NCBI RefSeq assembly: GCF_001202025.1
Contig: NZ_LGHS01000066.1
Coordinates: 62,001-126,000, forward strand
Direction of reading: 5' to 3'
DNA length: 64,000 nt
From: Pseudorhodobacter aquimaris
GTDB lineage: Bacteria; Pseudomonadota; Alphaproteobacteria; Rhodobacterales; Rhodobacteraceae
Made by a program: the position numbers and the translations under genes. The notes under the pieces are model-generated. The model did no database searches, was not told the DNA's origin, and saw only the letters and a list, made by a program, of their open reading frames with translations. Numbering within the stretch: the stretch's first letter is position 1; each line of letters starts with the position of its first letter. Below, piece after piece: positions 1 to 64,000 of this stretch.

Positions 1-681
1 ATCCCGGTCGCGGCGCCTGAAGGCGGCGAGGAGCTCTTTGTGATAGGCGACATTGCGTGCGCCAAAGGCTTCGTGCTCTTGCAGGCTGCCGGCGCGGTAA
101 TCCACCAGATCGCGGATAAGCCCGTTAAGGAATTGGCAAATGAAGACCAAAATCGGATTGTCGCTGGCCTCGGCCAGAATGTCGTGGAATTCGACCTCGG
201 CTTGCCGCGCCAGCTCGCGCTCTTGTTCGTTGTTGGCGTTTTCGCACAGGCGGATGTTTTCCTCTAGCGCCGTCAGATGCGCCGCAGTAAGCCGGTGCAC
301 CACATTCACCGCCAGCGCCACTTCCATGGATCGGCGCAGCTCATAGACATGTTTGAAGTCGAGCTTTTGAAAATGCAGGAATTGCCGCAATTGACGTGAT
401 GCGATCTCGGCCGAGGTTTGTTGCACCTCGGGGCCGCCATTGGGGCCGGAATGCATGATCAGCAGCCCTTCCACCTCAAGCGCCTTGAGCGCCTCGCGCA
501 TGGTCCCGCGAGAGCAGCCGTAGTGGTCTTGCAGCGCGCGTTCATTCGGAAGCCGGTCTTTGGGGCCAAGGTTTTCCCGCACAATCCAGCGCCGCAGATC
601 CTCGGCGATCTGATCCGAGAGTTTGACCCTGCGCATCTTGGGCGCAGAGGAGGTGGTCGGGGTACGGCTCACGCGGGCCAT
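1..681 (-). CDS. GntR/FadR-family transcriptional regulator (C-terminus cut by window edge)
   Basis: Reading the minus strand from the ATG at 681 gives 227 codons without a stop, running off the window. Residues ~15-80 form a GntR winged helix (KLSDQIAEDLRRWIV, then RLPNERALQDHYGCSRGTMREAL). The following helical part (LRRSMEVALA, EFHDILAEASDNP, HKELLAAF) is typical of the FCD ligand-binding domain of the FadR subfamily. The start overlaps the end of the upstream M81 enzyme gene by 13 bp, so it is probably the last gene of the transporter operon and its local regulator. The ligand is not predictable from sequence; a substrate of the transporter or enzyme is a reasonable inference. Confidence 0.9.
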   Translation of the reverse strand, partial: MARVSRTPTTSSAPKMRRVKLSDQIAEDLRRWIVRENLGPKDRLPNERALQDHYGCSRGTMREALKALEVEGLLIMHSGPNGGPEVQQTSAEIASRQLRQFLHFQKLDFKHVYELRRSMEVALAVNVVHRLTAAHLTALEENIRLCENANNEQERELARQAEVEFHDILAEASDNPILVFICQFLNGLIRDLVDYRAGSLQEHEAFGARNVAYHKELLAAFRRRDRD

Positions 682-2156
682 CCTGTGATACTGTCCAAGG
701 GGTAGATCGGCCTTTTTAGTCGTTCAAAGGAAAACAGGCTGTAGTCAGAGCTGGTGATACCGCCGCTGGCGCATTCGATCACCGCGCGCGACAGGGGCGA
801 GAAGACCGGACGGCAATACATCCGCGATTTCAGGATCAGGTAACGTGCCGCCAGCGGGTCAATCCCTGCCGAGGTGAACACCCCCAGATCCCACGGCTCA
901 TGCGGGCGCTCGGTGATCAGGATGGTCGCTTGTGGCGTTTGCAGTACCACGGCACGGCCCATGTCACAGGCCTGTCCGGTATAGATCGGGCCGCTCACCA
1001 CATAGCGCCCGTCGCTGCATGCTGTAACCTTGCCACGCAGGGGCAGCGGAGGCTGTGGCGCGATGAAGCCCTTGGCGATGGCCTTATTGCCAAGCGTCAC
1101 ATCTACTGTGGCGCCGGGGCCTGCTTGGGTCAGGGTTGCGACCAGTTCAGGGTCACAGATCGGGCCTGCGATGATCCCGTCCATCCCCTCGGCCAGTGCG
1201 GTGGCCAGCACATCCATATTGTCGCAACTGCCCCCCGACATGCAGTTATCGCCATGATCCAGCAACAATACCGGGCCGGTTCCGGGTTGATCGGCGGCAC
1301 TGCGTGCCTCTAGCAGGGATTGGGCGAGGGGCTGTTCGACGTAGACGAAATCCTCGCGCCGATCCCAAGCGCAGCGGGCCAGTTCACCGGCGAGACCGGT
1401 GGCCTGATCGGGGGTGGTGGCGACCGTCACGATCGACAGCCCCGCATCGGCAATATCGGACAGGCCAAAGCCGCCGAATACCGTGGCGGCCAGCACGCCG
1501 TTCTTGCCCTCGGCGGTGCGGGCCTGTTCGATCAGATCGGTCATCGCGCAATCGACTTCGGTATTCATTTTCAACGTATGCGGCAGCATCGGCGGATGTG
1601 AAAGCGCCATATGCGGGCGCAGTCCCTCGGAGAGCATCGCCTCGATGATGCGGGTCACATGCGCGCCGGTGGCATACATATCGATATGCGGATAGGTCTT
1701 GAACCCGACGATGCAATCACAGTTTTCAACGATCTTCGCGCTGATATTGCCATGCAGATCCAGCGCCACACCCAAGGGCACATCGGGGGCCAGCGCGCGG
1801 ATACGGGCCAGAAGCTCCCCCTCGCAATCCTCATGGCCCTGGCTGACCATCGCGCCGTGCAAGTCCAGCAAGATCACATCCACACCGCCCGCAACCGCGC
1901 GCAGCAACGGGGCGATCAGCGCCTCGAATACCTCATCAGGGCAGGGGCCGCTGGGGTTGGCCGTTGCCGCCAGCGGGGTGATCAGATCATCCCCGCGTTT
2001 GGTGGCATAATCGACAAAGGCACCAAAGGCCGTGTTCGATCCGGTGCCAAAGGCGCGCGCATCGGCGTCATATTTCGGCTCAAAGGACGCAAGGGGCGTG
2101 GGCACCGGCGAAAAGGTATTGGTTTCATGGTTGAGCCTTGCCGCGAGAATACGCAT
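669..2156 (-). CDS. M81 family metallopeptidase (MlrC-like)
   Basis: About 495 aa, the usual length of the MlrC/M81 family, named after the enzyme that cleaves linearised microcystin; most members have unknown natural substrates. Family landmarks are the N-terminal RLNHETNTFSP, LLDLHGAM with the probable metal ligands D98 and H100, a second DLHGN, and TYPHID with H157 and D159. I chose the ATG at 2156 because GAAAGG lies 7 nt upstream; the ATG at 2171 would add five residues and has an AGGA almost touching it. The gene sits between livF and a GntR regulator, so it probably acts in the cytoplasm on the imported compound, an amide, peptide or cyclic ureide-like molecule (inference). Confidence 0.9.
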   Translation of the reverse strand: MRILAARLNHETNTFSPVPTPLASFEPKYDADARAFGTGSNTAFGAFVDYATKRGDDLITPLAATANPSGPCPDEVFEALIAPLLRAVAGGVDVILLDLHGAMVSQGHEDCEGELLARIRALAPDVPLGVALDLHGNISAKIVENCDCIVGFKTYPHIDMYATGAHVTRIIEAMLSEGLRPHMALSHPPMLPHTLKMNTEVDCAMTDLIEQARTAEGKNGVLAATVFGGFGLSDIADAGLSIVTVATTPDQATGLAGELARCAWDRREDFVYVEQPLAQSLLEARSAADQPGTGPVLLLDHGDNCMSGGSCDNMDVLATALAEGMDGIIAGPICDPELVATLTQAGPGATVDVTLGNKAIAKGFIAPQPPLPLRGKVTACSDGRYVVSGPIYTGQACDMGRAVVLQTPQATILITERPHEPWDLGVFTSAGIDPLAARYLILKSRMYCRPVFSPLSRAVIECASGGITSSDYSLFSFERLKRPIYPLDSITGWPA

Positions 2157-2193
2157 CAGATGGCCTTTCATTTCCTAATTACAGCGACCGGCG

Positions 2194-2898
2194 TCAGGCA
2201 TCGACGCCAAGATAGCGGTCGCGCACCGTATGGTCGGCGATGAATTCGGCCGATGTGGCATGATGTACCACCTTGCCCAGTTCGATGATATAATGTCGGT
2301 CGGCCAGTTCGGCGCAAACCGCAAGGTTCTGTTCGACCAAAAGAATAGAGACACCGGCGTCACGGACCTTTTTGATCTGTGCGACGATTTCCTCAACGAT
2401 GATCGGGGCCAGCCCCTCAACCGGCTCATCCAGCATCAAAACCTTGGGGCCGCCCAGCAAGGCGCGCGCAATCGCCAGCATTTGCTGTTCCCCGCCCGAC
2501 AATTGCCCGCCGCTGTTCTTGCGCCTTTCCTGTAGACGCGGAAAGATCTGGTAGATATCGGCCAGCGACCATTGCGCGCCCCGCCGCTGCGAGATGCGCA
2601 GGTTTTCCTCTACGGTCAGCAACCCGAAGATGCCGCGGTGTTCAGGCACCAGGGCCAGCCCGTTTTGCGCGGTGCGATAGGCGGGCCAGCCTGTGGTCTC
2701 CTCGCCCGAAATCCAGACATGGCCGCGTTTGGGGGGCAACAGCCCGCTGATGCTTTTGAGGGTAGAGGTCTTGCCCGCGCCATTGCGCCCAAGCAGGGTA
2801 ACAATCTCGCCTTCCTCTACCTTCAGGGAAACGCCCTGAATGATATGGCTTTTGCCGTAATAGCTGTGAATATCCTCGATGCGCAGCGCCTCGCTCAT
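2194..2898 (-). CDS. livF: Branched-chain amino acid-type ABC transporter ATPase (LivF)
   Basis: 234 aa ATP-binding subunit of a HAAT-family importer. Walker A is at G37-T44 (GRNGAGKT), the signature LSGGEQQ at 133-139 and Walker B at 153-158 (LMLDEP), followed by VEGLAP, close to the SEGLAP that marks LivF rather than LivG. It couples ATP hydrolysis to transport on the inner face of the membrane together with LivG. It overlaps livG by 4 bp (ATGA), so translation is probably coupled. The substrate is unknown; the symbol refers to the family position, not to proven leucine transport. Confidence 0.93.
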   Translation of the reverse strand: MSEALRIEDIHSYYGKSHIIQGVSLKVEEGEIVTLLGRNGAGKTSTLKSISGLLPPKRGHVWISGEETTGWPAYRTAQNGLALVPEHRGIFGLLTVEENLRISQRRGAQWSLADIYQIFPRLQERRKNSGGQLSGGEQQMLAIARALLGGPKVLMLDEPVEGLAPIIVEEIVAQIKKVRDAGVSILLVEQNLAVCAELADRHYIIELGKVVHHATSAEFIADHTVRDRYLGVDA

Positions 2899-3677
2899 GC
2901 GATGTCTCCGGTTATCATATTGCCAAGATAGGCTTTTTTCACTTCGGGGTCGTCACGCACCATGGCGGGCGGCCCCTCGACCAGTTTGCGCCCCAGACGC
3001 AGCACGGTCACGGTGTCGCTGATATTCATCACGATGCCCATGTTATGCTCGATGAACAAAACGGTGTGATCGCTTGCCAGCCCCTGGATCAGGTCCTTCA
3101 TGGTTTCGATATCATCGATGCCCATGCCCGAGGTGGGTTCGTCCATCAAGATCACGCGGGGGCGGGCGGCCATGGCCATGCCCACCTCCAGCCTGCGTTG
3201 CTGGCCATGCGCCAGTTCACCGGCCGCGCGTGTAGCCACGCGGGTCAGGGACAGCCGCGCCAGCATTTCATCGACGGTTGCCATGGCCTCATGGTTGCTT
3301 TCGGCACGCCGCCACATCGCAAGGGCCTGCCAAGGGGTGCGGCCCTGAGCGGCCAGACGCAGGTTTTCATGCACCGACAGATCGGGAAACAGGCTGGTGA
3401 CCTGAAACGACCGCGCAATGCCGCGCCGTACCCGTTCGTTATCCGAAAGGTTGGTAATGTCGCGCCCGCCCAGCGTGATTTTGCCGCTAGAGGGGCGCAC
3501 CCGCCCGGTCAGGGCATGAAACAAGGTGGTCTTGCCCGCGCCATTTGGTCCGATGATCGAATGGACACTGTTTTCGCGGATATTGAGATCTACATCGGCC
3601 AAGGCGACGAATTTGTTGTAACTGACGCCCAGCCCTTTGGTGACAAGCGCATCGGTTGTGGAAGCTGTTTGTGTCAT
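2895..3677 (-). CDS. livG: Branched-chain amino acid-type ABC transporter ATPase (LivG)
   Basis: 260 aa second ATPase of the importer. Walker A is at G43-T50 (GPNGAGKT). The signature is the LivG-type variant LAHGQQ at 155-160, and Walker B ends at D179-E180 (ILMDEP). The ATG at 3677 is preferred to an upstream in-frame start at 3713: GGAG lies 9 nt before it and it begins 4 nt after the livM stop, whereas the upstream start would overlap livM. Order in the operon is binding protein, livH, livM, livG, livF, the standard HAAT arrangement. Confidence 0.93.
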   Translation of the reverse strand: MTQTASTTDALVTKGLGVSYNKFVALADVDLNIRENSVHSIIGPNGAGKTTLFHALTGRVRPSSGKITLGGRDITNLSDNERVRRGIARSFQVTSLFPDLSVHENLRLAAQGRTPWQALAMWRRAESNHEAMATVDEMLARLSLTRVATRAAGELAHGQQRRLEVGMAMAARPRVILMDEPTSGMGIDDIETMKDLIQGLASDHTVLFIEHNMGIVMNISDTVTVLRLGRKLVEGPPAMVRDDPEVKKAYLGNMITGDIA

Positions 3678-3681
3678 GCGC

Positions 3682-4677
3682 TCATTCTCCCTTTGCCGTG
3701 GTATCGGTGCCAAGGTCGGATGGCTCCACCTCGGGGGGGATGCGGTTGTGGGTCAGCAAGGCGTAAATCTTTTCGACCAGCCCCCACAGACCCTTTTGCA
3801 AGAACAGGGCCACGACCACCAGCACCAGCCCCAAAAGCAACAGCCAACGCGGCCAGATTGAGGAGAGCGTATCCGCCATCAGCAAGTAAAAGCTCGCCCC
3901 CAGAACAGACGCGTAGAGCGAGGAGCTGCCGCCGATGATGGTCATCACCAGAATGATTTCACTGGTGTGATATTCGATTGAGGAGAGGGGCGCCACGCCG
4001 ATCAGCATCGCATGAAGCGCGCCCGCAAAGGCGGTAACAGCGCCGGAAATCGCAAAGGCCGCGATCTTGAACACCCGTACCGGAAAGCCGATGGCGGCGG
4101 CGCGTTCTTCATTTTCGCGCACGGCGATCAGGGTGCGCCCAAAGGTGGACTGCGTTACCAGCAGCATCGCGGCAAAGACCAGCACGAAACAGACCCCGAC
4201 ATAGGCGTAATAGGACCATGGATCGACAAGCTGTTCCCCGTTCAGCATCGGCCGCGGCACATCCAACAGCCCGTTGTCGCCGCCCGTCAGATCACTGAAC
4301 GTATAGGCGAGAAAGTAGAACAGCTGGGAAAAGGCCAGCGTCAGCATCACGAAATACACCCCCTGACGGCGGATCGAAAGCCCGCCGACCAGCGTCGCGA
4401 TGACCGTGCCAAGCACCGCTGCCATCGGAAGCATCAGCCCCACGGGAACCCCTGTCCGCGTCAGCACGATCCCGGCAAGATAACTGCCTGTGCCGAAAAA
4501 GATCCCCTGTCCAAAGGACAATAGCCCGGTATAGCCCAGCAACAGGTTGCTGGCGGCAACGACCATGCCATAGATCAGAATCTCGCTGGCCATAATGCCC
4601 GAACGCAGGAAAAACGGCAGGGCAAGCACGGTCAGCACCACTAGGCCGAACTGGAAAAACGGTTTGTTGATCAACAT
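3682..4677 (-). CDS. livM: Branched-chain amino acid-type ABC transporter permease (LivM)
   Basis: 331 aa, very hydrophobic, with about nine to ten membrane segments. It carries the LivM-type stretches LLLGYTGLLSFGQGIFFGTGSYLAG near the N-terminus and MTIIGGSSSLYASVLGA near the C-terminus, the latter part of the loop that contacts the ATPases. It forms the inner-membrane channel with LivH. It lies 3 bp after livH and 4 bp before livG. The charged tail after the last membrane segment (about 30 residues) is cytoplasmic. Confidence 0.93.
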   Translation of the reverse strand: MLINKPFFQFGLVVLTVLALPFFLRSGIMASEILIYGMVVAASNLLLGYTGLLSFGQGIFFGTGSYLAGIVLTRTGVPVGLMLPMAAVLGTVIATLVGGLSIRRQGVYFVMLTLAFSQLFYFLAYTFSDLTGGDNGLLDVPRPMLNGEQLVDPWSYYAYVGVCFVLVFAAMLLVTQSTFGRTLIAVRENEERAAAIGFPVRVFKIAAFAISGAVTAFAGALHAMLIGVAPLSSIEYHTSEIILVMTIIGGSSSLYASVLGASFYLLMADTLSSIWPRWLLLLGLVLVVVALFLQKGLWGLVEKIYALLTHNRIPPEVEPSDLGTDTTAKGE

Positions 4678-4680
4678 CGC

Positions 4681-5535
4681 TCAGACCCTCCCGAAGAGGC
4701 CGCGAGGCATTGTGACAATGACAAAGGCCATGGCGACATAGATCATTAACCGCGCGCCCTCGGGCCAGATGGTGGCCATCAGGCTTTGGATAACCCCGAC
4801 CAGCAGACCGGCGGCCAATGCGCCGACATAGCTGCCCATGCCGCCGATGACGACGACGACAAAGGCAACGCTCAACGCCTCAACGCCCATGAAGGGTTCC
4901 ACCCCGCGAATGGGGGCGGCCAGCGCGCCCGCAAGCCCTGCCAGCCCCGCCCCGAAGGCAAAGACGGCAGTGTTGATGCGCAGCGTGTCATAACCCAGAA
5001 GGGCCATCGTCTCGGTCGATTCCGACCCGGCCCGCACGATCGCGCCAAGCCGCGTCCGCTCCAGCGCCCAATAGAGGACAAAGGCCAGAACCGCCGTAAA
5101 GCAGATCGCGAAAATACGGTAATAGGGATAGATGAAATCCCCGATGATCAGCACACCGGCCAAGGATTTTGGCGTGGCCACGCTGCCGCCCAGAGGGCCC
5201 CAGACCACGATGACAAACTCCTGAATAACCAGCGCAAGGCCAACGGTTACCAGAATGTGGAACGTATGGGGCAGCTTGTAGATCCGTCGCAAGAGCGAGG
5301 CCTCGGTCAACCCCGCGACCAGGGCGACAATCACCGCCGCCGCAGGCATCGCCACCCAGAAACTGATATCCCGTTCGACCAGATCATAGGTCAGATAGGC
5401 CCCCAGCAAATAAAAGGCCCCATGTGCGAAGTTAACAAATTGCAGCAAGCCGAAGATAATGCTCAGCCCGACGGCGAGCAGGAAATACAACATGCCAAGG
5501 CCGATGCCATTCAGCACCTGAAAAAGGTAGATCAC
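4681..5535 (-). CDS. livH: Branched-chain amino acid-type ABC transporter permease (LivH)
   Basis: 284 aa inner-membrane permease with about eight hydrophobic segments. The N-terminal LSIIFGLLQFVNFAHGAFYLLGAY and the later VVVIGGMGSYVGALAAG are characteristic of LivH. It pairs with LivM. The gene starts 63 bp after the binding-protein gene, a gap large enough to allow the higher expression usual for binding proteins, and ends 3 bp before livM. Confidence 0.93.
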   Translation of the reverse strand: MIYLFQVLNGIGLGMLYFLLAVGLSIIFGLLQFVNFAHGAFYLLGAYLTYDLVERDISFWVAMPAAAVIVALVAGLTEASLLRRIYKLPHTFHILVTVGLALVIQEFVIVVWGPLGGSVATPKSLAGVLIIGDFIYPYYRIFAICFTAVLAFVLYWALERTRLGAIVRAGSESTETMALLGYDTLRINTAVFAFGAGLAGLAGALAAPIRGVEPFMGVEALSVAFVVVVIGGMGSYVGALAAGLLVGVIQSLMATIWPEGARLMIYVAMAFVIVTMPRGLFGRV

Positions 5536-5598
5536 CGATTGCGCTCCTATGACGGGATAAGGGTCGGGTACCGCAATTGCGCGGCACCCGAAGGGGCA

Positions 5599-6807
5599 TC
5601 AGCCCAGTTTACAGCCTGAATCGGCCGGCGAGAGGAAGGACTGTCCGGCGCTGATCACCTCGGCATAATCATCCGCATCCTGCATATCGGCTTTGGCTTT
5701 TCCCTTGAGCAGGTAATAATCCTTCATCACCTGATGGTCCTCGGCGCGGATCGTCTCGGGCCCTGTCAGCCCGTCATAGGCCATCCCGCTCAGGGCTGCG
5801 GCCACGGCGGGACCGTCAGTGGTGCCTGCCTTGGCCGCCGCATCCAACAGCAATTTGGTGCAGATATAGGACCCGGCCAGAGAGTAATTCGGGTTGATGT
5901 CGTATTTTTCCCGCACCTTGGCGCGCAGCGCGTTGTTCAGCGGTGCATCGACGTTGTGCCAATATTGGGCACCGAAATAGACGCCCTCGCAAACATCCGC
6001 GCCCAACCCTTCGAATTGCTCCAGACCCGAGGCCCATGCAATCACGATCGTCATCCGTTCCTTCAGGCCAAAGCTGATCGCCTGCCGCAAGGTATCCGAG
6101 GATTGCGAGCCGAAGTTGAGCAGCAGCAAGACATCGGGCTTGGCCGCGATTGCATTGGTGATATAGCCGCTGAACTCTTTTTCGGTCAGCGAGTGATAGC
6201 TGTTACCGACATGTTCCAACCCTTTTTCCGCAAGCAGGTTGGTTGTCGCATTCAACAAGCCTTCACCGAACACATATTGCGGCGTGATGGTGTACCAGCG
6301 CTTGGCGTCGGGGATCGCGTCTATGATCGGGCGCAGGGTTTGTTCAATCGCGCCAAAGGTTGGCACGCTCCAGCGGAAGGTGGCGGAGTTGCAATCGCTT
6401 CCAGTGATCTCATCCGCGCCCGCAGTGGTCATGAAAACCCCGCCACCCCGTTCGATTTCCTTGCCCATGGCAAGGGATTCCGAAGACAGGATACCACCGG
6501 CAAAAAGTTTGACCCCGTCCTGGGCGATCCCGTCCTGAACACGTCGTACAGCGGTTGCGGGTTTGCCTTCGGTGTCCAGATCCAGCGTCGAGACGTCGAC
6601 ACCTAGATTTGCGGCGGCCTCTTCGGCGGCGATGATCGCGCCCATGCTGGCGAATTTGCCATTGGCGGCGAAAGCCCCCGAGATCGGAACGGGAATGCCG
6701 ACGGTCATCGCCCCGGTCGCCGCATATGCGCGCCCGATGATGCCCGGAAGCGCCGTGGTTGCGCCCAAGGCGGCAGTGTACCTCAGAAAATTGCGTCTGT
6801 TGGTCAT
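5599..6807 (-). CDS. ABC transporter periplasmic substrate-binding protein, Tat-type signal
   Basis: 402 aa periplasmic ligand-binding protein of the type-1 (LivK/amide-binding) fold. The N-terminus has a twin-arginine signal (NRRNFLR followed by a hydrophobic stretch ending AYA near residue 29), suggesting export in the folded state. The mature part reads as the family: VGIPVPISGAFAANG, QDGVKLFAGGILSSESLAMGKEIE, VLLLLNFGSQSSDTLRQA, and a C-terminal YYLLKGKAK. This is the first gene of the operon; its promoter should lie in 6808-7055. It resembles amide/urea-type binders as much as leucine binders, so the substrate is left open. Confidence 0.9.
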   Translation of the reverse strand: MTNRRNFLRYTAALGATTALPGIIGRAYAATGAMTVGIPVPISGAFAANGKFASMGAIIAAEEAAANLGVDVSTLDLDTEGKPATAVRRVQDGIAQDGVKLFAGGILSSESLAMGKEIERGGGVFMTTAGADEITGSDCNSATFRWSVPTFGAIEQTLRPIIDAIPDAKRWYTITPQYVFGEGLLNATTNLLAEKGLEHVGNSYHSLTEKEFSGYITNAIAAKPDVLLLLNFGSQSSDTLRQAISFGLKERMTIVIAWASGLEQFEGLGADVCEGVYFGAQYWHNVDAPLNNALRAKVREKYDINPNYSLAGSYICTKLLLDAAAKAGTTDGPAVAAALSGMAYDGLTGPETIRAEDHQVMKDYYLLKGKAKADMQDADDYAEVISAGQSFLSPADSGCKLG

Positions 6808-6875
6808 ATATCCTCCTGTTGTTTTATTGGTCGAAAGTCATTCATTGCTGTCGAGCCGCGGCTTTTAATAGCCTT

Positions 6876-6957
6876 ATGATTATAACGATCATGATAAATA
6901 CGATTCTGTCCAGAAGTTTTCACCCCGACAGGTATCTTTGATCCGTGTCGGTCGGGG
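6876..6957. promoter_or_regulatory. Divergent intergenic region with two inverted repeats
   Basis: The 248 bp between the binding-protein gene (leftward) and the MscS gene (rightward) must hold both promoters. Two dyads are visible: ATGAT-N7-ATCAT at 6876-6892, a possible operator for the GntR protein encoded at the end of the operon, and a perfect 7-bp inverted repeat CCCCGAC/GTCGGGG at 6923-6929 and 6951-6957. Neither matches a consensus I can name, so the regulatory role is inference. Confidence 0.25.
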
Positions 6958-7055
6958 CGGCGTATCCAGATTATCAGGAATAGGATGTGCAAACCCGTCT
7001 AGGTTCGTTAGGCTTGCTGTCCAGCTATAAATCTGAGGAAAGCATTTAACCGCTT

Positions 7056-8396
7056 ATGGACCCGCTGAACCAAGAGATCGTGACCGCGACCCAAGGCCTG
7101 TTTGCGCAAGCAGAGACATTTTTACGATCGCTTTTGTTGCCGCGCCGACTTTATCAGGTTGCGGGGATTGTCGCGATCTTGCTGTTTGCCCGCTTGCTGC
7201 GCGTGCCCTTGTCGCGCCGCTTGACGGCTTGGGCGCGCGCGCATGAGGGGCTGCAAAAGTGGCAATTGCGGCTTGTGGTTACATTGGACCGCAACCTGAC
7301 GCTCTTGATCTTTACGGTGCTTAACTGGCTGGTGTTCTGGGGGTTGTCACAGGTCACATGGCCGTCGCGTATCCAGCTGCTGGAAGTGGCGGGTACGATT
7401 GGCGTCATGTTGCTGTTCGTGAATTTTGCGGCCAAGCTGATCGGCAACCGTTTCTTGTCGCGCGTGGTGACTTGGGGCGCCGGGATCTGGGGGGTTGCGG
7501 TTATCCTTGGCTTTGACGCCGAGGTGCTTTCCTTTCTGGACAGCCTTGCGGTCAGCTTTGGTGATTTCCGACTGACGGCGCTGACGGTGATAAAGGCGTT
7601 GGTTGTTACCGGCCTTTTGGTGGCAGGCGCGCGGATGTTGACGCGCGGCGCTACGGGCCGGATCAAGGGCAATGCCGACATCAGCCCCTCGATGCAGGTT
7701 CTGGCGATCAAGGCGACACAGCTTTTCCTGTTCGGGGGCGCGTTTTATATCGGGCTGAAGGCGGTCGGGTTTGATCTGACGGGGCTTGCGGTCCTGTCCG
7801 GTGCGATCGGTGTTGGCCTTGGGTTTGGGTTGCAAAAGGTGGTGTCGAACCTTGTGTCCGGTATCATCATTCTGCTGGATAAGTCAATCAAACCCGGCGA
7901 TGTCATCAGCCTTGGCACGACCTTTGGGTGGATAGAGGCGCTGGGCGCGCGCTATGTTTCGGTGGTCACGCGGGACGGCAAGGAATATCTGATCCCGAAC
8001 GAGGATCTGATTACCGGGCAGGTGGTTAACTGGTCGCATAGCAACCGATTTGTGCGGCTCGATCTGTTTTTTGGCACGGCCTATGACGACGACCCGCACC
8101 TCGTGCGAAAACTGGCGGTTGAGGCGGCGCTGGGCGTGGACCGCGTGCTGCAGGATCGCAAGCCAGTCTGCCATATCGTCGGCTTTGGCGACAGCTCGGT
8201 TGATTTCATCCTGCGCTTCTGGATTGCGGACCCCACGGCGGGGCTGACCAACATTCGCGGCAATGTCTATCTGGCGCTTTGGGATGCGTTCAAGGCCAAT
8301 GGCATTTCCATCCCCTTCCCGCAGCGCGAGGTGAGGGTTCTGGAAGGCTCCGAGCTGACAACGCGCACGCGCCGCAGTCACGCCGATCCGCAGTGA
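7056..8396 (+). CDS. Small-conductance mechanosensitive ion channel family protein (MscS type)
   Basis: 446 aa. About six hydrophobic segments precede the conserved MscS core: the pore helix (LSGAIGVGLGFGLQKVVSNLVSG, about residues 247-270) and then the beta domain (SIKPGDVISLG, YLIPNEDLITGQVVNWSH) and the C-terminal mixed domain. It should release solutes on hypo-osmotic shock, in the inner membrane. The family's small E. coli member has three membrane helices, so this is a larger YbdG/YnaI-like version. It is monocistronic, divergent from the transporter operon. Confidence 0.9.
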   Translation: MDPLNQEIVTATQGLFAQAETFLRSLLLPRRLYQVAGIVAILLFARLLRVPLSRRLTAWARAHEGLQKWQLRLVVTLDRNLTLLIFTVLNWLVFWGLSQVTWPSRIQLLEVAGTIGVMLLFVNFAAKLIGNRFLSRVVTWGAGIWGVAVILGFDAEVLSFLDSLAVSFGDFRLTALTVIKALVVTGLLVAGARMLTRGATGRIKGNADISPSMQVLAIKATQLFLFGGAFYIGLKAVGFDLTGLAVLSGAIGVGLGFGLQKVVSNLVSGIIILLDKSIKPGDVISLGTTFGWIEALGARYVSVVTRDGKEYLIPNEDLITGQVVNWSHSNRFVRLDLFFGTAYDDDPHLVRKLAVEAALGVDRVLQDRKPVCHIVGFGDSSVDFILRFWIADPTAGLTNIRGNVYLALWDAFKANGISIPFPQREVRVLEGSELTTRTRRSHADPQ

Positions 8397-8587
8397 TTCG
8401 TGCATCCTTGGAGCAATCCGCCGCGTTCTTGTGATTTCGGCGCCTCAAATAGGCACTGTTCCCTTGCACAGGCCGACTGCCTGTGATTGAGATTTGCGCC
8501 GCAGGGTGATATTCTGCGTATGCCGCCCTGCGCCGGGGGTGTGTTGGCATCAAGCCTTATGTCCGGCGCGTGAAATTCTGGAGGACA

Positions 8588-8650
8588 ATGTCCTGTCTCA
8601 TTCTGATCCTGCGACCGGGCTTCCGGTCGGACCAAGGGCCGCGCGTATGA
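8588..8650 (+). CDS. Possible 20-codon leader ORF overlapping the rsfS start
   Basis: An ATG at 8588 follows GGAGG (8580-8584) with only 3 nt between. It opens a 20-codon frame rich in Leu and Ile (begins MSCLILILRPGF) whose stop TGA overlaps the rsfS ATG in an ATGA arrangement at 8647-8650. The same GGAGG is 8 nt before an in-frame CTG (8593) of the rsfS frame, so it may instead serve an extended RsfS. I cannot tell which from sequence. Confidence 0.25.
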   Translation: MSCLILILRPGFRSDQGPRV

Positions 8651-9033
8651 CAACTGCGGCCAATACTGAAAACCATCCCGATCCCGAAACGCTTTTGGCC
8701 ACAGTCTTGGCCAGCGTCGAAGATGACAAGGCCGAGGATGTCGTACAGATCGATCTGCGCGGCCGGTCCGATATGGCGGATTATATGGTCATCTGCTCTG
8801 GCCGGTCCACACGTCAGGTCGTCTCGATTTCCGAGCGACTGGCCGACCGGATCAAGCAAGACTACGGCATTCTGTGCAAGATGGAAGGCAAGGATTCCGG
8901 CGATTGGGTTCTGGTCGATACCGGCGATGTTATCGTTCATATTTTCCGCCCCGAAGTGCGTGAGTTTTATGACCTTGAGAAAATGTGGCAGTCAGGTGGC
9001 CATATGGGCATGGATGCGCGCGAGGCTGATTGA
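8647..9033 (+). CDS. rsfS: Ribosome silencing factor RsfS
   Basis: 128 aa from the ATG at 8647. Family hallmarks are DDKAEDVVQIDLRGRSDMADYMVICSG-type sequence, STRQVVSISERLADRIK, and the C-terminal GDWVLVDTGDVIVHIF...REFYDLEKMW. RsfS binds ribosomal protein uL14 of the large subunit and blocks subunit joining when nutrients are short. An alternative longer form starting at a CTG (8593) after a strong GGAGG cannot be excluded. The stop overlaps the rlmH start by one base (TGATG), the standard rsfS-rlmH pairing. Confidence 0.95.
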   Translation: MTTAANTENHPDPETLLATVLASVEDDKAEDVVQIDLRGRSDMADYMVICSGRSTRQVVSISERLADRIKQDYGILCKMEGKDSGDWVLVDTGDVIVHIFRPEVREFYDLEKMWQSGGHMGMDAREAD

Positions 9034-9503
9034 TGCGGGTGCATCTTTGTGCCGTGGGCCGGCTGCGTGCCGGGCCAGAGCGCGAATTGATCGACGACTA
9101 TGTAACGCGTTTTAACCGGACGGGCCGGGCCTTGGGGCTTGGCCCTTTTGCACTGGCCGAGGTCGAGGACCGCAAGGGCGGCGGGATGGAGGCTGAGGCT
9201 GCGCTCTTGTCGCGCGCCGTGCCTTCGGGGGCGCTGACGGTTGTAATGGATGAACGTGGTCGCACGCTGACCAGCCCCGAATTTGCCGACCAGCTTGCGA
9301 AATGGCGCGATGCGGGGCGGCAGGACGTGGCCTTTTGCATTGGCGGGGCCGATGGGCTTGCGCCCGCGTTCCGCGATTGCGCTGATTTTTCGCTGTCTTT
9401 TGGGGCGATGGTCTGGCCACATATGCTGGTGAGGGTGATGCTGGCGGAACAATTGTACCGCGCGGCCTCTATATTGGCGGGAAGCCCCTATCACCGTGAG
9501 TGA
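9033..9503 (+). CDS. rlmH: 23S rRNA (pseudouridine-1915-N3)-methyltransferase RlmH
   Basis: 156 aa SPOUT-family methyltransferase that methylates pseudouridine 1915 in helix 69 of 23S rRNA using S-adenosylmethionine. Visible landmarks: N-terminal VGRLRAGPE, the knot region VVMDERGRTLTSPEFA, FCIGGADGLAP, and the C-terminal MLVRVMLAEQLYRAASILAGSPYHRE, which is diagnostic. The ATG at 9033 overlaps the rsfS stop. An in-frame TTG just upstream (9030) would add one residue and is unlikely to be used. Confidence 0.96.
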   Translation: MRVHLCAVGRLRAGPERELIDDYVTRFNRTGRALGLGPFALAEVEDRKGGGMEAEAALLSRAVPSGALTVVMDERGRTLTSPEFADQLAKWRDAGRQDVAFCIGGADGLAPAFRDCADFSLSFGAMVWPHMLVRVMLAEQLYRAASILAGSPYHRE

Positions 9504-9567
9504 TGCGGTTGCCCTATGTGCAGGCTGGGCGTAAAACTTGTGTAACATCAGCGAAAAGGGCATAAAA

Positions 9568-11082
9568 ATGACCGCTAAACCCGTAGTTCTGTGCATTCTG
9601 GATGGCTGGGGGTTGAATGATGACCACAGCGCAAACGCGCCGGTTCTTGCCAAGACGCCGAATTTTGACCGTTTGATGGCAATCTGCCCCCATGCGACGC
9701 TGATCACACATGGTCCTGATGTCGGTCTGCCACGCGGGCAAATGGGCAATTCCGAGGTTGGCCATACCAATATCGGCGCGGGCCGCGTGGTGGCGATGGA
9801 CCTTGGCGCGATTGATCTGGCGATCGAGGAGGGTACCTTTGGCCAGAATCCGCAGCTTTTGGATTTTATCGCGCGGCTGAAGGTCACGGGCGGGGTGGCG
9901 CATCTGATGGGCGTGATCTCGGACGGGGGGGTGCACGGGCATGTCGCCCATGTGATCGCGGCGGCAAAAACGGTTGCGAATGCGGGTGTCCCCGTTGTGA
10001 TCCATGCAATTACCGACGGGCGCGATGTGGCGCCCAGTTCGGCGCCCGAGCATATGGCGCGGCTGTTGGAGGGTCTACCTGAGGGCGCGCGCATTGGCAC
10101 CGTGATCGGGCGCTATTGGGCGATGGACCGGGATAATCGTTGGGAACGGGTGGGCCGTGCCTTTGATGCGATGGTCGCCGCAAAAGGAGAGGCCGTCCCT
10201 GATGCGCAGGCCGCGATCTCGGCGGCGTATGCCCGCGGCGAAACGGATGAGTTTATCGCCCCTACGGTTCTGACCGGATATGAGGGCGCCAAGGCAGGGG
10301 ACGGGTTTTACTGCCTCAACTTCCGCGCTGACCGTGCGCGTGAGATTTTGGCCGCCCTTGGCGATCCGGCGTTTGACGGTTTTGATGCCTCGGCGCGACC
10401 CGAATGGGCGGCGATGCTGGGGATGGTGGATTATTCGGTCAACCATAACGCCTATATGACGACGGCCTATCCCAAGCCGGTTTTGCACAACACGCTGGGT
10501 GAATGGGTGGCCAAACAGGGGCGCACACAGTTCCGGCTGGCGGAAACGGAAAAATACCCCCATGTGACGTTCTTTTTGAACGGCGGCTCCGAGGCGGTAA
10601 ACACGGGCGAGGACCGCGCCATGCCAAAATCGCCCAAGGTCGCCACCTATGATCTGCAACCCGAGATGTCGGAACCCGAGGTGGCGGAGAAACTGGTGCA
10701 GGCGATAGAGCATGGTTATGACCTGATTGTGGTGAATTTTGCCAATCCCGACATGGTCGGACACACCGGCGATTTGTCAGCGGCGATGAAGGCCTGTGAG
10801 GCGGTGGATAGCGGTCTTGGGCTGGCGATTGCGGCATTGGAAAAGGCGGGCGGCGCGATGATTGTCACCGCCGATCACGGCAATTGCGAAACGATGGTGG
10901 ACCCTGTGACCGGCGGGCCGCATACGGCACATACGACAAACCTTGTGCCGGTGATCCTGTTTGGAGGGCCAAAGGGCGCAGAGCTGCGCGACGGCCGTCT
11001 GGCCGATCTTGCGCCAAGCATCTTGCAGCTTATGGGCCTGCCGCAGCCTGATGAAATGACAGGGACAAGCCTGATCCAATGA
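9568..11082 (+). CDS. gpmI: 2,3-bisphosphoglycerate-independent phosphoglycerate mutase
   Basis: 504 aa, the normal length. It interconverts 3- and 2-phosphoglycerate in glycolysis and gluconeogenesis through a phosphoserine intermediate and two Mn ions. D12 (LDGWG), the catalytic S62 in GNSEVGHTNIGAGR, ITDGRD and the C-terminal VTADHGNCE metal-binding motif are present. The ATG at 9568 has AAGGG about 7 nt upstream; an upstream TTG is ignored. The stop overlaps the next gene in ATGA, so expression of the envelope proteins downstream is coupled. Confidence 0.97.
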   Translation: MTAKPVVLCILDGWGLNDDHSANAPVLAKTPNFDRLMAICPHATLITHGPDVGLPRGQMGNSEVGHTNIGAGRVVAMDLGAIDLAIEEGTFGQNPQLLDFIARLKVTGGVAHLMGVISDGGVHGHVAHVIAAAKTVANAGVPVVIHAITDGRDVAPSSAPEHMARLLEGLPEGARIGTVIGRYWAMDRDNRWERVGRAFDAMVAAKGEAVPDAQAAISAAYARGETDEFIAPTVLTGYEGAKAGDGFYCLNFRADRAREILAALGDPAFDGFDASARPEWAAMLGMVDYSVNHNAYMTTAYPKPVLHNTLGEWVAKQGRTQFRLAETEKYPHVTFFLNGGSEAVNTGEDRAMPKSPKVATYDLQPEMSEPEVAEKLVQAIEHGYDLIVVNFANPDMVGHTGDLSAAMKACEAVDSGLGLAIAALEKAGGAMIVTADHGNCETMVDPVTGGPHTAHTTNLVPVILFGGPKGAELRDGRLADLAPSILQLMGLPQPDEMTGTSLIQ

Positions 11083-12203
11083 TCCGCGCTGCTGCCTTTG
11101 TTGCCGCCATGGTCTTTGCCGGGGTCGCCCCTGCGCAAACCGTGGGGGAGCAGGCGGCCAATGCCTCTGCCGCGCTGGCAGAGGCTGTTATGGCGATGGA
11201 AGAGGCGCAAACCAAACGCGACCGTGTGTCGGCCCTGACCCGTACAATTCAGGCCTATGAGCAGGGGTTGGGTGCGTTGCGCGAGGGGCTGCGCCAGGCT
11301 AAGGTGCGCGAGGCCTCTTTGTTGATCCAGTTCGATAGTGAGCGCAACCGAGTGGGCCAACTGCTTGGCGTTCTGGGACAGCTGGAGGCCACGCCGGGGC
11401 CATTGCTGCTGTTGCATCCCACGGGGCCTTTGGGAACCGCGCGATCGGGGATGATACTTGCCGAGGTGACGCCTGCGCTGCAGGCCGAAGTGGCACAGTT
11501 GCAGGCAGAGTTGACCGAGCTGCGCGACTTGCGGGCCTTGCAAATCGCGGCGGGCGCCGTGCTTGAAAACGGCCTGTCGGTGGCGCAAGCCGCGCGCAGC
11601 ACGCTGTCACAGGCGATCTCGGAGCGCACGGCCCTGCCACGCCGCTTTACCGAAGATCCCGATGCCCTGCGCAGCCTGTTGGAAAGTGCGGATACTTTGG
11701 GCGCTTTTGTGGACGGGCTGGATCTGGATCTTGCAGGCAGCGATGCGTTGCGCAGCTTTGCCACTGCCAAGGGCAACTTGTTGCTGCCGACGCTTGGCAG
11801 CCTGTTGCGCCGTGCCAATGAGGCCGACGCCAGCGGCACCCGTCGCCCCGGCATGACCCTTTCCACACGCCCGCAGGCCTTGGTAACAGCGCCTTGGGCC
11901 GGCACCATCCGCTACCTCGGGCCGCTTCTTGACTACGGAAATGTGATCATCCTTGAACCCGGTGGCGGCTATCTTTTGGTGTTGGCAGGGCTAGAAACAG
12001 TCTACGGAGAGGTTGGCGAAGTGGTGGGCATCGGCGCACCCTTGGGCTTGATGGGCGGTAGCACCATGAAAAATAGTACAGAGTTTTTGGCCAGCGCGTC
12101 GGATGTGGGTGGTATACGCGAGACAGAAACGCTTTATATTGAGATCAGACAAGGCATCGAACCGGTCAACCCGGCCCCATGGTTCGCCGCAACAAAGGAT
12201 TGA
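11079..12203 (+). CDS. EnvC-like murein hydrolase activator (degenerate LytM domain)
   Basis: 374 aa with a signal peptide ending near APAQ. Residues ~25-130 are heptad-rich coiled coil (ASAALAEAVMAMEEAQTKRDRVSALTRTIQAYEQ), followed by a second helical part and a C-terminal LytM/M23-like domain (ALVTAPWAGTIRYLG, YGNVIILEPGGGYLLVLAGL, LYIEIRQGIEPVNPAPWF). The HxH and HxxxD zinc motifs of active M23 enzymes are absent, as in EnvC, so it should activate amidases rather than cut peptidoglycan. The gpmI-envC-ctpA order is common in alphaproteobacteria. Confidence 0.85.
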   Translation: MIRAAAFVAAMVFAGVAPAQTVGEQAANASAALAEAVMAMEEAQTKRDRVSALTRTIQAYEQGLGALREGLRQAKVREASLLIQFDSERNRVGQLLGVLGQLEATPGPLLLLHPTGPLGTARSGMILAEVTPALQAEVAQLQAELTELRDLRALQIAAGAVLENGLSVAQAARSTLSQAISERTALPRRFTEDPDALRSLLESADTLGAFVDGLDLDLAGSDALRSFATAKGNLLLPTLGSLLRRANEADASGTRRPGMTLSTRPQALVTAPWAGTIRYLGPLLDYGNVIILEPGGGYLLVLAGLETVYGEVGEVVGIGAPLGLMGGSTMKNSTEFLASASDVGGIRETETLYIEIRQGIEPVNPAPWFAATKD

Positions 12204-12211
12204 CACGGGCA

Positions 12212-13549
12212 ATGAAGAAATTCGCTATGGCCGCTTTGGGCGGCACTGTTGCAGGTATTTTGCTGACGACACAGATCGCAGGCCCCTTGCTGGCGCAAGA
12301 GGCAAAGAAAAATACAAGCGTTTATGAGCAGCTTGATCTGTTCGGCGACATCTTTGAACGCATCCGCGGGCAATATGTCGAGGAAACCGATACCAATGAT
12401 CTGATCGAGGCGGCGATCAACGGGATGCTGACCTCGCTTGATCCGCATTCCAGCTACCTTGCGCCCAAGGATTTTGACGATATGCGCGTGCAGACACGCG
12501 GTGAATTTGGCGGGCTGGGCATTGAGGTTACGCAAGAAGAGGGCTTTGTCAAAGTCGTCTCGCCTATGGATGACACTCCTGCCGATGCCGCAGGGATTGA
12601 GGCGGGCGATTTCATCACCCATGTCGACGGTGAGTCGGTTCTGGGCCTGACGCTGGATGCGGCGGTTGATTTGATGCGCGGGCCTGTTGGCTCCGAGATC
12701 ATCATCACCGTGGTGCGCGAAGGCTCGGCAGAGCCGTTTGACGTGTCGATCATCCGCGACACCATTAAACTGACCGCGGTACGCACCCGCACGGTCGGCA
12801 GCACCATTGTCGTGCGGATGACCACCTTTAATGACCAAACCTATCCGGGGCTGGAAACGGGGTTGAAAGAGTCTTCTGAAGAGTTGGGCGGCTGGGACAA
12901 TGTAACCGGCGTCGTGCTTGATTTGCGCAATAATCCGGGTGGTTTGCTCAATCAGGCGATTCAGGTATCGGACGCTTTCCTTGAAAAGGGTGAGATCGTA
13001 TCGACCCGTGGTCGTGAGGCCAGCGACGGTGAACGGTTCAATGCGCAAGCTGGTGATCTGACCGGGGGCAAGCCCTTGGTCGTCTTGATCAATGGCGGTT
13101 CCGCCTCGGCATCGGAAATTGTTGCGGGGGCGTTGCAAGACCACCGTCGCGCGATTGTCGTGGGCACTAAAAGCTTTGGCAAGGGGTCGGTGCAAACCAT
13201 CATTCCACTGCGGGGTGACGGGGCGATGCGCCTGACCACGGCACGTTATTACACGCCGTCGGGGCGCTCTATCCAGGCGCTTGGCGTGGCACCTGATGTT
13301 ATTGTGAAACAGCCGCCGCGCAAACCGCTGGAGGAAGAGGAAGAGCCGCTTTCGGCCGTTCAGGCCCGGACCGAGGCCTCGCTTCGTGGTGCTTTGGACA
13401 ATGACTCCATGACCGAGGATGAGCGTAAGCAGCTGGAAGATGATCGCGCCCGCGAAGAAGAGGCCGCAAAGTTGCGTGAGGAAGATTACCAGCTTGCCTA
13501 TGCGGTGGATATCCTCAAGGGCATCAACGCATTGTCCGTTCAGCCCTGA
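12212..13549 (+). CDS. ctpA: S41 family C-terminal processing protease
   Basis: 445 aa periplasmic serine protease with an N-terminal signal or anchor. A PDZ domain lies around residues 80-165 ([33 protein letters not shown]). The Ser/Lys catalytic pair is S299 in GSASASE and K324 in TKSFGKGS. The C-terminal tail is strongly acidic and charged. Such enzymes trim or degrade envelope proteins, including peptidoglycan hydrolases, which fits the adjacent EnvC-like activator. The ATG at 12212 is 9 nt after the previous stop; an earlier in-frame GTG-type start would overlap it. Confidence 0.95.
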
Positions 13550-13559
13550 TTTCAGCACC

Positions 13560-13580
13560 AAGGGGGCATTTTGCCCCCTT
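13560..13580 (+). terminator. Hairpin after ctpA
   Basis: AAGGGGGC and GCCCCCTT form an 8-bp perfect stem with a 5-nt loop. There is no following run of T, and the rppH ribosome site begins within 15 nt, so it may be a processing or partial termination site rather than a full terminator. Confidence 0.45.
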
Positions 13581-13595
13581 ACCAAAGGCCATGAT

Positions 13596-14075
13596 ATGAC
13601 AGATGCATCCCTTCTTCCTTATCGCCCTTGCGTGGGGGTGATGCTGATCAATGCAAAGGGATTGATCTTTGCAGGCCAGCGGCTGGATTCTGATGTGGCC
13701 GCATGGCAGATGCCCCAAGGCGGGATTGATGATGGCGAAAAGCCCCGCGTTGCCGCCCTGCGCGAGCTGTGGGAAGAGACTGGCGTTTCTGCGGATCTGG
13801 TGGAAAAGGTAACCAAGACCAAAGATTGGGTTACCTATGATCTTCCGCCGGAATTGCTGGGCAAGGTTTGGGGGGGCAAATATCGCGGCCAGCGGCAAAA
13901 GTGGTTCTTGTACCGGTTCACCGGCAGGGACGACCAGATCAACATCGCAACCGAACATCCCGAGTTTTCAGAATGGCGTTGGATCGGTGTCGATGAGATG
14001 ATCGCCTCTATCGTGCCGTTCAAGCGCGCGGTGTATTTGCAGGTTGCCGATGCCTTTCGCGCGCATCTTGGATAA
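13596..14075 (+). CDS. rppH: RNA pyrophosphohydrolase RppH (Nudix)
   Basis: 159 aa. The Nudix box runs G42-V64 (GX5EX7REUXEETGV fits [20 protein letters not shown]), and the RppH-specific [15 protein letters not shown] and [11 protein letters not shown] stretches are present. It removes pyrophosphate from the 5' end of mRNAs, starting decay, and also hydrolyses dinucleoside polyphosphates. ATG 13596 has AAAGG upstream and matches the family's short N-terminus. The gene follows ctpA by 46 bp, with a hairpin between. Confidence 0.93.
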
Positions 14076-14103
14076 CGGCCGGGTAAAACCTTTATAATTT
14101 CTT

Positions 14104-14129
14104 GGAACCAAAGAGGTCGCCGGAATGTT
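14104..14129 (+). promoter_or_regulatory. Possible stress-type ECF promoter before the PRC-barrel gene
   Basis: GGAAC (14104-14108) is followed after 17 bp by TGTT (14126-14129), one mismatch from the GGAAC-N16/17-CGTT pattern of alphaproteobacterial general-stress ECF promoters. In the transcript, ATGTTGT (14125-14131) can pair perfectly with ACAACAT (14165-14171), just upstream of the ribosome site. Weak pattern evidence only. Confidence 0.2.
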
Positions 14130-14184
14130 GTGTATGCAGAGCGCGGGAAATGGCGCTGAGTGAAACAACATACGGAGAACTGCA

Positions 14185-15003
14185 ATGAAAAATCTTATGA
14201 TTTCAAGCGCTTTGGTGGCCTTTTCGACCGTGGCTGCGCATGCACAAGTTACTGATATGTTCCGCAGCGTCGCTGTCGCTGACGAGGTGTACGCATCGGA
14301 ATTTATCGGTGCGCGTGTCTATGCAGCCGAGACACGGGTCGAGGCCAGCTCTACGAATGGTGTGCAGGACGAATGGGATGATATCGGTGAGATCAACGAT
14401 GTGATCTTGTCCCGTGACGGCGCTGTTGATGCGGTCTTGGTCGATATCGGTGGCTTCCTTGGTATGGGTGAGCGTCAGGTCGCGGTGAATATGAGCGCGC
14501 TGCGGTTCATCTCGGATGACTCGACAGAAGACGATCCGGATGATTATTTTCTGGTTATGACGGCGGCGGATGTGAACATCCAACAAGCCCCCGAATATCA
14601 GCCAATGTCACGCAGCATTGCTGATGCAGGCCACACTGCAGGCGAGGCCACAATGCCAGAAACAACGCCTGGCATGGGTGTCGGGGGTGCAGATCCCTTC
14701 ATGCGCGAGGGCTACTCCCCCGCCGAACGTGAGGTGCTGACCGCAGAGCGTCTGACCGGTGCACGTGTCTATGATGGGAATGACAACGACGTGGGCGAAG
14801 TCGGCCAATTGGTCCTTGACGCCGATGGTCAGGTTAGTGCCGCAGTGATTGATGTCGGTGGTTTCCTAGGGATGGGCGAAAAGCCGGTCTCGTTGGACCT
14901 GTCAGAACTGACAATCTTGCGGGCTGATGCGGGCGATGATCTCCGCGTCTATGTCTCGCAGACCAAAGAAGAACTGGAAGCGATGCCTGATTACGCCGAG
15001 TAA
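14185..15003 (+). CDS. Periplasmic protein with two PRC-barrel domains
   Basis: 272 aa with a clear signal peptide (about 20 residues, ending AAHA). Two PRC-barrel repeats are visible: residues ~38-125 (FIGARVYA, ILSRDGAVDAVLVDIGGFLGMGERQV) and ~188-265 (LTGARVYDGNDNDVGEV, AVIDVGGFLGMGEKPVSLDLSEL). The DVGGFLGMGE-like core is nearly identical in both, showing an internal duplication. PRC-barrels bind protein or nucleic-acid partners; in this bacterial secreted form the role is unknown. The protein is very acidic, and the gene stands alone between rppH and a convergent usp gene. Confidence 0.85.
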   Translation: MKNLMISSALVAFSTVAAHAQVTDMFRSVAVADEVYASEFIGARVYAAETRVEASSTNGVQDEWDDIGEINDVILSRDGAVDAVLVDIGGFLGMGERQVAVNMSALRFISDDSTEDDPDDYFLVMTAADVNIQQAPEYQPMSRSIADAGHTAGEATMPETTPGMGVGGADPFMREGYSPAEREVLTAERLTGARVYDGNDNDVGEVGQLVLDADGQVSAAVIDVGGFLGMGEKPVSLDLSELTILRADAGDDLRVYVSQTKEELEAMPDYAE

Positions 15004-15024
15004 CCGCGCCAAGCTGATAGTGTT

Positions 15025-15052
15025 GGCCCGCGTCCTGTAAAGGGCGCGGGCC
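15025..15052. terminator. Bidirectional terminator between PRC-barrel gene and usp
   Basis: GGCCCGCG (15025-15032) and CGCGGGCC (15045-15052) form a perfect 8-bp stem with a 12-nt loop, followed by ATTTCG. It lies between two convergent genes and could serve both. Confidence 0.6.
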
Positions 15053-15059
15053 GATTTCG

Positions 15060-15908
15060 TTAGTGGGCCATGAAAACTGGCACTTCGGCTGTTTCCAGCA
15101 TGTTGCGGGTCGCCCCGCCCAAGATCGCCTCACGAAAGCGCGAGTGGCCATAAGCCCCCATCACCAGCATATCAGCGTCCATGTCATTCACATGGCGCGC
15201 AAGAACGTCTGAAACCCGCGGCATCGTGCGTGCCAGAACCGAAACCTCGGCCTTGACGCCGTGGCGCACCAGCATCTGGCACAGCGCCCCGCCGGGGTCA
15301 GAGCGTTCGGCACCATGCTTTGGCGGATCAACGATGGTGATCCAGACGTTATCGGCTTTTTTCAGAAAGGGCAGGGCGCGGCGGATGGCAATAAGCCCCT
15401 CGCGGCTTTGATTCCAGGCGACAACGATGCGTTTGCCGATCTTGCTGGCGTCAAGCGGCGCGTCGGGCACGACCAGAACCGGGGCCTGCCCCTCGAACAT
15501 TGCTGATTCGATGATCGCCTCTTCTTCATCGCCGCGACCGTCGCCATAGGGTTTCCCGAGGATCACCAGATCAGAGAAACGTGCGCGCAGGGCGACCAGA
15601 TCGGCCACCCCCCCCACCATCGCCACGGCGCCTTCGGATGACCAGCGCAATGTCGGGCTGGCAGCCGCGGCGGCCGTACGCACCGCATCCTCGATCGCCT
15701 TTACATCGTTTGTTGCGTTTTCGATTGCGGCCTGCATAACGATTGCACCTGCACCCACATAGGAATATCCGATTTGCGTGCGGTCAACGCCCATAGCCAG
15801 AACCTCAAGATGCGCGTCCTGATCGGTGGCGAGAGAGGCGGCGGTTGCAAAGGTCTGCGGCGCGCGCGCGACATCGGCGCAAATCGTGAGTAGGGATTTG
15901 TAAGCCAT
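15060..15908 (-). CDS. Universal stress protein, tandem UspA domains
   Basis: 282 aa made of two Usp folds (residues ~1-140 and ~145-282). The second half ends in VNDMDADMLVMGAYGHSRFREAILGG, the ATP-binding G-2X-G-9X-G(S/T)-like region of Usp proteins, and the first contains the related FSDLVILGKP. The ATG at 15908 has GGAGA 9 nt upstream; an upstream start would add an unneeded extension. The gene is divergent from ccoNOQP with two FNR-type boxes in between, an arrangement known from Rhodobacter relatives, so induction at low oxygen is likely. Confidence 0.93.
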   Translation of the reverse strand: MAYKSLLTICADVARAPQTFATAASLATDQDAHLEVLAMGVDRTQIGYSYVGAGAIVMQAAIENATNDVKAIEDAVRTAAAAASPTLRWSSEGAVAMVGGVADLVALRARFSDLVILGKPYGDGRGDEEEAIIESAMFEGQAPVLVVPDAPLDASKIGKRIVVAWNQSREGLIAIRRALPFLKKADNVWITIVDPPKHGAERSDPGGALCQMLVRHGVKAEVSVLARTMPRVSDVLARHVNDMDADMLVMGAYGHSRFREAILGGATRNMLETAEVPVFMAH

Positions 15909-15966
15909 GATAGAAATCTCCTGCTGTGACATCACACCACCTTAACTACTGAAATTGTCTAGTGCA

Positions 15967-15980
15967 TTGATACGGGTCAA
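15967..15980. promoter_or_regulatory. FNR/FnrL-type box 1
   Basis: TTGATACGGGTCAA matches the TTGAT-N4-ATCAA consensus at 9 of 10 defined positions. It lies 59 bp upstream of the usp start, so it most likely serves the leftward gene. Confidence 0.75.
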
Positions 15981-15998
15981 GTGTTTACAATGATCTCA

Positions 15999-16012
15999 TT
16001 GACATGGATCAA
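15999..16012. promoter_or_regulatory. FNR/FnrL-type box 2
   Basis: TTGACATGGATCAA matches TTGAT-N4-ATCAA at 9 of 10 defined positions. It lies about 94 bp upstream of the ccoN start and most likely activates the cbb3 oxidase operon under low oxygen. Confidence 0.78.
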
Positions 16013-16105
16013 GGCGGCTGACTGCCTGACAATTAGAAGGCAGCCTGTGAACGAATACCCGGTCAGGCATTGAACCCAAACCGGGTTAGGACGAAGGGAC
16101 GCAAA

Positions 16106-17707
16106 ATGTGGGATTATATTAAATTGATCGTGCTTGGCTTGATCGTGGTGCTTGCCGCGATTGCAGCTAATTACGCGCGCGATCCGGCCTATATGGTCAA
16201 CGCGCTGACGATCATGTTGGCGGCGGGGGCTGTATTTCTGTGGACCTTGCGCCACGCCGATGAGCCGAAACCTGTGGCACCGCAAAATGAATATTTTGAC
16301 GGGGTTGTGCGGGCGGGTGTGATTGCGACCGCCCTTTGGGGTGTTGTCGGGTTCTTGGTCGGCGTGATCATCGCCTTCCAGTTGGCCTATCCGGAACTTA
16401 ATTTCGAGTGGGCGCAGGGCTATGCCAACTTTGGCCGTTTGCGGCCTTTGCATACTTCGGCGGTTATCTTTGCCTTTGGCGGGAACGCGTTGATTGCGTC
16501 GTCATTCTATGTGGTGCAACGCACAAGCGCGGCACGGCTTTGGGGCGGCAACCTTGGTTGGTTCGTTTTCTGGGGCTATCAGTTGATGATCGTCATGGCC
16601 GCAACCGGCTATTTGCTGGGGGCGACCCAGTCCAAAGAATATGCCGAGCCTGAGTGGATGACCGACTGGTGGTTGACCGTTGTCTGGCTTGCCTATCTTG
16701 CCGTGTTCCTTGGCACACTTATCAAGCGTAAAGAGCCGCATATCTATGTGGCCAACTGGTTCTACCTTGCGTTCATCATCACTGTGGCGATGCTGCATGT
16801 GTTTAATAATCTGAGCATCCCAGTCTCTTTGTTTGGTTCCAAATCGGTTCAGGTGTTCTCTGGCGTGCAAGATGCGATGGTGCAGTGGTGGTATGGCCAC
16901 AACGCTGTGGGCTTTTTCCTGACGGCGGGTTTCCTTGGCATGATGTATTACTTCGTGCCGAAACAGGCCGAGCGTCCTGTGTTCAGCTACAAGCTGTCGA
17001 TCATTCACTTCTGGGCGCTGATCTTCCTTTATATCTGGGCCGGTCCGCACCACTTGCACTATACCGCGCTGCCTGATTGGGCCGCGACGCTCGGGATGGT
17101 CTTTTCGATCATGCTCTGGATGCCAAGCTGGGGTGGGATGATCAACGGCCTGATGACGCTTTCGGGTGCATGGGACAAGCTGCGCACCGATCCGATTATC
17201 CGGATGATGGTGGTCAGCATCGGCTTTTACGGCATGTCGACCTTTGAAGGCCCGATGATGTCGATCAAGGCCGTGAACTCCCTGTCGCATTACACCGACT
17301 GGACCATCGGTCACGTCCACTCCGGCGCGCTTGGCTGGAATGGGATGATCACCTTTGGCGCGCTGTACTATCTGACGCCAAAGCTGTGGAACCGCGAAGG
17401 GCTCTATAGCCTGAAGCTCGTCAGCTGGCACTTCTGGCTTGCCACGATCGGGATCGTTCTTTACGCCTCCTCGATGTGGGTGACGGGCATCATGGAAGGC
17501 CTGATGTGGCGCGAAGTTGATGCGAACGGCTTCCTCGTGAACGCCTTTGCCGATACCGTTGTTGCCAAGTTCCCGATGCTTGTGGTGCGTGGATTGGGTG
17601 GGGTTATGTTCCTGACCGGTTCGCTTATCATGTGCTATAATCTGTGGATGACCGTGAAAGCGCAGCCCGAACGGGCAAGCGACAACGCGTTCGTTCCTGC
17701 TGAATAA
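16106..17707 (+). CDS. ccoN: Cytochrome c oxidase, cbb3-type, subunit I
   Basis: 533 aa catalytic subunit of the high-affinity cbb3 oxidase. About 12-13 membrane helices hold the low-spin heme b and the heme b3-CuB centre. Recognisable are [22 protein letters not shown]-type sequence, [19 protein letters not shown] (ligand region), [14 protein letters not shown] and [12 protein letters not shown]. The ATG at 16106 follows AGGG; an upstream in-frame TTG would add 12 polar residues and is not supported. First gene of ccoNOQP, preceded by two FnrL-type boxes. Confidence 0.97.
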
Positions 17708-17719
17708 CCGGAGGGAACA

Positions 17720-18445
17720 ATGGCTTTTCTTGACAAACACAAGGTCATCGAGACCAACGCGACCTTGCTGCTGGTTCTGTCCTTTCTGGTGGTAAGCATC
17801 GGTGGTCTGGTTCAGATCGTACCGCTGTTCTATCTTGAGAACACAATCGAGAAGGTGGAGGGGGTTCGCCCCTACACCCCGCTGGAACTGGCCGGACGTG
17901 ATATTTATGTCCGTGAGGGTTGCTATACCTGCCACAGCCAGATGATCCGCCCGATGCGCGACGAGGTGGAGCGTTACGGCCACTATTCGCTGGCGGCGGA
18001 ATCGATGTATGACCACCCGTTCCAATGGGGGTCCAAGCGGACGGGGCCGGACCTTGCCCGCGTGGGCGAGCGTTATTCCGACGCCTGGCATGTCGATCAC
18101 CTGACCAACCCGCAATCGGTGGTGCCCGAATCGATCATGCCGAAATACGGCTTCTTGTCGCGCAAGGTGATCGACGGTGAATATATCGGTGACACCATGA
18201 AGGTACACCGCATCGTGGGCACGCCTTATACCGACGAGATGATGGAAAACGCGGTTGCGGATTTCCAGGCACAGGCGGACCCGGATTCCGATTATGACGG
18301 CTTGCTGGAACGCTATGGCAAGGCGACTGTGCGCAACTTTGACGGCTCTCCGGCATTGACCGAAATGGATGCGCTGGTGGCCTATTTGCAAGTGTTGGGG
18401 ACGATGGTCGACTTCTCGACCTTCCAACCTGACGCAAGCCGGTAA
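17720..18445 (+). CDS. ccoO: Cytochrome c oxidase, cbb3-type, subunit II (monoheme)
   Basis: 241 aa, anchored by one N-terminal membrane helix (residues ~15-38), with the rest in the periplasm. A single heme c site is C68-x-x-C71-H72 in [13 protein letters not shown], the CcoO signature. It passes electrons from CcoP toward CcoN. It starts 12 bp after ccoN with a GGAGG ribosome site. Confidence 0.97.
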
Positions 18446-18456
18446 GGGGGGCGATC

Positions 18457-18657
18457 ATGGACACCTATAGCATATTGCGTGAATTCGCCGACAGCTGGAT
18501 GCTTCTGATTTTGACTTTGGTCTTTACCGGGGTAATCTTTTGGGCCTTTCGGCCCGGCAGCCGCTCCATCCATAACGAGGTTGCCGCATCCATCTTTCGC
18601 AACGATGACAAACCCGCCACGGACCCGGCGGACCGACCCAATGAGGCGCGGAAATGA
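18457..18657 (+). CDS. ccoQ: cbb3-type cytochrome oxidase subunit CcoQ
   Basis: 66 aa, one membrane helix (residues ~14-30, [17 protein letters not shown]) followed by a polar tail ending in [10 protein letters not shown]. Size, topology and position between ccoO and ccoP identify the small CcoQ/FixQ subunit, which helps assemble or stabilise the oxidase. It overlaps ccoP by 4 bp (ATGA). Confidence 0.92.
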
Positions 18658-19532
18658 GTAAAAAATCCATACGTCACCAAGAGGGCGATCCGGAAACCAC
18701 TGGCCACAGCTGGGACGGGATCGAAGAGTTTGACAATCCCATGCCACGCTGGTGGTTGTGGACCTTCTATGTCTGTATCTTCTGGGCGCTTTTGTATTCG
18801 ATCGCCTATCCGGCATGGCCTATGATCAGCCGCGCGACGCCGGGCTTGCTTGGCGCCTCTACGCGGGCGGATGTCGCGGCGGAAATTCAAGAGTTTTCCG
18901 ACCGTCTGGCACCGATTCGCGCCAAGCTAGAAGCGGCTGAGCTGACCGAGATTTCGTCTGATCCAGAACTGGCGGGCTATGCCAATAACGCCGGTGCTGC
19001 CGTGTTCCGTACATGGTGCGCACAGTGTCATGGCTCGGGCGCCGCCGGGGTTCAGGCGTCGGGTTATCCGAACCTGCTGGATGATGACTGGCTTTGGGGC
19101 GGCGATATTGAGGCGATCCACACCACGATCACCCATGGTATCCGTAATACCACTGATGAAGATGCCCGTATTTCCGACATGCCGCGTTTCGGTGCGGATG
19201 AGTTGCTGGAAGAACCGGAGATCGATCAGGTCGTACAGCATGTTATGGCCATCTCGGGGCAAGAGCATGATGCGGAAATGGCCACGGCAGGGGCAGTGGT
19301 GTTTGAGGAAAACTGTGCCGCCTGTCATATGGAAGACGGCACCGGAAATCGAGATCTGGGCGCGCCAAATCTGACGGATGCGATCTGGCTCTATGGCGGT
19401 GATACCGAGGCGTTGACTTATTCGGTCTATTATTCGCGCGGAGGTGTGATGCCGAATTGGGCACCGCGTTTGTCAGAGGCAGATATCCGCTCGGTCGCAA
19501 CCTATGTCCACGGATTGGGCGGTGGCGAGTAA
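18654..19532 (+). CDS. ccoP: Cytochrome c oxidase, cbb3-type, subunit III (diheme)
   Basis: 292 aa. One membrane helix at residues ~34-55, then two cytochrome c domains with heme sites C122-x-x-C125-H126 ([11 protein letters not shown]) and C221-x-x-C224-H225 ([11 protein letters not shown]). The N-terminal [22 protein letters not shown] is the CcoP signature. It takes electrons from soluble cytochrome c. Last gene of the operon; a strong palindrome lies 60 bp downstream. Confidence 0.97.
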
Positions 19533-19591
19533 GCGATCCTGTTAAAAAAAGGTCCCTCCGGTTTGGGCTGACTCATTTTGGACGTTGGGCC

Positions 19592-19628
19592 ATAGCCGCC
19601 GGGAAGCAAATTGCTTCCCGGCGGCTAT
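19592..19628 (+). terminator. Large perfect palindrome after ccoP, probable terminator
   Basis: Two 18-nt arms around a single central A pair perfectly (ATAGCCGCCGGGAAGCAA and its complement). As RNA this makes a very stable hairpin. There is no T run after it; the 3' flank is ACATTCAATTCT. It is most easily read as the ccoNOQP terminator or an mRNA 3'-stabiliser, and it also marks the start of the gene-poor segment. Confidence 0.5.
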
Positions 19629-19639
19629 ACATTCAATTC

Positions 19640-20266
19640 TGCCGCCAGCGCGCGAACTGATATTAGACGTTGAAAATGCCTTTTTTAATTTTCTGCGGCT
19701 AGACCAATATCACATGGACTTACCTTTGCGGTGTACGTGCAAGGTACACCGCCGGAGATGTCAGCCTTCAACCCCACGGCTGTGATGGCACATGGTTTGG
19801 GCTCCGCGACACCTGATAGCTTTTCCGGCCTGTTGCAGGAAGTGGTTGCTAAAACGCTTGGGCCGATACTCATTCGGTGGCGCGTGTAAGATTGGCCGAC
19901 CATGCATGGCGCAATGAAGGCTTGTCTAAGGGAGCGACCAGCTTAGACGAGAGAACCGCACCCTCAGGGGGGCATCCTAAAAAGTAAAGCAGTTCTTCGG
20001 GCGCCAAAAGCCGTGAGAGGGCTTAAGTATATCAAAGAACGGCAATTTGTAGTTCCGTCAGCGTGCCTTTTTCAGGTTGTGTACGTCAGGATGGGGTGCC
20101 TGCGCGGATGCCGCAGTCGCCCATCAAAGAGCAATCCCAACTCAGTCAAATCAAGCCGCAAACGGCCGTAACCGCCTGATTGGCACCGCCTGCCTGATTT
20201 TGGCGTGATGGGTTAAGGCACCTGCATTGCGACGTCGTTAGTGACGTGTCTTATGCGGAGGGTGTC
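19640..20266. other. Gene-poor stretch, no convincing gene
   Basis: No frame here has a good ribosome site and convincing codon use together. One 44-codon plus-strand frame (19758-19892, begins MSAFNPTAVMAHGL) is possible but its GGAG touches the ATG. The segment lies between the cbb3 operon and an IS66-type remnant and looks like decayed mobile DNA. Confidence 0.4.
19728..19752. repeat. Inverted repeat 9-7-9
   Basis: GCGGTGTAC (19728-19736) and GTACACCGC (19744-19752) are perfect complements with a 7-nt spacer. It sits in the gene-poor segment; it could be an operator, a hairpin or the end of a lost element. Confidence 0.5.
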
Positions 20267-20431
20267 ATGCGAGGCGAGGTTTTAGGTATTGGGCGGTGGC
20301 GCTGAAATGATGATGACAAGCTGGCGATCGTTTCGTCTGTCGGGATTAACGGAGCGACGCTCACGCATTTTGCGCATCGGCACGATGTGACGCGCCAGCA
20401 GATTTACCGATGGCAGTATGAGTTGAAGAAG
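20267..20431 (+). pseudogene. IS66-type transposase OrfA (TnpA) remnant
   Basis: From an ATG at 20267 one frame reads MRGEVLGIGRWR, an in-frame stop, then NDDDKLAIVSSVGINGATL and HRHDVTRQQIYRWQYELKK. The second part is the helix-turn-helix typical of IS66-family OrfA proteins (DEEKLAIV...ARRHDVTRQQIYQWR-like). It carries an internal TGA and ends abruptly after ELKK at about 20431, where the sequence changes to another gene on the opposite strand. No TnpB, TnpC or terminal repeats are visible, so this is a fragment of a lost insertion sequence. Confidence 0.7.
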
Positions 20432-20790
20432 ACCCGCGCGCCAGACCAGCGCACATGCGCGTCGATCGCGTCCGGCCCCGCGAGGCCCCAGTCAGTCTCG
20501 AGCCGACAGCGGCTGGGAAGGGCGCGCAGGATCTCGAGCAAGACCCCAATACATATCCGGGCGTGGTCGAGCAGATCCCGGAGATCCTCTGCGGTAGACT
20601 CCGGCTCGAGATGTAGCTGGTCTAGCGTCTCGAGCGCTTCGGCAGCCTGATTCCTACCGGTCTGAGCCAGTAGGCGGCCGAGCGTGTCACGTTCGGCGTC
20701 GAGCCAGCTGCCAAGACTGCCCAGGGCCAGGTCCAAGATGGATACGCCCGCCACGGGCGCGGCAAAATGCGTGAAAACGATCGAGTTCAT
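20404..20790 (-). CDS. Hypothetical protein, C-terminus apparently replaced by IS remnant
   Basis: 128 aa from an ATG at 20790 with a strong GGAGG 7 nt upstream. Codon use is regular and GC-rich. The sequence (MNSIVFTHFAAPVAGVSIL, LGSWLDAERDTLGRLLA, ALETLDQLHLEPESTAEDLRDLLDHAR) is helical and acidic; I do not recognise the family. The last ~9 residues are read from the opposite strand of the transposase fragment, so the original C-terminus was probably lost when the insertion sequence landed near 20431. Its truncated product may not function. Confidence 0.5.
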   Translation of the reverse strand: MNSIVFTHFAAPVAGVSILDLALGSLGSWLDAERDTLGRLLAQTGRNQAAEALETLDQLHLEPESTAEDLRDLLDHARICIGVLLEILRALPSRCRLETDWGLAGPDAIDAHVRWSGARVFFNSYCHR

Positions 20791-21035
20791 GGCGAAACCT
20801 CCGTGATCGAAAGTTTGGGGCAACTCTGCCCAAGGGCCGCATCGGATGGAACGGCGAGTTCGCCGCCGTGGCCGTCAAGAAGGAGATCGGAAGGAGACCA
20901 TGTGGTTGAGGTCCTGTTTTTCTGCGGTCGAAGTGAATATTAGCCATTTCAGCAGCAACGAAGGAAAATCCCGTAAAGTCGGTTCAGTGCGCTCCATTGG
21001 AGGCGGCACGCAAGCACCGGAGCATCCGAATCTCA

Positions 21036-21212
21036 TCATGTGCGGACACCGGTCGGATCGGCGTCAGCGTAGATGTCGACGAAGGCGAGGCGGTTCGGTC
21101 GGCCGTTATGCGAGTGCGCCGAAATTCTGAGATGAGGAAGGTCGGGGTTGGCTGCCCGGAACGCTTGCTCGGCCCAACCCAGATGCTCGGGGCGCTCGTC
21201 TTTCGTGTGCAT
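21036..21212 (-). CDS. Small hypothetical protein
   Basis: 58 aa from an ATG at 21212 preceded by AAGGAG (10 nt spacing). Codon third positions are strongly GC-biased, as in real genes here. The protein begins MHTKDERPEHLGWAEQAF and contains HLRISAHSHNGRPNRLAFVDIYADAD. It is hydrophilic with no membrane segment, and I do not recognise it. It lies in the scar beside tRNA-Leu, with intervals of apparently noncoding DNA on both sides. Confidence 0.45.
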   Translation of the reverse strand: MHTKDERPEHLGWAEQAFRAANPDLPHLRISAHSHNGRPNRLAFVDIYADADPTGVRT

Positions 21213-21494
21213 GTCGTTAAGTCTCCTTCTGATACAAGGAAGCTTGGCCAGAACGACCTTGAACGAAGGATAAATCATCGACGGCGCTTAGAATTTGCGA
21301 TTTAATATGTTTGTAATCCCTGATCAAATGCTTGCGCTTTATGAACATGCATTTGCCCATCGAGACCGACCTCGTTGAGAAACAGCAATGCATTTAAGAT
21401 GGACCCGGCGCATTATGCGCGGGTTTTGTGGTCAGCAGTCGTGCGCAGCCGTGGACGCGTTGCCGTCGGTTAGGTGCGCCATCAGAATCTCATG

Positions 21495-21680
21495 TCAGGC
21501 GGCACGATTCCGCGCCAATCTGACGGTACGTTCATACTCAGTCTCCGCTTTCTTGATCGCTTTCAATTGCTTTTCGAGATGAAGCACTACGGGCACGAAG
21601 ACTTCTCCGTCCGGACGATCGGATACAGCACGGATCATGAGGTCGAGCGCCGGTTTGAGGCGTGAGGGTGACGGTTTCAT
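21495..21680 (-). CDS. Small hypothetical protein
   Basis: 61 aa from an ATG at 21680 with AGGGG 5 nt upstream. It begins MKPSPSRLKPALDLMIRAV and ends in a basic helix (HLEKQLKAIKKAETEYERTVRLARNRAA) that could form a coiled coil or bind nucleic acid. No family recognised. A longer frame reaches 21791 but its first part has no supporting ribosome site. It is the closest gene to the tRNA-Leu locus on this side. Confidence 0.4.
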   Translation of the reverse strand: MKPSPSRLKPALDLMIRAVSDRPDGEVFVPVVLHLEKQLKAIKKAETEYERTVRLARNRAA

Positions 21681-21874
21681 TTTGCCCCTGGCGACAGTGT
21701 TGCCAGGAGGAATTCGGTTCAAAGGGAGAGTGCCGGAAATCGAGCCGAAATTCTTTTCGTTCGGTCGTCGTCGGCGGCCTGCGGTCCACATGCAGCGTTG
21801 CGATCCGAACCTTCTCGAAAGCCGGATGGTGGGCCAGCTATGCAGAACTGTTTGGCAGTTGTGATCGGGACAAC

Positions 21875-21912
21875 AAAAAACCCTCGAAAACCGAAGTTTT
21901 CAAGGGTTTTTG
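21875..21912 (-). terminator. Rho-independent terminator of tRNA-Leu
   Basis: On the minus strand, CCCTtGAAAAC pairs with GTTTTCgAGGG around a TTCG tetraloop and is followed by a run of six T. It lies 11 bp beyond the tRNA 3' end. The flanking A and T runs make it able to act from both sides. Confidence 0.88.
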
Positions 21913-21922
21913 GGGTTGACAT

Positions 21923-22007
21923 TGGTGCCCAGGAGAGGACTCGAACCTCCACGCCTTGCGGCACACGGACCTGAACCGTGCGCGTCTACCAGTTCCGCCA
22001 CCTGGGC
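21923..22007 (-). tRNA. tRNA-Leu (anticodon CAG)
   Basis: 85 nt including an encoded CCA. The 5' GCCCAGG pairs with the 3' CCTGGGC acceptor strand. The anticodon arm CACGG-TTCAGGT-CCGTG places CAG as anticodon, reading CUG codons. The D-arm (GGTAGACGC) and T-arm (GGTTCGAGTCC) and the long variable arm (TGCCGCAAGGCGT) are those of a class II leucine tRNA. It is transcribed leftward into a classic terminator. tRNA genes are common integration sites, and a gene-poor scar lies directly at its 3' side. Confidence 0.97.
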
Positions 22008-22155
22008 AGGTGTCGTGGGGGCGGTGTAATGCGGGGTTGTGGTACTGTCAACGGGTATTAATCAAAAATCATGCGTCCTTTTGTTGCTTGTTTGAAAAGG
22101 CTTGGAGGGATATGCAGATACCCGTATGAAAAGCTTTCAGATGGAGGCAGGACGG

Positions 22156-23142
22156 ATGAGCAAACTGGTCACAATCTATGGCGGTTCGGGTTTTGTGGGG
22201 CGTTATATTGCCCGGCGTATGGCGCATGCCGGATGGCGGGTGCGCGTTGCGGTGCGGCGACCGAATGAGGCGCTCTTTGTGCGAACCTATGGTGTGGTTG
22301 GTCAGGTAGAACCTGTCTTGTGCAACATTCGTGATGACGCGTCGGTTCAGCGGGCATTGCAGGGCGCGCAGGCTGTGATCAACTGCGTTGGCACCTTTGA
22401 CGCGCGTGGCAAGAATAACTTTGCGGCAGTGCAGGCCGAGGGTGCCGGTCGCATTGCGCGGCTTGCAGCCCAGGAGGGTGTCGACCGGCTGGTGCAAATT
22501 TCGTCTATCGGCGCGGATGCCGATGCGAAAAGCGAATATTCGCGCACCAAAGCCAAAGGTGAGGCAGCCGTTTTGGCGGCATTCCCGAGCGCCACGATTT
22601 TGCGGCCTTCGGTCATCTTCGGGACCGAGGATGCTTTCTTCAACCGTTTTGCCGGCATGTCTGGCTTGACACCTGTTTTGCCTGTTGTTGGCGCGGATAC
22701 TCGGTTTCAGCCGGTATTCGTGGATGATGTGGCGCAGGCTGCTGAAGTGGCGGCAACAGGTGCGGCAACTCCGGGCGTCTATGAACTTGGCGGGCCTGAG
22801 GCGGCGAGTTTTCGTGATCTGATGAAGAAAATGCTGAAGGTGGTGCAGCGCCGTCGCTTGGTGTTGAACATCCCGTTTTTTGCGGCATCTGCTATGGCGG
22901 CGATCTTTGATTTCCTGTCTATGCTGACGGGTGGCTTGGTCAAGAACAAGATCCTGACCCGCGATCAGGTCAAAAGTCTGGCTGTCGATAATGTGGTTGC
23001 CGATGGGGCAAAGGGCTTTGCCGATCTGGGGATCAAACCGGTGTCGATGGATGCGATGCTGCCTGAATACCTGTGGCGTTTTCGCCCGTCGGGTCAGTAT
23101 GCGGCGATCAAAGACAGCGCGAAGAACCTGCGCAAAGTTTAA
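22156..23142 (+). CDS. Complex I NDUFA9-like NAD(P)-binding SDR protein
   Basis: 328 aa atypical short-chain dehydrogenase. The N-terminal KLVTIYGGSGFVGRYIARRM is a Rossmann fold with the GGSGFVG nucleotide motif; further hallmarks are VINCVGTFD, VQISSIGADADAKSEYSRTKAKGE and ILRPSVIFGTEDAFFNRFA. This matches the family of bacterial homologues of the mitochondrial complex I accessory subunit NDUFA9. The role in bacteria is unproven; it may bind NADPH and lipid at the membrane. ATG 22156 is favoured by AGGACGG upstream; two earlier in-frame starts lack that. uppP follows after 18 bp. Confidence 0.88.
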   Translation: MSKLVTIYGGSGFVGRYIARRMAHAGWRVRVAVRRPNEALFVRTYGVVGQVEPVLCNIRDDASVQRALQGAQAVINCVGTFDARGKNNFAAVQAEGAGRIARLAAQEGVDRLVQISSIGADADAKSEYSRTKAKGEAAVLAAFPSATILRPSVIFGTEDAFFNRFAGMSGLTPVLPVVGADTRFQPVFVDDVAQAAEVAATGAATPGVYELGGPEAASFRDLMKKMLKVVQRRRLVLNIPFFAASAMAAIFDFLSMLTGGLVKNKILTRDQVKSLAVDNVVADGAKGFADLGIKPVSMDAMLPEYLWRFRPSGQYAAIKDSAKNLRKV

Positions 23143-23160
23143 TATAAGAAAGGGCCAACG

Positions 23161-23964
23161 ATGGCCGATACCACTCTGGCAGCCCTGTTTCTGGGTGTAC
23201 TTGAGGGGCTGACGGAGTTTATTCCTGTTTCCTCTACGGGTCATATTCTGTTGGCCGGCCATTTCATCGGCTTTGAAAGCTCTGGCAAGACCTTTGAGGT
23301 CGTGATCCAGTTGGGCGCGGTGCTTGCTGTTTTGTCGGTCTATGCGGCAAAGCTGTGGGGTTTGTTCCGTGCGGCACCGCATGACCCAGCAGCACGCAGG
23401 ACAATCCTGTCGGTTCTGGTCGCGTTTTTGCCGGCAGTTTTCATTGGTGTGCTTGCGCATGATTTCATCAAGACGGTTCTGTTTGAAAGCCCGCGCCTGA
23501 TTTCGGTGATGTTGATCCTTGGGGGCATTGTTTTGGCGTTCGTGGACCGCATCGCGCCGGAACCGCGTTATGATGATGCGATGAAGCTGCCACTGGGCGT
23601 CGCGCTCAAGATCGGGTTCATCCAATGTCTTGCGATGATTCCGGGGGTGTCGCGTTCGGGGGCGACGATCGTCGGGGCCTTGATGCTGGGGGCTAATAAA
23701 CGTGCTGCGGCCGAGTTTTCGTTCTTCCTGTCGATGCCGACGATGGGTGGTGCGTTCGCCTATGACCTCTATAAAAACTACGATGTGCTGGATGCCGGTG
23801 CGATCAATGAGATCGCCATCGGCTTTGTTGCTGCATTCATCTCGGCCATTTTCGTTGTACGCTGGCTGTTGGGATATGTCAGCCGCCATGGCTATGCCCT
23901 GTTTGGCTGGTGGCGAATCATCATTGGCGTCCTTGCTTTTGCGGCGCTTTCGTTGGGGCTATAA
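23161..23964 (+). CDS. uppP: Undecaprenyl-diphosphatase UppP (BacA)
   Basis: 267 aa integral membrane protein with about eight hydrophobic segments. The family motifs are [15 protein letters not shown] near residues 14-28 and [19 protein letters not shown] in the middle. It removes one phosphate from undecaprenyl diphosphate so the carrier lipid can be reused for peptidoglycan and surface polysaccharide synthesis. Close spacing to the NDUFA9-like gene suggests one transcript. Confidence 0.96.
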
Positions 23965-23970
23965 GTTGGT

Positions 23971-23989
23971 AGGTAAGTATTACTGACCT
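23971..23989. promoter_or_regulatory. 19-bp palindromic operator-like site 1 before gltD
   Basis: AGGTAAGTATTACTGACCT is a 9-1-9 inverted repeat with one mismatched pair. It begins 6 bp after the uppP stop. A second copy lies exactly 74 bp further on. Confidence 0.6.
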
Positions 23990-24044
23990 GTAATTGATAA
24001 AAAAAAGCACAAGCTGAGGCAGAAAGTTAAAAATACTGCCAATT

Positions 24045-24063
24045 AGGTAAGCATTGCTGACTT
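24045..24063. promoter_or_regulatory. 19-bp palindromic operator-like site 2 before gltD
   Basis: AGGTAAGCATTGCTGACTT repeats site 1. The T-to-C change in the left half is matched by A-to-G in the right half, so the inner dyad is kept. Centre-to-centre distance to site 1 is 74 bp, close to seven helical turns. It ends 63 bp before the gltD start. The cognate regulator is unknown. Confidence 0.6.
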
Positions 24064-24126
24064 TTAATTTATTGGCCAGCGCAGTATCACGACACCCTGA
24101 CCTAAATTCTTCAGGGAGGCGCCTTC

Positions 24127-25563
24127 ATGGCCCAGGAAAAAATGCTTCGCTTCGTTACGGTTGCCCGTGAGATGCCTGAAAAGCGCCCACCTGATCTACG
24201 CTCCCAGGATTTTCATGAAATTTACCGCGAATATGCCGCTGACAAAGCGGCAGAGCAGGCCGCGCGGTGCAGCCAATGTGGCGTGCCCTATTGCCAGTCG
24301 CATTGCCCTTTGCACAATAATATCCCCGACTGGCTGCGCCTGACTGCCCAAGGCCGCCTGCAAGAAGCCTATGAGCTGTCGCAAGCCACCAATACCTTCC
24401 CCGAGATTTGCGGCCGCATTTGCCCGCAAGACCGGCTTTGCGAAGGCAACTGTGTGATTGAACAATCGGGCCACGGCACGGTGACAATCGGCGCGGTTGA
24501 AAAGTACCTGACGGATACGGCTTGGGAAAACGGCTGGGTCAAGCCGATCAAACCAGCACAGGAACGCACCGAAAGCGTTGGCATCATCGGGGCCGGGCCG
24601 GGCGGTCTGGCGGCTGCGGATGTCTTGCGTCGCGCGGGTGTGCAGGTCACGGTTTACGACAGCTATGATCGGGCGGGGGGGCTGATGACCTATGGCATTC
24701 CCGGCTTCAAGCTGGAAAAGCCCATCGTGATGCAGCGCGTAGAGCAACTGGAAACGGCAGGCGTGCAGTTTGTGATGAATTGCACTGTTGGCAGGGATCT
24801 GACCTTTGACGCGATCCGGGGGCGGCATGATGCGGTGCTGATCGCGACTGGTGTATACAAGGCCCGCGACCTGCCCGTGCCGGGTGTCGGCGCAAAAGGG
24901 ATTGTCCCCGCGCTGGAGTTTCTGACCGCCAGCAACCGCAAGAGCTTTGGCGATGATGTGCCTGCCTATGACGATGGTACGCTGAACGCGGCGGGCAAGC
25001 GGGTGGTGGTTATCGGCGGTGGTGATACGGCGATGGACTGTGTGCGCACGGCGATCCGCGAAGGGGCCGTCAGCGTGAAGTGCCTCTATCGCCGCGACAA
25101 GGCGAATATGCCGGGCAGCCAGCGTGAAACCCAGAACGCCGAAGAGGAAGGTGTCGACTTTGTTTGGCTTGCCGCGCCAAAAGGCTTTACCGGCGGTGAG
25201 TCGGTTGAGGGCGTGATGGTGCAAAAGATGCGCCTTGGCGCGCCGGATGCCACGGGCCGTCAAAGCCCTGAGGTGATCGAGGGTGCCGATTATATCGAGC
25301 CTGCCGATCTGGCGATCATGGCACTGGGCTTCGAACCCGAAGACCTGCCGACCCTCTGGGATCAGCCTGGGTTGGAAGTGACCCGCTGGGGCACGATCAA
25401 GGCCGGTTTTGCAACCCATGCGACCAATCTGCCCGGCGTTTATGCCGTGGGCGATATCGTGCGCGGTGCCAGCCTTGTGGTCTGGGCAATCCGTGACGGG
25501 CGTGAGGCGGCGGCGTCGATGCTTGCCTATATCTCGCAGGAACAGATCGTCGCGGCAGAGTAG
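24127..25563 (+). CDS. gltD: Glutamate synthase [NADPH], small subunit
   Basis: 478 aa. The N-terminal part has the 4Fe-4S cysteine sets CSQCGVPYCQSHCP and CGRICPQDRLCEGNC. It is followed by an FAD domain (GIIGAGPGGLAAADVL, VYDSYDRAGGLMTYGIPGFKLEK) and an NADPH domain (VVVIGGGDTAMDCVRTAI). The C-terminal GVYAVGDIVRGASLVVWAIRDGREAA closes the FAD site. It passes electrons from NADPH to the large subunit for making glutamate from glutamine and 2-oxoglutarate. It stands 1.1 kb upstream of gltB with two unknown genes between, and two palindromes lie in front of it. Confidence 0.97.
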   Translation: MAQEKMLRFVTVAREMPEKRPPDLRSQDFHEIYREYAADKAAEQAARCSQCGVPYCQSHCPLHNNIPDWLRLTAQGRLQEAYELSQATNTFPEICGRICPQDRLCEGNCVIEQSGHGTVTIGAVEKYLTDTAWENGWVKPIKPAQERTESVGIIGAGPGGLAAADVLRRAGVQVTVYDSYDRAGGLMTYGIPGFKLEKPIVMQRVEQLETAGVQFVMNCTVGRDLTFDAIRGRHDAVLIATGVYKARDLPVPGVGAKGIVPALEFLTASNRKSFGDDVPAYDDGTLNAAGKRVVVIGGGDTAMDCVRTAIREGAVSVKCLYRRDKANMPGSQRETQNAEEEGVDFVWLAAPKGFTGGESVEGVMVQKMRLGAPDATGRQSPEVIEGADYIEPADLAIMALGFEPEDLPTLWDQPGLEVTRWGTIKAGFATHATNLPGVYAVGDIVRGASLVVWAIRDGREAAASMLAYISQEQIVAAE

Positions 25564-25567
25564 CCAT

Positions 25568-25589
25568 GACAATGGTTAAACCCATTGTC
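25568..25589 (+). terminator. Hairpin after gltD
   Basis: GACAATGG and CCATTGTC form a perfect 8-bp stem with a 6-nt loop, starting 4 bp after the gltD stop. There is no T run, so it may lower read-through or shield the gltD mRNA end. Confidence 0.4.
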
Positions 25590-25612
25590 TAGTCAAACGG
25601 AAAGGTGTTGAT

Positions 25613-26311
25613 ATGCGCAGTCAGATCCTAGCGCTGATTTGTCTTGTGGCGGCCCCGACGGGGGCGGCTGCGGGGTCATTCAACCCGCCTGCGGGTTGTA
25701 GCGCCTATTTGACCGTTCAGTCGCGGTCGTGCCGTGTCTCAAATTATTACACCTGTAGTCAGGATCCGTCGGGCGACCAGTGGCGCGCAGATTTTGACCA
25801 GCAGGGGCTGTTTTTTGTCAGCCGCGTGGATTTTGAGGGCCAATGGGTCGAAAGCTATGAGGTAAACCCCATGGTCCGGCAAACGCTGGACCCGGGGGCC
25901 GAAGATCCCGCCTCTTTCACCGAGCTTTTGGGTGGGCTGGACAGCTATGCCTTTAACCTGAGCCGTGACAATGGCGAACAGAGCCGCGTGCGTGGCTTTG
26001 ACCGTTTGACGGGCGCATCGGTACAGATTGACGGGATTTCCCTGCTGGAAACCGAGTTTGAATATAGCGAGACGGATCCGGCAGGCAATTTGCTGCGTCG
26101 GTCACGCGGGAGGGAATATATCCACCCTGAATGGCGGGTATTCTTTTCAGGTCCATCCGAATGGGATGGGGGTGCGGGTTATCTGCCCATGGATGGCAGT
26201 CCGGTGGAATTTATCTTTCCCGATGAGCCGGGGTTCCTGTCCAGCCAGCCGGTGTTTGAATGTGATGCGATTTTAAGCAGCTATGCCAAAGGGCCCGCAG
26301 ATGGAAGTTGA
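25613..26311 (+). CDS. Secreted hypothetical protein between gltD and gltB
   Basis: 232 aa with a signal peptide (about 20 residues, ending GAAAG). The mature protein begins with a cysteine-rich part (GCSAYLTVQSRSCRVSNYYTCSQ) and has one more cysteine near the C-terminus (FECDAI), so disulfides in the periplasm are likely. Later segments read as beta-strands (LFFVSRVDFEGQWVESYEV, REYIHPEWRVFFSGPSEW). I do not recognise a domain. It starts 49 bp after gltD with AAAGG upstream and overlaps the next gene by 11 bp, so it belongs to the glt transcription unit. Confidence 0.75.
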   Translation: MRSQILALICLVAAPTGAAAGSFNPPAGCSAYLTVQSRSCRVSNYYTCSQDPSGDQWRADFDQQGLFFVSRVDFEGQWVESYEVNPMVRQTLDPGAEDPASFTELLGGLDSYAFNLSRDNGEQSRVRGFDRLTGASVQIDGISLLETEFEYSETDPAGNLLRRSRGREYIHPEWRVFFSGPSEWDGGAGYLPMDGSPVEFIFPDEPGFLSSQPVFECDAILSSYAKGPADGS

Positions 26312-26675
26312 GCTGGAAGTCGGTGAATTCTACACCAGCGAGCAGGACGGATTTGACCCTGTGGTCATCTGGCTGGGCCGTGTTGACCAACCCGAAGACA
26401 TTGAGGGCGTCGCCGCCGAGCCGGTGCTAAGCCTGATGATCCGCGCGGCTGACGAGGGCAGCCCCGTGATCGAGATGGCCCCCTTTTGGCAAGGCGTCGT
26501 CATGGCTGCCGAGTTTATGGAGGCAGACCCGTTTTATGTCGATGAGGCGGTGTTTGAGGATAGCTACCACATCTGGCGCAGCGCCTATGACCAAGGGGAG
26601 GCCTTCCCCTGGACGATGTCGCCCAATGAGGTCTACGCCCGGATGCTGGACGAAATGGATGATGAAGACGCGTAA
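26301..26675 (+). CDS. Hypothetical acidic protein between gltD and gltB
   Basis: 124 aa from the ATG at 26301 (AAAGGG upstream; an in-frame ATG at 26283 would add six residues). The protein is strongly acidic (MEVELEVGEFYTSEQDGFDPVVIWLG, YARMLDEMDDEDA at the end), with no signal or membrane segment, and appears cytoplasmic. No known domain recognised. It overlaps the secreted protein's gene by 11 bp and ends 36 bp before gltB. Confidence 0.7.
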   Translation: MEVELEVGEFYTSEQDGFDPVVIWLGRVDQPEDIEGVAAEPVLSLMIRAADEGSPVIEMAPFWQGVVMAAEFMEADPFYVDEAVFEDSYHIWRSAYDQGEAFPWTMSPNEVYARMLDEMDDEDA

Positions 26676-26711
26676 AGCGACACCTGTAATTTTTCTGACG
26701 GAGCAAAACCA

Positions 26712-29700
26712 ATGACAAACTCCCCCGTTTACGATGCTGCCTGGGTTGCTGCCGAGGAAGCGAAACGCGCCTATATGGACGCAAATAGCCTGTATAAATC
26801 CGAGGATGAGCACGCCTCTTGTGGGGTCGGGCTGGTCGTTTCCATCTCGGGGAAGCCAAGCCGCGCAGTCGTGCAAAACGGCATTAACGCGCTCAAGGCG
26901 ATCTGGCACCGCGGGGCTGTTGATGCCGATGGCAAAACCGGTGACGGCGCGGGGATCCATGTGCAGATCCCGGTCGAATTCTTCTATGACCAAGTGCGCA
27001 GAACGGGGCATGAACCCGACACCACCAAGATGATTGCCGTCGGTCAGGTTTTCTTGCCGCGCACGGATTTCGGCGCGCAGGAACGGTGCCGGACTATTGT
27101 CGAAACCGAAGTTTTGCGCATGGGCCACAGGATTTATGGCTGGCGCCATGTGCCGGTCGAAACATCTGTTCTGGGCGAAAAGGCCAACGCCACCCGCCCC
27201 GAGATCGAACAGATCCTGATTCGTTGCGATCAGGACATAGAAGAAGAACAGTTCGAGCGTGAGCTTTATATCATCCGCCGCCGTATCGAAAAAGCGGCCG
27301 CTGCGGCCCAGATCGGCGGGCTTTATCTGTGCAGCCTCTCGTGCCGCTCGATCATCTATAAGGGCATGATGCTGGCCGAGGAGGTTGCGGTTTTCTATCC
27401 CGACCTGATGGATGAGCGTTTTGAGTCTGCCTTTGCGATTTACCACCAGCGCTATTCGACCAATACTTTCCCGCAGTGGTGGTTGGCCCAGCCGTTCCGC
27501 ATGCTGGCCCATAACGGTGAGATTAACACCCTGAAGGGCAACGTAAACTGGATGCGCAGCCATGAGATCCGCATGGCCTCTGCTACGTTTGGCGATATGG
27601 CGGATGATATCAAACCGATCATTCCGGCGGGTGCCTCGGATAGTGGTGCGCTGGATGCGGTGTTTGAGGTGATGGTACGCTCGGGGCGCAACGCGCCCTT
27701 TACCAAGACCATGTTGGTGCCTGAGGCGTGGAGCAAAACCACAACCGATATGCCCAAGGCTTGGGCCGATATGTATGCCTATTGCAACGCGGTGATGGAG
27801 CCATGGGACGGCCCCGCGGCGTTGGCGATGACCGATGGCCGCTGGGTTTGCGGCGGGCTTGACCGTAACGGTTTGCGTCCGATGCGCTATGTCGTCACCG
27901 GCGATGGTTTGCTGATTGCAGGCTCCGAGGCGGGCATGGTGCCGGTGGATGAGGCCAATGTGCGCGAAAAAGGCGCGCTTGGGCCGGGTCAGATGATTGC
28001 CGTCGATATGCAGGAAGGCAAGCTTTACCACGACGGCGTGCTCAAGGATAAGCTGGCTCTGCCCAGCCCTTTGGCGACTGGATTGAAAAGGTGGTGGAGC
28101 TGAATGAATATCTGATCAACCTGCCTGAACATGCCGGATTTACCGGTGCCGAGCTGCGCAAGCGCCAGATCGCGGCCGGTTATTCACTTGAAGAACTGGA
28201 ACAGGTTCTGGCCCCGATGGCCGAGGATGGCAAAGAGATGATCGCCTCGATGGGGGATGATACGCCTGCCGCGGTGCTGTCGTCGGTTTACCGGCCATTG
28301 TCGCATTTCTTCCGGCAGAACTTCAGTCAGGTCACCAACCCGCCCATCGACAGCTTGCGCGAAAGCCGGGTGATGAGCCTGAAAACACGTTTCGGGAACC
28401 TGAAAAACGTGCTGGATGAAGGCAGCAGCCAGACCGAGATTCTGCTGCTTGAAAGCCCGTTCATCGCCAATGCCGAATTTGACGCGATGATGGACCATTT
28501 TGGCGCGACGGTATCGGTGATCGACTGTACCTTCCCCACCGGCCCGGATGCCCTGCGTGAGGGTCTGGAACGGATCCGTGCCGAGGCCGAAGATGCCGTG
28601 CGTTCGGGCGCTGGCCACCTGGTTTTGACGGATGAACACCAAGGGCCGGACCGCGTGGCGATGCCGATGATCTTGGCCACAAGTGCTGTGCACAGTTGGC
28701 TGACACGCAAAGGGTTGCGGACGTTTTGTTCGATGAACCTGCGCTCGGCCGAATGTATCGACCCGCATTATTTCGCCGTGTTGATCGGCTGCGGCGCGAC
28801 CACTGTGAACGCCTATCTTGCACAAGACAGCATCGCCGACCGCATTTCGCGCAATCTGATCGAAGGTAGCTTGACCGAGGCGATGGCGCGCTACCGTGCG
28901 GCGATTGATGCGGGTCTCCTCAAGATCATGTCCAAGATGGGGATCTCGGTTTTGTCGTCCTATCGTGGGGGGCTGAACTTTGAGGCCGTCGGCCTGTCGC
29001 GCGCGATGGTTGCGGAATATTTCCCCGGCATGCACAGCCGGATTTCCGGCATCGGCGTTTCCGGCATCCAGCACAAGCTGGAAGAGGTCCACGCACGCGG
29101 GTGGCTTGGCAGGGCAGAGGTTCTGCCAATCGGCGGCATCTATAAATCGCGGAAATCAGGCGAAAAACACGCTTGGGAAGCGCAGACGATGCATATGTTG
29201 CAATCGGCCTGTGATCGCGCCAGCTTTGATCTGTGGAAGCAATACTCCGCCGCGATGCAGGCCAATCCGCCGATCCACCTGCGCGATCTGCTGGCGATCA
29301 AATCCTTGGCCAAGCCGGTGCCGATCGAGGAAGTGGAAAGCATCACCTCCATCCGCAAACGGTTCGTGACGCCGGGGATGTCGCTGGGGGCGCTCTCTCC
29401 CGAGGCGCATAAAACCCTGAATGTTGCGATGAACCGCATCGGCGCCAAATCCGACAGCGGCGAGGGCGGCGAAGATCCGGCGCACTTCCTGCCCGAGGCC
29501 AATGGGGATAACCCTTCGGCCAAGATCAAGCAGGTCGCCTCTGGCCGCTTTGGCGTGACGGCGGAATATCTGAATGCCTGCGAAGAGCTGGAGATCAAGG
29601 TCGCGCAAGGGGCCAAACCGGGCGAAGGCGGGCAGTTGCCGGGGATGAAAGTTACCGAGTTGATCGCAAGGCTGCGCCACTCGACGCCGGGGGTGACGCT

Positions 29701-31252
29701 GATCTCACCACCGCCGCACCATGACATCTATTCCATCGAGGATCTGGCACAGCTGATCTATGATCTCAAACAGATCAACCCGCGTGCCAAGGTGACGGTG
29801 AAACTGGTATCAAGTTCGGGCGTTGGTACGATTGCGGCCGGCGTGGCCAAGGCCAAGGCCGATGTGATTCTGATCTCGGGCCATAACGGCGGCACCGGTG
29901 CCAGCCCGGGCACCTCGATCAAATATGCGGGTCTGCCGTGGGAGATGGGCCTGACCGAGGCGCATCAGGTGTTGAGCATGAACAACCTGCGCGAACGGGT
30001 TACCCTGCGGACCGATGGCGGCCTGCGTACGGGGCGCGATATCGTGATGGCGGCAATGCTGGGGGCCGAAGAATACGGTATCGGCACCGCGGCATTGATC
30101 GCGATGGGCTGCATCATGGTGCGTCAGTGCCAAAGCAACACTTGCCCGGTTGGCGTCTGTACCCAGAATGACGAGTTGCGCAAGAAGTTCACTGGCAATG
30201 CGGATAAGGTGGTGAACCTGATCACCTTCTATGCGCAAGAGGTTCGGGAAATCCTTGCCTCTATCGGCGTGCGCTCGCTGGATGAGATTATCGGCCGTGC
30301 GGACTTGCTGTCGCAGGTCAGCCGTGGGTCGGCGCATCTGGATGATCTGGACCTGAACCCGCTGTTGATCACTGTCGATGGTGCGCAGCGGATCACCTAT
30401 GACCGGTCCAAGCCGCGCAATGCGGTGCCTGATACGCTGGATGCCGAGATTATCCGCGATGGTGCGCGTTTCTTTGAGGATGGCGAAAAGATGCAGCTGT
30501 CCTATGCCGTGCGTAACACGCATCGGACGATCGGTACGCGGGCGTCCAGCCATATCATCAAACGCTTTGGCATGCGCAACACTTTGCAAGAGGATCACTT
30601 GACGGTGAAACTCTCGGGATCTTGCGGGCAGTCGTTGGGCGCATTTGCGGCCCGGGGCCTGAAGCTGGAGGTGTATGGTGATGCGAACGACTATGTTGGC
30701 AAGGGGCTTTCGGGCGGTACAATCGTGGTGCGTCCGCAGATGTCCAGCAGGTTGGATGCGTCACGCAATACCATCATCGGTAATACTGTGCTCTATGGTG
30801 CGACAGATGGTAACCTGTTTGCCTGTGGCCGTGCCGGTGAACGTTTTGCCGTGCGCAATTCGGGCGCTTCGGTGGTGATCGAGGGCTGTGGCACCAATGG
30901 TTGCGAATATATGACCGGCGGTGTTGCGGTTATCCTCGGCTCTGTCGGGGCGAACTTCGGGGCGGGGATGACGGGCGGTATGGCCTATCTCTATGACCCG
31001 GACGGGGTGGCCGAGGATTTCATCAACCCTGAAAGCCTTGTCACCTGTGCCGTCAGCAATCCGCATTGGGAAGCGCAGCTGCGTGGTTTGATCGAACGTC
31101 ACGTTGCAGAGACCGGCAGCCTGAAGGGTCAGGAGATCCTGAATGACTGGGCGCATGAGCGGGCGAATTTCCTGCAAGCCTGCCCCAAAGAGATGCTCGC
31201 CCATATTCCGCATCCGCTGAGTGATGAGCGGGATGCAGTACCGGCGGAATAA
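26712..31252 (+). pseudogene. gltB: Glutamate synthase large subunit gltB, interrupted by a single frameshift
   Basis: Two adjacent frames together give a full-length ~1510 aa GltB. The first (26712-28103) holds the propeptide and the class II glutaminase domain with catalytic C37 (SCGVGL). The second, from about 28061 to 31252, holds the central domain, the FMN barrel (KLVSSSGVGTIAAGVAKA, ISGHNGGTGASPGTS), the 3Fe-4S cysteines (CIMVRQCQSNTCPVGVC) and the beta-helix. The join is at 28056-28061: after GCT the frame moves by -1, so the correct AQPFGDWIEKVVELNEY continues in the other frame. One missing base explains it. This is either a real null mutation or a sequencing/assembly error; everything else is intact. 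No slippery heptamer is present. Confidence 0.9.
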
Positions 31253-31257
31253 TACCT

Positions 31258-31293
31258 CAGGCCCGGCGGAACATTTCGCCGGGCCTGATTTTT
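31258..31293 (+). terminator. Rho-independent terminator after gltB
   Basis: CAGGCCCGGCG and CGCCGGGCCTG form a perfect 11-bp stem with an 8-nt loop, followed by ATTTTT. It starts 5 bp after the gltB stop and ends the glt transcription unit. Confidence 0.9.
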
Positions 31294-31340
31294 ACCCTGC
31301 TCCGGCTTGAACGCAGGCTGGCTTCATGGCTTAACGGGGC

Positions 31341-32057
31341 ATGGCAAAGCGCAGCAGGAAAACCAAAACCAAATCAAAACCCTTGCGACCGGGGCGCTGG
31401 CTTCTGCGCTGGTTGATGCGGGCCGCGCTGTTGGTTGTGGCGGTTATGTTCTTTGGGGTGCTGCTGTTTTCCGTGATCAATCCGCCCACGACCTTTTATA
31501 TGTGGCAAGAGGGGCAGCGTCTTGGCGGTGTCAAACACGAATGGGCCGATTGGGATGAAATCGCGCCTGTCATGCTGCGCTCTGCGGTTGCGGCAGAGGA
31601 TGCGAATTTCTGCCTGCATTGGGGTTTTGACATGCGGGCAATTCGGGCCGCGATTGATGAAGGTGGCAATCGCGGTGCCTCCACGCTTAGCCAGCAGGTC
31701 GTGAAGAATGTGTTCCTGTGGCACGGCCGCAATTATACGCGCAAGGCCGCCGAGGCGCTGATTACCCCGATGATGGAGCTGGTCTGGTCCAAGCGCCGTA
31801 TTCTTGAGGTCTATCTGAATGTGGCGGAGTTTGATGACGGGGTGTTCGGGGTCAAGGCCGCCGCTGCCCATTATTTCGCGGCTGAGCCGATGGATCTGAC
31901 CCCTGTGCAGGCGGCGCGTCTGGCCGCCGTTCTACCCGCTCCGAAAACCCGCAACGCCGAGAATCCCACAGCACAGTTGCGAAAGCGTTCGGCCTCTATC
32001 CTCGATGGCGCGGAGACGATTCGCCGTGATGGTCGGGCCGCCTGTTTTGCGCAATAA
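31341..32057 (+). CDS. mtgA: Monofunctional biosynthetic peptidoglycan transglycosylase
   Basis: 238 aa GT51 enzyme that polymerises lipid II into glycan strands at the outer face of the inner membrane. A basic N-terminus and one membrane helix (residues ~28-46) precede the catalytic domain. Motifs: E86-D-xx-F-xx-H-x-G-x-D (EDANFCLHWGFD), GASTLSQQ at 112-119, and KRRILEVYLN. There is no transpeptidase domain. It stands alone between the gltB terminator and the GST-like gene. Confidence 0.95.
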   Translation: MAKRSRKTKTKSKPLRPGRWLLRWLMRAALLVVAVMFFGVLLFSVINPPTTFYMWQEGQRLGGVKHEWADWDEIAPVMLRSAVAAEDANFCLHWGFDMRAIRAAIDEGGNRGASTLSQQVVKNVFLWHGRNYTRKAAEALITPMMELVWSKRRILEVYLNVAEFDDGVFGVKAAAAHYFAAEPMDLTPVQAARLAAVLPAPKTRNAENPTAQLRKRSASILDGAETIRRDGRAACFAQ

Positions 32058-32132
32058 GCGTGATGCGGGATTGAATTTTAGGCCCAATGGCAGATAAAAA
32101 GGCCGGGCGTCTTTGTTGAAGGCTACAATCTG

Positions 32133-32798
32133 ATGAACCGTCTATATCATTTCCCCCTGTCCCCCTTTTGCCGCAAAGTCCGGCTGACCCTTGCGGAAAA
32201 GAAGATGGAAGTGGAGCTGGTTGAGGAGCGCTATTGGGAACCTTCGGCCGAGTTTTTGCGGCGCAATCCTGCGGGTAAGGTGCCGATCCTCAAGATGGAC
32301 AGCAAGATGTTGTCCGAAAGTCAGGCGATCTGCGAATATATCGAGGAAACCAACCCGACACCGCCGCTGATGCCGCGCGATGCCGAGGAACGGTTCGAGG
32401 TGCGTAGGCTATGTGCTTGGTTTGATGACAAATTCCATAAGGAAGTCACGTCCAATCTGGTCTATGAGCGCGTGAATAAGAAGGTAATGAAGCTGGGCTA
32501 TCCCGATAGCAAGGCGGTAAAGCTTGGGGCGCAGCGGATAAAATACCATCTGGATTATATGGCGTGGCTGCTGGATCAACGGCGCTGGCTTGCCGGGGAT
32601 GTGATGACCCTCGCTGATTTCACAGCCGCTGCCCATCTGAGCTGTCTGGACTATATTTCAGATGTCGACTGGAACCGGTCCAATAACGTCAAGGACTGGT
32701 ATGCGAAAATCAAATCGCGCCCTGCGTTCCGCCCGCTTTTGGCCGATCAGGTGCCGGGCTTTCCACCGCCATCCCATTACGCCGATCTGGATTTTTAG
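32133..32798 (+). CDS. Glutathione S-transferase family protein
   Basis: 221 aa. The N-terminal thioredoxin fold begins YHFPLSPFCRKVRLTLAEK, has NPAGKVPIL at the cis-proline, and SESQAICEYIEE, which binds the glutathione gamma-glutamyl end. The C-terminal helical domain contains WLAGDVMTLADFTAAAHLSCLDYI, the N-capping box region. Cys13 or a neighbouring Ser could be the active residue. Substrate unknown. It ends 9 bp from the end of a convergent sulfotransferase gene. Confidence 0.9.
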   Translation: MNRLYHFPLSPFCRKVRLTLAEKKMEVELVEERYWEPSAEFLRRNPAGKVPILKMDSKMLSESQAICEYIEETNPTPPLMPRDAEERFEVRRLCAWFDDKFHKEVTSNLVYERVNKKVMKLGYPDSKAVKLGAQRIKYHLDYMAWLLDQRRWLAGDVMTLADFTAAAHLSCLDYISDVDWNRSNNVKDWYAKIKSRPAFRPLLADQVPGFPPPSHYADLDF

Positions 32799-32807
32799 GC
32801 CCCGATC

Positions 32808-34196
32808 CTATTTCCAGTTTCCAAACCCATAGCCCATGTAATCGCGGCCATAGGCGTCCCGGGTCGCGGCCTCAATTTCCTCGTCGTAAATCTGGCTAAG
32901 AATATCCATCGCGGGATCGGGCGCCGAGGGCAGGGGCGGGCACTCTATGCCAAGCTCGCTTGCGATAAAGCCAAGACCCATGGCAAGGCTTTCCTCTCTT
33001 AATACAAGATCAGGTCCCTGGAATTGTGCGAACCCTTGGATTACTGCGGTTTGGCTGGCAAAATGCGGGTCGATCCGCAGGCCGGTTTGCCCCGCGACAT
33101 TGAGTTTGAGAAACCGCAGGAAATCCAGAAACGCCTGCCGGTGCGCATCAAGTGGCATCATCGTGCCGGGCTTGGGCAGAGCGATCTTGTAGCTTTTGAT
33201 CAAACCTTCCCGGATTTTCGGCAAGGCCCCCGTCAGGATATGACTGCAAAATCCGGCATGGGCGCGGGCGACCGGATGACGCAATACGGTAAAGCTGCGA
33301 TGCTTGGGCGTATTGCGCAACCATTGCCGCAGGGTCTTCTGGCTGAAATTCCCTGTCAGCGGTCCCAGACCGGCTAGCCATTGTGTGACGCTATCCTCTG
33401 GCCCGCCGCGCAGGGGCATGTAAACCGCCCCACCTGCGGCCACAAAAGAGGGGACCGCGGGCGCGCGCCGTGGTTCAAAATTTGGCGTACGGGACAGGTT
33501 GAAACGGTCAAGCTTTGCAAGGGCGGCGACCATTTCGTCGAAGTTCTCGACCTTATCGGAAATCTCTTCGGGATTTTGTTTTTTGAGCGTGCCATCCGGT
33601 GCGGCGAGCGTCCCCTCAATTCCCAAAAACCGGCCAAGGCCGTTCAGAACATCGGTGTCGTTGATATCCTCATAATCGATGTAGAAGGCGGTCTGGCCGC
33701 TGGTTTGCAACCCATGCATCAGGCGGAGCTGGAAATCCTGTAATTGTGCCAGATGGTCAGAAAATTCGGTTGCATCAAAATACGCCTTGGCTGTTTTCAG
33801 ACGCTTTGCCTGTGTCAGTTTCCATTGGCCGGTGGCTTGTGCGATTTTCCAGCTGACATAGCTTTCCACAGGGTTGCGGGTCAAGATCACCTTTGCACAG
33901 CGCGGATCGGATAGCACAGCGGGCAGCACCCGTGGGTCGTGGTCGTGAAAATACCGGAAGCCGGACAACCCCTCGGTCTGTGCGCGCATCTGTTGCAACA
34001 GCAGCAGGGGATCAGCTTCTCGCTGGGCCAAGGTGACCCCGAAAGCTTCGTCTTGGTTCAACTTGCCGATGAAATGTGGGTTAAACGCCTCACCATAGCA
34101 GGCGACCCTAGGCATCGCGTTGAGGTTTGCCTCAAGGAAATTACTGCCGGTGCGCATTTCCGCAAGCAGGACAAAGCTGTCAAATGGTTGTCTCAA
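32808..34196 (-). CDS. NodH/Stf0-like sulfotransferase with two sulfotransferase-like halves
   Basis: 462 aa. The first half has a PAPS 5'-phosphosulfate loop (LLAEMRTGSNFL, R15-S18) and a 3'-phosphate motif RNPVESYVS at 107-115, typical of NodH-like bacterial sulfotransferases. The second half (from ~255) repeats a RHPVARAHAGFC motif at 306-317 without an obvious 5' loop and may be a degenerate second domain. It should transfer sulfate from PAPS to a carbohydrate or lipid. Start is a TTG with AAGGT 6 nt upstream. It is the last gene of a minus-strand operon with two glycosyltransferases, 4 bp from the next. Confidence 0.85.
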   Translation of the reverse strand: MRQPFDSFVLLAEMRTGSNFLEANLNAMPRVACYGEAFNPHFIGKLNQDEAFGVTLAQREADPLLLLQQMRAQTEGLSGFRYFHDHDPRVLPAVLSDPRCAKVILTRNPVESYVSWKIAQATGQWKLTQAKRLKTAKAYFDATEFSDHLAQLQDFQLRLMHGLQTSGQTAFYIDYEDINDTDVLNGLGRFLGIEGTLAAPDGTLKKQNPEEISDKVENFDEMVAALAKLDRFNLSRTPNFEPRRAPAVPSFVAAGGAVYMPLRGGPEDSVTQWLAGLGPLTGNFSQKTLRQWLRNTPKHRSFTVLRHPVARAHAGFCSHILTGALPKIREGLIKSYKIALPKPGTMMPLDAHRQAFLDFLRFLKLNVAGQTGLRIDPHFASQTAVIQGFAQFQGPDLVLREESLAMGLGFIASELGIECPPLPSAPDPAMDILSQIYDEEIEAATRDAYGRDYMGYGFGNWK

Positions 34197-34200
34197 AGCG

Positions 34201-35898
34201 CTACCTTAACAGATAGGGCCGACCCCTGCGGGTGGCGTTTGGTTTTATGCTGTCGTCAACCGGAAAATCCCCCATCAGCATTGGCTGCATGCCCTGATTG
34301 CGCAGGTCTTGCAGGAATTGGCCGAATCCAGAAAGATCGGCCATGCGCGGCGCCTCGTTCAGGCGGCGCAACGCACGGGGGCGGATTTCATCCACAAGGG
34401 TTTGCAAAGGCTCCATCGGGTTTTCAACAAATTCTGCCAGCGTCCATATGCGGTATCGCGCCTTGGTCCAAGGGCTTTGCAAAATGGTGAGGTGCTCTTG
34501 CTCAAACCGTTGGAGGCGCGCTGCCTCTTTTAGAATGTCGGCAAAGTTCATGTCGGATTTGAACAAGGACACCGCCCAAGCCCCCGATATAACCGAGATG
34601 GTTGCATTATGGTCCTTGGCAAGTTGCCAGTTGATTGCCTGATTGTCGGTAGGTCCAAATTGGAAACATTGCCGCTCCCCCCGCGTATTCCACAGCAGGT
34701 TCGACAGGAAACTTCTGGGGTTGTAGTCGCGGATTGCGGCAGAGTCGGGCATCGCGCCGTTATAGACAGCTTCCCTGCCTGCATATTCCACCCGTTCAAG
34801 CGAGAAGAGATGACCATGCACGCGTGTTCCGGTTACTTTGCTGAGCCAAGGCTCAAAATTTTCAAAGAGGTCGGAAAACCCTTCAAACACCGAATAGGGC
34901 GACGCGCTTTTACCATTTTCCCAGTTTTCATTGGGAAAGCGGCTTTGCATATAAAGACCCGAGCGGCCCTTGGTGCGGCGCTCTATCGCCCGTGAAAAAA
35001 GGCGGTCAATCTTGCCGGGGTTGGGCTCGGTCGATGTTTTATGTTCCGGACCTTTGGTCAGGAAAACACGGTAAAGCTCTTTTGCATGGGGCCATATTTT
35101 GCGCGCAACAAAGCAGTCAGATCGACGCAGCAATTGCAAATGGTCATCATAGAAAACATGCGGCTTTCCCTGAAAATCGAACTTTGACAGCGTCAGGGAA
35201 CGGCTTTCGATATGTGTTGAAAAACGCCGGGCCTGTGTTTGAAAGTAGGACTCATCGGGTATCCAGACCCGTTGGAAGTAGCTGTCGACTTTTGCCCGCT
35301 CGGGATCGTTCAGGATTGCAGAGAGTGTCTGGCGCGTCAGGCACCACCATTGACTACCAAAATGTGGCACGATGCCCGCAGGGATTTTCCGTTTGAACCC
35401 GACCCGCCGTTGCAGCTGGACGTAGCCGTCAAACAGGCGGCGGTGTTTGCGCCAGGAAAACGGAAACCGTAATGTGAAACGTTCCGAATCCAACCCGCCA
35501 ATCGCCCAGCCGACATCTGCGGCCGTGACCGATTCAATGAAATCGGTGCGGGGTCGGCTGTCAAGATATGTAACAAGCTCGCGCACCGGTCGCAGCGGCA
35601 AACAAGAGCCGGAGGCAAGATAGATATGGTTGGCACCGGGGAAGTCCTGCAACATGATGTGTGCTGCGGATTGCGTGGCGGCCACAATCCCCCAGGTTCC
35701 CCACTCACAGGCGTAGCGCCCGGAAAATCGAATATCGGCAAGGCCAGACAAGGAGGCGCGGAATGCGTTGAATTCCGCTTGAGTGACGCGTTTGTCGACA
35801 TGGATCACCACGGGGCAGCCGTGATTGGCCCAATGCCGCGCGACCTGCGCCGCGCGGTCCAACGCGGTGTGGCACAGCATGATGATGCCAATGCTCAT
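34201..35898 (-). CDS. Core-2/I-branching-type beta-1,6-N-acetylglucosaminyltransferase family protein (GT14-like)
   Basis: 565 aa. The N-terminal ~300 residues look like the bacterial GT14 fold: IGIIMLCHTALDRAAQVARHWA, CPVVIHVDKRV, HIYLASGSCLPLRPVRELVTYLD and the acceptor-region WIPDESYFQT. The C-terminal ~250 residues form a separate domain of unknown function seen in marine alphaproteobacterial homologues (DUF5927/5928-like, from memory). It overlaps the next upstream glycosyltransferase by 4 bp (ATGA). Likely adds branching amino sugars to a cell-surface polymer. Confidence 0.82.
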   Translation of the reverse strand: MSIGIIMLCHTALDRAAQVARHWANHGCPVVIHVDKRVTQAEFNAFRASLSGLADIRFSGRYACEWGTWGIVAATQSAAHIMLQDFPGANHIYLASGSCLPLRPVRELVTYLDSRPRTDFIESVTAADVGWAIGGLDSERFTLRFPFSWRKHRRLFDGYVQLQRRVGFKRKIPAGIVPHFGSQWWCLTRQTLSAILNDPERAKVDSYFQRVWIPDESYFQTQARRFSTHIESRSLTLSKFDFQGKPHVFYDDHLQLLRRSDCFVARKIWPHAKELYRVFLTKGPEHKTSTEPNPGKIDRLFSRAIERRTKGRSGLYMQSRFPNENWENGKSASPYSVFEGFSDLFENFEPWLSKVTGTRVHGHLFSLERVEYAGREAVYNGAMPDSAAIRDYNPRSFLSNLLWNTRGERQCFQFGPTDNQAINWQLAKDHNATISVISGAWAVSLFKSDMNFADILKEAARLQRFEQEHLTILQSPWTKARYRIWTLAEFVENPMEPLQTLVDEIRPRALRRLNEAPRMADLSGFGQFLQDLRNQGMQPMLMGDFPVDDSIKPNATRRGRPYLLR

Positions 35899-36905
35899 GC
35901 CCAGTTTCCCTTGGACATCAGGCCCAAAATCTCTAGCTGTCGCCAGTTGATATATTTCTCAGACCATTTGCACCATAAATCTGGGTTATCCTCTAGCGCG
36001 GCCTTATAGGCTGTATACTCATGGCTATTGGCGTAATGCTGTCTGCGCGTCATCTCCTCCTCTGCCTTGGTGGCGAAACTATCAAGGAATTTGGCGTGTA
36101 GCAGACAGCCACTTGCCTTTTCACCGCCCCATTCGTCATAGACAAGGTTCAGCCCGCGCGGCAGCAGCGTATGGGTAGAGGAGGCATAGGCGTATCGCCA
36201 GTGCCATTTCACCAGAGGGATTTTGTTCAACGCAGGCGCACGCTCTGGCGCATCGGGAAAAAAGACGCGCGCGCGCGGGCCGCCCTGTATCCACAGGTTG
36301 CCAAAGTCCTTGTTGCGCGAGATTGTGTAATTGCCGCTGTCGAACCATTGCAGGATCTCAAACGGATTTTGCCCTTCGGTGTAGGCTTGCGTGTTTATTG
36401 GCCCCTTGGGATACATATCCAGCAACATGGCGGAAAACGCTTTTATAGAGGACGCATCAAGCCAATCTGTCAGTGCGCGTAAGGGGCGGGTATCGCAAAA
36501 GGGGTAGATAAAGAATTCATCCGGATCGACCACCAGTGTCCAATGGCCGTGCCCATACCGCATTTGCAGCCAGTTCAGCCAATCCACGCCGAACCGCGCG
36601 CGTTTGTAGCTGTGCGCCGAGCGCCACAAAGAGACATCCGGCTGCGCCTTAAGGTAGTCATGCGATCCGTCATCGCTCTCATTATCGACGATCAGAAAAT
36701 GGTTGACGCCCAATCCCCGATAATATTTCAGGAAATAGGGCAGGCGGGCACGTTCATTCCGAAGTGTTGAGAAAAGCAAGATATCGGCAGGCTTGATTGC
36801 CTTTACGCGTTTGGTAACCGATATCAATTCACGCCTTTTGCGGAATGCACGAAACAGCCAGCGTTTGCGGGCGAGTCGTAACCGATATCGAGACACAATA
36901 CTCAC
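35895..36905 (-). CDS. Glycosyltransferase family 2 protein (GT92-like)
   Basis: 336 aa. The catalytic region is ADILLFSTLRNERARLPYFLKYYRGLGVNHFLIVDNESDDGS (about 40-80), with the metal-binding DPDEFF (WTLVVDPDEFFIYP) later. The remainder has many aromatic residues and ends in KYINWRQLEILGLMSKGNWA. The first ~30 residues are very basic. Start is GTG with GGAAGG 6 nt upstream. First gene of the three-gene operon GT2-GT14-sulfotransferase. Product sugar unknown. Confidence 0.85.
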   Translation of the reverse strand: MSIVSRYRLRLARKRWLFRAFRKRRELISVTKRVKAIKPADILLFSTLRNERARLPYFLKYYRGLGVNHFLIVDNESDDGSHDYLKAQPDVSLWRSAHSYKRARFGVDWLNWLQMRYGHGHWTLVVDPDEFFIYPFCDTRPLRALTDWLDASSIKAFSAMLLDMYPKGPINTQAYTEGQNPFEILQWFDSGNYTISRNKDFGNLWIQGGPRARVFFPDAPERAPALNKIPLVKWHWRYAYASSTHTLLPRGLNLVYDEWGGEKASGCLLHAKFLDSFATKAEEEMTRRQHYANSHEYTAYKAALEDNPDLWCKWSEKYINWRQLEILGLMSKGNWA

Positions 36906-36968
36906 ACGTTACCTTCCAAAGGGTCGATCTGCCTTATGTGTTTGCGACCGTCTGCACATTAACTGCTA

Positions 36969-38201
36969 TCAAGCGATGTTTAAGACAGTGTTGAAATGGT
37001 CTTCCCATCGCGGGATTAGTGGTGTTGGGTGTTGTAATGTCTTTGGTGCCAATTCTTCGGTCCGTTCTATGCCACCCCGGTCCATCAAGCCGATGATTGC
37101 CTCTTGCCAAGAATATCTATCCCCCAAAGTGAGGTAAACGGGGTAATCCCCCAATGTTTCAAAGTAGATCGGCAGAGGGGGCAGGATCACCGGAACCCCA
37201 AGGCTGGCCGCCTCAAGCGGGGGCAGGCCATAGCCCTCAACATGGCTGGGAAACAAAAGCGCCCGCGCATTTGCGAGCAGGCCCATGACATTTCTGTCGG
37301 GCAGGTTCGGGATCTCGAACACGGTACGGTTCAGACAGGGCAGCGCATCAAGACGCTGAAAAAACGCCTTATCAGCCCAGCCACGACGGCCAAGGATCAA
37401 CAGGTCGGGAATGCTCTGTTCGGGCAGGCTGCGGTGAAAGTCCTCCCATAGGTCCAGCAGGAAACTGTGGTTCTTGCGTGGTTCAATCGTTCCAAGCGTT
37501 ACGAAATATGGCTTGTCACGTGGTGCGACTGGAGAAGGATCAGGCGGGGGAATACCCAAAGGCGCGACTATGCCCGCCGGTATGCGGCCGTGACGCGACA
37601 GATGCTGTTCTGTAAGGACGCGCGTCGCCCTAGCCGTGTGGATCACCAGATCCGCATGGGTGGCTGCTGCTGCAAGCTTGCGCTCAAAACCCTGTACGGT
37701 GCCGGCGCGGGTGAAATCCGGGTGGTCCAAGGGTATTGTGTCGTGGAGCAGCACCGAAACGGTGCCACCCGCAGCCTTGATCGCCATGAGGCCCGGATCT
37801 GTCAAATTGGAATGACCGACATTGATATAGGAAAACCCCTGCGGAAGATGCAATCCCAACATCTGCCGCAAACGCCCTTGGCGCGCACGCGCGACGGCGA
37901 AACGGCGCGCGGCGGTCTCTGCTCTGGCGCGCGTCGGGTCCTTACGTTGCGTCAAGCGTGATCGCATATCTGCACGGGGAAGGGGGATGCCCCCGAGGAC
38001 CATATCCTGAAAAGCGGCCATCCCCGCGCGATCAAGCAATAGGTAACCAAGCTGGCTGCGGATCAGGCCAAAAACCGGCACCCCGGTGGCAAGGAGCTGC
38101 CCAAGGTAGGCGGTCTCTACCCTGTCCACTCCGGTCGGTTGCCCTTTGCCTATGCGCGAAAGCAGACGCGTCAGATCAAGCAACCGGGCCGGAGGGGCCA
38201 T
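36969..38201 (-). CDS. Glycosyltransferase family 4 (GT-B) protein
   Basis: 410 aa. The C-terminal Rossmann half has TLGTIEPRKNHSFLLDLWEDF, LLILGRRGWADK and the EX7E donor motif in SHVEGYGLPPLEAASLGVPVI. The N-terminal half begins LLDLTRLLSRIGKGQPTGVDRVETAYL, frequent in capsule and O-antigen transferases of this group. It probably uses a nucleotide sugar to extend a surface polysaccharide. It is 3 bp downstream of galU, so both are in one operon, with galU supplying UDP-glucose. Confidence 0.88.
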   Translation of the reverse strand: MAPPARLLDLTRLLSRIGKGQPTGVDRVETAYLGQLLATGVPVFGLIRSQLGYLLLDRAGMAAFQDMVLGGIPLPRADMRSRLTQRKDPTRARAETAARRFAVARARQGRLRQMLGLHLPQGFSYINVGHSNLTDPGLMAIKAAGGTVSVLLHDTIPLDHPDFTRAGTVQGFERKLAAAATHADLVIHTARATRVLTEQHLSRHGRIPAGIVAPLGIPPPDPSPVAPRDKPYFVTLGTIEPRKNHSFLLDLWEDFHRSLPEQSIPDLLILGRRGWADKAFFQRLDALPCLNRTVFEIPNLPDRNVMGLLANARALLFPSHVEGYGLPPLEAASLGVPVILPPLPIYFETLGDYPVYLTLGDRYSWQEAIIGLMDRGGIERTEELAPKTLQHPTPLIPRWEDHFNTVLNIA

Positions 38202-38204
38202 GGC

Positions 38205-39101
38205 CTATTGCGCAGCTTTTTGCTGGGCGACCAATTCATGAAGATACGCGCCAAACTCTGCCTGAAACTCGGGGCGGGCAAGGCCAAAGGCAACCGTCGC
38301 CTGCAAAAACCCGGCTTTGGAGCCACAGTCATAACGTTGACCCTGAAAACGATAACCGTAAACGTTATCCTCTTCATGGATCTGCTGGGCAATCGCGTCA
38401 GTCAACTGAATCTCGCCACCAACACCCTGTTTCATCGTGTTAAGATCATTCAGAACTTTCGGCGATAGAATGTAACGGCCGATCACGGCAAGATTGGATG
38501 GGGCGTCCTCGGCCTTTGGTTTTTCCACCATGCCCTTTGCCCGCACAATCGCCCCCATATCATCGGCAATATCCAGCACGCCATAGGCGCCCGCTTTTTC
38601 CCGCGGCACTTCCATGGTTGCGACCATGTTGCCACCGGTTTCTGCATAGGCTTCAACCATCTGCTGCAAGCAGGGTTTTTCTGCGGCGATGACATCATCA
38701 GGCAATAGAACGGCAAAGGACTCATCGCCAATCAGACGGCGGGCGCACCAGACAGCATGGCCCAGTCCCATCGGGCGATTTTGGCGGACATAGGCAATTG
38801 CGCCGCTGTCCATATTGCTGGCCTTCAACACCTCCAGCAGGGCGGTCTTGCCGGATTTGCGCAGCGATGCCTCCAATTCCGGGGCAACGTCAAAATAGTC
38901 TTCCAGCGCGGATTTCCCGCGCGACGTGACAAAGATGAATTCAGTTATGCCCGCCGCCCGTGCCTCGTCAATCGCGTATTGGATAAGGGGACGGTCAACC
39001 AAGGTCATGATCTCTTTCGGGATCGACTTTGTTGCCGGCAGAAAGCGCGTTCCCATTCCAGCGACGGGAAAAACGGCTTTCGTGACTTTTTTGATTTTCA
39101 T
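38205..39101 (-). CDS. galU: UTP-glucose-1-phosphate uridylyltransferase
   Basis: 298 aa, normal length. The nucleotide-binding GMGTRFLPATKSIPKEIMTLVDRPLIQY motif is at residues ~16-42; further hallmarks are QNRPMGLGHAVWCAR and VEKPKAEDAPSNLAVIGRYIL. It makes UDP-glucose for polysaccharide building. The 159 bp upstream are AT-rich and hold the promoter. Followed after 3 bp by a GT4 gene. Confidence 0.96.
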   Translation of the reverse strand: MKIKKVTKAVFPVAGMGTRFLPATKSIPKEIMTLVDRPLIQYAIDEARAAGITEFIFVTSRGKSALEDYFDVAPELEASLRKSGKTALLEVLKASNMDSGAIAYVRQNRPMGLGHAVWCARRLIGDESFAVLLPDDVIAAEKPCLQQMVEAYAETGGNMVATMEVPREKAGAYGVLDIADDMGAIVRAKGMVEKPKAEDAPSNLAVIGRYILSPKVLNDLNTMKQGVGGEIQLTDAIAQQIHEEDNVYGYRFQGQRYDCGSKAGFLQATVAFGLARPEFQAEFGAYLHELVAQQKAAQ

Positions 39102-39163
39102 TGATCCACCTTACAGAAGTCGTAAAAATTTCGTCGCGTATACACATTCAATATGAACTTGGC

Positions 39164-39176
39164 ATCCAATTTGGAT
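39164..39176. promoter_or_regulatory. Perfect 6-1-6 palindrome upstream of galU
   Basis: ATCCAATTTGGAT lies 63 bp before the galU ATG in an AT-rich 159-bp gap (39102-39260). It could be an operator; no regulator can be named. Confidence 0.25.
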
Positions 39177-39260
39177 CATAATTTATCAAGAAACCTATAA
39201 AATGGAAACAGTTGGCCAATTACCGCCTATTTTTTTGTGCAATAAATGGCCTTTTGCAAC

Positions 39261-40472
39261 CTAAACGGGCCTATAGCGCGCCAGACGTGTCGACTCGATA
39301 GATTTGCGCGCGGCAAAGTTGTGCCAATCAAAATGGTTACCGTTGCGCAAGCTTCGCCCATAACGCCCGCCGGACTGCTCCCATATCCCGTCTTGGGTGA
39401 ATCTATGCGTATGTGCGGACAGGCCCCGTGCCATCAGGATAAGGGTTACGATGTCACCCTGCGCACGCGCGCGTAGGGCGGTCTGGTGCAATATGCGGCG
39501 ATCCCGAGCCTGCCCAAAGAGGATGCGACCCGGTCGTGGGCCTGTATCTGCGAGGGGGAAAAAATCCGAAAGCGTTGTGCTGATCGGGGTTTGGCTGATC
39601 TTTTTGCGGGCGGTAAGCTGGCCTGCTTGGATGCCACGTGTGAACCCGTCCATCAGGCGGCGAACCTGCCGCGGCTCTATTGCACCGCGGATCATATGGC
39701 GGATCAGCCGCGCTTTTTGATTTGCCGTATGGCGGGCCAATGCGGTGCGGGTCATGCCGTGTCGGGCGATGAAAAGGGCGAGGCTGTGGCCGATCTCGGT
39801 CAGATCAGTTGGCGCACGGTCATCGCGGCGGCGTGCCGATGCTGCAAATCCGTGATGTACAACCGCATCGGGTACAACGGCCGTCAGCCCCCCCGCAGCG
39901 GCAAGGCGCAGGTTTACATCAGCTTCATCCAGATAGAAGCGATAACCCTCGTCAAACCCGCCGACGGAGATTAGCGCCCCTCGGCCGAAGGCACAATTGG
40001 TGCCTTGGGTTTTGATCGCGCGTGATGCGGTGCCGGAATGCAGGCGGGTGTCGGGGCTTGCCTCAAAGGGGTGGTCAAAACCGTCCCCGTCCACCCAAGC
40101 CGCCCGCCACTGCCATGCAAGCCCTGACCGCCCCAAGACAAAACCACCTGCTGCCGTCACACGCGGGTCGGAAAACGGCGCCGTCAGCCGTGACAGCCAT
40201 GAAGGTTCCGGCACCGCGTCATCATCCAGAAAGGCAACCACAGGGGCGGCTGCTAAGCCAAGCCCGATATTGCGCGCCGCAGAGATATTGGGGCGATCAT
40301 ATTCCGCAAGCTTAAGCCGAAGGCGCGTCCCTTGTGCCGCGCGAATCCCCTCTGGATCCGCGACGACGATCACCTCAAAGGACGGGTGATCCATCTGCGC
40401 CACGCCCGCCAGCGCGCGGGCCAATGCGGCGGGGCGGTGGCGGCTGACGATAATCAGGCTGGTCGGGATCAT
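39261..40472 (-). CDS. Glycosyltransferase family 2 protein
   Basis: 403 aa. GT-A fold at the N-terminus: SLIIVSRHRPAALARALAGVAQMDHPSFEVIVVADPE, AARNIGLGLAAAPVVAFLDDDAVPEPSWL with the DDD metal site, and GTNCAFGRGALISVGGFDEGYRFYLDEADVNLRL. The last ~120 residues are basic and less conserved. It overlaps cysQ by 4 bp (ATGA), which couples the two. Probably part of the surface polysaccharide set. Confidence 0.88.
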   Translation of the reverse strand: MIPTSLIIVSRHRPAALARALAGVAQMDHPSFEVIVVADPEGIRAAQGTRLRLKLAEYDRPNISAARNIGLGLAAAPVVAFLDDDAVPEPSWLSRLTAPFSDPRVTAAGGFVLGRSGLAWQWRAAWVDGDGFDHPFEASPDTRLHSGTASRAIKTQGTNCAFGRGALISVGGFDEGYRFYLDEADVNLRLAAAGGLTAVVPDAVVHHGFAASARRRDDRAPTDLTEIGHSLALFIARHGMTRTALARHTANQKARLIRHMIRGAIEPRQVRRLMDGFTRGIQAGQLTARKKISQTPISTTLSDFFPLADTGPRPGRILFGQARDRRILHQTALRARAQGDIVTLILMARGLSAHTHRFTQDGIWEQSGGRYGRSLRNGNHFDWHNFAARKSIESTRLARYRPV

Positions 40473-41263
40473 TTCCGAAGGGTAACGCCCGGTGCATAGG
40501 CGATGAAAAAGGGGTTTTCCCAGCCTGCTTTGCCATAGGCCAAGGGTTCATGCGTATCGAAATGCACGACCCGCCCGCCCGCGCCGCGCAGGACGGCGTC
40601 CCCGGCAGCAGTGTCCCATTCCATTGTGCGCCCCAGACGGGGATAGAGATCGGCCTCTCCGTTCGCGACAAGACAGAACTTGAGACTGCTGCCCGCACTG
40701 GTCATATCACGCACTGCATATTTGCCGATATAGGCATCGGTGGCCGCATCTCGGTGCGATTTGGAGGCAACGACCATAAGCGCGCTGTCATCGGGTGAGG
40801 AAACATTGATCTCTTGGCAGGGACCGACCTGATTTTTGAGAAACTCACCCGTCTCTTCAACCGCTTGACCGTCGGCACGGGTATAAAACAAGCGCCCCTT
40901 GGCGGGGGCATAAACCACGCCACGCTGTGGGATACCGTTTTCGACATAGGCAATATTGACCGTAAAATCGCCGCGACGTTTCACAAATTCCTTGGTGCCG
41001 TCCAATGGATCGACGATCAAAAAGGTAGAGGCCTCCAGCGCGTGGCTCTCGGCCTGTTCTTCGGTGATCAGCACCACATCCGGGTATGCGGCCCGCAGAC
41101 CTGCCGCGATAATGGCATCTGCCGCCTCATCAGCCTCTGTCACGGGGCTTTCGTCAGATTTGGACCGGACCTCGAAATCCGGTGCGGCATAGACCTCCAT
41201 GATCTTGGCGCCAGCCTCCAGGGCCAGTTCGCGCATCAAGGATACGAGGGGGGAATAGTCCAT
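40469..41263 (-). CDS. cysQ: 3'(2'),5'-bisphosphate nucleotidase CysQ
   Basis: 264 aa inositol-monophosphatase fold. Metal-site motifs are SDESPVTEADEAAD, TEEQ, and DPLDGTKEFVKRRGDFTVNIA; the closing EWDTAAGDAVLRGAGG is also present. It hydrolyses PAP, the by-product of PAPS-dependent sulfation, to AMP and phosphate. ATG 41263 (GGAG 6 nt upstream) is preferred to the ATG at 41275. Its place among glycosyltransferases and near a sulfotransferase suggests support of polysaccharide sulfation rather than only cysteine synthesis (inference). Confidence 0.93.
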   Translation of the reverse strand: MDYSPLVSLMRELALEAGAKIMEVYAAPDFEVRSKSDESPVTEADEAADAIIAAGLRAAYPDVVLITEEQAESHALEASTFLIVDPLDGTKEFVKRRGDFTVNIAYVENGIPQRGVVYAPAKGRLFYTRADGQAVEETGEFLKNQVGPCQEINVSSPDDSALMVVASKSHRDAATDAYIGKYAVRDMTSAGSSLKFCLVANGEADLYPRLGRTMEWDTAAGDAVLRGAGGRVVHFDTHEPLAYGKAGWENPFFIAYAPGVTLRK

Positions 41264-41399
41264 TCTGCTCTCCATTTCACGCGGATCTCAGCATTATTGC
41301 CAAAAATACTGTTCCTCCTTATCATATGCGTTCAAGGTATCAGCAAGTTTTCCCCTCCATATTTAACAACAGTCGCCCAGAGCAGAGGTAATAACCAAA

Positions 41400-42221
41400 A
41401 TGTTCCAACGCGAGGCCCCGAAAGGTCGGTTGCTTACGGCTTTTGGTATGTTGGAGTTGATCTTTCATGCCTCTGTCCGAACAGTTCGCAAGAACCACGG
41501 CAATCCGATTATCGGGCTGTTGTTGAATATCCTGCAAACGGTCATGCTGGTTGCGGTGTTTTATCTGCTGTTTCAGGTGCTGGGCATGCGCGGCATGGCG
41601 ATCCGCGGGGATTACTTGCTCTATGTGATGTCGGGCATTTTCATGTTCATGACGCATATCAAGGCTTTGGGCGCTGTCGCGGGATGCGAAGGCCCGACCT
41701 CTGCGATGATGAAACATGCGCCGATGAATACCTTTGTGGCAATTGCATCCGCCGCTGTGGCAAGCCTTTATACGCAGGTTCTTTCGGCGATTGTGGTGCT
41801 CTATATCTATCACGCGGCTTTTAACCCGATCAGTTTTCACAATCTTCCGGGTGTGCTTGGGATGCTGCTGTTATCATGGAGCAGTGGGGTTGCGATCGGG
41901 ACATTGTTGCTCGCGCTAAAGCCGTGGCAACCGGATGCTGTTGGAATTATTACGCAGCTTTATCAACGTGCCAATATGATCGCCAGCGGCAAGATGTTTG
42001 TTGCGAATACCATGCCGACATCAAAACTTGTTCTGTTTGACTGGAACCCTTTGTTTCACACAATAGACCAAGGGCGCGGTTTTGCCTTTTTGAATTATAA
42101 CCCGCATTATAGTAATTGGGAATATCCGCTCAAAGTGACTTTGGTGATCCTTGTGATCGGGTTGATGGCGGAAAACTTCACGCGCAAGCATGCCTCAATC
42201 AGCTGGGGTGCAAAGCGGTAG
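41400..42221 (+). CDS. ABC-2 type polysaccharide export permease (KpsM-like)
   Basis: 273 aa with about six membrane segments, resembling the permeases of capsule or O-antigen ABC exporters (LELIFHASVRTVRKNHGNPIIGLLLNILQTVMLVAVFYLLFQVLG near the start, IASGKMFVANTMP and LFDWNPLFHTIDQGRGFAFLNYNPHYSNW near the end). No ATPase partner gene (KpsT-like) is in the window, so it must be encoded elsewhere. Divergent from cysQ across 136 bp; the neighbouring glycosyltransferases are likely suppliers of its substrate. Confidence 0.85.
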   Translation: MFQREAPKGRLLTAFGMLELIFHASVRTVRKNHGNPIIGLLLNILQTVMLVAVFYLLFQVLGMRGMAIRGDYLLYVMSGIFMFMTHIKALGAVAGCEGPTSAMMKHAPMNTFVAIASAAVASLYTQVLSAIVVLYIYHAAFNPISFHNLPGVLGMLLLSWSSGVAIGTLLLALKPWQPDAVGIITQLYQRANMIASGKMFVANTMPTSKLVLFDWNPLFHTIDQGRGFAFLNYNPHYSNWEYPLKVTLVILVIGLMAENFTRKHASISWGAKR

Positions 42222-42223
42222 CG

Positions 42224-42754
42224 CTATTGCGGATGTTCAAATAGATGGATGGCCAGAACCGGCGCGCCGTGCAGGGATGCGGCGGGGGCGGCAATCAGAA
42301 AATCATGGCGTGCAAGCGTGATGCCACCATATTGCACCGCGCCCAAAGCGAATATGCAAAGCGTGGCGCCGTCGCGCGGGCTCAGGGCGGTATTTTCCAC
42401 AACTTCAACGGCGGGTATGGGCAAGCTGCGGTGGGTCATCACATTGAAATCCACTGCGGTTGCCGTAACACCTTGCGCGGCAAGAGGGATATCACCGGGA
42501 AAGGCGACGGGTTGCAGGTGGCCGGCGTGAAAATGCCCTGCCCCGACAAGGTCAAAGCCCGGCCCGTCGATTACAGTCAGGTTCCGCTCTATATCCGGGA
42601 ACTGTGAAAACGGTCCATCCTTGGCAACCGTCGCCATAGAAAACCGCCAGCGCAAACCGACATCATCTGCCGCGCGCCAGATCTCGATGGTTGTGCCTTG
42701 GCCATTCGCCCAGGGCATTTCGGTATAATCGGCGCGGGTCAGGTGGCGGGTCAT
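42224..42754 (-). CDS. HutD family protein
   Basis: 176 aa small cupin-like protein. The N-terminal MTRHLTRADYTEMPWANGQGTTIEIWR and LRWRFSMATVAKDGPFSQFPDIERNLTVIDG are diagnostic of HutD/Ves-type proteins. Members are linked to histidine utilisation in some bacteria, but no hut genes are here, and the molecular function is unclear. Ends 3 bp from the end of the convergent permease gene; rmuC lies 6 bp upstream, so it may be co-transcribed with mutL-rmuC. Confidence 0.88.
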   Translation of the reverse strand: MTRHLTRADYTEMPWANGQGTTIEIWRAADDVGLRWRFSMATVAKDGPFSQFPDIERNLTVIDGPGFDLVGAGHFHAGHLQPVAFPGDIPLAAQGVTATAVDFNVMTHRSLPIPAVEVVENTALSPRDGATLCIFALGAVQYGGITLARHDFLIAAPAASLHGAPVLAIHLFEHPQ

Positions 42755-42760
42755 CTGTTC

Positions 42761-43927
42761 TTACTCTGTCTGTTGGTTGCCGATCAAATCGGGGCCGGGT
42801 ATCGGGTCCGGGGAAAGCTCTTCGAAATCGAAATTATCCAGCTTGGCGGCACGTTTTCCGGCACGCTCAGCGGCGGTGCTGATCCCGTCCAGATCGGCGC
42901 GGGTCTGGTTGAAATGGGTGTTCAGCTTGTCGACGCGGTTCACAACCAGCTCTACATCGCGGTGCAAAAGCCGCAATGTCGCACGAATCGCACCGGCCTG
43001 TTCACGCATCCGCGCATCCTTCAGCACCGCACGCATGGTATTCAGCGTCGCCATACACGTGGTGGGAGAGACAATCCAGACCTTTGCATCAAAGCCGTCA
43101 CGCACCAGTTCGGGGAAGTTGGCGTGCAACTCGGCATAGACCGCCTCGGACGGCAGGAACATCAGCGCGCCATCGGCGGTTTCCCCATCAAGGATATATT
43201 TCTCCGAGATCGCCTTGATATGCGCTTTGACAGATACGCGCATTTGCCGTGCGGCATCCAATTGCTCGGCGGGCGTCTGTGCGCGGCGCAGGGCCTCATA
43301 GGCCTCCAGCGGGAATTTGCTGTCGATGACGATCGGGCCGGGCGGATTGGGCAGATGGATCAGGCAATCGGCCCGCTTCCCGTTTGAGAGCGTGGCCTGC
43401 ATCGAATAGGCATCGGCCGGCAGGGCCTTGCGCACGATGTCATTCAGCTGGATTTCCCCAAAAGCACCGCGGGTTTGCTTGTTGGACAGGATATCCTGTA
43501 ATCCCAAAACGTTGCCAGAGAGTTTCTCGATGTTCGCCTGCGCCTTGTCGATGGTTTCCAAGCGCTGCTGCAACTCGCCCAAACTGCGCGCCGTACGGGT
43601 TGAGGTGCCGTGCAGGCTTTCGGTCATGCCGCGTTGCACCTCTGTCAGCCGCTTTTCCATCATTTGCAGCATTGCCGTTTGGGAATGGGTCTGGGTCTCG
43701 GAAACATGGTGCAAGCCGCCTGCCAGCCGTTCCTGCCCTTCGGATAAATGCTGTACCCGTTGGCCCAACCAGCCCATTTCCCGCATCAGGGGTTCTGTAG
43801 CTTTGGCCGATTGCCCCAAGGCGCGCAGGATCAGCAGGAAGAACCCCAGAACAACAGCAACGCCGCCGCCAATCAGCAAGATCAGCGGATCATTCCAATT
43901 GTATATTTCCCCTGCAATTTCAATCAT
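42761..43927 (-). CDS. rmuC: DNA recombination protein RmuC
   Basis: 388 aa. An N-terminal membrane helix (residues ~15-32), then a long coiled coil ([19 protein letters not shown] ... [22 protein letters not shown]), then the RmuC nuclease-like core ([77 protein letters not shown]). RmuC limits rearrangements at inverted repeats; the mechanism is uncertain. It overlaps mutL by 4 bp (ATGA), linking two DNA-stability genes. Confidence 0.95.
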
Positions 43928-45753
43928 CTGCGCCCGAACAGCTTTTCAATGTCGGCCAGCTTCAATTCAACATAGGTCGGGCGACCGTGGTTACATTGCC
44001 CTGATAGCGGCGTCGCCTCCATTTCCCGCAAAAGCGCATTCATTTCCTCGGCGCGCATCTGCCGACCGGAACGAATGGACCCGTGGCAGGCCATGCTGGA
44101 TAAAACCGCATCCATCCGCGCTTGCAACCGGTCAGAGCTTCCGATGTCGGCCAGATCATCCAGAATATCGCGCAGCAGATCGGCGGCGTTGACACGGCCC
44201 AGGATCGCCGGCGTTTCGCGTACTGCAATCGCGCTGCCGCCAAAGGCCTCGATCACAAGGCCAAGTTCGGCCAATTCGGGTGCGGCCTCCATCAGCCTTG
44301 TGCAATCACTGGCCGAAAGGTCAATGATTTCAGGGATAAGCAGCGCTTGGGTGGCGATGCCCTTATCATCCCGCTGCGCTTTGAGGCGCTCATAGACCAG
44401 CCGTTCATGGGCGGCGTGTTGGTCCACGATAACCATACCATTTTCGGTCTGCGCGATGATGTAGTTTTCATGGACCTGCGCGCGCGCAGCACCCAAGGGG
44501 CGTGCGATATCTTGGGACGGGGTTTCCTCAAAACGGGCAGAGGGGCTTTCGGCAAAGCCCATATCCGGCGCGGGGGCCTGATAGGCAAACGAATGGCGGA
44601 TCGCCCCGGCTGAGGGGCGCTCCATCTGATAGACCCGCGCGGGCGCGCTCGGTTCCGGCTGAAAAGCGGCAAGCGTTTCGGCCCCCACGGTAGAGGAGGC
44701 GCGATGACCCGCCTCGGCCAGCGCATGACGGAGCGAGGACACGATAAGCCCGCGGGCAAGCGCCGGATCGCGAAAGCGGACCTCGGATTTTGCGGGATGC
44801 ACGTTCACGTCAACCAGATGCGGATCGCATTCGATATTCAGCACAGCGGCCGGATGGCGATCACGGCTGAGCACATCCATATAGGCGGCGCGCAACGCCC
44901 CATAGAGCATGCGGTCCTGCACCGGACGCCCGTTCACAAACAGATATTGCGCCGCTGATGATCCGCGCGAATAGGTGGGCAATGCAGCATAGCCGATCAG
45001 TCGGAGATCCTCACGCGGGGCGTCAATACGCAGGGCGTTATCGGCAAACTCACGCCCCAGAACCGAGGCAACCCGCCCGTGCAGCGCATCAAAGAAATCC
45101 CCCGAGACAGGATCGGCGCGAAACATCACCCGCGCCTCGCCGTTAGACACATCGCGCAGGTTGAATCCGACCTCGGGTTCGGCCAGGGCAAGCCGTTTGA
45201 TGACATCGGCAATGGCCATCGCCTCGGCGCGGTCCGAACGCATGAATTTCAGCCGGGCAGGGGTGGCGTAAAACAGATCGCGCAGCTCGACCACGGTGCC
45301 GCTGTTGATGGGGGCAGGGCGCGGGGCCTCCATCCGGCCACCGGACACGGTGATCATCATCCCGTCGCTGTAAGCGGTACGCGAGGTGATGGTCAGCCGC
45401 CCGACAGCCCCCAAGGATGGCAATGCCTCACCGCGAAACCCGAAGGAGTGGATGTTGAGCAGGTCACTGCCATCAATCTTGGATGTGGCATGGCGCGACA
45501 GGGCCAAGGGCAGGTCCTCTGCCGTCATCCCGCAGCCGTCATCGGTGATGCGGATCAGGGTCTTGCCGCCATCGGCATAGTCGATCGCGATGCGTCGCGC
45601 CCCTGCATCCAGCGCGTTTTCGACCAGTTCCTTCACCGCTGAGGCGGGTCGTTCGATCACCTCCCCCGCGGCGATACGGTTGATGGCCGATTCGTCCAAC
45701 TGGCGAATGATGGTGCGTGGTGCTGCGCTTATGTTGCGGTCTGGTCCATTCAT
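43924..45753 (-). CDS. mutL: DNA mismatch repair protein MutL
   Basis: 609 aa. The N-terminal GHKL ATPase domain has [38 protein letters not shown] and [15 protein letters not shown]. The C-terminal domain carries the endonuclease motif [12 protein letters not shown] and, further on, [11 protein letters not shown] and [11 protein letters not shown]. It therefore should nick DNA itself, as in bacteria that lack MutH. First gene of mutL-rmuC-hutD-like operon. Confidence 0.97.
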
Positions 45754-45826
45754 GACACCAGTTTTAGCACGGCACAGGGATCTAAGCCACCGCTTGCCTC
45801 GGGTTATCCACCGTTTTGATGACCTG

Positions 45827-47128
45827 TCAAAGCGCGCCTTCGGGCTGTCCGACGATCACGAAATGCAGATCCTCGGGGCGCAAAAGCCGTTTGGCAACCT
45901 TGGCGACATCTTCCAGCGTGACCGCCTCGATTTTGGCGTTACGGGTTGTGGCATAATCAATGGGCATCCCGTCCATTTGCATCCCGACCAGAATCCGCGC
46001 GATCTGGGAATTGCCGCTGAACCGCAGGGGATAGGAGCCGGTCAGATAGGTCTTGGTTTTCGCCAGCTCCTCGGCGGTGATGCCTTCATTCGCCGCGCGG
46101 GCCCATTCGGCGCGCACGATCTTAACCGCCTCAAGTGCTGTGGCATTGGCGCTGGAGAAACGGCCCGAGAGCACCTCGGCGTGGTCCTTATCGGCCAGAT
46201 AGGTGCCAATGCCATAGGTCAGCCCGCGTTTGTCGCGCACCTCTGTCATCAGGCGGGCGCTGAACCGGCCACCGCCCAGAACTTCGTTCAGGATATAGGC
46301 GGCAAAAAACTCGGGGTCGTCGCGCTTGATGCCCTGATGGCCGAAATGGATCACCGATTGCGGGCCGGGGAATTCGACCACGGTTTCACCGCCCTGCAAG
46401 GACCACTCTGCACGTTCGGGCAAAGGTGCGCCCTTGGCGGGCAAATCGCCCAAAAGCCCATCCAGCAGCACCCCAAGATCCGCCGCAGAGATATCGCCCG
46501 TCGCCGCAACATAAAGATGTTCGCGGGTAATCGCATTCTCAAAGGCCGCTTGGATATCGGCGCGGCTCAGGCTGGCCACGCTTTGCTCGGTGCCGCCACC
46601 GTCACGGCCATAGGGGTGGTCGCCATAAGCAAGCATGTTGAAGCGTTTTGCGGCGATGCTATCGGGGTTTTTCTCGTCCGAGCGGATATTGGAAAGCACC
46701 TGCCCGCGCACGCGTTCCACGGCATCGGCGTCAAAACGGGGCTGGGTCAGGGCAAGGTGCAAAAGGTCCATCGCCTCGGTCCGGTTCTCGGTCAGGAATT
46801 GGGCAGAGATGCTGACGCTATCGTCCCATGCCTGAAAACTGAATGAGGCAGCCAGCGAATCGCGCGCATTGGCAAAGCCCTGAGCATCCAGATCGCCGGC
46901 GCCTTCCTCAAGCAAGGCCGTCATCAGGTTGACCCCACCGCGCTGATCCACCGGATCAAGCGAAGTGCCGCCGCGCATCCTGATCTCCAGCGCGGTGAAG
47001 GGGATCTCATGGTCCTCGATCAGCCAGGCAGTGATGCCACCGGGGGAGGTGACCTTCTGGATCGGCAGCTCTGCATGGGCGGGCAAGGACAGTGCCAGAA
47101 AGGCCGCAAAGAAAAAACGCATCATCAT
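45827..47128 (-). CDS. M16 family peptidase-like protein, inactive partner
   Basis: 433 aa with a signal peptide (about 18 residues, ending AHA). The pitrilysin fold is clear ([52 protein letters not shown]-like later strands), but the HxxEH zinc motif of the active partner is replaced by LMTALLEEG. The C-terminal part has [29 protein letters not shown], the R/Y substrate-binding motif. Such proteins form a heterodimer with an active M16B subunit in the periplasm. It overlaps that gene by 4 bp. Confidence 0.9.
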
Positions 47129-48477
47129 TGTGCCACCTCTATCTGTGAATCATCGTGGCGTTCCAGCCAGCCTGTCACCGCGTTGCGGCGGTCGAAAACC
47201 TTTTGCGCGGCCTCCATCACCTGCTCTGGCGTGACGGCTTGCAAGATATCGGGCCAGGCCTGCACATCGGCGACCGTGAGGCCGGTGGTCAGGGCGGTGC
47301 CATAGGTGCGGGCCAAGCCTTCGACGTTGTCGCGGGCATAGATCTCATCCGCGCGAAGCTGGCGTTTGATGCGGGCGAATGCGTCAGGGTCCACGCCATC
47401 CTTTAGAAACTGTGCGATAACACCGTCAACCGCGCTTTCCAGATCAGCAAGCGAGGTGCCGGGCGTGGGGACGGCAACAACGCCGAAATCAGTCGCATCC
47501 AACGACATGCCGGAGTAGAACGCACTGCTATACACGGCCTTCGGCGCCTCTCCGAACTGCAAGGCCTGCGCCATCACAGAGGTTGTGCCGCTGCCGCCCA
47601 AAAGCTCTGCCAAAACGCTGAGGGCGGCGGCCTCTTCTTGGGTGCCGCTGTCGCGTTCGGGGGCCAGATAGGTGCGGATCATATAGGGTTGGGCCACGCG
47701 GTCATCCGACATGGAGAGCCTGCGCTCGGCCAGTTGCGGCGGCTCGGTTGTGCGCAGGCGGGGCGCAAGATCGGGGGTGGGGGGCACCGGCCCGTAGTGG
47801 GTTTCGGCCATGGCTTTGACCTCATCGGGGGTCACGTCACCCGCGACGATCAAAACGGCATTATTCGGCGCATAATAGGTGCGGTAAAATGCCAGAGCAT
47901 CTTCGCGGGTCAGGGCCTCTGCCTCATGTTTCCAGCCGATAACGGGCGTGCCGTAGGGATGGTTGAGGTATTGCGCCGCGCGCCGCTGTTCGCCGAAAAG
48001 CGCGCCCGGGTCGCTGTCGGTGCGCTGCGCGCGTTCCTCGATGATCACGGCGCGTTCGGTTTTGACATCCTGCTCAGAGAGGAGCAAACCGCGCATGCGG
48101 TCGGCCTCCATCTTCATCATCAGGTCAAGCCGGTCGGCCGCAACCCGTTGATAATAGGCGGTGTAATCATAAGAGGTGAAGGCGTTATCATTGCCGCCCT
48201 GTGCCTCGACCGTCGCGGAAAATTCGCCGGGGGCCATGGTGTCGGTGCCTTTGAACATCAGATGTTCCAGAAAATGCGCAATGCCGGATTTGCCGGGCAA
48301 CTCATCGGCTGATCCGGTTTTATACCAGACCATATGGGTCACAACGGGGGCGCGATGATCCTCGATCACCACGGCCTCCAGCCCGTTTTCCAATGTGAAT
48401 GTGCTGACATTATCGGCAAGCGCCGAACTCGCTGGAAAGGCCCCCAAAACAAGGGTGAGCAACAGGCTGCGCAACAT
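47125..48477 (-). CDS. M16 family zinc peptidase, active subunit
   Basis: 450 aa with a signal peptide (~21 residues, ending ALA). The inverted zinc motif is H68-F-L-E71-H72 (GIAHFLEHLMFKGT), with the distal glutamate probably in ERAVIIEE. It should degrade peptides in the periplasm together with the inactive partner encoded next. The ATG at 48477 has GGAGG 8 nt upstream; a TTG six bases earlier is less likely. Confidence 0.93.
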   Translation of the reverse strand: MLRSLLLTLVLGAFPASSALADNVSTFTLENGLEAVVIEDHRAPVVTHMVWYKTGSADELPGKSGIAHFLEHLMFKGTDTMAPGEFSATVEAQGGNDNAFTSYDYTAYYQRVAADRLDLMMKMEADRMRGLLLSEQDVKTERAVIIEERAQRTDSDPGALFGEQRRAAQYLNHPYGTPVIGWKHEAEALTREDALAFYRTYYAPNNAVLIVAGDVTPDEVKAMAETHYGPVPPTPDLAPRLRTTEPPQLAERRLSMSDDRVAQPYMIRTYLAPERDSGTQEEAAALSVLAELLGGSGTTSVMAQALQFGEAPKAVYSSAFYSGMSLDATDFGVVAVPTPGTSLADLESAVDGVIAQFLKDGVDPDAFARIKRQLRADEIYARDNVEGLARTYGTALTTGLTVADVQAWPDILQAVTPEQVMEAAQKVFDRRNAVTGWLERHDDSQIEVAQ

Positions 48478-48565
48478 CAGCAATCCTCCGTTTGGTGTGC
48501 GATGTTACACCTAACGGCCCAAGGGTCAGGGTCAAGCCTTCTTCGCGCGGATGTGAAGCTGCGTG

Positions 48566-49090
48566 TTACTCGCCGTCTTGTGCCGGAGGGGCCGAGACGT
48601 TGCGCACCCCGCGGGCGCGCCAGCGTTCCAGCTCGGCGTGCTGGTCAAGCGATTGTTCGTCATAGGCCTTGTAATAGACGTTCACGTTAAACAGACGTTC
48701 CATCACCCGGCCCTTATTGTCGCGGCGGTGTTCAAGATCGGCAGAGGCTAGTTCGGTGCGGATCGCAGCAGCGGTGCCATAGCGCCCGGTGTGATTGACC
48801 AAAGTGCTGTCGCCCGCAGGAACACCCGTGCCTGTGCGCAACCGTCCGCCAAGGGCGGCGACGGCGTCAGCTTCGGGGGTGGGGTCGGTCAGGTTGGCAC
48901 CACCCGCAGTGGGTTCGGGCAGGGCGGCCAGATCATCCGGCATTTGCAGCGGCTTGGGCGGCAGAATCGAAAATTCATCCGGCCCATTACCGGTTGCCTG
49001 CAGGTTCATCAAACGTGGCTCTCCGCCACTACAGGCAGAAATAAGCATCGCAATCGCGGCAAGCGCCACGGTTCCTTTTGTTGCAAGCAT
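48566..49090 (-). CDS. DUF3035 lipoprotein
   Basis: 174 aa with a lipobox LISAC, cysteine at position 20, so it is probably lipidated and held in the envelope. The proline-rich PDEFSILPPKPLQMPDDLAALPEP block is the core of DUF3035, a family I associate mainly with Rhodobacterales. Function unknown. It follows lspA, which would cleave its signal peptide, by 52 bp. Confidence 0.88.
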   Translation of the reverse strand: MLATKGTVALAAIAMLISACSGGEPRLMNLQATGNGPDEFSILPPKPLQMPDDLAALPEPTAGGANLTDPTPEADAVAALGGRLRTGTGVPAGDSTLVNHTGRYGTAAAIRTELASADLEHRRDNKGRVMERLFNVNVYYKAYDEQSLDQHAELERWRARGVRNVSAPPAQDGE

Positions 49091-49142
49091 CTCCGCCTCC
49101 TTCGCTTTGGTTGCCCATGTTTAGCCGAAAGTAATCGGCGCG

Positions 49143-49625
49143 TCACGGGGTCTTTCGCGCCTTTCCCTTGCTATCGGCGGCGAAAAGGACAAGCCCCGCC
49201 GCGCCGGCAAAGATCGCGATATCGGCCACATTGAATGCATAAGGGTTTTCAAACCCGCAGCAAGACATATTCAAAAAGTCGGCCACGGCCCCGTAAGCCA
49301 GCCGGTCGATCACATTGCCCAAAGCACCGCCGATCAGTACCCCGGCCGATATTTGCGCCATCTTGGGCTGTTTGCCGCGCGATACCCAGCGCCAGACCCA
49401 AGCGGTAATCGCAAGCGAGACCGCGATCAAAACCCAGCGCATCACATCCGAATTGTGGGCAAAGAGGCCGAAATTCACCCCTTTGTTCCAAGCCATGCGA
49501 AAGGTCAGATAGGGCGGCCAGATATCCATATCCCCGACCTCACGCAGGTTAAGGCCAAAGACCACGGCCAGTTTGCTGGCCTGATCCAGTACGAATATCA
49601 CCAAAGCCGCCCAGAAAATCCGCAT
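49143..49625 (-). CDS. lspA: Lipoprotein signal peptidase (signal peptidase II)
   Basis: 160 aa with four membrane helices. The family motifs are FVLDQASKLAV near the start, AWNKGVNFGLF, GGALGNVIDRL, and the catalytic aspartates D116 (VADFL) and D135 (FNVADIAI). It cleaves prolipoproteins after lipidation. ATG 49625 begins 1 nt after the purH stop, and the protein length is the usual one; the longer frame upstream overlaps purH. Confidence 0.96.
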   Translation of the reverse strand: MRIFWAALVIFVLDQASKLAVVFGLNLREVGDMDIWPPYLTFRMAWNKGVNFGLFAHNSDVMRWVLIAVSLAITAWVWRWVSRGKQPKMAQISAGVLIGGALGNVIDRLAYGAVADFLNMSCCGFENPYAFNVADIAIFAGAAGLVLFAADSKGKARKTP

Positions 49626-49626
49626 A

Positions 49627-51216
49627 TCAGTGCCGGAAGTGACGCTGGCCGGTAAAGACCATGGCAAGACCTGCGGCATCGGCTGCTTCAATGACCTCAT
49701 TGTCGCGCATCGAGCCGCCGGGCTGGATGATGGCGGTGGCCCCTGCCTCGGCGGCGGTGATCAGCCCGTCGGCAAACGGGAAGAACGCATCCGACGCGAC
49801 AACAGAGCCAATGGTCAAAGGCGTGGCCAGCCCCATTGCCTCGGCCATATCCTGTGCCTTGCGGGCGGCGATACGGGTGCTGTCAACGCGGCTCATCTGG
49901 CCCGCGCCAACGCCGACCGTTGCGCCGTCTTTGACATAGATGATCGCATTGGATTTGACGTGTTTCGCCACCGTCCATGCCATCAAGAGATCGCGCATCT
50001 CAGCGTCCGAGGGCGAGCGCTTGGTCACGACCCGCAGATCCTCCATGGTCACATTTGCCGCGTCACGGTCCTGCACCAGAAATCCGCCCGAAACCTGCCG
50101 GAAAGCAAGGCCGGGGGTGGAGGCATCCGGCAAGGTGCCGGTGGTCAGCAAACGCAGGTTCTTCTTGGCGGCAAAGACGGCACGCGCATCCTCATCGGCG
50201 TCGGGGGCGATGACGACCTCGGTAAAAATCTCCGCGATCTTTTCGGCGGTCGGGCCGTCAAGCAATTGGTTCAACGCGATAATCCCGCCGAATGCCGAGG
50301 TGCGGTCACAATCAAACGCGCGGGCGTAGGCCTCGGCCAAGGTCGCGCCGGTTGCCACGCCGCAAGGGTTGGCGTGTTTGATGATCGCGCAAGCAGGCCC
50401 CTGCCCTGCGAATTCCGCGACCAGTTCAAAGGCCGCATCCGTGTCGTTGATGTTGTTATACGAAAGCTCTTTACCCTGCCATTGCTTGGCGGTTGCCACA
50501 CCGGGGCGGTTTGTCCCGTCGGTATAGAATGCCGCCGCCTGATGCGGGTTTTCACCGTAGCGCAGGGTTTGTGCCAGCGTGCCAGCAAAGGCACGGCGGC
50601 GCGGCGCGGGCATTTCAAGCGCACCGGCCATCCAGTTGGAAACAGCCGCATCATAGGCCGCCGTGCGCCCATAAGCCGTCTGCGACAAACGCTGACGGAA
50701 GGCATAGCTGGTGGCACCATCATTGGCGGTCAGTTCCTCAAGCAATGCGGCGTAATCCTCAGGATCGGTGACCACATTCACAAAACGGTGGTTTTTCGAC
50801 GCGGCGCGGATCATCGCAGGGCCGCCGATATCGATATTCTCGATGCAGGTGTCATAATCAGCCCCCGCCGCCACGGTGGCCTCAAACGGATAGAGGTTCA
50901 CAACCAGCAGATCGATCGGCGCGATGTCATGGGTTTCCATTGCGGTCACATGATCGGCATTGTCGCGCAGCGCCAGCAATCCGCCATGAACCATCGGGTG
51001 CAGGGTCTTTACCCGCCCGTCCATCATCTCGGGAAAGCCGGTGACCTCGGCCACATCGCGGACCTCAAGCCCCGCTTTGCGCAAGGCCGCCGCCGATCCG
51101 CCAGTGGACAGCAGCTCTACCCCCCGCAGCGCCAAGGCGCGGCCAAGGTCGATAAGCCCGGTCTTGTCGGATACAGACAAAAGCGCGCGTTTTACGGGAA
51201 CAAGATCAGCGGTCAT
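49627..51216 (-). CDS. purH: Bifunctional AICAR transformylase / IMP cyclohydrolase
   Basis: 529 aa. N-terminal IMP cyclohydrolase ([62 protein letters not shown]) and C-terminal AICAR formyltransferase ([52 protein letters not shown]). Catalyses the last two steps of purine synthesis. Co-transcribed with lspA downstream and the heparinase-like gene 27 bp upstream. Confidence 0.97.
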
Positions 51217-51243
51217 GGATAAATACCTTTTGGCAGCTTGGGG

Positions 51244-52980
51244 TCAGATCACGCCCGGAACATCACTCCGTTCCAGATCGCGGATGGCCAGCGGAGTATC
51301 CTGTGCTTTGGCCAAGGTCCAGCCAATCACGGCATCAAAGCTGCCAACATGGCCCGAAAGTACGATTTGTTTGGAGGCACGGGGGTTCAAACGGCCTTTT
51401 TCCAGATAAACCGACGGCTCTACCGAGAGGTCATTTGCGCCGGTGTGGCGGAAAATCCAGATCTCGCCGCTTCTGAGGGCAAGCGATACGGCATTGCCGC
51501 CAAGGTCGATCGCGGCATCCACATCGGGGTGCAAGTGAAACCGGATGGCAAAGCGGACCTCGCCGCTTGGATCACGTTTCTGGACGCGGGCAAGCTGGGC
51601 GCGGTCGCGTTCAGAGATGGCGCGCAATTCATCCTGCCCGCCCATATGCCGCCCGTCATGCGACAAAAGCAAAAGCCGCGCATGGGTCAGCCCGTGGGTC
51701 GCAACCCAGCCGTTATGGGCCAGGCGCAGGGCGTGGCCGTCGGCGGTCTCACGCGGGCGGGTGCGGGTGACATGGGCGCGGTCGGCCAATACCTCGGGGG
51801 TGCCACGGTTCAACCGGCTGGAGGAGTACCCCTCAATCGTCAGGGTGGAATGGCTGGGCGTGGCACGGCCCGCGCGTAGCCAGTCGGGGCCAAAAGGTGC
51901 CCCCGATCCGCAATTCACAATCACCGGCCGCCGTCCCGATGTCATCTCGAACGCAAGGGTAGAGGCATGGGCCGTCGCGGCCCCGCGCCCTGAGGGCGGG
52001 TCCGAGGCATCAATGATCACCGATGTACGCGCCCCCGTCAGCCGCAAGAACCCCATCGCGAGGCCGGTGCCAACGGCGGCCTTTACCCCCGAGGCCGCAA
52101 GCGCATGGTCCAGCCGCCCGTCCATCCCACGCCCGCCGCCGTGGAACCGTGCAAGCGATCCATCCGCATGGCGCAGGGTGCGCAGGGTGGGGGCGATCCG
52201 CTCTATCGCGGCGCGCTGCGCTTGGGGGACGGGTTGTCCTGCCTCTGACAGGGCTTGGGCGGCCCATGTCAAAAGCGTAAAAACATCCAGCAATTCCTCT
52301 GGATTGCGGCTGGGCAATCCGCCGAATTTGTCGATCTCGGTCTCACATTCGTGCGCGAGGGCGGCGACCGCCGGCTCCACCTCATTTTCCATACCTGTCA
52401 GGGCCAGCCCGGCATAAATCAGCCCGGTCAGTGCCTCAAAACGCGGCACGCCGGGCGCAGAGGCTTGCCAGCGTTGCGACAGGAAGGTGGTCTGCGCGGA
52501 GAGCGAGTCGAAATAGGCTTGGCTCTCGGCGGTGCTGCGCCCGCTCAGGAGGAACAACGCGTGATGGATCCAGCGGATCAGTCGCCGTCCGGTGATATCA
52601 GGGGTCCAGCCCGGACCATTGCCTTTGCCAAAGCGTGTGATCCACTCCCATGTCCAGTCTTGGGCACATCGGCGCGCAATCGGATCCCCGACGGCGGCCA
52701 GATCATCAAGCCAGACAAAACCATGTGCCGCGACCCAAAATTCGGGCGCAGTGGTCGGCGCATCCCAAAGCGGTTTTCCGGGGGCCTCTATCAGATGGCC
52801 GGCCAGTAGGTAGTTGCCAATGGTCAACTGCTTGCCGCGTGCGAACAGCCCGATGCTGCGGGGTTCGGGTTGTGAGACGAATCCCGTCACGGCATGGCTG
52901 CGCTGCGCCCGCCGAGCGGCCAACCGGTTCTGCAAACGCGATATCTGCGCTGCGAGCCCGTCTTTAAGCGGGTAAGCCAA
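51244..52980 (-). CDS. Heparinase II/III family protein
   Basis: 578 aa. The N-terminal alpha/alpha-barrel region (GLFARGKQLTIGNYLLAG, WTWEWITRFGKGNGPGWTPDITGRRLIRWIHHALF) is followed by a beta-sandwich starting near residue 345 (LAFEMTSGRRPVIVNCGSGAPFGPDWLRAGRATPSHSTLTI), the heparinase II/III-like lyase layout. No signal peptide, so it seems cytoplasmic. Start is TTG (GAGG 4 nt upstream); no in-frame ATG is near. A gene of this type between rsmB and purH is common in Rhodobacteraceae; its substrate there is unknown. Confidence 0.88.
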   Translation of the reverse strand: MAYPLKDGLAAQISRLQNRLAARRAQRSHAVTGFVSQPEPRSIGLFARGKQLTIGNYLLAGHLIEAPGKPLWDAPTTAPEFWVAAHGFVWLDDLAAVGDPIARRCAQDWTWEWITRFGKGNGPGWTPDITGRRLIRWIHHALFLLSGRSTAESQAYFDSLSAQTTFLSQRWQASAPGVPRFEALTGLIYAGLALTGMENEVEPAVAALAHECETEIDKFGGLPSRNPEELLDVFTLLTWAAQALSEAGQPVPQAQRAAIERIAPTLRTLRHADGSLARFHGGGRGMDGRLDHALAASGVKAAVGTGLAMGFLRLTGARTSVIIDASDPPSGRGAATAHASTLAFEMTSGRRPVIVNCGSGAPFGPDWLRAGRATPSHSTLTIEGYSSSRLNRGTPEVLADRAHVTRTRPRETADGHALRLAHNGWVATHGLTHARLLLLSHDGRHMGGQDELRAISERDRAQLARVQKRDPSGEVRFAIRFHLHPDVDAAIDLGGNAVSLALRSGEIWIFRHTGANDLSVEPSVYLEKGRLNPRASKQIVLSGHVGSFDAVIGWTLAKAQDTPLAIRDLERSDVPGVI

Positions 52981-53083
52981 GATGCCTCATTTTGGTTGCC
53001 ACTCGATCACTGCGCCCGATTTCGGGTCTGCTTGGTGCCGATCATAGCGGCCTGTCACGGCGCTGTCACCGCAAATTGAAGCC

Positions 53084-54367
53084 TCAGGTTGCAGGTATGC
53101 GCAGCCGCGCCATGAAAAACCCGTCCATGCCGCCGGTCTCGGCCCAATAGTCGGGACGCAGGCGCATGCCGCCGTCCTTGGTAATCCATTCGGGGGCGAT
53201 GCCGTCAAGGCTCGGGGGTTCTACGGTCAGGCCGGGGTGGCGCGTCAGGGCCGCGGTCAGCTGGTCCTCGCCCTCTTCGGCCAAAAGCGAGCAGGTGCAA
53301 AACACCAGCCGCCCGCCGGGCTTGAGGAAGCCGAGCGCGCGGTCGATCAGGGCCGCTTGCAATTCGGCCAATGCGGGGACTTCGCTGCCATCCTTGGCAA
53401 AGGGCAGGTCGGGGTGGCGGCGCAGGGTGCCGGTTGCCGAACAGGGCGCATCCAAAAGCACCGCATCGTAACGCGCATCCGGCACCCAATGCAGCGCATC
53501 GGTAGCGATGATCTTGGCCGCAAGCCCCGTACGCGCAAGGTTCTCATGCAGCCGTGCAAGGCGCGGGGATGAGATATCCACGGCTGTCACCTTGGCCCCT
53601 GTGGCGGCCAGCTGCAGGGTTTTCCCACCCGGCGCGGCGCAAAGATCCAGAACCTCTTCGCCGTCTTTTGCATCCAGCAGGCGTGCAGCAAGGGCGGCGG
53701 CGGCATCCTGGACCCACCATTCGCCGGCCTCGAAACCGGGCAGGGTAGAGACTTGTACCGATTGGTTGATTCGCAGGCTGCCAGTGGGCAGGGTGGTCGC
53801 GCCCTCAATTTCCGGTGGGGTCGATTTCGGGGTCAGATCCAGCGGCGGGGTCTGTGCCTGAACCGCCTCAATCGTCGAGACGACATCACGGCCCCAACGA
53901 TGGACCAGCGGCTGGCGCAGCCATTGGGGCATTTTCTGCGGCGGCATTTTGGCAAAAGGGTCGGGCGTGGCCGCGACCTTGCGCAGCACCGCATTGACCA
54001 GACCCGTCATATGCTGCGTGCGGTTGCCGTGGCGGACCAGATCGACCATCGCGTTGACCACGCCATGAGCGGCCGATCCATCAACGGCCAGTTCCACCAC
54101 ACCCAACCGCAAGACATTGCGCACCAGCGCGGGCGGCGATTTGCGTAGATAGGGCTTGAGGACCTTATCGGCCTGTTCGATATGGCGCAGGGTGGTCAGC
54201 ACAAGCCGCTGTGCGCGGGCACGATCCGAGGGTGACAGCCCCAAGACGGGGCTACCGTCGGCCTCCAGCACTTGTCCCAGCTGCGCGCCGTCTTCCAGCA
54301 CCGCCTCCAAAAGCGCCAAGGCCGCGCCGCGTGCCGATGTTCCGTTGCCCGCCATATGTTCACCCAT
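53084..54367 (-). CDS. rsmB: 16S rRNA (cytosine-967-C5)-methyltransferase
   Basis: 427 aa. N-terminal NusB-like RNA-binding domain (AALALLEAVLEDGAQLGQVL, VNAMVDLVRHGNRTQHMTGLVNAVLRK), then the Rossmann methyltransferase: VLDLCAAPGGKTLQLA (SAM), VTAVDISSPRL, LLDAPCSATGTLRRHPD and FCTCSLLAEEGE with the catalytic cysteine. Start chosen at ATG 54367, with ATG 54355 as an alternative; a much longer frame upstream is not supported by homology. Divergent from the small DUF1674 gene. Confidence 0.95.
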   Translation of the reverse strand: MGEHMAGNGTSARGAALALLEAVLEDGAQLGQVLEADGSPVLGLSPSDRARAQRLVLTTLRHIEQADKVLKPYLRKSPPALVRNVLRLGVVELAVDGSAAHGVVNAMVDLVRHGNRTQHMTGLVNAVLRKVAATPDPFAKMPPQKMPQWLRQPLVHRWGRDVVSTIEAVQAQTPPLDLTPKSTPPEIEGATTLPTGSLRINQSVQVSTLPGFEAGEWWVQDAAAALAARLLDAKDGEEVLDLCAAPGGKTLQLAATGAKVTAVDISSPRLARLHENLARTGLAAKIIATDALHWVPDARYDAVLLDAPCSATGTLRRHPDLPFAKDGSEVPALAELQAALIDRALGFLKPGGRLVFCTCSLLAEEGEDQLTAALTRHPGLTVEPPSLDGIAPEWITKDGGMRLRPDYWAETGGMDGFFMARLRIPAT

Positions 54368-54429
54368 GTTGTCTGTCCGTCCCAAGCCGCCTATATCAAA
54401 GCAGGTGCCCAGACAAGGAAGGCCGGACC

Positions 54430-54612
54430 ATGCCCGACAAAGACAGCGAACTCCCCCCCGCCGCCCAACGTGCGCTTGCCGAGGCCGAGGCGCGCCGTAA
54501 AGAGGCCGATGCAAAGGTTGCCGCCATGCCCAAAGAACTGGGCGGGCGTGACGGGCCTGAGGCCGTGCGCTATGGCGATTGGGAAAAGAAAGGTATCGCC
54601 GTCGATTTCTGA
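54430..54612 (+). CDS. DUF1674 protein (SDHAF4-like succinate dehydrogenase assembly factor)
   Basis: 60 aa. Basic-acidic N-terminal helix (PPAAQRALAEAEARRKEADA) and the conserved C-terminal ELGGRDGPEAVRYGDWEKKGIAVDF, which is the DUF1674 signature shared with the mitochondrial flavination/assembly factor SDHAF4. GGAAGG lies 7 nt before the ATG. Probably binds the flavinylated SdhA subunit during assembly. Convergent with chrR. Confidence 0.9.
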   Translation: MPDKDSELPPAAQRALAEAEARRKEADAKVAAMPKELGGRDGPEAVRYGDWEKKGIAVDF

Positions 54613-54618
54613 TCGCGG

Positions 54619-55260
54619 TCAGATACGCAAGAAAGGTTGCGCCAGACGTGGCAGCAGACCGTTGAACCGCAAAGGCGCTTCGGTGGCGGCAAGGCAGATG
54701 CAATCGGGGCCTTCCTCGGCCACGGGTTGATGGTGCAAATCATCATTGGCGATCTCAAGGTCGCCGGGGCCGAAACGGTCGGTCTCGTCACTGAACGCCC
54801 CTTGCAGGACCAGCGTCAGCTCCATGCCGCGGTGGCTGTGATCGGCCACCTTTTGACCGGCCGGGATATAGAGAAGACGCGCCGTCGCCCCCGCATCCGT
54901 GGGCAGGATCGCCTGCCGCACGCCCATCCCGATGGACCGCCATTTGACCGACGCAAGATCACCGCCGACATAATCCACCAATGGTGCGGGCAGAACCTTG
55001 CAAGCCTTGCGGCGCAGGCGCGGGGCGGGCGCGGGTTGTGTCAGCCGGTCCAATGTGGCGGTCAGGCTGCTTTCCATCATCGCCACGCTGTCGCATTCCC
55101 CCATCAAGGCGCCCCCGATGGCGTCAAAGGCCCCCAGTCGCGCGCGACATTCATCGCAAAACGACAGATGGGCGGCGATGACCAGATTGAACGCCTCGGG
55201 CAATTGGCCCGCAGAATAGCCCATAAGAAGCTGGTCAGTGATATGATGGCGGATTGTCAT
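54619..55260 (-). CDS. chrR: ChrR family anti-sigma factor
   Basis: 213 aa zinc-binding anti-sigma factor. The N-terminal anti-sigma domain keeps the ligand set H6, H31, C35, C38 (HLSFCDEC), and the C-terminal cupin keeps H141, H143, E147 and H177, the same positions described for Rhodobacter sphaeroides ChrR. It holds RpoE inactive until singlet oxygen or related oxidants act through the cupin domain. It lies 12 bp downstream of rpoE in the same operon. Confidence 0.95.
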   Translation of the reverse strand: MTIRHHITDQLLMGYSAGQLPEAFNLVIAAHLSFCDECRARLGAFDAIGGALMGECDSVAMMESSLTATLDRLTQPAPAPRLRRKACKVLPAPLVDYVGGDLASVKWRSIGMGVRQAILPTDAGATARLLYIPAGQKVADHSHRGMELTLVLQGAFSDETDRFGPGDLEIANDDLHHQPVAEEGPDCICLAATEAPLRFNGLLPRLAQPFLRI

Positions 55261-55272
55261 AGGTGTCTTCTT

Positions 55273-55818
55273 TCAGCTCATCTTGTGGCGCAGACGTTCC
55301 AGCGCCAGCCGGATGCGGGATTTTATGGTGCCAAGCGGCAGACCGGTCTCAGTCGCGATTTCGCTATGAGAGAGGTCGTGAAAATAGGCGCGCTCAATCA
55401 GATCGCGCTGTTTTTGCGGCAAAAGGGCCAGCGCCTCACCCAGACGTTCGGTGTCCTGGCTCAGCTCCAGCGCCTCGTGCTGGTCGGGTTCTGCCTCGGG
55501 GCCCCATGTCAGCTCTTCGGGCTCGGGGCGGCGGGATTTGCGCAGTGCGTCGATGCGGCGGTTGCGGGCGATGGTAAAGATCCATGTCGCCGCCGAGGCG
55601 CGGGCCGGATCAAACAGATGCGCCTTTTGCCACAGGGTTGCCATGACATCCTGTGCGCATTCCTCGGCCAAAGTGGCGCTGGCACCGGATTTCATCAAAA
55701 ACCCTTTGATGCGTGGGGCAAAATGCCGGAACAGCGCGGCAAAGGCCGCCTTGTCTTGTGTATCGCGGACGCGCAAAATCAGCGCACTCCAATCCTCTGG
55801 TGTTGTCTCGGATGACAC
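55273..55818 (-). CDS. rpoE: ECF sigma factor RpoE (ECF11 type)
   Basis: 181 aa from the GTG at 55818, which has AAAGGGA about 7 nt upstream. Region 2 (AFAALFRHFAPRIKGFLMKSGAS, CAQDVMATLWQKAHLFDPARASAATWIFTIARNRRIDALRK) and region 4 (LPQKQRDLIERAYFHDLSHSEIATETGLPLGTIKSRIRLALERLRHKM) are complete. The paired ChrR gene identifies it as the photo-oxidative stress sigma factor. An earlier ATG at 55920 is excluded by the promoter, whose transcript would begin about there. Confidence 0.93.
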   Translation of the reverse strand: MSSETTPEDWSALILRVRDTQDKAAFAALFRHFAPRIKGFLMKSGASATLAEECAQDVMATLWQKAHLFDPARASAATWIFTIARNRRIDALRKSRRPEPEELTWGPEAEPDQHEALELSQDTERLGEALALLPQKQRDLIERAYFHDLSHSEIATETGLPLGTIKSRIRLALERLRHKMS

Positions 55819-55924
55819 GGACTTCCCTTTCTGGCGCAGGCAAACCGCTGCGCTCGCCGCAGCATAATGCCGCGAGGCGGTCAGTGCATCTGCTTTTTGA
55901 AAGGGTGCTGTATCTAACATGCAC

Positions 55925-55954
55925 TCTATACTCGCGGTTTGTGCGATTGGATCA
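55925..55954 (-). promoter_or_regulatory. Probable RpoE-dependent promoter of rpoE-chrR
   Basis: On the minus strand TGATCC (55949-55954) is followed by 18 bp and TATAGA (55925-55930). TGATCC as -35 matches the R. sphaeroides RpoE consensus exactly, and the -10 is close to TAAGA-type elements. The spacing and position 107 bp before the rpoE start indicate autoregulation. Confidence 0.7.
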
Positions 55955-56071
55955 CCTTTGAAAGATTTTACCGGCAAAGGGCGCGGCGTATCGCATCAAT
56001 TATGCGATTCAGGGGTTCAAGGATGTAAAGCGGCCCGCTAGCATAGTGACAAAGCATGAAAGGGTTTTGGG

Positions 56072-56800
56072 ATGAGGGACTGGCAAGGCAAACGCTATTG
56101 GATCGTCGGGGCGGGTGAAGGTGTGGGGCTGGGCCTGGCCCGCCGGATCAGCGCGGCAGGGGCAGAGGTGGTCCTGTCCTCGAGTTCTGACGCACAGCTG
56201 GATAAGGCTGTGGCGCAAATGCCGGGCAAGGCACATGGGGTGCGCATGGATGTGGCCGAGACCGCATCGGTCGCCAATGCCGCGGCAGAGGTTGGTGAAA
56301 TCGACGGCGTGGTGATCCTTGATGAGGTTTACTGGCCGGTGAAAGCGCAAGAGTGGAACGCCGCGCAGGTCGAGGAAATGTGCAACAGCAATTTCACGGG
56401 CTGCGCGCGGGTCATCGGCGCGGTTCTGCCTGCAATGGTTGCGCGCGGGTCGGGGCATCTGGTGTTGACAGGATCTTTAGCAGGCTATCGCGGGGTGCCG
56501 GGTATGAGCGGGTTTGGCGCGTCCAAGGCCGGTGTCATGGGCATGGCCGACGCGCTGCGCGCCGATTTGCAAGGCAGCGGGATTGAGGTGCAGCTTGCCA
56601 ACCTCGGCTTCATCCGCGGCCAACAGGGCGGGGACGGGGTGTCCTTTGTGGTGGCGCCCGAGGATGCAGCCCAGCAGATGTTCGAGCTGATGCTGACCGA
56701 GCGGTTCAAAGCCAGCGTTCCAACCGGGTCGTCCTGGATGATGCGCCTGTCGCGCTGTTTGCCCGCCACGGCGTTCAACCGGATGTTTACGCGCAAATAA
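56072..56800 (+). CDS. Short-chain dehydrogenase-like protein with Tyr-to-Phe change
   Basis: 242 aa with the SDR Rossmann fold: IVGAGEGVGLGLARRI (nucleotide-binding glycines), MDVAE, and the catalytic region LTGSLAGYRGVPGMSGFGASKAG. Ser135 and Lys152 are in the right places, but the position of the essential Tyr (148) is Phe. It may be catalytically weak, use another residue (for example Y139), or act as a binding protein. The ATG is supported by GGG-rich upstream sequence only. It is divergent from rpoE-chrR; no RpoE-type promoter is evident on this side. Confidence 0.85.
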   Translation: MRDWQGKRYWIVGAGEGVGLGLARRISAAGAEVVLSSSSDAQLDKAVAQMPGKAHGVRMDVAETASVANAAAEVGEIDGVVILDEVYWPVKAQEWNAAQVEEMCNSNFTGCARVIGAVLPAMVARGSGHLVLTGSLAGYRGVPGMSGFGASKAGVMGMADALRADLQGSGIEVQLANLGFIRGQQGGDGVSFVVAPEDAAQQMFELMLTERFKASVPTGSSWMMRLSRCLPATAFNRMFTRK

Positions 56801-56803
56801 CGG

Positions 56804-57856
56804 CTATAGGCGCTGGATGTGGTCATCAAACAGCGCCTTCGCCCGCCCCCAGACGCCGCTGTTCAGATCGTTCAGCGTCAGCAATGAGGGCAACAGCAGG
56901 CCGGCAAAATCCTGACTGCTTTCAACCGGCAGCAGGCTGGGCAGGTTGTCGATTGCGGTCACATCCAGCACAGGGTCTTGTGCCACCCGCAATGCGGGGA
57001 CGTCCCAATCGGTTGTGCGGTCATAGACTTTGATCGGTGAGAAATCCGAGGTCGGATCGCAGGCAATATCGCCAATCACCGAAAGCTTGCGCTGGGCCGT
57101 CAGCGCCGATCGCGGCACAAAGACCGGACAGACGGGCCGCGCGAGGATGCAGTTGAGGAAAATCTCATGTGTCAGCACCTCGGGGAAGGGGCCGCCATGT
57201 GCGGTCTCGGCCATATCCCATTTGGTGACTTGCAGGTTCAGCGCCTCACACAGGTCGGCCGCCCCCGTGCCAACACGGCCAAGCGCCCCGATCACCAAAG
57301 CGGTCGGCAAACTGTCGGCCGTGGCCAGCGCCTCGCGCAATTCCGACAAAAGCGCATCCTTGCCGCCATAGGTGCTGACCGGTCCGGCAAGACCGCCGCG
57401 CTGCTGTGCGGCCCAGCATTTCAGCGCCACTGCCGCCCCGGCATAGCCCGCCCAATAGCCAAAGGCCGCGACACGTCGGCCTGCCTCATCCACCAGATAT
57501 TCGATGTCATAAAGCGTCCCGCCCCCTGCCTTGAATCGGCGCAAAAGGGTTTGCCCCGCGGGCTGACCCTTATAGGCGTGACCAAACAGAATATGGCGGT
57601 GGTGCAGGGGGCTGCCATCCTCGGGCAGTTCCTTGAGGCCAAAGATGATCGCGTCGCGCGGGGCATCGGGCCAAGTGTTTTGCGGTGCAATCGCACATCC
57701 CGTGGCGCGAAAGCCGTCGATGGGAATGGCGCGGACATTGCTTTGCTCAACGGTGACGGTAAAGCCTGCGGCCATCAATGCGGCCACACCTTCGGGGGTG
57801 ATGCCTGTGCGTTCCTCATTAGGGCGCTGCTCGGCGCGGACCCATATGTGCGTCAC
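56804..57856 (-). CDS. Saccharopine dehydrogenase-like (lysine-forming type)
   Basis: 350 aa from GTG 57856 with AGGGGG 7 nt upstream. N-terminal AEQRPNEERTGITPEGVAALMAAGFTVTVE is the alanine dehydrogenase/Lys1-type fold; IFGLKELPEDGSPLHHRHILFGHAYKGQPAG and ALVIGALGRVGTGAADLC (NAD-binding) follow. The family oxidises saccharopine to lysine and 2-oxoglutarate or runs in reverse; in proteobacteria the in vivo role is often unclear. It overlaps the upstream WGR gene by 4 bp (GTGA), so translation is coupled. Confidence 0.85.
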   Translation of the reverse strand: MTHIWVRAEQRPNEERTGITPEGVAALMAAGFTVTVEQSNVRAIPIDGFRATGCAIAPQNTWPDAPRDAIIFGLKELPEDGSPLHHRHILFGHAYKGQPAGQTLLRRFKAGGGTLYDIEYLVDEAGRRVAAFGYWAGYAGAAVALKCWAAQQRGGLAGPVSTYGGKDALLSELREALATADSLPTALVIGALGRVGTGAADLCEALNLQVTKWDMAETAHGGPFPEVLTHEIFLNCILARPVCPVFVPRSALTAQRKLSVIGDIACDPTSDFSPIKVYDRTTDWDVPALRVAQDPVLDVTAIDNLPSLLPVESSQDFAGLLLPSLLTLNDLNSGVWGRAKALFDDHIQRL

Positions 57857-58083
57857 TGTAATCCCCCTTGATTTGTCTGCGCATATCCGCGCCGCGACGC
57901 GCGGGATTGTAAATGCTCTGCCGCTAGGCAGGCCTCCCTCAGGTTGGAAAACCAGGTGATCTTGCGATTGCCGCAACGCGCCCCCGGCATCCCCCATTCC
58001 CGCAGCACCGAGTATTCCCCAAAGAGGTTATAGGCGACATCGACACGATAATAGCGTGCGTGCCCCTTGCGGTTGCGTAGCAT
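57853..58083 (-). CDS. WGR domain-containing protein
   Basis: 76 aa, practically one WGR domain: YYRVDVAYNLFGEYSVLREWGMPGA and GNRKITWFSNLREACLAAEHL. The name-giving W-G-R is here W30-G31-M32. WGR domains bind nucleic acids or help activation in PARP proteins; the role of stand-alone bacterial copies is unknown. Start at ATG 58083 is uncertain since no strong ribosome site precedes it; a TTG at 58173 is possible. Directly coupled to the saccharopine dehydrogenase-like gene. Confidence 0.82.
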   Translation of the reverse strand: MLRNRKGHARYYRVDVAYNLFGEYSVLREWGMPGARCGNRKITWFSNLREACLAAEHLQSRASRRGYAQTNQGGLQ

Positions 58084-58181
58084 ATGGAAACCGAACAATT
58101 GCGCCCCCCAGCTTGGTTTCGGATATAAGAGATAGCAGATTTGTACGCAGGTGACAGGAAAAAAACGGGGCAAGTAATGAT

Positions 58182-59120
58182 ATGAAAAGACGTAATTTCA
58201 TCTGGGCGGGTGCCTTGTTGGCGGCAGGCACCGGGTTCGGATTGTGGCGGGCACGGGGGCCGCGCAAGCTGGACGATGCCGCATTTGCTGCGCGCTATGA
58301 TCGATCGCTTGCTCCGCCCGAAGGGGGGATGTCGGTCTATCATCTTGGCCACAGCCTTGTAGGGCGCGACATGCCGGTGATGCTGGATCAACTGGTGGCG
58401 GGGCATTCGCATGCCAGCCAGCTTGGCTGGGGTGCCAGCCTGAACCAGCACCGGAAAGGCGATGTTCCGGGGCTTGCCGAGGAAAATACCCATGCCAGCC
58501 ACCGTGCCCCGACAGAGGCGCTGGCTTCGGGGGATTATGACGCCGTGGTCCTGACCGAGATGGTCGAGATCCGCGATGCCATCCGTTATCACGACAGCGG
58601 GCAGGCCTTGGCCCATTGGGCGCGGACGGCCCGAGAGGGCAATCCCGATGTGCGCGTCTATCTCTATGAGACATGGCACCGGCTGGATGATCCCGAGGGC
58701 TGGCTTGCGCGGGTCGACGGGGATCTGACGGCGGCTTGGGAGGATGCGCTGATGCGCGTGGCCATGGCGCAAAAGGGCGTTGGCACCATTCACCTGATCC
58801 CGGGGGGGCAGGTTCTTGCGGCGGTAATCCGCGCAATGGAAGGCGGAAAGCTGCCGGGCTTGACCCGCCGCACCGAGCTGTTCGCGCGCGATGCCGCGGG
58901 GGGTGTGGACCCCATCCACCTGAATGATCTGGGCGCATATATCATAGCGATCACCCATTTTGCGACGCTCTATCATCAAAGTCCCGAAGGGCTGCCATGG
59001 GCCTTGTTGCGTGCTGACGGGCAGCCCGCGGTGCCTTTGCCCGATGCCGCCGTCATTCCGTTGCAACGGCTGGTCTGGCAGGTTGTCTCGCGCTATGCTT
59101 CTACTGGGGTTGCGGGCTGA
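58182..59120 (+). CDS. SGNH-hydrolase-like exported protein
   Basis: 312 aa. The N-terminus is Tat-like or a membrane anchor (KRRNFIWAGALLAAGTGFG). The core has a possible nucleophile S58 in HLGHSLVGRDMP, YDAVVLTEMVEI, VYLYETWH, and the C-terminal D-x-x-H motif DPIHLNDLGAYI, fitting the SGNH/GDSL esterase layout. It may remove or transfer acyl groups on a surface polysaccharide. The next gene encodes a larger protein whose N-terminal part is clearly related (GHSLVG, YIYETWPSL, DDLHP), so the two arose by duplication. Confidence 0.7.
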   Translation: MKRRNFIWAGALLAAGTGFGLWRARGPRKLDDAAFAARYDRSLAPPEGGMSVYHLGHSLVGRDMPVMLDQLVAGHSHASQLGWGASLNQHRKGDVPGLAEENTHASHRAPTEALASGDYDAVVLTEMVEIRDAIRYHDSGQALAHWARTAREGNPDVRVYLYETWHRLDDPEGWLARVDGDLTAAWEDALMRVAMAQKGVGTIHLIPGGQVLAAVIRAMEGGKLPGLTRRTELFARDAAGGVDPIHLNDLGAYIIAITHFATLYHQSPEGLPWALLRADGQPAVPLPDAAVIPLQRLVWQVVSRYASTGVAG

Positions 59121-59169
59121 CGCTGCGCGGCTTGCATCTTGGTATGATTGCAAAAGGAACGCCTGCCCG

Positions 59170-61683
59170 ATGTCATTTCTGACGCTATTGACCGATATTC
59201 TGTTTGTGGGCCACAGCCTTGTCGGCCCCTCGTTGCCGCCGATGATAGAGGGGGGGCTGCGTGCGCAAGGGCAGCAGGTAGAGGTTGCCTCGCAGGTCAT
59301 CAACGGCGCGCCTTTGCGGTTTTCATGGGACAACAGCCAAGAGGGCGAACGCGGCGATGCCCGTGTGATCCTGCCCAAGGGCAATACCAAAGTGCTTGTT
59401 CTGGCCGAGGCCGTTCCGGTGGCGGCCCATGTGGAATGGAATGATAGCGCGGCTTATGTTGCCAAATTTGCCGGGCTGGCGTGGGAGGCGCGGCCCGATA
59501 CCCAAGTCTATATCTATGAGACTTGGCCCAGCCTGCAAAGCGGGCCGGGTGCGGTGGTAGAGGGCGATCCGGGTGCGGATGTGCCATGGCGCGAGCGCTT
59601 GACCGCCGATCTGCCGCTGTGGGAGGGGATGACCGCGCAGGCCAATGCCGCCCGCCCCGAGGGTGCGCCGCTGGTGCGGGTCATTCCGGCGGGGCAAGCG
59701 ATGGTGCAGCTGGCCGACGCGATCGCGGCGGGTGAGGTGGCAGGTATCGACAACATCAAGGCGCTGTTTTCCGATGATCTCCACCCGGATGAACGCGCGC
59801 TTTATTTTCTGGCGATGGTGCATGTGGCGGTGATAACGGGCAAGGACCCGTCGGGCCTTGCGCCCAAGCTGACCCGCCATTGGCTGAGCCGTCAGGCGGT
59901 TATCACCCCGGAACAGGCCGCCGTATTCCAGCGGATCGCATGGCAAGCGGTGTCCGGCTATCAGGCCGATGATGTCGCCCGCATAGAGGCGCTGGCCCAA
60001 AGCGGTGGCCGTGCGGCCTTGCCCGCAGCCATCACCAAGATCACGCCCGAGGCCCCGCGCCCGATCACCAACCCGCATCTTGCCCTGGGGTTGGCAGAGG
60101 TTGCCGATTGGTCGGTGCAGCAGCCTTTTCTTGACGTGATGAAAACCGCACGTCCTTGGTTCGGGCATCTGCCCGGTACATGGGGCGGGATGGAATATGA
60201 GGCGCTGCGGACGGGCGGTTACCTTGATGCAAACGGCTGGCCGGTGCGTCTTCCGCCGGAGGTGGTGGGCCTGTCGACGTTGATCCTGACCGATCTGCCT
60301 GAAAATGCGGGCAAGGTCGCGGGGCGCTATGTGCTGCGCTATGAAGGCAAGGGGCGGTTAAAGGTTGAGGGGCGTGCGACGATCCTTGAAGAAGCCCCCG
60401 GTCGCATAGAATTCGATTACAGTCCCGGAACGGGCAATGTGATGTTGACACTGATTGCGCAGGATGCCGAGGATCCGATCCGCCAGATCTCGGTCGTAAA
60501 ACAGGACCATGTTGCGGCCTTTGATGCAGGGGCGTTGTTCAACCCCGACTGGCTGGGCCGTATTCGGGGCGTCAAGGGGCTGCGCTTTATGGATTGGATG
60601 GACACCAACAATTCCACCCTCGCCAAGCTGGAAGATCGTCCGAAGCCCTATGATTTCAGTTGGGCTGTAAACGGTGTTCCTATCGAGGTGATGATCGCAC
60701 TGGCAAATGAGCTGCGCGCAGATGCCTGGTTCAACATCCCGCATCTGGCCGAGGACGCGCTGGTGCGAGCCTATGCGGTGGCGGTGCGGGACGGGTTGGC
60801 GCCGGGGCTCAAGGCGCAGGTGGAATATTCCAATGAGGTTTGGAACTGGCAATTCGATACCGCCGCTTGGGCCGAACGGCGATGTCAGGCCCGCTGGGAC
60901 GCGCAGGATTGCTGGGTGCAATATTACGGGTTGCGCGCGGCAGAGGTGGCCGACATCTGGACAGATGTTTTCGGCGCCGAGGCCCGCGACCGGCTGACGC
61001 GGATCATCACCACGCAAACCGGCTGGTTGGGGTTGGAGGCACAGATCCTCGACGCGCCTCTGGCGGTCGCAGAGGGGCGCCGCTCCCCGAAAGACAGCTT
61101 TGATGCCTATGCCGTCACGGGCTATTTTGCCGGCGGTCTTGGCGGTGATGCAAAGGCCCCGATGCTTAAGGACCTGCTGGCCGAAAGCCTTTTGCGGGCG
61201 ACGGAACAGGCCGACGCGCAATTCTTGACAGGTGCGGCGCGTGACATCTATATCGCCAAGCATCGCTTTGATATGGCAACGGAAAATGCGGCGATGGAGT
61301 TGGAGAACGGCTTTGTCTCCGGCCAGACCGATGATACGCTTGTTGCCTTGCTGGGCCATATCTGGCCCTATCACGCGGCGGTTGCGAAATCCGAGGGTAT
61401 GACCCTGATGATGTATGAAGGGGGAACCCATGTGGTCGCGAATGGCACGTTGATCAATGATACGGAGGTGACGGATTTTTTCCATCACCTGAACTATTCG
61501 CCGCAAATGGGCGCGCTTTATGCGAAGCTGATAGAGGGTTGGGCTGCCCTGACGTCGGCCCCTTTCAATGCCTTTGTTGATGTCTATTCCCCGAACAAAT
61601 GGGGCAGCTGGGGCGGTTTGCGCCACTTGGGCGATGAGAACCCCCGCTGGGATGCGCTGGCACAAGGATGCAAGACATGTTGA
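59170..61683 (+). CDS. Large SGNH-like protein with uncharacterised C-terminal region
   Basis: 837 aa. Residues 1-~230 resemble the upstream SGNH-like protein (ILFVGHSLVGPSLPP with S16, VYIYETWPSLQSG, FSDDLHPDERALYFLAMVHVA). The remaining ~600 residues are different: ADWSVQQPFLDVMKTARPWFGH, GLRFMDWMDTNNSTL, YSNEVWNWQFDTAAW, MMYEGGTHVVANG, giving the impression of a glycoside-hydrolase-like barrel with acidic residues, though I cannot assign a family. No signal peptide at this start (ATG 59170, AAAGGA 12 nt upstream). A glycosyltransferase gene overlaps its end by 7 bp. Confidence 0.65.
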   Translation: MSFLTLLTDILFVGHSLVGPSLPPMIEGGLRAQGQQVEVASQVINGAPLRFSWDNSQEGERGDARVILPKGNTKVLVLAEAVPVAAHVEWNDSAAYVAKFAGLAWEARPDTQVYIYETWPSLQSGPGAVVEGDPGADVPWRERLTADLPLWEGMTAQANAARPEGAPLVRVIPAGQAMVQLADAIAAGEVAGIDNIKALFSDDLHPDERALYFLAMVHVAVITGKDPSGLAPKLTRHWLSRQAVITPEQAAVFQRIAWQAVSGYQADDVARIEALAQSGGRAALPAAITKITPEAPRPITNPHLALGLAEVADWSVQQPFLDVMKTARPWFGHLPGTWGGMEYEALRTGGYLDANGWPVRLPPEVVGLSTLILTDLPENAGKVAGRYVLRYEGKGRLKVEGRATILEEAPGRIEFDYSPGTGNVMLTLIAQDAEDPIRQISVVKQDHVAAFDAGALFNPDWLGRIRGVKGLRFMDWMDTNNSTLAKLEDRPKPYDFSWAVNGVPIEVMIALANELRADAWFNIPHLAEDALVRAYAVAVRDGLAPGLKAQVEYSNEVWNWQFDTAAWAERRCQARWDAQDCWVQYYGLRAAEVADIWTDVFGAEARDRLTRIITTQTGWLGLEAQILDAPLAVAEGRRSPKDSFDAYAVTGYFAGGLGGDAKAPMLKDLLAESLLRATEQADAQFLTGAARDIYIAKHRFDMATENAAMELENGFVSGQTDDTLVALLGHIWPYHAAVAKSEGMTLMMYEGGTHVVANGTLINDTEVTDFFHHLNYSPQMGALYAKLIEGWAALTSAPFNAFVDVYSPNKWGSWGGLRHLGDENPRWDALAQGCKTC

Positions 61684-62501
61684 GTATAATCCTCCCCGCA
61701 AGCAATGAGGCATCCTATATCGGGCCATGCCTTGAGGCGCTTTTGGCCTCGACGCCGGTGCCGGGGGGCGGGGAGGTGATTGTGGTGGCCAATGGGTGCC
61801 GTGATGATACGGCCGCCCGCGCAAGGGCATATGCCGCGCAGGCCGAGGCTGCCGGATGGGGCTTTACCGTGCTTGATCTGAAAGAGGGCGGTAAGATCCG
61901 CGCGCTGAATGAAGGCGATGCGCAGGCGCGGGGGGATATGCGGGCCTATCTTGATGCCGATGTGATTGTCAGCCCGGATCTGACGGCGCAGATCGCGCAG
62001 GCCTTGGCCGGCGAGGCTGCGCGCTATGCCTCGGGGCGGGCGGTTATCCCGCGGGCGCAATCGGCTGTGACACGAGCCTATGCGCGGTTCTGGCAGACCT
62101 TGCCTTTTGCGCAGAGTGACGCGCCGGGATACGGGCTGTTTGCGGTCAATGCGGCGGGGCGTGCGCGTTGGGGTTCCTTCCCCGATCTGATTTCCGATGA
62201 CACCTTTGTGCGCCTGCAATTCGGCCCGGATGAGCGCGTAAGCTGTGCGGCGACCTATCACTGGCCGATGATCGAAGGGTTCGGGTCCTTGGTGCGTGTG
62301 CGGCGGCGGCAGGATCAAGGTGTGGCGCAAATTGCAACGCTTCACCCCGAGATCCTGGAACGGGAGGCAAAGCCGAAGATGGGCCTGCGCGATGTTTTGC
62401 AACGCGCAGGGGCCGATCCGCTGGGTTTTGCCGTCTATGCAACTGTGTCCTTGGCCGTGAGGCTGCGGCGGGGCGGCGGCGAATGGGCGCGCGGGCGCTA
62501 G
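61677..62501 (+). CDS. Glycosyltransferase family 2 protein
   Basis: 274 aa. GT-A fold: MLSIILPASNEASYIGPCLEALLAS, EVIVVANGCRDDTAARARAYA, and YLDADVIVSPDLTAQIA with the DAD metal-binding motif. Later APGYGLFAVNAAGRARWGSFPDLISDDTFVRLQF. Start at ATG 61677 (AAGGA 9 nt upstream) suits the family better than the ATG at 61668. It follows the 837-aa protein in the same transcript. Its stop shares a CTAG with the stop of the convergent glycosyltransferase. Confidence 0.85.
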   Translation: MLSIILPASNEASYIGPCLEALLASTPVPGGGEVIVVANGCRDDTAARARAYAAQAEAAGWGFTVLDLKEGGKIRALNEGDAQARGDMRAYLDADVIVSPDLTAQIAQALAGEAARYASGRAVIPRAQSAVTRAYARFWQTLPFAQSDAPGYGLFAVNAAGRARWGSFPDLISDDTFVRLQFGPDERVSCAATYHWPMIEGFGSLVRVRRRQDQGVAQIATLHPEILEREAKPKMGLRDVLQRAGADPLGFAVYATVSLAVRLRRGGGEWARGR

Positions 62502-63715
62502 GCCTTACCGATTAGCGCGGCCAGTTTGGCGGCCTCTGTGTCGATATCATGACGTTCCAACACCCGCGCCCGTGCGGCGGTGCCCATGGCGACCAGATCG
62601 GCGTGGGGGGTCCGGGCCAGTGTCGTCATTGCTTCGGCAAGATATTGCGCATCGCCCGCCGGAATGAGCCAGCCGGTTTCGCCGCTGACAACCAGTTCCG
62701 GCACGCCGGCGATTGCAGTGGCGATCACAGGGCGACCGGCGGCCATCGCCTCCATCACGACCATCGGCAGACCTTCGGCAAAGGAGGGCAGGATCAGGGC
62801 CGTCGCATCGGCCAGGGCCTGAAGCACGCCTGCTTCATCTTGCCAGCCGGCCAGTGTGACGCGGGCCTCAAGGTGGTTGGCGGCGATCATGGCCTCGATC
62901 TCGGGGCGCAGGGGGCCGTCACCAACCAAGGTCAGATGCAGGTCGGGATTGGTAGGGGCGGCCAATGCCATCGCCTCAATCAAGAGCGAAAAGCCTTTTT
63001 GTTCGGCCAGCCGCCCGATCGCGACCAGACGCGGCCCACCTGTGGGCGGCGCCGAGGGCTCGGGGAATTTGTCCGGTTCAATCCCGCAATGGACGACATG
63101 CAGCTTGCCCCAATCGGCCAGCGCCGCCCGACGGTAAAGCTGGCTGCGGCCAAAGCTGCTGATCGCCACGGTAAACGCCGCGTGCTGCATTTTCTCAGCC
63201 AGACACAGCCCGAGCGGGGCGTCGAACTCTTCGGGGCCATGAACGGTAAAGCTGTAGGTCGGCCCGTCCATAAGGCGCGCCAGCATTGCCACAGTGGCAG
63301 AGTTGGTGCCGAAATGCGCATGCATATGTGTGATGCCCAGATCGGCGCAGCGACGCGCGACATAGGCGGCCTCTATCAAATAAATGATGTGCCGCAAACG
63401 ACCGCCCGTGCCCGGCGTGCCGCCTGCACCAGCCGCCCCGCAGCGCATCGCGGCCACTAGGGCTTGTGCGCTTTGACGGGGCCGTTGCAACATCCAGCAC
63501 AGGGCAGTGCCAGCTAGCCCGGCAATGCCGACCTTCAAGACATGTTCTGTCCGGTCATCCTCGGCCAGATCGGCAGGGTCCAGAAGGCTGTCGCGCTCGG
63601 ACCGCATTGCGAAACGGTGGATTTCGAAACCGCGCCGCTCCAGCGCCTGAAGCTCTCGGCGGATAAAGGTGTGGGACGCGCGGGGATAGGTATTCACAAT
63701 ATAAGCGATTTTCAT
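62498..63715 (-). CDS. Glycosyltransferase family 4 protein
   Basis: 405 aa from ATG 63715 with AAGG upstream; earlier in-frame starts add a polar segment. N-terminal KIAYIVNTYPRASHTFIRRELQALERRGF is typical of colanic-acid/exopolysaccharide transferases; THMHAHFGTNSATVAMLAR, FTVHGPEEFDAP, AIGRLAEQKGFSLLIEAM and the EX7E motif EGLPMVVMEAMAAG follow. Probably builds an exopolysaccharide. It may be co-regulated with the divergent gene starting at 63976. Confidence 0.88.
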   Translation of the reverse strand: MKIAYIVNTYPRASHTFIRRELQALERRGFEIHRFAMRSERDSLLDPADLAEDDRTEHVLKVGIAGLAGTALCWMLQRPRQSAQALVAAMRCGAAGAGGTPGTGGRLRHIIYLIEAAYVARRCADLGITHMHAHFGTNSATVAMLARLMDGPTYSFTVHGPEEFDAPLGLCLAEKMQHAAFTVAISSFGRSQLYRRAALADWGKLHVVHCGIEPDKFPEPSAPPTGGPRLVAIGRLAEQKGFSLLIEAMALAAPTNPDLHLTLVGDGPLRPEIEAMIAANHLEARVTLAGWQDEAGVLQALADATALILPSFAEGLPMVVMEAMAAGRPVIATAIAGVPELVVSGETGWLIPAGDAQYLAEAMTTLARTPHADLVAMGTAARARVLERHDIDTEAAKLAALIGKA

Positions 63716-63975
63716 TTCGGCGCCTTCTGAATTGGGAGGGCTAAGGTCTAGGCGTGGAATTGGGCAATGCCTGTCCAAATCATTTGTGGCTTTTGATTTA
63801 GGGCGCGCGCGGGGGCGGCGAAACCCCTAAAAAGCCTAGGCTTCGCTATATATATGCCCGACTGTTGCCGCAATCCTTGGCCAAATTGCATCAACGCCGA
63901 AGCACAATATTGAGTGTGGGCGAATTGTCTGGTCCGAATTGGGCCAAACGGTGAACTGCAGCAAAGGAAGAAGAT
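63716..63975. promoter_or_regulatory. Divergent intergenic region
   Basis: 260 bp between a leftward glycosyltransferase and a rightward gene cut by the window edge. It contains a perfect 12-bp palindrome AAGCCTAGGCTT at 63832-63843, a TATATATA stretch just after it (~63847-63854), and a GC-rich block before it. Promoters for both directions should be here. Confidence 0.3.
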
Positions 63976-64000
63976 ATGGTCATCGGCATCTTGTTTTCAG
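63976..64000 (+). CDS. Start of a gene cut by the window end
   Basis: ATG at 63976 with AAAGGAAGAAG immediately upstream, a strong ribosome site. Only eight codons are visible (MVIGILFS), too few to assign. Probably the first gene of the next part of the polysaccharide locus. Confidence 0.55.

Follow-up and report, generated by a model that had tools for sequence, protein, structure and literature searches.

A conserved, precisely spaced pair of dyads upstream of gltD in Pseudorhodobacter aquimaris and related bacteria: candidate operators of glutamate synthase

The dyad pair in the uppP-gltD gap

The gene gltD, encoding the small subunit of glutamate synthase, was identified on the forward strand of the window, the whole stretch of 64,000 nucleotides of Pseudorhodobacter aquimaris that was analysed (24127-25563; NCBIfam TIGR01318, 531.2 bits with a cut-off of 482.95). 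Its upstream neighbour, on the same strand, is uppP (23161-23964, NCBIfam NF001389), which is not the gene that the sites described here go with. The gene of the large subunit, gltB, was split into two overlapping frames (26712-28103 and 28091-31252), which may be a frameshift or an assembly error.

Two dyads lie in the gap between the uppP stop codon, ending at 23964, and the gltD ATG at 24127, and both are given on the forward strand. Site 1, the upstream dyad, occupies 23970-23990 in a 21-bp frame (TAGGTAAGTATTACTGACCTG, centre 23980) and is followed by an A/T-rich tail (23991-23998), matched by a tail in the family logo. Site 2, the promoter-proximal dyad, occupies 24044-24064 (TAGGTAAGCATTGCTGACTTT, centre 24054), and its T-rich tail, drawn from the family logo, extends over 24062-24071 and covers the -35 position. 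The preliminary description had reported two 19-bp palindromes at 23971-23989 and 24045-24063 with centres 74 bp apart, which was exact; the A/T-rich 3' tails on both sites were absent from it.

The pattern shared by the two dyads was found with up to three mismatches at only two places in the 64-kb window, one of them matching on both strands, while shuffled sequences gave a mean of 0.02. Within two mismatches it occurred nowhere else in the 3.8-Mb genome. Two further genome matches, each with three mismatches, are meaningless because the reversed control gave as many at that limit (2 + 2).

The two copies differ at three places, and the base changes had been described as mirrored between the half-sites. 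This holds for two of the three differences (GTA..TAC versus GCA..TGC), but the third (ACCT versus ACTT) is unmirrored. Mirroring as evidence of selection for a symmetric site found no support in the relatives, as site 2 of 96 of them contained 563 complementary cells versus 570.6 expected from shuffled columns (p 0.91). Single position pairs in site 2 gave p values of at least 0.20, except the outermost pair with 0.011 (9 cells versus 7.9), and mirrored changes were likewise unsupported in 22 sites before an oxidoreductase-like gene described below (p 0.72). The dyads had also been taken as two copies of one element. This is true of the window and its genus, where the 21-bp form suits both sites in 8/8 regions with a spacing of 74 bp. 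It is not general, since among 95 family regions there were 39 in which site 1 was better fitted by a 19-bp form, with N5 between the arms, than by the 21-bp form of site 2. The 19-bp form was recovered outside the family with the same template.

Conservation, spacing and promoter geometry in relatives

For the comparison within Rhodobacteraceae, 97 oriented regions upstream of gltD were used, representing 90 of 120 genomes (one per genus) and seven further members of the window's genus; one more genus member (G002) was left out with a partial gltD. All but one of these regions (96 of 97) contained the site-2 profile ahead of gltD, with both arms conserved; the exception (G098) had a similar dyad at a shifted position. 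The profile was applied with a threshold of 12, while the best score in shuffled regions was 5.8 in a test of 20 regions. Twenty further regions from the 120 genomes contained site 2 in 18 cases (missing in G016 and G150), and the remaining 10 genomes stood outside the counts, nine having no close gltD and one (G151) a partial gltD. In addition, site 2 was present in 80 of 80 named loci, including Cereibacter johrii, with a TA at +40 in all of them. Absence of the dyads before gltD in close relatives had been named as the observation that would speak against their link with this gene, and the reverse was found. The family consensus of site 2 is about TAGGTCAGYATTGCTGACTTTTMTTTC.

Site 2 was present both with uppP co-directional (30 regions) and with uppP divergent (65/66), and it belongs with gltD since it is kept whichever direction uppP has. 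One genome (G018) carried in addition a perfect GGTCAGCAATGCTGACC about 96 bp downstream of gltD, ahead of the next gene (L006, 1501-1517).

The spacing of the two sites could be measured in 95 of the 96 regions with site 2, one being too short. The centre distance was 73-75 bp in 85 of these 95 regions, 74 bp in 61 of the 85, and shuffled upstream sequence gave no peak of spacing. For the comparison outside the family, 86 genomes were surveyed, 84 of which were non-Rhodobacteraceae. Of these 84, 40 yielded gltD, and scoring covered 28 loci, each of a different family. The site-2 threshold was reached in 23 of the 28 loci, compared with 2.85 of 28 in dinucleotide shuffles, and five fell below it. 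In these 23 loci the best site 1 lay 83-86 bp away in 16, 74-75 bp away in two and at another distance in five, among them L338. Shuffling the outside loci in 40 rounds produced the 83-86 bp spacing with a mean of 0.05 and a maximum of one.

At 10.5 bp per turn, distances of 74 and 84 bp amount to seven and eight turns, so the same face of the helix is kept. The proposal that both sites face the same side was thus supported, as the spacing keeps to whole helical turns, with lineages one full turn apart (85/95 in the family, 16/23 outside). This one-turn difference is the best indication that the two dyads have to lie on one face, and conserved spacing that shifts by whole turns is expected of a looping or cooperative pair of operators. 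Both arms of site 2 being conserved at a fixed promoter position is likewise expected of a site for a symmetric dimer. From the sequences, the dyad pair looks like an old and precisely spaced control element common to many related bacteria.

Of 96 family regions, 91 had a TA dinucleotide at offset 41 from site 2. It lies at 24085 in the window, where it begins the putative -10 element TATCAC (24085-24090, forward strand). Outside the family the TA was at offset 59 in 15 of 22 loci, L338 having been dropped by hand. When this TA is read as T-12 A-11, the predicted position of site 2 is about -43 for family members and about -61 for the other loci; site 1 of the window would lie at about -117. 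None of the 91 family regions with the TA had a T at -7, including the window, and no sigma-70 consensus -35/-10 pair was found at 23900-24200. Alphaproteobacterial promoters often have no T at -7 (PMC8407463). We infer that this layout, with no consensus pair, would suit an activated promoter, and the predicted position of site 2 at about -43 or -61 favours an activator.

Other genes carrying the dyad

In the family the dyad recurs before a gene with a POR domain, which we take to be indolepyruvate ferredoxin oxidoreductase-like by its full name and which is divergent from a LysR gene. Among the best 30 lysR loci, the dyad was present in 22/22 with the oxidoreductase-like gene (21 strong, and L181 weak at 4.0) and in 0/8 without it; G139 was scored as being without the gene, since it had only relatives of 49-50%, and G029 is an incomplete genome. 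In nine regions from deep genera, three (G012, G025 and G133) kept the dyad at the oxidoreductase-like gene away from lysR, and no dyad was seen in the other six, one of them an incomplete region. Another family (L378-L380) also kept the dyad at this gene apart from lysR. At lysR in loci without the oxidoreductase-like gene no dyad was found (0/8 and 0/6).

At the oxidoreductase-like gene the dyad directly abuts TAnnnT in 19 of 22 cases, the TA of the supposed -10 being the end of the dyad itself, and the core promoter is likely to be filled by it. A protein bound there would block RNA polymerase, if the -10 is correct.

The third target is an aminotransferase gene, with the dyad close upstream in four genera (G075, G034, G018 and G105). 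The aminotransferase promoter of G105 (L229) contains two dyads 38 bp apart. A GntR-like gene adjoins the aminotransferase in two genomes (L148 and L229); in L148 this gene is divergent and has a GGTCA-N7-TGACC dyad at its start, with a similar one in L229, as seen by eye.

A strict pattern of the dyad, searched in 61 genomes, occurred at 22 places: 16 at gltD, two in the gap between the oxidoreductase-like gene and lysR, two at the aminotransferase and two unexplained (L149 and L155), while the control gave 0. The strict pattern was present in 103 of the 120 genomes. Among the matches listed, 20 places away from gltD and lysR were read, of which 17 lay inside open frames of at least 70 aa, two at the aminotransferase and one (L220) elsewhere. 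The strict 21-bp dyad was found at 16 sites in 15 of 289 genomes of the class, and the reversed control matched 10 genomes; as the strict count is only somewhat above the control, it is the location and not the count that carries the signal. Fifteen of these 16 sites were read, six of them at gltD, five at the oxidoreductase-like gene, two at a MarR-like gene that lies opposite an ilvE-like one (names taken from the sequences as read) and two elsewhere. One genome of 1.2 Mb (G324, L370) had a perfect dyad before gltD, with TATAAT at another distance by eye, and such a small genome is useful for narrowing down the regulator.

Candidate regulators, mechanism and comparison with known systems

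The preliminary description could not match the dyad to FNR, NtrC, Rex or Fur-type sites; of the regulators compared here, LsrB-type LysR, Lrp, LdtR and NtrC, all fit poorly. An LsrB/VtlR-type LysR as the binder was first favoured from adjacency, because in most Rhodobacteraceae read its gene is divergent from the oxidoreductase-like gene with the dyad in between. At E 1e-60 such a LysR had a match in 117 of the 120 genomes of the family, and its gene is kept where the oxidoreductase-like neighbour is lost. In addition, TCA-N7-TGA in the site-2 consensus agrees with the generic LysR rule of T-N11-A in an imperfect dyad, which is a loose rule, and the arrangement is the usual divergent one. The reading was weakened because the dyad tracks the oxidoreductase-like gene and not lysR, as the counts given above indicate, and no dyad was seen at the regulator's own gene apart from that neighbour, where one is expected but not required. 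Of the published boxes, that of VtlR, GCAT-N3-TG-N3-T (PMC7486931), matches in register at 18 of the 96 site 2s of the family, the window's own (24044-24064) among them, which is near the expectation from column shuffles (13.5, p 0.08); it fits one of 22 oxidoreductase sites, and its GCAT part falls in the variable spacer instead of the conserved part of the dyad. The LsrB box, TGCA-N6-GCAT (PMC10746234), overlaps site 2 in 0/96, despite a DNA-binding domain nearly the same as that of the trxB-linked relatives. LsrB-type LysR is possible as the binder and not favoured, and we rate it as rather unlikely. Reading by eye placed an LsrB-like LysR gene next to a trxB-like gene in many families of Alphaproteobacteria (L309-L336), although a section title of PMC11975290 reads 'LsrB is a LTTR unique to Rhizobiales'. 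In Agrobacterium VtlR lies downstream of trxB.

Binding by Lrp would suit the amino-acid genes among the targets, and a close Lrp is widespread (57/61 family genomes). Lrp is also known to bind at gltBD of E. coli. Against this, the dyad was missing from all 29 lrp promoters that could be read in 30 loci (L381-L410; best score 6.1), which mostly carried another motif, with TTGCG within 130 bp in 27/29 and GAAAYA-N2-3-TTGCG in 21/29, perhaps for Lrp autoregulation, so that Lrp appears very improbable. The NtrC motif TGC-N11-GCA was present in nine of 97 upstream regions compared with 8.75 in shuffles, and overlapped site 2 in three of 96. A further candidate, an LdtR/PetP-like MarR, was prompted by the dyad lying over the start codon of the MarR-like gene opposite the ilvE-like one in two genomes from a single genus (L366 and L367). 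It was rejected, being weakened by the published AT-rich LdtR site ATATTCCTTGTATTTTAA, which did not correspond to the site-2 consensus when the two were compared directly.

The explanation we favour, with some confidence, is that the dyads are paired operators of an undescribed dimeric regulator activating gltBD. It starts from the conservation, the fixed spacing, the one-turn difference between lineages, the fixed TA and the dyad shared with other genes, all of which are read from the sequences; from them we infer protein binding, the elements of the promoter, the direction of regulation, the loop and a single protein for all sites. Site 2, at about -43 and next to a promoter that has neither a good -35 nor a T at -7, would be bound by a sequence-specific dimer. 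A second dimer would be bound, or partnered, at site 1, which lies seven turns of the helix further upstream on the same side of the DNA, and the two site-bound dimers may interact through a loop or a protein bridge and raise transcription of glutamate synthase. The same regulator probably represses the aminotransferase and also the oxidoreductase-like gene, whose likely -10 borders directly on a single dyad, and would in this way balance glutamate synthesis against the use of amino acids. Several observations were counted against this explanation: the strict matches in the family that fit no target (L149, L155 and L220), the loci of other families lacking site 2 or a site 1 at either spacing, the class-wide strict count so close to its control, and the TA of the supposed -10 belonging to the dyad at the oxidoreductase-like gene. 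A wider version of it, which we put forward tentatively and with less than even confidence, would have a class-wide and dedicated regulator of glutamate homeostasis, undescribed so far, whose bridged pair stands seven turns apart in Rhodobacteraceae and eight elsewhere, activating gltBD from about -43 or -61 and repressing genes that burn amino-acid carbon.

The same DNA could be read in other ways. As sites 1 and 2 are often unlike in form, two different proteins are possible, which was counted against the reading with a single regulator: one would bind the 19-bp form at site 1, another the 21-bp form at site 2, and they would cooperate across seven or eight turns. The better fit of the 19-bp form at site 1 in the 39 family regions speaks for this, as does its full template in five loci outside the family (L339, L344, L350, L351 and L353), but in the window's genus both sites have the 21-bp form throughout, and the TAG/CTA ends and the A/T-rich 3' tail are common to both sites, so we regard two proteins as somewhat unlikely. 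Repression loops of the GalR/LacI kind classically use two phased dyads, and looping repression would use the same anatomy as an activator pair. The blocking position at the oxidoreductase-like gene suits a repressor, and the dyad overlaps TTGACT at the aminotransferase genes by eye, but the positions of about -43 and, in other families, -61 are those usual for activators and the gltD promoter has neither a consensus pair nor a T at -7; a looping repressor operator pair at gltD is judged unlikely. That the palindromes act as RNA, as terminators or attenuator hairpins, might be supposed from the T-rich sequence after the dyad and from site 1 beginning just past the uppP stop. Compensatory changes were not found in site 2, folding was hardly better than in shuffles (z -0.58 and -0.12), no terminator pattern and no Rfam match at E 0.1 were obtained, so that no stable hairpin with compensatory changes was seen, and the dyads are retained where uppP is divergent, against an RNA role, which makes this reading extremely improbable.

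Paired operators for an activator, as favoured here, are an element of an ordinary kind, yet this one spans many families with a sharply held geometry and would have an undescribed regulator. Carbon and nitrogen metabolism meet at glutamate synthase. The element supplies an exact DNA bait together with a small predicted target set. It is also a natural experiment in DNA looping, since lineages are one helical turn apart in the spacing of the sites and 18 bp apart in the distance to the -10. In the open-access literature, searched by title or the start of the abstract, no paper describing this dyad was found, and no dedicated regulator of glutamate synthase in Alphaproteobacteria, NtrC being reported for some.

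In some alphaproteobacteria gltBD is an NtrC target, as stated in PMC5343134. These systems share the operon with the present one and differ in the motif TGC-N11-GCA, which is at shuffle level here. The LsrB/VtlR system of Rhizobiales resembles the present one in its T-N11-A core, its context of nitrogen and amino-acid metabolism and the close relative present in nearly all family genomes, and its GCAT-N3-TG-N3-T box fits the window's own site 2. This box is not the conserved part of the dyad, the TGCA-N6-GCAT box has no overlap with site 2, and the dyad does not track lysR. With E. coli Lrp at gltBD the likeness lies in the same operon, the amino-acid genes and several phased sites, and the difference in the lrp promoters, which here have mostly another motif in place of the dyad. 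GltC activates gltAB in Bacillus subtilis from dyads near the promoter, and is alike in being a dedicated activator of glutamate synthase with sites so placed. Unlike the GltC system, no regulator gene adjoining gltD was noticed in the loci read by eye; the taxon is different, and here the sites form a pair 74 or 84 bp apart.
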